The notes beneath the pieces were generated by a model that saw only the letters and a list, made by a program, of their open reading frames with translations, was not told the origin of the DNA and searched no databases. A stretch of 23,134 bases of DNA from a virus. Each line of letters begins with the position of its first letter. Position 1 is the stretch's first letter. The stretch covers positions 1-23,134 of IMG/VR virus record IMGVR_UViG_3300010354_000690; one strand, written 5' to 3'. Shown here one piece after another: positions 1 through 23,134 of this stretch. Made by a program: the position numbers and the translations under genes.

Positions 1-1
1 C

Positions 2-712
2 GACGCTGCTGTGGCAGAGATCGACGAGCTGATGGCGTACTACGACGTGCGCCAGATCTACACCACCGAACTCGGCCGGGCCCTGGCCTACGAGTACGAC
101 AAGCGTGTGGCTCGCATCCTGTTTGCCGCCGCCTCCAACGTCACCGAGCCCCTGGGCAAAGCCGGCAACGCCGGTCGCATCGGTGCTGGCAAGACCCTCT
201 CTGCCGGCTACGCCGCTGCCACCAACCAGGCCAAGGGTGATGAGCTGGTGGATGCGATCTTCGCCGCACGGGTGAACTTCGACAAGAAGGACGTCCCCGT
301 TGATGGCATGTATGCAGTGTTCTCCCCTGAGGAGTATTACTTCATCACGCAATCTTCGCGCGCGATTAACGCAGATTTCAACGGCGGCAGTGGCGGCAAC
401 GGCACCATCGCCAGCGGCAAGACCCTGCAGGTGGCCGGCATCCCCATCCTGATGTCGAACCACGTCACCCAGGCGGCTTACACCAACGTCACCGGCGACA
501 AGAACACTGACTATGCGCAGGATCTGTCGAAGTGCCGCGGCCTGATCTTTAACAAGGAAGCCGCCGGCGTGGTGACACTGATGAGCCCCTCTCTGCAGAT
601 CACCAGCGGCGACTGGAACGTCCAGATGCAGGCAACCCTGATGGTGGCCCGCCAGGCCATCGGCATGGGCGTGCTTCGCGCTGAGGCTGCCTACAAGATC
701 GTCGTCCCTTAA
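2..712 (+). CDS. Major capsid protein, C-terminal part (T7 gp10A-like), truncated by window edge
   Basis: This is the shell-forming subunit of the T7-like icosahedral capsid (HK97 fold). The window holds the last 236 codons; the frame is open to the left edge, so the gene starts upstream and the GTG at 11 is not its start. The segment YYDVRQIYTTELGRALAYEY matches the conserved T7 gp10 stretch around NHYDVR-EYT-QLG-SLA. Further on, VPVDGMYAVFSPEEYYFI corresponds to the gp10 strand with a tyrosine-rich turn, and a GIPILMSNHVT segment lies near the end, as in other T7-like capsid proteins. The gene ends at TAA 710-712 and is followed by a strong terminator and then the tail-tube genes, exactly the gp10-terminator-gp11 arrangement of T7. 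Family knowledge gives the function; the similarity was judged by eye. Confidence 0.93.
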   Translation, partial: DAAVAEIDELMAYYDVRQIYTTELGRALAYEYDKRVARILFAAASNVTEPLGKAGNAGRIGAGKTLSAGYAAATNQAKGDELVDAIFAARVNFDKKDVPVDGMYAVFSPEEYYFITQSSRAINADFNGGSGGNGTIASGKTLQVAGIPILMSNHVTQAAYTNVTGDKNTDYAQDLSKCRGLIFNKEAAGVVTLMSPSLQITSGDWNVQMQATLMVARQAIGMGVLRAEAAYKIVVP

Positions 713-750
713 GCTCGCTTCGGCTCCTCGGGGTCGAGTGGAAATCACCT

Positions 751-778
751 GGGGCTGGCTACGGCTGGCCCCTTTTTT
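751..778 (+). terminator. Intrinsic terminator after the capsid gene (T7 T-phi equivalent)
   Basis: A 9-bp stem (arms GGGGCTGGC and GCTGGCCCC, two central G-U pairs) closes a TACG loop, giving the exceptionally stable cUACGg type of tetraloop. It is followed at once by six T residues (773-778). It lies 38 nt after the capsid stop. T7 has its main late terminator at the same place, where partial read-through lowers expression of tail genes relative to capsid. That role is inferred here from position. Confidence 0.9.
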
Positions 779-818
779 GTGCGGCTCGTACAGTTAGGTC
801 TACGGCCCCGCAGAGCCA

Positions 819-1481
819 ATGGGCACCGCCAACCAGTCACTGACGCCAGGGCGGACCAGCCTTCTCGAGGCCGTCAACGTGCTGCTCGAGAACATCGGCG
901 AGGCGCCGGTGGAAACGCTCGAGAATGAACAGGTTGCAGAAGCCCGCATTGCAGAGCGGACGCTGCTCGAGTTTCACAAGGAAGGCCAGTCCAGGGGCTG
1001 GGCGTGGAACACCGAATCCGGCTACCCCTTCAGCAAGGACGTCACCACCAACACGATCACCGTGCCGGCCAACGTGGTGCGGTGGTCGCCCGATCCGTAC
1101 CAGTGGGCTGGGCGCTTTCAGCTGCGCGGACAGAAGGTTTACGACCGCGAGAAGCGCACCTCAACTCTGGGCTCTGACATCACTCAGGTGCTGGCTGATG
1201 TGGTGTTCCTGCTGCCGTGGGATGACTGCCCCGAGCCTTTCAACCGCTGGATCACGATTCGATCCGCTCGTGTCTTCAGTGATCGCGTCCTGAGCTCTGA
1301 CGCCCTGTTCAAGTACACGGCCATCGACGAGCAGGCAGCGCTGAATGAACTGCTGCGGATGGAGGCCGAGAACGACCACTACAACCTGCTGACCGGCGGC
1401 CCTGGCCTGCGCCCCTTCCCGACTTACAGCCCGGGCTACGGCCTGCTGCGCGGACCGGGAGGAGGGCATCTCATTGGCTGA
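819..1481 (+). CDS. Tail tubular protein A (T7 gp11-like, gatekeeper/adaptor)
   Basis: Structural protein of 220 residues that in T7 forms the dodecameric ring between the portal and the nozzle and helps attach the fibres. Diagnostic blocks line up with T7 gp11 in order: EAVNVLLENIGEAPVETLE near residues 17-35, then GQSRGWAWNTESG, KVYDREKRT, and CPEPFNRWITIRSARVF near 137-153. The length is close to T7 gp11 (196). The ATG at 819 has only a weak upstream purine stretch, so a slightly later start cannot be excluded. The 3' end overlaps the next gene by 8 nt, and its glycine-rich tail codons double as the ribosome binding site of the nozzle gene. Confidence 0.93.
   Translation: MGTANQSLTPGRTSLLEAVNVLLENIGEAPVETLENEQVAEARIAERTLLEFHKEGQSRGWAWNTESGYPFSKDVTTNTITVPANVVRWSPDPYQWAGRFQLRGQKVYDREKRTSTLGSDITQVLADVVFLLPWDDCPEPFNRWITIRSARVFSDRVLSSDALFKYTAIDEQAALNELLRMEAENDHYNLLTGGPGLRPFPTYSPGYGLLRGPGGGHLIG
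1457..1466 (+). promoter_or_regulatory. Strong ribosome binding site for the TTG-started tail tubular protein B gene
   Basis: The purine run GGGAGGAGGG lies 7 nt upstream of TTG 1474 and is embedded in the last codons of tail tubular protein A. It contains a full GGAGG core and decides the choice of the non-ATG start: the TTG leads directly into the conserved N-terminus SYTIPNLFQGISQQPDAQRD, and no closer ATG or GTG is available in this frame. Confidence 0.75.
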
Positions 1482-3987
1482 ACTCTTCTCCTACACGATC
1501 CCCAACTTGTTCCAGGGGATTAGCCAGCAGCCCGATGCGCAGCGTGACCCGACCCAGGGCGAGCTGCAGATCAATGGCTACTCATCAATCTCGGAAGGGC
1601 TGAGGAAGCGGGAGCCAACGCAGTCGCTGGCCAAGATCAGTACCACCGATTTGGGCGACGTGTTCGTCCACTCCGTGCTGCGAGACAGCGCAGAGAAGTA
1701 CCTGGTGGTGATCAGCAAGACCGCCATCCGGGTGTTCGATCTGGCCGGCACTGAGTACACGGTCAGCGCCGCGGCGGGTGCGTACACCTACCTGTCGTCG
1801 GTGGTGAGCGCCAAGAGCGACATCCGCGCCGTCTCAATCGGCGACTACACCTTCATCTCCAACACCCGGGCGCTGCCAGACATGGACAGCACCTTGTTGG
1901 CCCCGGCGACCGCCAGGCCCGCCACCCATGAGGCGCTGGTCTGGGTGAAGGCCGCTAACTACGGCCAGAAATACACCGTCACCTTGAACAGCACGACGGT
2001 GGACGTGACCACCGCCACGGCGGCCGTGATCGTGGTGGGCAGCACGCTGACCGAAACCAAGATCAGCGCGGCTGAAATCGCCGAGAACATCAAGACCGGC
2101 CTGGCCGGCGTGAGCGGCGTCACGATCGAGCGCAGTGGATCGGTGCTGCACTTCAAGAGCAGCAGCGCCATGACGATCAAGGCGACGGATGCCCGCGCCA
2201 ATGCCGACATCACGGCGATCACCAACAGCGTTCAGGTGTTCACCGAGCTGCCGACCATCGCGCCAGTCGGCTACCAGATCGAGATCACCGGCGACCCGGG
2301 CAATGCCTGGGATGGCTACTACGTCGAGTTCAAGCCGCGCTCCGGCCAGGGCACTTTCGGGGAGGGCTCCTGGAGGGAGACCGTTGCCCCGGGCGCCGAG
2401 TACCGCATCAAACCGAGCACGATGCCGCACGTCCTGGTGCGCAGGCCGGATAACACCTTCTATTTCGGGCCGATGGATGGCTCGACCATCGCCACGGGCG
2501 TCACGCTGCGGAAGTGGGGTGATCGCACCTGTGGCGACTATGTGACCGCTCCCGACCCGAGCTTCATCGGCAAGGGCATCCAGGATCTGTTCGTCTTCAA
2601 GAACCGCCTGGGGATCCTGGCTGACGAGGCCGTGGTGCTCAGCCGCCCCGGCGAGTTCTTTGAGTTCTTCCCGGAGACCGTCACCACAACACTGGCGACT
2701 GACCCGATTGACATCAAGGCCAGCGGCACACGGGTCAGCGTGCTGCGTTACGCGGTGCCGTTCCAGGACGAGCTGATCCTGTTCTCGGACCAGACGCAGT
2801 TCCGCCTTTCGAGCAACGACACCACGTTGACCTCAGCCACAGCGCAGATCACCGCGCTGACCCAGTACGAGATCGACACCCGCTGCCGGCCAACGCAGAT
2901 CGGCAACGGCATTGTCTTTGCCCAGGTGGCCGGCGACTGGACCAAGTTTCGTGAGTTCAGCATCCGCGGCAGCGGCACTTCGATCGCGGCCGATGCGGTT
3001 GAGCTGACCCAGCAGGTGGCGGCCTATGTGCCGAGCGGGGTGTTCCGCATCGCGGCCGATGACACCAGCAACAGCTGGTACGCCATCAGCGACAGAACGG
3101 GCTATCTCAACCGGATCTACGCGCAAAAGTTCTTCCTGCGAAACACGGGGAACGGCGTCGAGCGCCTGCAGAACAGCTGGAGCCATTGGCAGCTGAGCGG
3201 TGCCGACAAGGTGCTCCAGGTGCTTGCGATCCAGGAGGTGCTCTATCTGCTGGTGCAGTACGGCACGGAGGTCTGGCTGGAGAAGATGCCGATTGCGGAT
3301 CAAACCGCAGAGAGCGCCACCAAGCCCACCCCATTGCTGCTCGATCGCTGGGTGTCCACCACCGCGGATACGCCGACAGCGATTCGCGTCGCGGCTGGCA
3401 CCTACAACGCCACGACGGGCATTACGACGTGGACGCTGCCCTACACGATCAAATCCAAGACGCAGGCTTGGAGCTCGTTCTCGACGGCCAATGGCGGCGT
3501 GCTACTTGGGGAGGCAAGCAGCGGCAGCACGATCACGGCGCGTGGCAACTGGAGCGCCAAGGCGATTTTCTTTGGCGAGGTCTACGACTTCCAGTACCGC
3601 TTCACGAAGTTCAAGGCGATGCGAGAGATTGGCAGTGGCAAGACCGCTGCCAACAGCCTGCGGACTCAGGTGCGGAAAGCGCTGCTCCGGTATCACGAGA
3701 CCGGCTATTTCGAGGCGCACGTCAAGGCTGAGCGCCGCAGCACTGCTGTTTACAAGTACAGCGGCGTCATCCTCGGCAGCCGCAACAGCGTGGTGGGCCA
3801 AGACGCCTGGAACTTCGACCAGGCGACAGAGGACAAGCGGTATCAGGAGGGGGTGTTCACCATCCCGGTCCTCAGCAAAGGGGACAACTGCGTGGTGGAG
3901 ATCCACAACGCTTCTGCCCTCCCTTGCAAGTTCAGCACTTGCGAGTGGATCGGCCTCATCACTGGCAAGGCCAAATCAATGCAATGA
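1474..3987 (+). CDS. Tail tubular protein B (T7 gp12-like nozzle)
   Basis: The protein of 837 residues corresponds to the T7 nozzle (gp12, 794 residues), which forms the distal hexameric tail tube through which DNA leaves. Conserved gp12 blocks are visible in order: NLFQGISQQPDAQRDPTQGE at the N-terminus, INGYSSISEGLRKREP, SIGDYTFISNTR, TMPHVLVRRPDNTFYF, CGDYVTAPDPSFIGKGIQDL followed by FVFKNRLGILADEAVVLSRP, DPIDIKASGTRVSVLRYAVP followed by FQDELILFSDQTQFRLSS, and QNSWSHWQLS. The start is TTG 1474 with a strong ribosome binding site. The stop TGA overlaps the next ATG as ATGA, so the next gene is probably translationally coupled. The C-terminal part carries the usual GTYN and YTIKS-type repeats of the family. 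Confidence 0.95.
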   Translation: MAELFSYTIPNLFQGISQQPDAQRDPTQGELQINGYSSISEGLRKREPTQSLAKISTTDLGDVFVHSVLRDSAEKYLVVISKTAIRVFDLAGTEYTVSAAAGAYTYLSSVVSAKSDIRAVSIGDYTFISNTRALPDMDSTLLAPATARPATHEALVWVKAANYGQKYTVTLNSTTVDVTTATAAVIVVGSTLTETKISAAEIAENIKTGLAGVSGVTIERSGSVLHFKSSSAMTIKATDARANADITAITNSVQVFTELPTIAPVGYQIEITGDPGNAWDGYYVEFKPRSGQGTFGEGSWRETVAPGAEYRIKPSTMPHVLVRRPDNTFYFGPMDGSTIATGVTLRKWGDRTCGDYVTAPDPSFIGKGIQDLFVFKNRLGILADEAVVLSRPGEFFEFFPETVTTTLATDPIDIKASGTRVSVLRYAVPFQDELILFSDQTQFRLSSNDTTLTSATAQITALTQYEIDTRCRPTQIGNGIVFAQVAGDWTKFREFSIRGSGTSIAADAVELTQQVAAYVPSGVFRIAADDTSNSWYAISDRTGYLNRIYAQKFFLRNTGNGVERLQNSWSHWQLSGADKVLQVLAIQEVLYLLVQYGTEVWLEKMPIADQTAESATKPTPLLLDRWVSTTADTPTAIRVAAGTYNATTGITTWTLPYTIKSKTQAWSSFSTANGGVLLGEASSGSTITARGNWSAKAIFFGEVYDFQYRFTKFKAMREIGSGKTAANSLRTQVRKALLRYHETGYFEAHVKAERRSTAVYKYSGVILGSRNSVVGQDAWNFDQATEDKRYQEGVFTIPVLSKGDNCVVEIHNASALPCKFSTCEWIGLITGKAKSMQ

Positions 3988-4442
3988 GATTCACCGACCC
4001 CGCCACGCACGACATTGAGCATTTGGCTGAACTGCTGCGAGCGGAAGACCGCCGCGAAGCGAGGGCCAGCCATGGCCTGGGCGCCAGGGAGGCGGTGTGG
4101 CAGAGCTGGAACGGCAGCTCAGAGCGCCACGGAATCCTGGGTGATGACGGCGATCTGATTGGGCTGTGCGGCGTCTGCCCGGACTCCGGCGCCGGGGAGA
4201 TCTGGATGCTCGGCACTGACGAACTGGTTGCCACCCGCAGTCACCAGGTCCAGCTGGCCCGCAAGGGGCGGCAATGGGTGGATGAACTGCTGCCGGATTG
4301 GCGGTTCCTTCACAACTGGGCGTTTGCGGCCAACACCCGATCAGTGGCGTGGCTGCGGTTCCTGGGCTTCACCGTTCATCCGGCCCAGCCCCATGGCCCT
4401 TACGCCCAGCTGTTTCGTTATTTCTGCAGGGAGGCGGACTGA
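3984..4442 (+). CDS. gp13-like internal virion/assembly protein
   Basis: Small protein of 152 residues at the T7 gene 13 position. The C-terminal half aligns by eye with T7 gp13: RSHQVQLARKGRQWVDELLP, HNWAFAANTRSVAWLRFLGF and a final QLFRYF correspond to gp13 segments around WNYVWVGNTSHIRFLKTIGA and FQLF. The shape (N-terminal EDRREA helix, GLCGV strand, WMLGTDEL, then an N-x-x-S-x-x-W-L-R-x-x-G-F block) also resembles GNAT acetyltransferase folds, but no acetyl-CoA loop is convincing, so enzymatic activity is not claimed. T7 gp13 is needed for proper virion assembly. The start chosen is ATG 3984, which overlaps the nozzle stop in ATGA; a longer frame from 3924 would run inside gp12. It ends in TGATG with the next gene. 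Confidence 0.82.
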   Translation: MRFTDPATHDIEHLAELLRAEDRREARASHGLGAREAVWQSWNGSSERHGILGDDGDLIGLCGVCPDSGAGEIWMLGTDELVATRSHQVQLARKGRQWVDELLPDWRFLHNWAFAANTRSVAWLRFLGFTVHPAQPHGPYAQLFRYFCREAD

Positions 4443-5320
4443 TGGCATTTGGATGGGATGACGCCATTGGCCTTGGCCTTGGGCTGGGCCAGATGGGGAT
4501 GAGCCTTTTTGGCGCCAGCGCTCAGGACGCTTCGGCTCGCCAGCAATACCAAGACGCGCTGAGGTTTCAGAAGGTCAGCGACAAGTACGCGCGCTGGTCC
4601 TCAAAGATCAACGCCCGCATCGCCAACACCCAGAGCAAATACCGCTACTGGGCCGAGACGGTCAACTACAACCAGAACCTCAGCTACGTCAACCAGCTGC
4701 GGAACTACGAGCTGGTCAAGGCCTACAAGCAGGCTGATGTTGTGCGCCGCACGCGCACCTCTGCCATGGCGGACTTCAGCTTGCAGAGCCAGGCATTGAG
4801 CGAAGGCATCCGGGAGCAGGCCTCTCAAGACGCCGTGGCTGCCTACCAATACGCCCATCAGGCGATGAAGGCGCAGTCGCAGGTGGTGGCCAGCGGCCAG
4901 GAGGGCGCCAGCGTCGATCGGCTGGTGAACGACTACGCGCGTCAGCTGGGCGACTTCGAGGCCCTGAAGCAGATCAACCAGAACTTCCGGGAGCGCCAGT
5001 ACACGCGCGAGCAGGCCGGCCTCGTGGCGAACTACGTCAGCCGATACAACAGCCAGCAGTTCTATGACCCTGCCCCGTATCAAGACCCGGTGCGGCCGTT
5101 TGCGCCGTTGCCGACGTTAGTGATGCCTCAGCCGCCGTCGATGACGGGCGCAGGGCCGAGCCAAGCGGCCGCCAACTTGACCATGGGCAATGCGGTGCTC
5201 AGCGGCATCAACACCGGCCTGAGCGTCTGGCAGGGCCTGCAGCAGTTCACATCAAGCGGCAAGTCCGGCGCCGCGGCGGTCGGCAACTTGACCGACGGCA
5301 TCCGCCAATACGGAGGCTAA
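4442..5320 (+). CDS. gp14-like internal virion protein
   Basis: This protein of 292 residues stands at the T7 gene 14 position. T7 gp14 is an inner-core protein that is ejected first and forms the outer-membrane pore of the DNA-transfer channel. Seen here: an N-terminal glycine-rich hydrophobic segment (residues about 8-24, AIGLGLGLGQMGMSLFGASA), a long polar helical region rich in Q, A, R and Y (about 25-210), the phrase SQVVASGQEGASVDRLVNDY that parallels the gp14 GES-LEGSSMDRI motif, a proline-rich stretch (about 213-245), and a second small hydrophobic/glycine region near the C-terminus. The start ATG 4442 shares an A with the previous stop (TGATG) and has CAGGGAGG 7 nt upstream. A longer frame upstream from 4298 would overlap the gp13-like gene and is rejected. 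Confidence 0.85.
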   Translation: MAFGWDDAIGLGLGLGQMGMSLFGASAQDASARQQYQDALRFQKVSDKYARWSSKINARIANTQSKYRYWAETVNYNQNLSYVNQLRNYELVKAYKQADVVRRTRTSAMADFSLQSQALSEGIREQASQDAVAAYQYAHQAMKAQSQVVASGQEGASVDRLVNDYARQLGDFEALKQINQNFRERQYTREQAGLVANYVSRYNSQQFYDPAPYQDPVRPFAPLPTLVMPQPPSMTGAGPSQAAANLTMGNAVLSGINTGLSVWQGLQQFTSSGKSGAAAVGNLTDGIRQYGG

Positions 5321-5326
5321 TCAGCA

Positions 5327-8116
5327 ATGGCACGCGAACAACTACCTCTCGGGCAGATCCAGCCGGCGGCCCGTCCGGTGTCGAGCTTTGTGCAGCCAGG
5401 GCTGATCGAAACGGCCCGCCCTGCGCAGCCGCAGCAGATCAACCTTTCCAGTGATCGGATCGGCCTGGTGCAGACCGCTGCCGCGCCGAACGTGCAGGGT
5501 TACGACCAAGGCGAGCAGTTGGCTCGAGCACTGGCTCCATTTAGCCAGAACCTCACCAAGCTGATGAACTATGGCGTCCAGCTGTACGCCTCCAATGAAT
5601 ACCAGCAGGGCCAGAACGAAGCGCTGAAGGCCTACACGATCGCCAACCGCCAGTTGATGGTGTCGGCGGACGAATACGCGGCCGAGAACCGCGACGTGGC
5701 CCGACAGGATCCTGTCGCTGGCCTGCTGATGGATCGGGCTAACCCGTTCCGCACGGCCGGCCGTCAGAACCAGCTGAGCAAGCTGGCGTCGGTTGAGATG
5801 CCGATGATCATGCGGCGGGAGTTCAACCAGCGCCGCGCTGATCTGGCGCTGCTGGACCCGGCCGACCCGAAGGTCAATGCGGTCAAGGCCGCCGCCATCG
5901 CCCAGGTGAGCCAGAAGTTCGGCCTGAGCGAGTTCACCCCCGGCTTCATGGACTACGTCCTGCCGCGGATGAACAGCGAGTGGGACAAGATCACCCAGGA
6001 CCAGATCGACGACCACAACAAGTACCTGGATGAGACGGTGCCGCGGATTGCGGCGGCCACCATCTACGGCCGGGTGAAGAAGGCTATGGCGGACGGCGTG
6101 CCGCTGGCCCAGATCGTCGCCAACGAAACCAGCTACCTCGATCAGGAGGCGCGGCGTTTCGGCATCCCTGGCAAGGGCCAGGAGATGAAGGAGACGGCGA
6201 TCAAAAACGCGATTTCCATGGCGATGGATCCGCAGACCGGCGTGATCGATCGGGAGGCGCGGGCCGTCATCGGCTCGATTTTGGTTGGCCCGCCGGACTC
6301 CAACGGCTACCGGCCTACGGCCCAGCAGATGTACGCGCTGGAGATCCTCGAGGCGACTGACAGGACGGACCAGATGAACTACCGCGCCCGCAAGGCGCAG
6401 CAAGAAGCCGTTGGCCAGCGATACGCCGACGAGGTCGCCGGCGCCACCCTTGGCCTGCCGGATGGCCCAGAGAAGGCCGCTCGGCTTGAGCAGATCAGGG
6501 GCCAGTACCAGGGGCAGCTGCCGCTGTCGGAAATGCTCAAGATCGAGCAGAGCACCACCAACGTCACCGAAGACATCACCAGCCGCGGTTTTGCCGATGA
6601 CGCTGGCGCCGTGTTTCTCCAGGAAGCCGACGCCGCTTACGGCAGTGACTGGGATCCTGCTCAATTCGATCGGCTCTTCCAGTTCGAGCTGCAACAGGTT
6701 GCGCCCGAGCGGCGCGCACAGTTCTCCGCCCAGTACGCCGAGCTGCGTCGCCGCAAGGAAACGCAGAAGCAGAACATGCCGGACAGCCTCATCAACGGCG
6801 CCATTGCGCGCCAGGTGAGGGCAAACATTGAGGCCAACTACCCGGACGATGTGCTGGGACAGGCGAATCAGGCCATCCGCCAAGCCCGCAACATCAACGA
6901 GCTCATGGCCGTCAACGACGCCAATGCAGCTGCGTCAGCGGCACGCCAGAACGCGGCCTTCCGCACCGCGATCTACCGCGCCATCGACGCCAAGCGGGCG
7001 GAGCTGAATCGAGACCTGAATCCCGCCGAGCAGCAGCAGGTGATTGATTCCACCTTGACCGGGTTCCAAAAGAACGCACCGGCCACCTGGAAGACGCTGT
7101 TTCCCGGCACCAATGGCCAGCCAAGCACGGTTCCATTTGGGACGACCCGGCCTGGCGCCGATCGCCCTGAACCGCCCAAGCCGCCGCCGGGCCGCCGGGC
7201 GCAGGGAGCACCCACCTTTGGTGTGGCTCAGTTGGACACGATGCCGAGCCGCGAGCAGCGGCTGCAGAACTGGCGCGGCGAGGCCGTGCTCAGCGCATCC
7301 GAAACCGCCCGGCTGATCCCGCTGGCTCTAGGCGGGCAGTCTCTCCCGGCCCCCCTCACCAGGGCGGCCAAGGCAGCCGGCACCAGCCCGCAGCAGTTCC
7401 TGCTCCAGCAGGCGGACTTCTACCCCAACGACATCAAGCTGACGCCGGCTCAGCGCTCGCAACTCGGGAGAAGTGGCCAGCAGGCGCGGGCGACACAGAG
7501 CTACTCGCAGCAGGTGGCCGCCGCGCAGCGCAGCTCGCAATCACCCCTGGCAGCTGCCGGCATGTGGGCCCTGGATGCCATCACCGGCACGGCTCCTGCT
7601 TACGCGGGCTCAATGCAGAACTTCTCCGCAAGAGGCCAGGCCATGGCAACAACATCGGGCTCGACAAACTTGCTTGGCGTTATCAAGGATCTGCGCGGCG
7701 CTAATTCGTTCCGTGGCATCTCGCTGATCAAGAACAAGCGCCCCGGCGACTACCAAAGTCATCCAAGGGAGAACTGGTTCTTTGACTTCAACCCTTCCGT
7801 TGTGCCGCTGGCAATTAAGCGAGCCCAGCGCCTGACAGAACAGGACGTCAATGCCCTTGTCTTTACCGCGTTGACCGAAGCAGGCCCGACCATGCGGGGA
7901 AAACTTGAGGTCGCGGCGAACCTCATCAACAGATCTGCCGTTGCCGGCAATAAACCGATTGTCGACATTGCGAAGGCGCCAGGCCAATACGAGGGGGTTT
8001 TCCGGTACACGCGTGGCCAGGTGATCAGCGCCGCGGAAGGCAGGCGCATTTTCGGTTCCCTTTACGACCAAGTAAGGGACCAAATCAGACAGGCCACCAC
8101 TGGAGGTAAAGGCTGA
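5327..8116 (+). CDS. gp15-like internal virion protein with C-terminal SleB-like cell-wall hydrolase domain
   Basis: This protein of 929 residues matches T7 gp15 (747 residues) in gene order and overall character: a long, polar, largely helical protein that in T7 forms the periplasmic tunnel after ejection. A Pro-rich linker (around 610-625, DRPEPPKPPPGRR) separates the body from a C-terminal extension. The extension (about 840-915) resembles the Hydrolase_2/SleB family: FTALTEAGPTMRGKLEVAAN, LINRSA, then IVDIAKAPGQYEGVF. By family comparison Glu851 in TEAG would be the catalytic glutamate, and PGQYEGV (885-891) fits the conserved PGQF block. T7 gp15 has no such domain; T7 carries a transglycosylase on gp16 instead. 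The start ATG 5327 has GGAGG 10 nt upstream, and the stop overlaps the next gene in TGATG. The core-protein role is well supported; the hydrolase call comes from the motif only. Confidence 0.82.
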   Translation: MAREQLPLGQIQPAARPVSSFVQPGLIETARPAQPQQINLSSDRIGLVQTAAAPNVQGYDQGEQLARALAPFSQNLTKLMNYGVQLYASNEYQQGQNEALKAYTIANRQLMVSADEYAAENRDVARQDPVAGLLMDRANPFRTAGRQNQLSKLASVEMPMIMRREFNQRRADLALLDPADPKVNAVKAAAIAQVSQKFGLSEFTPGFMDYVLPRMNSEWDKITQDQIDDHNKYLDETVPRIAAATIYGRVKKAMADGVPLAQIVANETSYLDQEARRFGIPGKGQEMKETAIKNAISMAMDPQTGVIDREARAVIGSILVGPPDSNGYRPTAQQMYALEILEATDRTDQMNYRARKAQQEAVGQRYADEVAGATLGLPDGPEKAARLEQIRGQYQGQLPLSEMLKIEQSTTNVTEDITSRGFADDAGAVFLQEADAAYGSDWDPAQFDRLFQFELQQVAPERRAQFSAQYAELRRRKETQKQNMPDSLINGAIARQVRANIEANYPDDVLGQANQAIRQARNINELMAVNDANAAASAARQNAAFRTAIYRAIDAKRAELNRDLNPAEQQQVIDSTLTGFQKNAPATWKTLFPGTNGQPSTVPFGTTRPGADRPEPPKPPPGRRAQGAPTFGVAQLDTMPSREQRLQNWRGEAVLSASETARLIPLALGGQSLPAPLTRAAKAAGTSPQQFLLQQADFYPNDIKLTPAQRSQLGRSGQQARATQSYSQQVAAAQRSSQSPLAAAGMWALDAITGTAPAYAGSMQNFSARGQAMATTSGSTNLLGVIKDLRGANSFRGISLIKNKRPGDYQSHPRENWFFDFNPSVVPLAIKRAQRLTEQDVNALVFTALTEAGPTMRGKLEVAANLINRSAVAGNKPIVDIAKAPGQYEGVFRYTRGQVISAAEGRRIFGSLYDQVRDQIRQATTGGKG

Positions 8117-11100
8117 TGCCTATCGAGTACGTCACCGATCCCCGCACCGGGAAAGTTGCTGCCAAGGGCTCGCTGGGCTTTGGCCAGCCTGTTGTCCCCG
8201 AGCGTCCCCCGGCCCCTCGCGCCAAGCCCAAGCCGAAACCCAAGCCCAAGGCCAACAACTTCTGGGGCGTCGGGCCCGGCGGCTTCTCACTGAGCAAGCT
8301 CGGCAACGACCTCCGCTACGAGCTCAACCAGCTGGCGACAGACCCGCTGCGCAGCGTTGAGCGGGCGGCGAGCACGACCATGCGCAGCACGCCGGCTGGC
8401 ATCGCCTTCAGGCAGGGCAGCCTTGGCGCCACGGCGGCGACCGCCAATGCCGTTCGCGCTGGCATCGAATGGAAGCAGCGGGCCGGCGGCCGAAAGCAGA
8501 CCGACTACAGCACCAGCCCTACCGGCCGCGCCGTCGACCGGGTTGTCGATCACGTCTACCGCTCGGCAGGGGTAACGCCTCCATCGCAGATGACGCCCGA
8601 GGAGAAGGGCGTCGATGACCTGCGCAGCGCACTGACCCTTGGCGTGGCTGGCGGCGTTGGCGTTGGCGTTGGGCTGAAAGCCCTGAGTGGCGTCCGCTTT
8701 GTTGGCCCTGCCGCACAGACGCTGGCCAATGCGATGAACCCGGCCCTGGCGAAGTCCTGGCAGGGCGCAGTATCGCGCCTGGCGTTTGACGCCGCCGTTG
8801 GCGAGGCCGTCACCACTCCGCTGGATTACACCGCCACCGGCGGCAGCGCCGTGAGCCTGGTTGATGCCGTTCTCGGCACCAAGCTCGACCCGGTCAAGCC
8901 GGGCATGGCCTTCCCTGATGCGGCCGCAGCCTCATTCATCCCCAACGTCGCGTTCGGCGTCGGCCTAGGCGGCGCCTTCGTGGGCATCAACCGGGCGCGG
9001 AAAGCTCGCAGCGTGGTGCAGCAGACCGTTGAGCAGCCCCGGGCGGAGCTCGAGGGGGCTGGCCTGGTCCAGAGCGACCCCGATACCGGTGCCACGGCGT
9101 TCACCCCAGAGGCCGCGCAGGGCCAAAGCCTGCGCGAGGCCAATGCCGCCCTGGAGGAGAAGTACGGCATCAGCGCGCCGGAGCCTGCAGCAGCGCCGGA
9201 GCCTGCCATCCCTAGCCAGGCGATGGAGCCCGGCGGCGCCGTCATGGAAGGCGATCTGCCCACGGCAGACCCCGGCCTTGATCCATGGGCCATCGACTAC
9301 GACCCCGAGCTACCGGAGGCCGATGTCGCCTTCAGTCAGATCAAGAACGCCTCCGATGCTGAACTGCTCGACGCCGTCCGCAGTGGCGGCTCAGTCCTGG
9401 AGGAGCTGGACCAGCGCATGGCCAGCCGCCAGCCGCTTGAGCCCGACCCCGCGCTGAGCACTGAGCTGAATACGGCGCCCAGCGACAGCCTGGCTGATCC
9501 GATCACGCCGTTCGCGCAGCAATGGCAGCAGCTGGGCAAGCGTGAACCGCAGCAACTGCTCAACGTTCTTCACCCAGAGGTGAATCCTGACCTGGCAGCA
9601 AGGGCCCAGGCGCTGACCGGCAAGGAATGGGAGGAGCTCACCCCGGCCGATGCGGTGCAAACGCTGCAGGCAGCAGCGGACGACGGCTCGATCGTCATCC
9701 CCAGCCGCCTGGTGCCCGGCCAGCAAATGATGAAGACGGGCGACCTCAAGATCGACCCGGCCCGCTTCCAGTTCAAGCAAGGCACCGACGCTCGAGGCGT
9801 ACAGCGCGGCTCCTCCCTCGAGGGCGTCGATCGCTGGAACACCGACATGGAGCAGCCGGTCGAGGTGTGGCAAGACCCGGCCGACGGCGAGTTCTATGTG
9901 GTGAACGGCCACAACCGCTTCGCCCTGGCCCAGGCGAAGAACATCCCGACCCTGCCGATCAAGGAGATCTTTGCTGAGTCGCCGGAGCAGGCGAAAACAG
10001 TCGGCGCGCTGAGCAATATCGCCACTGGCGGCGGCCGACCAATCGACGCGGCTTGGTTCATCAAAGGCGCCGGCATCACTGAGCCCGGCCAGCTGGAGTC
10101 GCTTGGCGTGCCCCTGGCCCCCGACTCCGGCAACGGCCTTTCGGGCTTTCAGCTCAGCCGCCTGCCGGAGGACATCCTGCGCGCGGTCGAGAGCGGCCAG
10201 ATCAAGGAACGCCAAGGCCGGCTGATTGGCGGCAGCGGGGCTGATGAAGCCTCGATGCGCGGCGCCTACCGCTACCTGGTCGAGAACCCCGGCACCACCG
10301 AGGGGCGCCTGAAAGGGATGCTCGAACTGAGCAAGCAGATGACCGGCGAGGCCCAGGCGACTGGCCGCGTTGATCAGCCCGACATGCTCAAGGGAACCGA
10401 CTGGGACCAGACCTTCAACAAGCAGATGGTGGCGGTCGCCGACCTGGCGGATGAGGTGGCGACCCTGCTGAAGCGGGAGAAGCGCCTGTTCTCCATGGCG
10501 GACGCCAACTCGGCGGCGCTGGAGGCCAAGGGCAGCCGGATCGATAAGGCCAGCGCGCAGCAGGTGGCCGAGGCCAACGCCCGCGCCATCGACTACTTCC
10601 AGCGCACCTGGATGGAGACCGGCCCGATCCGCGATCTGCTCAACGAGGGCGGCAACCGCGTCGCAGCCGGCGAGAACAAGGGCGCGATCGCTAAGCAAAT
10701 CAAGAACCGCTTGGTGGGTCAGCTCGCTGATCTGATGGGCGAGCAGGCCATCACCCGGGCCGACGTGGTCCAGGAAGATCTGCTGGCCCAGGCGCCGCAG
10801 AAGCTCGATGAGCTGCTGCCCGATGACCGCCAGGCGATGGAGATGCTGGCCATTCAGCGCGCCATCCAGAACGGCGAGGTGCGGCCGCCTGAAACGCCGA
10901 TCCCCGATCTGCCGATGGATTCGGGTGTCGACCTGATGAAGGTCCAGCGCGATCTGGCCGAGAACACCATCACCGACGACGTGGTGCAGGCCATGGCGGA
11001 CGAGCTGGAGCTCCGCGATGCCTACCGCCAGCTGGACGACGCCGTCGCCCAAGAGGCGGAGAAGGCCGCGCGCGACGCCGAGGGCTACGACCTCAAGACC

Positions 11101-12696
11101 TTCGATGAGAAGAAGGCCGCGGGGGTGGTGAGCGACTTCCAGGAACCGCCAGCATTGCCAACGCCTCCGCCAATCGAAATCCCAACTGGAGCCAGCCGCA
11201 AGATCACAGCCCGGACTGACGAAAGCCGGATCGAGGTTGCTGCACAAAGCCTTCAGAACTGGGCCGGCAGCGTCCTGGGCGAGCCGATGTCGCTGGATCA
11301 GGCCATCGCCTTTGTGCGGGGCAAGGGCGAGATCCTCGACCCGGACAAGATCCCTGGCCTGGACATGGACGCCGCCCGGGCCGACAAGACGAAGGGCGTG
11401 CGTGACACGCCTGCCACGGAGGCCGTTGCCCAGGCCTACCGCCAGTTCTATGGCGTCAAGTCGCCGGGGCTACGCGCCATGCAGGCAAGCGGCGCCATCC
11501 CCCCGGGCAGCGGCATCCCCAGCCGCCTGGTCGACGAGTGGCTATTTGAGAAGCCGGATGGCTGGGCCGCATCTGCAGCGCAGCAGTTGATGGCAACCAA
11601 GAAGCCCAAAGACTTCACCAAGCGCGAGGCGTTCCTGGTGGATTTTGCGGCCGAGGTTCGGGACTTTGGCGGCGAGCGGCGCTTCCGCGATGCTTGGCTG
11701 AACAGGCTGGAGGGTGACGCCAACAGTTCCGCCGCAAAAGCGGAAGAGGGCGAGCTGGATGGCTGGCTGGTGACTTATAGCGAGAGGTCTGCGCAATCCC
11801 TAGCCCGCGACGCGACGGCTGAGCTCATGGCCGCCATGCGCGAAGGGATCCGCGTCTCCGGCATCAAGCCAGAGCGCATGAAGGTGCTCGATCAAATCCT
11901 CATCGCGCGCGAGTTCGGGGTCGACGAGGCCTATCAGGCGGCAAAAGCATGGAATCCAGCCGCGGCCAGGCTGATCGAACAGCGCCCCTTCACAGATGCC
12001 GCCCAGTACTTGGACAGCCGGACCGCCGGACTCCGAGTTCCCGTCCAGTATCCAGGACCTCTTCAAGACTCAATTCTTCTTTCGTTGGAGCTACAGCTCT
12101 CAAAATCTTTCGGGAAAGGCCGGGCAGCCTCAGGGCGGCGCGGACGATCCATGGTCGGGGACGCGTACCACGAGGCGTTTCACCGGCTGCAGGAGTTCCT
12201 GTTCCCGACTGAAAAGGCTGCATTGAAGACCCCAGAGGCGAAAGAGGAAATGGTCGCCCTGATCAAAAAGGGAGGCGGCGTCTACCAGCCTGACATGGAC
12301 ATCGACGAGATCCAGGCCGAGGCTTTTGCCGTGTGGGCCTTGCGCAGATATGAGGCGCGGACGAAGGGATCAGCTGTTCAGGCGGTTTTCTCCGCTATCG
12401 GGGAGCTGGTGAACAACGTCGGCGCCGTTGTGCGCGCCATCAGGAAGAAGTCGCCAACCGTTGTTGACGTTTTCGAGGACGCGTGGAGCGGAGCGGTCGG
12501 CGATCGCTCCGACAAGGTTCTTCAGAAACTGGGCAACCCCGACCTGCTTCGCATTGCAGGCGAGGTTGACGCGCAACTTGCCAGGGCTCGCCCTGACATT
12601 GCTCAAAGAGTTCGGGCCGAGGTCGACCGCAGGTATGCGCAAGTCGAAGCCGACCTGGATGATTGGAACAATCGCAACCGCGAAGGAGGCTGCTGA
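8116..12696 (+). CDS. Giant ejection/virion protein with DdrB-like ParB-fold domain and C-terminal zincin motif (polyvalent type)
   Basis: Protein of 1526 residues at the position of the T7 gp16 region. An N-terminal basic tract (AKPKPKPKPKAN, about 36-47) is followed by glycine-rich hydrophobic segments near 176-195 and 275-295, then an Ala/Pro/Glu linker (about 355-375). Around 536-720 a ParB/DdrB-like domain is visible: MKTGDLKIDPARFQFK, then VVNGHNRFALAQAKNIPTLP with N597-G-H-N-R601, followed by a helical part (SGFQLSRLPEDILRAVESGQ). The C-terminal domain contains H1352-E-A-F-H1356 with a possible third ligand in DEIQAEAF (E1398 or E1402), the arrangement of zincin metallopeptidases. DdrB-like ParB and zincin domains are known from the polyvalent proteins of phages and plasmids; phage P1 DdrB is virion-packaged. 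Role in ejection is inferred from position. No N-terminal lytic transglycosylase is seen. ATG 8116 has GGAGGT 8 nt upstream and shares its A with the previous stop. Confidence 0.75.
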   Translation: MPIEYVTDPRTGKVAAKGSLGFGQPVVPERPPAPRAKPKPKPKPKANNFWGVGPGGFSLSKLGNDLRYELNQLATDPLRSVERAASTTMRSTPAGIAFRQGSLGATAATANAVRAGIEWKQRAGGRKQTDYSTSPTGRAVDRVVDHVYRSAGVTPPSQMTPEEKGVDDLRSALTLGVAGGVGVGVGLKALSGVRFVGPAAQTLANAMNPALAKSWQGAVSRLAFDAAVGEAVTTPLDYTATGGSAVSLVDAVLGTKLDPVKPGMAFPDAAAASFIPNVAFGVGLGGAFVGINRARKARSVVQQTVEQPRAELEGAGLVQSDPDTGATAFTPEAAQGQSLREANAALEEKYGISAPEPAAAPEPAIPSQAMEPGGAVMEGDLPTADPGLDPWAIDYDPELPEADVAFSQIKNASDAELLDAVRSGGSVLEELDQRMASRQPLEPDPALSTELNTAPSDSLADPITPFAQQWQQLGKREPQQLLNVLHPEVNPDLAARAQALTGKEWEELTPADAVQTLQAAADDGSIVIPSRLVPGQQMMKTGDLKIDPARFQFKQGTDARGVQRGSSLEGVDRWNTDMEQPVEVWQDPADGEFYVVNGHNRFALAQAKNIPTLPIKEIFAESPEQAKTVGALSNIATGGGRPIDAAWFIKGAGITEPGQLESLGVPLAPDSGNGLSGFQLSRLPEDILRAVESGQIKERQGRLIGGSGADEASMRGAYRYLVENPGTTEGRLKGMLELSKQMTGEAQATGRVDQPDMLKGTDWDQTFNKQMVAVADLADEVATLLKREKRLFSMADANSAALEAKGSRIDKASAQQVAEANARAIDYFQRTWMETGPIRDLLNEGGNRVAAGENKGAIAKQIKNRLVGQLADLMGEQAITRADVVQEDLLAQAPQKLDELLPDDRQAMEMLAIQRAIQNGEVRPPETPIPDLPMDSGVDLMKVQRDLAENTITDDVVQAMADELELRDAYRQLDDAVAQEAEKAARDAEGYDLKTFDEKKAAGVVSDFQEPPALPTPPPIEIPTGASRKITARTDESRIEVAAQSLQNWAGSVLGEPMSLDQAIAFVRGKGEILDPDKIPGLDMDAARADKTKGVRDTPATEAVAQAYRQFYGVKSPGLRAMQASGAIPPGSGIPSRLVDEWLFEKPDGWAASAAQQLMATKKPKDFTKREAFLVDFAAEVRDFGGERRFRDAWLNRLEGDANSSAAKAEEGELDGWLVTYSERSAQSLARDATAELMAAMREGIRVSGIKPERMKVLDQILIAREFGVDEAYQAAKAWNPAAARLIEQRPFTDAAQYLDSRTAGLRVPVQYPGPLQDSILLSLELQLSKSFGKGRAASGRRGRSMVGDAYHEAFHRLQEFLFPTEKAALKTPEAKEEMVALIKKGGGVYQPDMDIDEIQAEAFAVWALRRYEARTKGSAVQAVFSAIGELVNNVGAVVRAIRKKSPTVVDVFEDAWSGAVGDRSDKVLQKLGNPDLLRIAGEVDAQLARARPDIAQRVRAEVDRRYAQVEADLDDWNNRNREGGC

Positions 12697-15600
12697 TGTC
12701 TAGCTGCGAAGAGCTCTACCAAGAGAGACAGCAACTGCTCGCCGAAAAACGAGCACTTGAAGACGCCGGCAACCGCCTTCGCCTGCGGGCCTCACAAGCG
12801 CCTACGCCCGATGGCGGCGATTATCTGGATGGCGTCCCCCAGAATCGGCTTGACGAAGAACTGCGCCGCCAAACAGAACTGCTCGACAACGACCAGTTCA
12901 ACGCCTACATCGAGCGGGCGCTGGAGACAACGCCCCGCGTCGACATCGGTGGCGACCAGCCGATCAACTTCAAGCAGCTGCTGGCCAATTACGACATCGA
13001 GACCGCTGAGGACTACGCCAAGCTCGCCCAGCTGCTGACCATCTCCAACCGGCGCCTGAACCCCCAGGACTACGCCTTCATCACCGAGCAGCTCGGCCAG
13101 GAGCGCATCGCTCAGCTGGTGGTCAGCAGCTACCGGGATCTCAACCTGGACGTGAACAACGTCATGGCCCTGATGGCCAATGACGCCGCAGCGTTCAACG
13201 CCATCCCCGAGCGGATGATCCGCCTGCGTGTGGCCAAGGAGGGCTACCGCGACGCCTACCTCGACAAACTCGATGAGATCAGCGCCGCCATCCGTGCGGG
13301 CGACGTTCCGGCCGACCTGAAGGGTTCAGCGTTCAAGGCCTGGAAGCTGGCCCTGGTCTCCGAGCGCCATTACAGCCTCGCCGGCCGCCGCACTGGCCAG
13401 GCCCTCTACGCCCGCCGCGGCGCAGTGGACAGCCCTGGCGCCATGGACACCGAGCTAGCGGATCAGCTGGCCGACGGCCGCCTGTTTGAGCCCGATGCAC
13501 CGGAAGTCCAAGGCGCGCTGACGATGACGCCAGAGGAGCTGATGCGCGACGACCACTTCGCCCGGGTGGTCGATGCCGTCGATGACGCCAAGGTCAATCC
13601 AGAGCGTGCGGCCGAAACCATCGAGCAGCTCAAGCTCATCACCCAGCTCGATGGCGTCGACCCCAAGAGCCGTCTGGGCGACAAGCAGTGGTTCAACCTG
13701 CTGATGAAGCGCGGCAATGCGCTGGCCAAAGACAGCCAGCTGCTGAACGCGATGACCCAGTTCAAGACGAACGCGGGCAGCAACATCGGCATGTTCTTCC
13801 TGGGCCCCTACCGCCAGGCTTACGAGAACATCGGGCTCCTGACGCCGGCCGGCACCAAGCTCACCCGCGAGCAGTGGGATGCGACCAAGGAAGGCTTTGG
13901 CGTCGCCTGGAACAGCGTCAAGTTCGGCCTGGACATGACGCGGGCATCCGCGCGCGAGCTGTTCACCAGTGCCTTCAAAGAGGGCGTCGCCCCATTCGGC
14001 GGCAACGCCGACACCTACGGCCGGCAGATCTCGGCCAACCAGCAGCTCAAGGCCGAGCTGCAGCAGATGCTCGACATGCCGTTCCGCACGGGCCGCGATT
14101 CCGGCATCTGGTCAATCCCCGAGAACGCCGGCGTCTTCCGCAACAAGATGCACGCTGCCTGGCGGCTGTGGGCGGAGAGCATGGGCGCCAAGGTGCTCAC
14201 GCCCGGCTTCCGCATGATGGCCGGCGTCGACAACACGGCTGGCTACTTCTTCCACCTGTTCAAGATCAAGAACGATCTGGAGATCAGGGCCAGACGCGAC
14301 GGCGCCCAGCTCGGCCTGTTCGATCAACGCAGCCGCGATGAGTGGGTGCAGTCCGAGCTGGAGAAGGCCTTCTATCAGCTGGGGCCGACTGAAGAGAACA
14401 TCAAGAGCTTCCGCCGCGAGAACGGACTGGGGGCTGACGTGACGGACCAAGAGATCGCCGAGCGCATCCTTAACGAGAAGGTCGGCAATACCTACGGCTA
14501 CCCCACGCTCGATACACCTGACTCCCTGGCTGCCGAAGGGTTCTCGCAAGAGATGCGGATGCAGAACCGCCCTGAGGAGGGGACGATCACCGGCAGCGTT
14601 TTCAACGCCATGCAGGCCCTCCGAAAGCACTGGTTCTTCGATCTGGCCTTCCCCTATGTGCAGTCGCCCTTCATGGGCACACTGCTCGACTTCCGCCTTG
14701 CCAGCGACTGGCTGACCGTTCCGGTGCAGGCCGCCTTTGGCAAGAACGCAACGCCAGAGCAGGCGGCCAGAGCGAAGGCCGCATGGGCGGTCTCAGCTCA
14801 ACTGCTTGGCCTGTTCGCCACCCTGGACGCCATGGGTCTGATCATCGGCAACGGCCCGATCGACCTGCGCGAGCGGGAGGAATGGCGGATCGGGCTGCAG
14901 GCTCAGGGCAAGGCGCCAAACACCATCGCCGGCATCCCCTTCCTAGGTGGCATCCCCGTGCTGAACACCTTGTTCCTGTGGAAGGACATCAAGGAGACGT
15001 TCGTGACCGGGGCGTACTCCAAGTACGACCAATACAACGCCCTGGGCGGCGTGATGCAGGTGCTCACCGGCCACCTCATGCGCCAGACCGCCCTGGGTCA
15101 GGTGAATCAGCTGATGGAGCTGTTCCTCGAGCCCAACCGCTCACCGGCCCGACTCCTTGGCTACCTCGGCAGCGGCCAGATCCCGAACATCGGCCTGATC
15201 CGCGACGCCGAGCGCTTCAGCGGGATGCAAAGCCGCAACCTGTTCGCCAGCACCGCACCGAGCGCATCGCAGAACTTCCAGGGCGCTGATGACAGCCCGC
15301 TCGAAAAGATCGAGCGCCAGTTGCGCGAGCTTGCCTACGGCACCCTTGGCCTCACTGGGCTGATCGGTGGCGCCTACAAGGAGCGCGATTGGCTGGGCAG
15401 CAAGATCAAGCTCGCCTGGGGGCAGCAGCTGGCCGACGCTTTGAAGGACCGCTTCTTCCCGCAGGTGTGGCCCGAGGCCGATGAGAAGCTCTATGCCGAG
15501 CTCGACGCCCAGAACCAGCTCAACCCGCCCAGCGCGTTGATGTCAGGCGTCCTCGAGGGCGTTGCCATGAGCGACGACCTGAAGAAGGAGTACAACGACA

Positions 15601-16112
15601 CCTACGCGACGATCCAAGGCGAAATGTCGCCGACCGCGCGGCTCGCCATTGCCGGCAAGGTGCCGTCGGTCAGCTTCCAGCTCGCCTTCCCCGTCGACAC
15701 GCCAACGGGCATCACCATCCCGAACAACAAGACGGTCAGCTTCCCGGTGGTGCAATTCGTGGAGCCACACGTCAAAGGCCGCACCGTCCAGGAGGCGCTG
15801 CGCTCACTGATCAACTCGCCGGTCTACCAGGCGATGCAGGACGACCCCAACACCACCAGCGACCTCAAGGCCCGCGACATGCCGGCCGCTGAACGCCGCC
15901 GCAAAGCGGCCCAGGTGCTGATCAATGCAACCAAGGAGTATTACCACCTGATCACCAGAGATCAGATCAACACCAGCAACACTCCGGCAGCACAGGAATG
16001 GCGTGAACGGCGCGACATCATGCGAACCAACAACCTGGAGCGCAACACGGATGGAGGGCTGCGCGGCTTTGCCGAGGCCCTGAATGGAGCCACAATGACT
16101 ACAACCCCGTAG
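12696..16112 (+). CDS. Large internal virion protein (gp16-type C-terminal half by position)
   Basis: Protein of 1138 residues, TGATG-coupled to the preceding giant gene, with AAGGAGG 6 nt upstream of ATG 12696. The N-terminus is a charged coiled-coil-like helix (EELYQERQQLLAEKRALEDA). A central block, FKTNAGSNIGMFFLGPYRQA followed later by LTPGFRMMAGVDNTAGYFFH, resembles the part of large phage virion proteins where a membrane-active helical region precedes a short conserved Phe/Pro block; LAFPYVQSPFMGTLLDF fills the place of that block (compare PFVRTP). Hydrophobic, glycine-rich stretches occur near 700-720 (LLGLFATLDAMGLIIG), 750-765 and 880-895. This organisation is like the C-terminal half of T7 gp16, which inserts in the inner membrane during DNA ejection. 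No enzymatic motif was found. Function is inferred from order and composition; sequence identity to gp16 is not evident by eye. Confidence 0.68.
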   Translation: MSSCEELYQERQQLLAEKRALEDAGNRLRLRASQAPTPDGGDYLDGVPQNRLDEELRRQTELLDNDQFNAYIERALETTPRVDIGGDQPINFKQLLANYDIETAEDYAKLAQLLTISNRRLNPQDYAFITEQLGQERIAQLVVSSYRDLNLDVNNVMALMANDAAAFNAIPERMIRLRVAKEGYRDAYLDKLDEISAAIRAGDVPADLKGSAFKAWKLALVSERHYSLAGRRTGQALYARRGAVDSPGAMDTELADQLADGRLFEPDAPEVQGALTMTPEELMRDDHFARVVDAVDDAKVNPERAAETIEQLKLITQLDGVDPKSRLGDKQWFNLLMKRGNALAKDSQLLNAMTQFKTNAGSNIGMFFLGPYRQAYENIGLLTPAGTKLTREQWDATKEGFGVAWNSVKFGLDMTRASARELFTSAFKEGVAPFGGNADTYGRQISANQQLKAELQQMLDMPFRTGRDSGIWSIPENAGVFRNKMHAAWRLWAESMGAKVLTPGFRMMAGVDNTAGYFFHLFKIKNDLEIRARRDGAQLGLFDQRSRDEWVQSELEKAFYQLGPTEENIKSFRRENGLGADVTDQEIAERILNEKVGNTYGYPTLDTPDSLAAEGFSQEMRMQNRPEEGTITGSVFNAMQALRKHWFFDLAFPYVQSPFMGTLLDFRLASDWLTVPVQAAFGKNATPEQAARAKAAWAVSAQLLGLFATLDAMGLIIGNGPIDLREREEWRIGLQAQGKAPNTIAGIPFLGGIPVLNTLFLWKDIKETFVTGAYSKYDQYNALGGVMQVLTGHLMRQTALGQVNQLMELFLEPNRSPARLLGYLGSGQIPNIGLIRDAERFSGMQSRNLFASTAPSASQNFQGADDSPLEKIERQLRELAYGTLGLTGLIGGAYKERDWLGSKIKLAWGQQLADALKDRFFPQVWPEADEKLYAELDAQNQLNPPSALMSGVLEGVAMSDDLKKEYNDTYATIQGEMSPTARLAIAGKVPSVSFQLAFPVDTPTGITIPNNKTVSFPVVQFVEPHVKGRTVQEALRSLINSPVYQAMQDDPNTTSDLKARDMPAAERRRKAAQVLINATKEYYHLITRDQINTSNTPAAQEWRERRDIMRTNNLERNTDGGLRGFAEALNGATMTTTP

Positions 16113-16119
16113 TCATGCC

Positions 16120-18651
16120 GTGCCTGCGACCCCGTTCTCATACCGCCAGTACCCGGGGAATGGGGCGACTGTTGATTTCAGCGTCCCGTTCCCGTACCTG
16201 CTGAAGGCGCACGTCAAGGTCTACCTCAACCTTGTGATCGAGACCGGCGCCTACACGGCGCTGCTGACGGAAGGCGTGGGCTACAACTGGAGCAGTGACA
16301 ATCAAATCCAGGTCACCACTGCCCCGGCGACTGGCCAGCAGCTGACGGTTCGACGCGAAACACCAAACGGATCACAGGTTGTTGTGTGGAGCGACGGCTC
16401 CAATCTGATCTCGGCGGACCTCAATATCTCGGACCTCCAGAACCTCTATGTGGTCCAGGAGTGGGTTGATTACGCGACACGCTCAAACGAGGTAAGCCAG
16501 GAAGCGATCGCAGAGGCGCTGGCAGCGGTTGCCACCGCCAACGCCGCTCTCCCCAAGGCCGGCGGCACCATGACCGGCCCGCTGATCCTCGACGACGATC
16601 CGGCTACCGGCCTTGAGGCTGCGACAAAGCAGTACGTCGATGCGGCTGATGCCGTTCTGCAGGCCGACATCAACACTCGCTGGAACAAGACCTCAGACAG
16701 CATTGATAGCAACGAGGACTGGAGCAGCGCTGACGACAAGATCCCAACCGCGAAGGCTGCTGACGCGCAGTTCAGCACCATCGTTCAGACAAGTACGCCA
16801 TCTGGCTCTTTATGGCCAGTTGGCAAGACATGGCTCCAGAACGACAGCAATAAAACGCTTTCCATCTGGAATGGCCTGGCCTGGCTTGGCGTTGCTTCTG
16901 GTGGAACCTTCACCACTCAGGCCACGGTCATCTACGTCGATTCGCAAAGCGGTGACGACGCCAACGATGGGCATCGGATCATCACGCCGAAGAAGACGAT
17001 CAAGAACGCTGTGCAGTCGGCTCAGGCTGGGGACATCATCAAGGTTGCTCCAGGCGTCTACCAAGAGTCGCTCCCAATCGACATTACGGTTGCCAACCTG
17101 TCCATCGTTGGGGAATCGCAGCGAAGCTGCTTTGTGCATCCCACTCCAGACACAGAGACGGCGACCATGTTCCGCTGCAATAGCGGTACCTATATCGACG
17201 GGTTCACATTCGCAGGACTAAAGGCATCCGGGGCAAGAGGCAGCCATCCGATTGACAATGACATTGCCTATGGCCTGCCGGAGATCCAAGGGTGGGTGGC
17301 TGGCTTTTACCCAGGGTGTTTCATCAGGAAGAGCCCGTTCATCAATAACTGCTCAAACTTCGCTGACAGCGGCATTGACAACAGCAGCTTCGACCCAAAC
17401 AACTACAGCGGCACTGGCGGCGACCTGACTTCCGCCCCATGTGGCGGTGGCGTCATCGTCGATGGCTCGTTGCCTGCGCCCGGCAGCCCACTGCGGTCCT
17501 TCGTGCTCAACGAGTTCACTCAGCTTTGCCTTGACGGGCCCGGCCTGCTGGTATGCAACAACGGCTATGCGCAAGCCGTGTCATTTTTCGGCCTGTTCTG
17601 CCACTACCACGCCAAGGCGCTCAGCGGCGGTCAGATCAACATGGAGGTCGGCACTACCGACTTCGGCCGGTACGGGTTGATTGCTGATGGCAAGAGCAGC
17701 AGTGCCATCTTCACCGCGACGGCCGCTGGGGGAGCATCGGCTGGCAGCGTCACCTTCGCCATCAATGCGCCGTCGGCAAGCGGCACATGGTTTGGCGACG
17801 CGACCAGGCCAGCAATCAACATGCTGGCGCAGATTGGCAGTGACATCTATCCGATCCTGTCATCAACAGCGAATCTGAGCGGCTGGAGCGTCACGATCAG
17901 CCGCCCCAACCCGAGCAACAGGGCTGAGAACCTGGGCCTGATAAGCCCATTGTCCAACGGCCAGACGGTCAGCTTCTTCCTGCGGTCGATGATTTCAACC
18001 GCAAGTCACACGATGGAGTATACGGGCTCCGGCTGTAACTACACGGCGCTTCCGGAAAACGGCGGCGCTCCTGTCGAGTCCAATGAAGCGATCAGCCGAA
18101 ACAACGGGAAGGTTTGGCTGACCAGCACCGACCAATCCGGAAAGTTCAAGGTTGGCGACACGTTTACGGTCGACCAGCAAACTGGATTTGTGAATGTTGA
18201 TCCAAACTCCTATGGAATCAACATTGTCTCGGACCTGACGCCACAGCTTGGTGGCGACCTTGACGTACTAGGCAAGAAGATCACGACCACGCTTGGCAAC
18301 GGTGACATCAACCTTGATGCCCCAGGCGCTGGCTTGCTGAAGCTTGCCGAGTATGGGCTTAGCGCTGCACCAGTCGTTACTCAGCACGACATCGGAGAGA
18401 ACCCGAACCAAGTTCCTCTGAACGCGATGCTGGGCACCGCCTCACTGCAGAACACATCAGCATTCACCATTCAGGATCTTTACATTGATTCTGCTGTAGC
18501 GGTATCTGCCCTGCCTGCTGGTCCTGTTGGGCGTGTATTTCGCGTGAATAATGCAAGCTCACCTGCTGTTGGTTCCACTGTTGTTGGCGGTGGAGCCGCT
18601 AATGCCCTTGTCTGGTACAACGGCACCAACTGGACTGTTCTCGGAGTTTAA
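16120..18651 (+). CDS. Tail fibre with T7 gp17-type N-terminus and pectin-lyase-like beta-helix
   Basis: Protein of 843 residues. Residues 1-130 match the T7 fibre attachment domain: FSYRQYPGNGATVDFSVPFP, YLLKAHVKVYL, and RRETP...VVWSDGSNLISADLNIS, as in gp17, which anchors the fibre at the tail-head joint. Next comes a phage tail collar-like repeat (GGTMTGPLILDDDP ... ATKQYVDAA, about 147-177). From residue 268, a pectin-lyase-like right-handed helix begins (VIYVDSQSGDDANDG, TPKKTIKNAVQSAQAGDIIK and VAPGVYQESLPI), a fold common in polysaccharide-binding or -cleaving spikes; no catalytic set was identified. The end contains TPQLGGDLDVLGKKITT, a phrase typical of marine phage fibres. The start is GTG 16120, the only start codon in this frame after the TGA at 16096; its ribosome binding site is weak. 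Confidence 0.88.
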   Translation: MPATPFSYRQYPGNGATVDFSVPFPYLLKAHVKVYLNLVIETGAYTALLTEGVGYNWSSDNQIQVTTAPATGQQLTVRRETPNGSQVVVWSDGSNLISADLNISDLQNLYVVQEWVDYATRSNEVSQEAIAEALAAVATANAALPKAGGTMTGPLILDDDPATGLEAATKQYVDAADAVLQADINTRWNKTSDSIDSNEDWSSADDKIPTAKAADAQFSTIVQTSTPSGSLWPVGKTWLQNDSNKTLSIWNGLAWLGVASGGTFTTQATVIYVDSQSGDDANDGHRIITPKKTIKNAVQSAQAGDIIKVAPGVYQESLPIDITVANLSIVGESQRSCFVHPTPDTETATMFRCNSGTYIDGFTFAGLKASGARGSHPIDNDIAYGLPEIQGWVAGFYPGCFIRKSPFINNCSNFADSGIDNSSFDPNNYSGTGGDLTSAPCGGGVIVDGSLPAPGSPLRSFVLNEFTQLCLDGPGLLVCNNGYAQAVSFFGLFCHYHAKALSGGQINMEVGTTDFGRYGLIADGKSSSAIFTATAAGGASAGSVTFAINAPSASGTWFGDATRPAINMLAQIGSDIYPILSSTANLSGWSVTISRPNPSNRAENLGLISPLSNGQTVSFFLRSMISTASHTMEYTGSGCNYTALPENGGAPVESNEAISRNNGKVWLTSTDQSGKFKVGDTFTVDQQTGFVNVDPNSYGINIVSDLTPQLGGDLDVLGKKITTTLGNGDINLDAPGAGLLKLAEYGLSAAPVVTQHDIGENPNQVPLNAMLGTASLQNTSAFTIQDLYIDSAVAVSALPAGPVGRVFRVNNASSPAVGSTVVGGGAANALVWYNGTNWTVLGV

Positions 18652-18654
18652 CCA

Positions 18655-20559
18655 ATGACCATCAAACATCTCTACCCTGACACCCGCCCAACCCTTGACC
18701 TTAAGTTTGCCAAGGATAAGAAGCTAGATCCACGCATCACCTTTTCTCGTGCATCGTCTGGCACGCATGTGGATGCTAATGGTGTCATCCAAAGTGCTGC
18801 AAGTGGTGTGGCACGATTTGACCATAACCCAACGACGAGGGAGAGTCTTGGATTGTTGGTGGAGGAGGCGAGGACGAACTCGCTGACGTATAGCGAGCGG
18901 CTTAGTGATGCCTCGTGGACAGCACTAAATGCCACTCTGACGCCTAATGCTTTGGCCGCACCCAACGGTCTATTCGTGGCTGCACAGCTAACTTCAAACG
19001 GGACCGTTGGCGCTCAACGCATTGGGAAATCACCAACAGCCACAGGCAGTTTGTCGTTTTCAATCTACGCAAAAGCAGGAAGTGCTCAATATCTTCAAAT
19101 TTTGCAAGCTACAGATGTAAATGTATTTGCCAATTTTGATCTTTCTCTGGGTGTCGTAGGCACTAAAGGATCGAGTGCAGCCGTTTCTATCGCTAGCGCA
19201 GGCAATGGGTGGTACAAGTGCGCGGTGTCGGCAACGGTCGCGTCCACTGGGTTTTGGTATGTCTATATTGTTCCGTCGAGCAGTGCCTCATATGGGCAAA
19301 CTTACATCGCTTCGATCAATTCACTTTATCTTTACGGCCCCCAACTAGAAGCCGGATCCTTCCCCACCTCCTACATCCCAACCCCTGCAACCTTCACCAG
19401 TCGCGCCTCTACTGCCACGTACTACGACGCTAACGGTGTTATCCAAACGGCAGCGAGTGGTGTTGCACGGAGCAATGCGTTCTTCCCCGATAGCAGCGGT
19501 GTGATGAGACCGGCTGGGTTGTTGTTGGAGGGGGCGGGGACGAACTTGTTGACGTATAGCCAGAATTTAACAACATGGTCGCCTATTAACATGTCAGTCT
19601 CCAGTAACGTTTCCGCAGCCCCAGACGGAACGACAACTGCTGGCAAGATTATCCCCAACACATCTGACACTATTCACGTCCTCTATCCCGCCAACACAGT
19701 TAGCAGCATTACTGGTACTTACACGGTAAGCGTATTTGCCAAGGCAGATGGGTATAACTTTGTATGGCTTAGCCTTGATGGTGCCAGCGGAGACGGCTTG
19801 CTTTCTGGCGGCGCAGGATTCAGCTTGGTTGATGGCACTTATCAGCTCGGAAACGGCACTGTCTCAGCATCAAGTCAGAAACTAGGCAATGGGTGGTATC
19901 GACTTTCTTTAACTGGGACAACTACGTCTACGGTCACAGCAAGTCCGTATGTTGCTCCTGCGACCGGGAAAGCCTTCAGCAACGTCTATTTTGCTGGCAA
20001 TGGTACATCTGGGGTTTTAATTTGGGGGATGCAGTTTGAGGCTGGATCCTACCCCACCTCCTACATCCCCACCACCGCCAGTACCGTCACCCGTGCTGCT
20101 GATGCTTCCACCAGTTCTACGGTGACAAGAAGTGCGGATGTGGCAACGATTACGGGGAGTAATTTTAGTAGTTGGTATAACCAGAGTGAGGGGACTTGGA
20201 TTTCTACTGTTAGCAGCGACGGCTTTGCATTTACTGTTTCGTCTAACGCAGATAACAGGTACTATCTAAATAGAAACAGTGGGAATGGATACCTGATGAA
20301 ATCCTCTGGCGTTGACCAGGCAATCTTTGGTTTAGGGCAATTCTCAAAAGCTGCCATTGTGTATGACACAAATTATGCAACGGTGTCCAGCGACGGCGTA
20401 GTACAAACTGCAGATACGTCGGTAGCACCTCCAGTTGTTGATAGCCTAAAGATAGGTATGGGAGTCAATAATGACTTTCAAGGTTCCAAGAAAATCTCCC
20501 GCATCACCTACTACCCAACCCGCCTCAGTAACGCCATCCTGCAAACCATCACCTCTTGA
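18655..20559 (+). CDS. Second adhesin: duplicated carbohydrate-binding-like modules plus lectin-like C-terminus
   Basis: Protein of 634 residues that begins 3 nt after the fibre stop. It contains two copies of a module of about 230 residues. Copy 1 (about 24-242) runs from FSRASSGTHVDANGVIQSAA to GPQLEAGSFPTSYIP; copy 2 (about 248-472) runs from TSRASTATYYDANGVIQTAA to QFEAGSYPTSYIP. Each has a LLVE-A-TN-LTYS motif and a beta-sandwich-like middle with GNGWY. A third part (about 485-634, VTRSADVATITGSNFSSWYN to ISRITYYPTRLSNAIL) looks like a concanavalin-type lectin domain. Such modules occur in tail spikes of cyanophages and other environmental phages. Host-receptor binding is inferred. The coding DNA is much less GC-rich than the structural genes upstream, suggesting recent exchange. 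ATG 18655 has GGAG 8 nt upstream. Confidence 0.75.
   Translation: MTIKHLYPDTRPTLDLKFAKDKKLDPRITFSRASSGTHVDANGVIQSAASGVARFDHNPTTRESLGLLVEEARTNSLTYSERLSDASWTALNATLTPNALAAPNGLFVAAQLTSNGTVGAQRIGKSPTATGSLSFSIYAKAGSAQYLQILQATDVNVFANFDLSLGVVGTKGSSAAVSIASAGNGWYKCAVSATVASTGFWYVYIVPSSSASYGQTYIASINSLYLYGPQLEAGSFPTSYIPTPATFTSRASTATYYDANGVIQTAASGVARSNAFFPDSSGVMRPAGLLLEGAGTNLLTYSQNLTTWSPINMSVSSNVSAAPDGTTTAGKIIPNTSDTIHVLYPANTVSSITGTYTVSVFAKADGYNFVWLSLDGASGDGLLSGGAGFSLVDGTYQLGNGTVSASSQKLGNGWYRLSLTGTTTSTVTASPYVAPATGKAFSNVYFAGNGTSGVLIWGMQFEAGSYPTSYIPTTASTVTRAADASTSSTVTRSADVATITGSNFSSWYNQSEGTWISTVSSDGFAFTVSSNADNRYYLNRNSGNGYLMKSSGVDQAIFGLGQFSKAAIVYDTNYATVSSDGVVQTADTSVAPPVVDSLKIGMGVNNDFQGSKKISRITYYPTRLSNAILQTITS
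18748..20070 (+). repeat. Tandem duplication of a module of about 690 bp inside the adhesin gene
   Basis: The boundary motif EAGS-PTSYIP recurs exactly 230 codons (690 nt) apart, with glutamate codons at 19348 and 20038. At DNA level the 18-mer CCCCACCTCCTACATCCC is identical at 19362-19379 and 20052-20069. The head of the module, DANGVIQ-A-SGVAR, is also partly conserved at nucleotide level (18772-18815 and 19430-19474). Between these anchors the copies have diverged strongly. Confidence 0.8.
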
Positions 20560-20564
20560 ACACC

Positions 20565-20882
20565 ATGACTACTTACTTTCTCCGCTTTACCGACGAAACA
20601 GAGGCTCAAACCGCCCTTGCTGCTGCTGGCATCTACGTCGAACCCATCGGCAACAACCCCGGCTACTACAAGCAAGCTGACATCGGTTGGGCATTTGATC
20701 CCATCGGCACCATCACTGAAGGTGGCGTCTATGACCAAGTAACGGGTGAGGAGCTGGTTCCTCCGACCGTTCTAGATGGTTGGCACGCTAACTATGCAGG
20801 CGATGTGCTTCCTGATGAGCTTGTGCCGTTTGCGCTTAACCCTGACCCCGTGACGCCTTACAGGGTCTTCGCTGGGGTGTAG
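20565..20882 (+). CDS. Small adhesin-associated protein, unknown function
   Basis: Protein of 105 residues whose ATG lies 5 nt after the adhesin stop, with no clear ribosome binding site, so translation probably relies on reinitiation. A TTG at 20556 would give a version 3 residues longer. The protein starts MTTYFLRFTDETEAQTALAA, contains IGWAFDPIGTI and a DGWHANYAG turn, and ends in a PVTPYRVFAG strand. Short proteins of this design (FLRF-D...A...A; DGWHVN; P-RV-A ending) often follow tail-fibre genes in tailed phages. They may be fibre-assembly helpers or minor tail proteins, but I know of no proven function. Base composition returns gradually toward the phage average in this gene. Confidence 0.6.
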   Translation: MTTYFLRFTDETEAQTALAAAGIYVEPIGNNPGYYKQADIGWAFDPIGTITEGGVYDQVTGEELVPPTVLDGWHANYAGDVLPDELVPFALNPDPVTPYRVFAGV

Positions 20883-20956
20883 CGAGCTAGCCAGCCTGGT
20901 CAGCGTTTGCGCCCCCGGGTGGCCCCGTTACTCTGCGGGGGTGCAGACGTCTTGAC

Positions 20957-21136
20957 GTGGATCCAGCGACTGTCGTTGCCCTAATCGGACTCGGCGGCTC
21001 TGGTGTCGCCGCGCTTTGGAAAATCGCTAACGGGCTGGGGCGCTTTGAGGCGCGCACCAGCACCATCCTCGAGGGCATCAAGGAGATGCTCCAGGACCAC
21101 GAGGAGCGGCTGCGCAGAGTTGAACGCCAGCCATGA
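20957..21136 (+). CDS. 59-residue membrane-anchored coiled-coil protein (holin/spanin-type candidate)
   Basis: A very short gene starting at GTG 20957 and ending at TGA 21134-21136. The product starts MDPATVVALIGLGGSGVAAL, a single glycine-rich membrane segment (about 4-21), and continues as a charged amphipathic helix (TSTILEGIKEMLQDHEERLR) ending in basic residues RRVERQP. This is the usual layout of small holin-accessory or inner-membrane spanin-like proteins. The codons are well adapted to the phage, and it sits directly before a second small membrane protein and close to the lysozyme gene. The GTG start has only a G-rich run about 15 nt upstream. Lysis is inferred from context; a structural minor role is possible. 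Confidence 0.6.
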   Translation: MDPATVVALIGLGGSGVAALWKIANGLGRFEARTSTILEGIKEMLQDHEERLRRVERQP

Positions 21137-21137
21137 G

Positions 21138-21323
21138 ATGAATCACCTCTCCGATTACGTCGCCCTGGCCATTGCCATTCACGGCGTCGCCTTGGTGGTG
21201 GTCAACATGACCCCCACACCCAAAGACAACAAGGCCCTTAACGATTACACCCGGCTCCTCGTCAAGTTCTACCGGGTGATCGAAGTGGCGGCCGGCATCA
21301 TCAGCCCCAAGGTGAAGAGGTAG
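21138..21323 (+). CDS. 61-residue membrane protein, holin-like candidate
   Basis: The ATG at 21138 follows the previous stop by 1 nt. Residues about 5-25 (SDYVALAIAIHGVALVVVNM) form one membrane helix, followed by a conserved-looking polar turn TPTPKDNKALNDYTRL and a second, weaker hydrophobic helix (VKFYRVIEVAAGIISP) before a basic KVKR tail. Two helices with a basic C-terminus and position next to a lysozyme operon fit a small holin or a membrane lysis regulator. A longer frame from 21003 would overlap the 59-residue gene nearly completely and would put the membrane segment in the middle; the short start is preferred. Confidence 0.6.
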   Translation: MNHLSDYVALAIAIHGVALVVVNMTPTPKDNKALNDYTRLLVKFYRVIEVAAGIISPKVKR

Positions 21324-21325
21324 CC

Positions 21326-21544
21326 ATGCAGCCCTTCGTCGTTGGCCAGGAGCTGCAATTCAGGCAAGAGGCCACCAAGCGCACGCTGCTTGATCTGTTC
21401 GAGTCCGGCGACCACGAGGGTCTGCTCAACACAGCGCTGCTACTGAACACGCTCTGGCACCAGCAAACGGCTATTGCTCGCTGGTTTGCCAAGGAAGCAT
21501 CCGACAACCTTGCTGACGCCTACGAGGCGACGCGCAAGGGCTAG
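21326..21544 (+). CDS. 72-residue helical protein, unknown (weak NblA-like look)
   Basis: ATG 21326 has AAGAGG 5 nt upstream and begins 2 nt after the preceding stop, so the gene belongs to the small-gene run. The protein has no membrane segment. It reads as helix (QELQFRQEATKRTLLDLFE), acidic turn (SGDHEG), then a longer helix (LLNTALLLNTLWHQQTAIAR) with an alanine-rich basic end. The order QE-Q-R followed by a leucine-rich helix loosely recalls the two-helix NblA family (phycobilisome degradation) found in cyanobacteria and some cyanophages, but the match is weak and the second helix differs. No function is assigned. Its TAG stop shares the palindromic CTAG at 21541-21544 with the stop of the converging gene on the other strand. 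Confidence 0.6.
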   Translation: MQPFVVGQELQFRQEATKRTLLDLFESGDHEGLLNTALLLNTLWHQQTAIARWFAKEASDNLADAYEATRKG

Positions 21545-21861
21545 ATCACTGTCTTGGTTTGGTGGTTGGGGTCGCTTTCATCCAGACCATGGGCCAGTGG
21601 GTCAAAACTGCTCGCAGCGTCAACGACCGGCTCCACGCCTGAGCGTTTGCTGGCATCAGCCGCCTCGAGGGATGCGATCCAGCTGTCGAATGACTCCCGC
21701 ATGGGGATCTTCGCGGGCAGCTTGAGCCAGCGCCTGACCTCTTTCGGACAACGCAAGAACACGCTGGCGCCCTTGTCGTATGCGATGAAAAAACGTCCGT
21801 TCCAGTCCTTTCCTGTCTCAACCGTTGTCGTATGGCTGAGATGCAGTCGTTCGCGCTTCAT
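21541..21861 (-). CDS. 106-residue protein of unknown function in the lysozyme operon
   Basis: The start ATG (21861-21859) overlaps the lysozyme stop as ATGA, so the gene is cotranscribed with the lysozyme and probably translationally coupled. The protein begins with a beta-rich part (LHLSHTTTVETGKDWNGRFF followed by IAYDKGASVFLRCP), then a basic helix EVRRWLKLPAKIPMRE and a tryptophan helix (FDSWIASLEAADAS), and ends in an acidic disordered tail. No membrane segment, signal peptide or enzyme motif is seen. It could be a lysis modulator or an unrelated accessory protein. The overlapping plus-strand frame 21554-21874 is judged a shadow because it has no conserved-looking features or gene coupling. 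Confidence 0.6.
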   Translation of the reverse strand: MKRERLHLSHTTTVETGKDWNGRFFIAYDKGASVFLRCPKEVRRWLKLPAKIPMRESFDSWIASLEAADASKRSGVEPVVDAASSFDPLAHGLDESDPNHQTKTVI

Positions 21862-23042
21862 GGCTTACAGGTGAGATACCAGCCGCCACTGCCGCCAGGC
21901 ATCCATCGCGGATTCCAGTTCTTGCGGCTGTAGATCATCCCGGCGCCTTTGGTGTTCTTGGCGTAACCGCCCTGCACCAGCAAGGCCTCGCCATTGGGAT
22001 CGTTCTGGATCCAGGCCACATCCGTGTAGCCGATCACTACGGTCCAGTGGCCGCCGCCCCGGGGCGCGCTCACAGGGCCTTGATGCAGCCAGCCAACAGC
22101 GACGGGCCGGCCGGCATCAACCTCGCGCTCCAGGTCTTCCTGCGTGCCGTTCGTGTGGAAGTCGGCCTTGAGGCTCAGGGAACGCAGCGCAGCGAGTTGA
22201 GCTTCGGCTGATGTGGTGTCGCCGTATTTGGCGCGAACAGCGTTGTAGGCGTCGTCGTTCGCCACCTTGCCCCAGAACATTGCGAGCATGGCGCAGCTCG
22301 ACGAGAAGCACTCGCGGGCACCCTGCTGGCTCTTGTTATCGAGCTGGCTCTGCCACTTCACGTTGAGCAGGGTGGATTTCTTGGCGAGGGGTGTTGTGTT
22401 GCCCTGCCACAGCTGCCCTTCGGCGCGGCGGCGGCGCAGCAGGCCTACCTCCACGTTGGTGCCTGGGTTGCGGTAGAGCTCCAGTGCGGCTGGCACCTTG
22501 TCCCATGTCTTGTCGCGCAGGCGGCGGCTGATGGTCTCGAACCCAGCAGCGCCCATGAACCCAGGGCCAAGGTTGTAGGCGAAGCTGATCAGGGCACACT
22601 GCTGCCCCTGGCTCATCTCCTGCCAATGGGGGATTGCGCCGCGCAGCTTCTTGGCGATGGATTCGACCTCACCCTCGAGCAGCTCGTTGGCATCCACGAC
22701 GGTGATCTGATCTCCGCGTTGCACTTTGCGCCCATCCCTGTACCGGGTGGTGCCGTAGCCGATCGTCCAGGGATCGCCGCCGCTCAATGGGTCGGGGTAT
22801 GCGCTCAGATGACATCCCTCGAAGTCTTTGATCAGCTTGACGGCCGGCGCATAGCCCGCTGTTGAACCAGCATCACGCCAGTCCTGGACCCATTCGGCGG
22901 ATTCACACAGCAACCCAGGGTCTGCTTCTTTGATGTGCCGCCCGAGCTTCTTGATCGCATCTTTCTGATGCTCAAGCCCCTTGTAGTTATCCCAGAACTG
23001 CAGCCATCGCGGATCAGTGAACTGGACTTCCTCGATCGGCAT
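21858..23042 (-). CDS. Endolysin: GH24 lysozyme fused to C39-like cysteine peptidase domain
   Basis: Protein of 394 residues on the strand opposite to all structural genes. Residues 1-60 are a small helical module (WLQFWDNYKGLEHQKDAIKK). Residues about 65-212 form a phage-type lysozyme (GH24) that cuts the peptidoglycan glycan chain: Glu75 in DFEG, Asp84 and Thr93 in PWTIGYGT follow the T4 lysozyme E-D-T pattern with a three-residue insertion, and SFAYNLGPG plus LLRRRRAEGQLW complete the fold. Residues about 225-394 resemble peptidase C39_2: LNVKWQSQLDN, the putative nucleophile Cys245 in ECFSSSCAM, His332 in GHWTVVIGY, Asn347/Asp348 in NDPNG. This domain may cut peptide bonds in the wall or bind substrate. 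The ATG start (23042-23040) has GGAG about 13 nt upstream; TTG 23078 would add 12 residues but overlap the divergent gene. No signal peptide is seen, so a holin is expected. Confidence 0.9.
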   Translation of the reverse strand: MPIEEVQFTDPRWLQFWDNYKGLEHQKDAIKKLGRHIKEADPGLLCESAEWVQDWRDAGSTAGYAPAVKLIKDFEGCHLSAYPDPLSGGDPWTIGYGTTRYRDGRKVQRGDQITVVDANELLEGEVESIAKKLRGAIPHWQEMSQGQQCALISFAYNLGPGFMGAAGFETISRRLRDKTWDKVPAALELYRNPGTNVEVGLLRRRRAEGQLWQGNTTPLAKKSTLLNVKWQSQLDNKSQQGARECFSSSCAMLAMFWGKVANDDAYNAVRAKYGDTTSAEAQLAALRSLSLKADFHTNGTQEDLEREVDAGRPVAVGWLHQGPVSAPRGGGHWTVVIGYTDVAWIQNDPNGEALLVQGGYAKNTKGAGMIYSRKNWNPRWMPGGSGGWYLTCKP

Positions 23043-23071
23043 GATGGGGAAAGCTCTCCACCCATGTAAAC

Positions 23072-23134
23072 GTGGCAAACCACGATCTCCGAGAGGTCTT
23101 GGAGGACATCCACGCCGAAGTGGCGCATGGAATC
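23072..23134 (+). CDS. N-terminus of probable small terminase / DNA maturase A (T7 gp18-like), cut by window edge
   Basis: Twenty-one codons of a rightward gene are visible from GTG 23072: MANHDLREVLEDIHAEVAHG plus one more residue. An in-frame TGA at 23042 excludes other upstream ATG or GTG starts. The amphipathic helix LREVLEDIHAEVAHG resembles the N-terminal helix of small terminase subunits in T7-like cyanophages (pattern LE-IH-A-A---L), and the location after the fibre and lysis genes matches the T7 gene 18 position. No good ribosome binding site is visible. The opposite-strand reading of the same DNA (from 23128 leftward) is considered the shadow, but the evidence is short, so the call is tentative. 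Confidence 0.45.
   Translation, partial: MANHDLREVLEDIHAEVAHGI

Follow-up and report, generated by a model that had tools for sequence, protein, structure and literature searches.

Conserved in-frame DNA linkers as probable sites of core exchange in the modular adhesin of a T7-like phage

Recombination at conserved motifs in gp38, the adhesin of T-even phages, is said to change specificity, as Tetart et al. reportedly described in 1998. Whether phages exchange host-range parts by homologous recombination at linkers or by random joining followed by selection is an old question, and few natural cases are resolved to the base. As set out in part of PMC12892980, gp38 carries hypervariable segments between glycine-rich motifs. 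In six genera of lytic coliphages, conserved DNA motifs flank the receptor-binding domains of tailspikes and have been proposed as recombination hotspots (PMC10408124). Marine phages contain metaviromic islands in which, according to part of PMC3909814, tail fibre and carbohydrate-binding genes vary between close phages. The spike and tail fibres of RcGTA bind capsule (PMC7296036, PMC10218006), and an N-terminal Ile/Leu-Gly repeat peptide of its fibre plugs into the spike base (PMC7296036).

The adhesin gene considered here lies in a window of 23,134 nucleotides, the whole stretch of viral DNA that was analysed. Judged by annotated gene content, the window is the structural half of a T7-like podovirus genome, with a capsid fragment, tail tube A and four large virion proteins encoded upstream of the fibre gene, a nozzle (PF25675, E 3e-226) and an endolysin at 21858-23078 on the opposite strand to the adhesin. 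The nearest named phage is S-SRP02, a freshwater Synechococcus phage (66% in the nozzle; PMC8790148); contigs 98-99% identical in the nozzle are present in IMG/VR, and the host of the virus is probably to be sought among freshwater cyanobacteria. Relatives are referred to below by L-numbers, which designate loci, mostly on metagenomic contigs. In the endolysin, a phage lysozyme domain (aa 84-220) is combined with a C39-like peptidase domain; the middle part of the protein (248 aa) is absent in the close relatives L095, L099 and L104 while both ends are kept at 73-83% identity, so the lysozyme domain has been cleanly gained or lost. At 7630-8115 and 11177-12834, in internal virion protein genes, most close relatives lose their DNA homology to the window and regain it at similar positions.

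The adhesin gene runs from 18655 to 20559 on the forward strand, as first delimited, and encodes 634 aa comprising two modules and a C-terminal beta-rich domain. The preliminary description saw two copies of a single module, and the modules are indeed homologous (aa ~28-243 and ~245-473; 35% identity over 230 columns, E 1e-39; an alignment score 29 sd above shuffles; two full HMM domains), the internal repeat not being reported by default self-BLASTP of the adhesin. They are not near-copies, however. Core 1 (18880-19347, forward strand; 156 aa, pLDDT mostly 71-92) and core 2 (19546-20037, forward strand; 164 aa, pLDDT up to 96) are hypervariable predicted beta-sandwiches that are 27% identical to each other, whereas each of them averages 31-35% against 126 other cores (31% for core 1). 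Because this identity is not above that of random cores, a recent tandem duplication is rejected, and the two cores resemble two pool members placed in tandem. The same two-module layout is found in L002, L195, L197 and L221. A lectin-like end had also been suggested, and here support extends as far as a separate C-terminal beta-rich domain in the structure model (20074-20559, forward strand; ...SSWY...RITYYPTRL...). In L002 this domain is replaced by long leucine-rich-looking repeats, the C-terminal half of the adhesin (L002:10001-13141) consisting of tandem units of ~72 nt (LTSFPLIDTSSGTNF...).

The genome scan for modules used an alignment of seven sequences. A 75-aa core in L313, L328 and L355, considered as a possible motif artefact, proved to be real, if short. 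In L214, L242, L264, L291, L352, L388, L010, L476-L478 and L480, two or three adhesin genes with modules lie side by side; whole-gene tandem arrays therefore exist besides intragenic modules. Module homologues were also met on contigs titled Parcubacteria, Paceibacterota and Saccharibacteria (L431, L435, L440, L430 and L436), which may be prophages or binning errors.

Profile comparison matches the adhesin to the PHROG 5939 tail protein in three stretches (E 4.8e-121), and phmmer matches residues 24-297 to the RcGTA head spike fibre Rcc01080 (E 1.2e-28); baseplate proteins of E217 and Pa193 and a tail fibre gp17 are further sequence matches, and a Pfam search of the protein gave no family match. 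The structure model is of moderate quality (mean pLDDT 69.5, pTM 0.40), with the linkers below 50 pLDDT and unresolved, and Foldseek recovers Pa193, E217 and, weakly, CBM22 and CBM6 carbohydrate-binding modules. The protein is best read as an adhesin of the type of PHROG 5939 and the RcGTA head spike, in which homologous recombination at DNA linkers creates diversity across phage types. From sequence and model, it probably sits at the tip of the fibre encoded upstream and binds a surface glycan, glycan binding there being likely because RcGTA fibres bind capsule, beta-sandwich cores are predicted and Foldseek matches include CBMs.

A pair of linkers of 30-36 nt frames each core, and their silent sites are kept across phages with a GC content of 34-67%. 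On the forward strand of the window, core 1 is enclosed by left linker 1 (GGATTGTTGGTGGAGGAGGCGAGGACGAAC, encoding GLLVEEARTN; 30 nt, 18850-18879), recognised by its codon conservation and by the clustering of breakpoints in relatives, and right linker 1 (GAAGCCGGATCCTTCCCCACCTCCTACATCCCAACC, encoding EAGSFPTSYIPT; 36 nt, 19348-19383); core 2 is enclosed by left linker 2 (GGGTTGTTGTTGGAGGGGGCGGGGACGAAC, encoding GLLLEGAGTN; 19516-19545) and right linker 2 (GAGGCTGGATCCTACCCCACCTCCTACATCCCCACC, encoding EAGSYPTSYIPT; 20038-20073). The 18-mer that had been noticed at the module boundaries is real: identical DNA, CCCCACCTCCTACATCCC, lies at 19362 and 20052 within the two right linkers and codes for PTSYIP at the end of each module. 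A second like stretch is found near each module start (18849-18897 and 19515-19563, 86% over 49 nt). The left linkers are G-rich, and GGTGGAGGAGG fits a two-layer G-quadruplex motif; the right linkers are C-rich and partly complementary to the left ones.

Over 33 adhesins found by protein anchors, silent-site identity is 0.25-0.40 almost everywhere, with peaks of 0.51 at aa 61-75 and 0.57 at aa 231-245 that coincide with the two edges of the hypervariable core; the block at aa 31-45, whose protein is equally conserved (aa identity 0.64), has a silent identity of 0.33. The fraction of identical codons is 0.59 in the left linker and 0.70 in the right, where 0.31-0.33 would follow from codon usage in these genes; this is conservation of DNA beyond protein constraint in the sense of PMC10408124. 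That expectation ignores relatedness, and the flanking block (0.43 against 0.32) is therefore the fairer yardstick. In phages of 33-66% GC whose loci were retrieved by way of the other linker or by protein alone, GC3 is 0.73-0.82 in the left linker and 0.32-0.43 in the core, and in the block before the left linker it tracks the phage, from 0.42 to 0.76. Exact linker DNA occurs in viral DNA of 34-67% GC, in at least 119 stretches for the right linker and in 43 for the left, almost always within a module ORF. Even in module genes of T4-like cyanophages, with GC3 of about 0.2, most right linkers read ACC TCC TAC ATC CCC ACC. Against L002, fourfold sites in the fibre body are close to saturated where the protein is 60-80% identical, and they are mostly 70-100% identical towards the end of the fibre gene, whose last ~80 codons keep their silent sites, as well as near the linkers and over a large part of the adhesin start.

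It had been proposed that near-identical boundary DNA could allow swapping or a change in copy number, and in relatives both replacement and module gain are seen; the window's own adhesin gene, whose nearest relative is only ~50% identical, shows no swap event. Outside the core, and with both adhesin ends included, L290 and L307 agree at 93-95% over 5.3 kb, and their cores are unrelated; the breaks lie 3 nt past the left linker and 12 nt short of the right. Further core replacements between linkers separate L316 from L337, L328 from L378 and L196 from L220, the first four loci forming one set with a common left flank and differing cores. L281 has an extra module of 526 nt relative to L369, to which it is 99.4% identical over 3 kb upstream; the insert begins at the shared ACGACGAAC, and the 3' part of the gene is then 83% identical. 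Likewise, L321 has two modules and L364 one, with upstream DNA 97% identical. Module number, the suggested check, ranges from 1 to 3 among relatives and differs even between near-identical phages.

Core similarity is also decoupled from that of the flanks, which directly answers the question raised as a phylogeny of modules against tail-tube genes, the cores being too divergent for such a tree. The sole stretch common to L369 (GC 0.48) and L367 (GC 0.63) is 754 nt at 93% and spans one module, and among 74 pairs with at least 90% identity in left-flank DNA the cores are nevertheless below 45% in 80%. For protein-anchored loci, related and hence non-independent pairs included, similarity blocks start within 30 nt of the right-linker start in 58% of cases and end within 30 nt of the left-linker end in 24%, against 5% in each case for random landmarks. 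Cultured isolates behave in the same way. The T4-like cyanophages ACG-2014j US103 and US23 share 324 nt at 96% ending one base before the left-linker end, beyond which the core is unrelated, and between US23 and S-WAM2 a common block of 433 nt at 85% stops exactly at the left linker's last base. Near-isogenic phages and cultured isolates alike lose similarity at the final bases of a 30-nt linker. L419, on a linker-bearing contig of 54 kb, has a T4-type capsid gene and a sheath gene, and a T7-type nozzle is present in 7 of the 25 linker-bearing contigs tested, others having neither nozzle nor T4-type markers; the pool therefore crosses at least two tail types.

A coarser exchange surrounds the adhesin. 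The T7-type fibre gene directly before it (16120-18651, forward strand) begins with a particle-binding domain of T7 type (16120-16460; PF03906, E 8e-27), which is conserved in all close relatives and closes with the shared motif DLQNLYVVQE. DNA similarity ends at 16460/16461 in 10 of 10 close relatives readable there and is back at 20904-20925, just past a small ORF, in all five loci that reach the far side; outside the segment, backbone DNA of the border loci is 77-96% identical to the window. Between these borders most close relatives carry unrelated genes, and L099 a one-module adhesin with the small ORF. The adhesin had been described as a probable exchanged host-range module: it does lie within an exchanged segment, but the unit is not the adhesin alone, being the distal fibre, adhesin and small ORF together (16461-20904). 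The distal fibre (16462-18651, forward strand) has a collinear homologue in L002, a T7-like phage of 42% GC (66% aa identity over residues 204-843). L002 and L003 hold the nearest relative of the whole cassette (66% aa identity in the fibre, 50% in the adhesin, 44% in the small ORF), with a fibre N-domain and C-terminal repeats that differ from those of the window; cultured phages yielded no near relative of the cassette. The small ORF (20556-20882, forward strand; 108 aa, phrog_18574, E 1e-9) overlaps the adhesin stop, has homologues after the adhesin in L002, L008, L099 and L106, and could possibly encode an adhesin chaperone.

The four GC values quoted for 60-mers (30.0, 46.7, 65.0 and 51.7%) are exact, and GC does begin to fall late in the fibre gene, whose last ~80 codons have a GC3 of 0.45. 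From 0.79-0.86 in core virion genes, GC3 declines to 0.69 in the fibre and 0.50 in the adhesin, and the small ORF has 0.59; within the adhesin the four linkers, at 0.75-0.90, stand out as GC-rich between cores of 0.44-0.48. The reading of low GC as the mark of one foreign donor finds no support, since adhesin GC3 is near-constant across phages (mean 0.46, sd 0.07) while backbone GC3 in the same phages ranges from 0.26 to 0.86 (mean 0.51, sd 0.22), with an adhesin-on-backbone slope of 0.19. Adhesin GC is below the genome in the window's phage and above it in low-GC phages. Such a composition is as expected for genes that move too often to reach equilibrium, or for a compositional constraint on the cores.

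The whole is probably best explained by a modular adhesin whose cores are exchanged at DNA linkers, together with coarser exchange of the entire segment. Each module would be a conserved frame around a hypervariable beta-sandwich core, bounded by a left (30 nt) and a right (36 nt) linker that are kept near-identical, silent sites included, across a wide phage gene pool. In co-infecting phages, phage or host recombinases would pair the linkers, and a crossover between them could replace the core, add or remove a module or change the C-terminal domain while keeping frame and fold; on the coarser scale, distal fibre, adhesin and small ORF would be exchanged behind the conserved fibre N-domain. 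The length of the linkers (30-36 nt) matches the minimal pairing segments quoted in part of PMC3945230 (23-27 nt for Red beta, 31-34 nt for RecA). Among the window ORFs examined there is no recombinase, and one close relative has only a marginal T7 SSB-like match. Comparison between sequences is what brings out the borders, the silent-site conservation of linkers, replacement and gain at linkers and the breakpoints in isolates; from these we infer the enzymology of homologous recombination and a linker origin for the window's own cores.

The silent-site conservation could instead come from a constraint at the DNA level. Linkers kept for a DNA or RNA function of their own (translation pausing, structure or protein binding), with cores swapped by illegitimate recombination and selection for reading frame, would account for the G-rich left and C-rich right linkers, for a predicted left/right duplex energy of -21.4 kcal/mol against -13.8 for codon-resampled versions, and for the retention in 89 of 111 left linkers of AGG, usually a rare Arg codon. 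Yet the modules are not independent, pairing left_i with right_j yields an equal energy (-21.7), and Leu-codon and Ser-codon variants, compared by eye, do not co-occur; pairing of left and right linkers as an RNA or DNA stem was rejected, the raised duplex energy standing without independent support. Moreover, homologues outside the pool (L005, L010, L427, L435, L445 and S-WAM2 gene 2) encode the same linker residues with other codons, which rejects a universal DNA constraint and means that linker DNA is not required for function; this account is unlikely. Hypervariable cores in a fixed frame might also arise in place by very fast mutation, through diversifying selection or a diversity-generating retroelement, but in near-isogenic phages the core gives way to unrelated sequence, by whole-segment replacement with indels, next to silent sites more than 90% identical, and phages that are unlike elsewhere can have one core in common at 93% DNA identity. 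An informal look noticed neither an adenine-specific pattern nor a template repeat, and in-place divergence hardly merits belief. Chimeras joined at short repeats during metagenome assembly come to mind because the loci are mostly metagenomic contigs with breakpoints at short near-repeats, and L003 and L423, from one sample, could be a graph fork. The same breakpoints in ACG-2014j US103, US23 and S-WAM2 nonetheless rule out assembly artefacts as a general cause; the partners of the main pairs are from different samples, linkers mostly of 30-40 nt are spanned by ordinary reads, and the silent-site and GC3 patterns are not producible by chimeras, which makes this explanation very improbable.

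A single transfer of the window's cassette from one low-GC phage, its composition recording the donor, would agree with the occurrence of the nearest cassette, that of L002/L003, in a T7-like phage of 42% GC and with the fall of GC3 along the fibre gene. Adhesin GC3, however, is 0.41-0.55 in several phages with backbones of 0.26-0.34 and 0.45-0.61 at 0.82-0.86, and therefore follows no donor genome; one low-GC donor is unnecessary and was rejected as sufficient. The pieces also differ in age, since against L002 the silent sites of the fibre body are saturated but the linkers are conserved, and we think such a transfer quite unlikely. It is doubtful, too, that the protein is a virion decoration, a head fibre or baseplate part, in place of a host-range adhesin at the fibre tip. 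Among solved structures, its nearest homologues are the RcGTA head spike fibre and wedge/triplex proteins of PB1-like baseplates, but the gene stands directly after the fibre gene in the window and many relatives and, in T4-like cyanophages, after a structural-protein gene; capsule is bound by the RcGTA fibre itself (PMC7296036, PMC10218006), and the window protein lacks the RcGTA N-terminal repeat peptide.

Exchange of cores at linkers is thus probably how these viruses keep changing their host-recognition part. More tentatively, and well short of probable, the likeness of the linkers may be kept by selection for exchangeability itself and not by exchange alone, with T7-like, T4-like and other aquatic, mainly cyanobacterial, phages sharing a core library that would be the homologous-recombination counterpart of a cassette system. 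Because the linkers are marked by silent-site conservation, the idea is testable by recoding them. If it is true, adhesin cores would pass among T7-like, T4-like and other phages, with consequences for host prediction from sequence.

Among known systems, RcGTA Rcc01080 (6tb9) and PHROG 5939 show clear sequence homology and the common frame RAS..T...TA...RFD...LL.E..TN; Rcc01080 has one module where the window adhesin has two, and in place of the Ile/Leu-Gly repeat peptide the window protein starts with MTIKHLYPDTRPTLDLKF. Pseudomonas phages E217 (gp45, 8env) and Pa193 (gp46, 9b45) have a homologous module (E 3e-14 and 1e-14; Foldseek E 5e-7 and 8e-9) in contractile-tail baseplate parts whose architecture differs outside it. 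As with T-even gp38, a separate adhesin gene lies right after the fibre gene and variable segments are framed by conserved motifs; unlike gp38, the window adhesin sequence has no glycine-rich motifs or polyglycine helices, and both the motifs and the fold differ (a polyglycine sandwich there, predicted beta-sandwich cores here). The metaviromic islands are whole-gene islands, and the part of PMC3909814 that bears on them describes no linker mechanism. Of shufflon features, the linkers are partly complementary and the modules are not independent, with no recombinase among the window ORFs examined; among the same ORFs, from the structural half of the genome, no reverse transcriptase or template repeat is annotated.

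The principle is already known from gp38 and from the coliphage tailspikes (PMC10408124), in which short DNA motifs likewise lie on both sides of the receptor-binding part and are common across genera, and exchange breakpoints at the motifs are found here in relatives, not in the window gene itself. In the tailspikes a noncoding terminator serves as the downstream motif, and the motifs are on average 63-81% identical, whereas both linkers here are in-frame and repeated per module, their silent sites are kept across genomes of 34-67% GC, and swaps as well as module gain can be observed between near-isogenic phages. New, then, are the in-frame linker pair of each module with its conserved silent sites, swaps resolved at the base level, module gain and sharing across phage types.

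Follow-up and report, generated by a model that had tools for sequence, protein, structure and literature searches.

A cyanophage lysin joining a GH24 muramidase to a C39-type peptidase, and its relatives with exchangeable glycosidases and putative -1 frameshifting

Why does a phage lysozyme carry, in the same chain, a domain of the C39 peptidase type? Classic C39 domains process bacteriocin leaders, and the gene that raises the question lies in an IMG/VR virus record of 23,134 bases (IMGVR_UViG_3300010354_000690), the whole of which was analysed and is called here the window. An earlier, sequence-only reading had taken the gene for one lysin combining GH24 and C39_2 domains, which would cut both glycan and peptide or else process a partner protein. 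In its gene order (tail tubular proteins, large internal proteins, fibre) the window agrees with S-SRP02, an autographivirus of freshwater Synechococcus, and from this order we infer that the virus is a T7-like cyanophage. One of the internal proteins, of 1526 residues (8116-12696), matches, over residues 540-667, an inner segment of a PHROG annotated as portal protein (E 1.3e-24).

The lysin is encoded by a single open frame (Table 1), in which both Pfam domains score above their curated cut-offs as the sequence-only reading had supposed, with PF00959 Phage_lysozyme at residues 72-208 (E 2.3e-24, 86.6 bits against 22.3) and PF13529 Peptidase_C39_2 at residues 226-350 (E 1.8e-8, 35.5 bits against 24). 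Over the 394 residues Pfam returned only these two and a weaker C70 match; the ABC-transporter membrane and ATPase domains that go with a bacteriocin-processing C39 protein are absent. E75, D84, T93, C245, H332, N347 and D348 stand in the translation exactly where they had been placed. PHROGs identifies the relatives of the protein as endolysins. Neither a signal peptide nor a SAR sequence was found, the KD19 peak over the first 60 residues being -0.3, and with its wall-hydrolase domains and its location in a phage genome the protein has the make-up of a modular phage endolysin. The AlphaFold2 model has a mean pLDDT of 83.7, in which the C39 domain and the GH24 scaffold are confident. A convergent open reading frame is a weak holin candidate, its match to Holin_SPP1 (E 0.085) lying below the cut-off.

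Table 1. Features of the lysin gene and of the candidate holin in the window
Feature	Position	Strand	Description and basis
Lysin gene	21858..23042	-	394 aa, uninterrupted from ATG (23040-23042) to stop (21858-21860); in-frame N-domain + GH24 + C39; ORF and translation
'PHQ-type' N-domain (name coined in this work), aa 1-60	22863..23042	-	about 60 aa, three-helix; common to T4-like split genes and other cyanophage lysins
GH24 muramidase domain, aa 72-208	22419..22829	-	PF00959, E/D/T residues, fold match
GH24 residues	E75 22818-22820; D84 22791-22793; T93 22764-22766	-	
Exchangeable cassette, about aa 57-227	22362..22874	-	GH73 or nothing instead in relatives; nucleotide similarity breaks
C39-type cysteine peptidase domain, aa 219-394	21861..22388	-	PF13529, conserved residues, fold match
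C39 residues	Q233 22344-22346; C245 22308-22310; H332 22047-22049; D348 21999-22001	-	
Holin candidate (weak)	21141..21323	+	60-codon ORF, one hydrophobic stretch, convergent to lysin; KD19 maximum 2.07

The catalytic Glu, Asp and Thr of the muramidase are kept in all ten GH24 rows aligned. The model of residues 61-215 matches solved GH24 endolysins (9kbs, Z 15.0), the active-site loop 77-92 being poorly modelled (pLDDT below 50). The fold matches PHAb10/PHAb11, AbLys1, R21 and P22 lysozyme share the GH24 domain and its E/D/T residues with the window protein, in which, unlike in them, this domain sits between an N-domain and a peptidase.

In the C39 domain C245, H332 and D348 are invariant in the 35 aligned domains of the family and Q233 is kept in at least 90% of them. 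N347 is not invariant, and of the two residues offered earlier as the acid of the triad it is D348 that stands. The roles given here to the Cys, His, Asp and preceding Gln are those that we take to hold for C39 peptidases. The model of residues 220-394 matches C39 and papain-like folds, the nearest being 3erv, a C39-like protein of B. anthracis (Z 15.7, rmsd 3.0, 155 residues aligned), followed by the C39 domains of PCAT1 and ComA (Z about 14-15) and by the pseudomurein endoisopeptidase PeiR (8z4h, Z 14.8). PeiR, which is of phage origin, is likewise a papain-like cysteine peptidase, but it acts on archaeal pseudomurein according to its entry title and has 15% identity to the window domain. 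By sequence the C39 domains match solved structures weakly (3erv, E 0.079); the two best profile matches were de novo TIM barrels, which we took for chance. Family, conservation and fold considered together, the C39 domain most likely cuts wall peptides, in the stem or in the cross-link.

The sequence-only reading had suggested a search for the same fusion in cyanophages and cyanobacteria, and there it proved to be common, in cyanophages as in picocyanobacterial genomes. With tblastn the window lysin matches 480 phage records, in 44 of which a single place accounts for 80% or more of the query, Synechococcus phages foremost. From an IMG/VR scan 80 of 188 loci were kept, and a scan of species genomes gave 50 loci, many from Cyanobium, Synechococcus and Okeania. 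The region before C39 in the 80 IMG/VR loci is GH24 in 8 and GH73 in 26, while 46 have no middle domain. The second middle module is Glucosaminidase PF01832 (GH73) by Pfam, which over 66 family members found C39 in 62, GH73 in 23, GH24 in 11 and M15_3 in 1. The middle of L014-L038, considered as a diverged GH24, was thereby assigned to GH73, and S-CBS3 gp23, considered as a GH24-C39 protein, was set aside on account of its C-terminal Peptidase_M15_3. The architectures of further phages are N-domain+GH73+C39 (S-CBS1, S-EIVl), GH24+N-domain+C39 (S-CBS2), GH73+N-domain+C39 (S-CRES2), N-domain+GH24+M15_3 (S-CBS3, S-LBS1), N-domain+GH73 (S-SRP01) and, by PHROG matches, N-domain with a chitinase-type domain (P60, KBS-S-2A).

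Comparison of the DNA with GH73-type and no-middle loci placed the borders of the middle at residues ~52-59 and ~223-230. In L014, a GH73-type locus, identity to the window is 92.9% between a point 90 nt upstream of the start and residue 59; the middle is unrelated, and from residue 228 to past the end of the gene identity is 82.6%. A tree of 116 C39 rows requires at least 20 changes in the type of middle; when well supported branches only are counted, 7 changes of GH24 and 4 of GH73 are unavoidable. Copies within one Cyanobium genome likewise differ precisely by having or lacking GH24. Since the N-domain and C39 persist in the relatives while what lies between them is exchanged at fixed borders (residues ~57 and ~225), C39 is the invariable element and the glycosidase the optional one; the N-domain with C39 is the core of the family and the glycosidase a cassette that is swapped or lost. 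A two-activity lysin is thus still the best reading of the window protein, whereas its portrayal as a lysozyme with an unusual C39 addition was upside down. The exchange of glycosidases at fixed borders amounts to a natural domain-swap experiment.

Lysins that keep C39 without a lysozyme also bear on phages in which the lysis gene has been sought elsewhere. PF00959 is found in none of 20 C39-only records, among them the complete circular genome of S-SRP02. GH73 (PF01832) is absent from S-SRP02 and occurs elsewhere in 4 of the 20 records, each time in an ORF of 937-938 residues; one of these four records also has a second lysin, and so C39 need not be the sole wall enzyme in such phages. The one such ORF compared, in L203, is homologous to the virion-type protein of the window (5327-8116). 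The account of the S-SRP02 genome reports that no lysozyme was found and proposes ORF45 as the lysis gene (PMC8790148). ORF45 aligns with the N-terminus of the 5327-8116 protein (29% over 263 residues) and has the same place among virion genes, and on this likeness and position ORF10 appears to be the better candidate for lysis in S-SRP02. ORF10, the 'C39 family peptidase' of that account, has the N-domain and C39 as in the window but not GH24; a candidate lysis enzyme would thereby be available for phages of this kind, whose authors had found no lysozyme (PMC8790148). In the virion-type protein itself (window 5327-8116; L203; L087 32903-35809) the N-terminal part is kept and the C-terminal end differs in each; the end is GH73 in L203 (PF01832) and, as judged by eye with no family match, lysozyme-like in S-SRP02 ORF45 and SleB-like in the window.

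The N-terminal domain comprises about 55-60 residues with helices at 10-18, 24-40 and 50-58 (model pLDDT 88.8) and a recurring PHQ motif. No Pfam or NCBIfam family covers it, and Foldseek against the PDB gave no match to its model at E up to 10; a helical domain of 61 residues is hard to search, so that this null does not mean a new fold. A profile built from 43 rows matched 84 of 291 cyanobacterial genomes, all from the class to which Synechococcus SynAce01 belongs. The counts in two other phyla were 1 of 198 and 1 of 200 genomes, each the seed genome and both of them MAGs; once these two were set aside, none of the 396 control genomes matched. Two tblastn searches of phage records gave 16 of 16 and 13 of 13 matches in Synechococcus phages or cyanophages. 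Within the genomes sampled, therefore, the N-domain is restricted to Cyanobacteria. In the host it was sampled through the 30 best matches, one ORF each, where its partners are PG_binding_1 (17), GH25 (10), C39 (5), M15_3 (3), GH19 (2), Amidase_2 (1) and YkuD (1), with at least one of these in 24 of the 30 proteins by a tally made by hand. Because its usual companions are wall hydrolases or PG_binding_1, the N-domain is probably a cyanobacterial wall-binding domain; it would deserve a name, Pfam having held no such domain for the lysins of this phylum. In one host protein (L174 1501-2127) the N-domain is accompanied by a stretch that looks lysozyme-like by eye and has no Pfam match.

In the T4-like relatives the order of the domains is reversed (C39-GH24) with respect to the in-frame fusion of the window. 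In S-PM2 and S-CAM7 a C39 frame is followed by a GH24 frame in -1 overlap, with no ATG, GTG or TTG before GH24. The C39 proteins of both phages served to collect junction loci (80 + 25), and 103 were examined, namely four isolate loci and L204-L302, L303-L308 being left out as matching at the N-terminus only. The C39 and GH24 frames overlap in 68 loci, always by -1, and are fused in frame in 12; 20 loci have C39 only, and 3, which end near the junction, were excluded from the comparison. A slippery heptamer (X XXY YYZ) in the zero frame occurs within the last 30 nt of 67 of the 68 overlap loci and of none of the 20 C39-only loci, the one overlap locus without it being L271. Among 54 distinct junctions the heptamer is A AAA AAG in 49, T TTT TTT in 3 and A AAA AAA in 1, with none in 1, and it abuts the stop codon in 42 of 53; elsewhere in these genes, over 20521 codon positions, A AAA AAG in frame does not occur.

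Downstream of the heptamer the RNA is predicted to be structured. The 70 nt that begin 5 nt past it fold better than shuffled sequences (mean z -2.0, n=53), against +0.51 and +0.48 at control places, and 40 of 53 junctions have a stem scoring at least 20 that starts 3-7 nt past the heptamer, compared with 2 of 53 and 0 of 51 at the controls. In all, 44 distinct stems were listed. Within a family of 17 sequences, pairing holds in 98.6% of the cells and both sides have changed in 4 of 13 pairs, while sliding the partner strand as a control left no such pair. Two loci, L261 and L283, which have one extra A, encode the expected fusion in a single frame with a KKVE junction of the same type, and in the annotation of ACG-2014f the lysin is one fused CDS. 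An Rfam search of the junction sites of 8 loci found no family. The window lysin, in one open frame, has neither a zero-frame slippery heptamer nor another frameshift signal. In dnaX-type -1 programmed frameshifting A AAA AAG is followed by a stem-loop, and this is the arrangement at the T4-like lysin junctions, where, in contrast to dnaX, the signal would link the two wall-cutting enzymes of a phage lysin. The comparison of these junctions strongly suggests that T4-like cyanophages use programmed -1 frameshifting to produce C39 alone together with C39-GH24, and it argues as strongly that GH24 would be joined to C39 in these phages by in-frame fusion, as separate genes or, most often, by the -1 frameshift. 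If true, a -1 slip that attaches a sugar cutter would be a novel means of assembling a lysis enzyme, and ribosomal frameshifting a putative dosage device in an endolysin gene, even in the well-known S-PM2. The annotated 'putative lysin' of 72 codons in S-PM2 (L002 2822-3040) is only the end of the open GH24 frame, whose beginning lies within the terminal part of the C39 frame. In L280 an Rfam PhotoRC-II RNA (3220-3314) lies about 1 kb downstream of the frameshift lysin.

Each of these assignments has alternatives, of which we consider a re-initiation at the T4-like junctions quite unlikely as a general account. GH24 would then be made by termination and re-initiation or from an unannotated start, the heptamer being incidental. 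An ATG does precede GH24 in 9 of the 68 overlap loci, and GTG or TTG in others; counted by distinct -1 junctions, 7 of 54 have an ATG, among them S-SRM01 (L088), L237 and L250, which have no good stem. Poor stems are expected at these three if GH24 has its own start there, and such junctions point to re-initiation serving some phages. However, 59 of the 68 loci have no ATG and 38 have none of the three start codons, and a heptamer so nearly confined to overlap loci, a stem at a set distance after it, the covariation of that stem and the in-frame orthologues with one extra A would all be left without a reason. Programmed -1 frameshifting is accordingly retained for most of these junctions.

The activity of the C39 domain and the function of the N-domain have likewise to be weighed. 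That C39 is catalytically dead, a binding or structural domain beside a wall cut by GH24 or GH73 alone, would fit its weak sequence match to solved C39 peptidases and the lysins of the group in which GH24 goes with M15_3 instead; this seems unlikely, given the invariant Cys, His and Asp and the near-constant Gln, the retention of C39 in the 46 loci where no middle enzyme accompanies it and in the 20 records where no lysozyme was found, and the fact that M15_3, which can take its place, is itself a peptidase family. Very improbable, in our judgement, is a leader-type protease acting on a phage or host protein rather than on peptidoglycan. The peptidase domains of PCAT1 and ComA are among the fold matches, but the phage pseudomurein endopeptidase PeiR is equally near in fold, C39 is tied here to wall-hydrolase domains or to the wall-associated N-domain, and the window lysin has no transporter domain. 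The processing of a partner protein, offered earlier as the second possibility, finds no support, neither an ABC transporter nor a leader-peptide context having been seen. For the N-domain, docking to a phage or host protein (a holin, a chaperone or a partner lysin) instead of the wall is a possibility to be kept in mind, although we hold it to be the lesser one: both split T4-like genes of DSL-LC02 and DSL-LC03 have their own copy of the domain, and 3 of the 30 host proteins, which look exported by eye, have no other known domain. Against docking, the domain may be N-terminal, internal or C-terminal and is mostly found beside wall hydrolases or PG_binding_1. We thus keep a peptide-cutting C39 and a wall-binding N-domain as the preferred assignments.

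C39-type peptidases are already known as endolysin modules, as in the N5 domain of mycobacteriophage LysA (Payne and Hatfull 2012, PMC3314691), and PET-C39-2 (PF13529) is named as an endolysin catalytic domain in a published domain list (PMC5017753). LysA proteins with N5 resemble the window lysin in being modular, with a C39-like cysteine peptidase, another domain and, in the centre, a glycosidase or amidase, and some LysA lack the central enzyme as do the no-middle cyanophage relatives; they differ in domain order, host wall and accessory domains, with neither GH24 nor the cyanobacterial N-domain, and frameshifting goes unmentioned in the passages on these modules (PMC3314691). The PET-C39-2 class has PF13529 in common with the window protein, while the parts of that source that treat it discuss neither a single modular lysin with PF00959 and PF13529 nor cassette exchange nor the N-domain (PMC5017753). 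In searches of the open-licence PMC literature we found no report of a modular GH24-C39 cyanophage lysin, of the N-domain or of endolysin frameshifting. C39-type endolysin domains were thus known, and what is new, as far as these searches show, is the C39 cassette system, the cyanobacterial N-domain and the frameshift lysins.

We propose that the window lysin, which has no export signal, would need a holin to open the membrane, after which the N-domain would hold it on the cyanobacterial wall. GH24 may then cut the glycan strand and C39, through C245, H332 and D348 with Q233 at the oxyanion, the stem or cross-link peptide, with other phages tuning or omitting the glycan cutter. Whether by fusion, by frameshift or as adjacent genes, C39 is kept with GH24, and this argues for joint action of the two. 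We regard as likely this reading in its entirety, of an endolysin with an N-domain wall anchor, a GH24 glycan cutter, a C39 peptide cutter, a swappable glycosidase cassette and, in T4-like relatives, a -1 frameshift. With more reserve, we lean towards a wider proposal, in which cyanophage lysins would be centred on the C39 peptidase with an optional glycosidase, T4-like phages setting the ratio of peptidase-only to peptidase-muramidase by -1 frameshifting and T7-like phages by cassette alleles, and in which a three-helix domain restricted to Cyanobacteria and shared with host wall enzymes would target all of them to the cyanobacterial wall.

Some further arrangements were observed among the family members. 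In Cyanobium and related genomes, lysin genes of the GH24+C39 or C39-only type lie in a dispersed repeat of about 3 kb with up to 9 matches per genome (L091-L099, L115, L116, L119, L120, L122, L123, L127, L128), as exemplified by L091 3375-6249, which equals L093 3370-6249 at 90.7%. The neighbours did not appear phage-like on inspection, and some copies are broken. An ORF of about 120 residues with one hydrophobic stretch overlaps the lysin start in L091, L093, L120 and L123. Finally, a virus record of 58.6 kb (L202, record G006), which may be a chimera, carries an N-domain+GH73+M15_3 lysin, as read from its sequence, together with an N-domain+C39 lysin.
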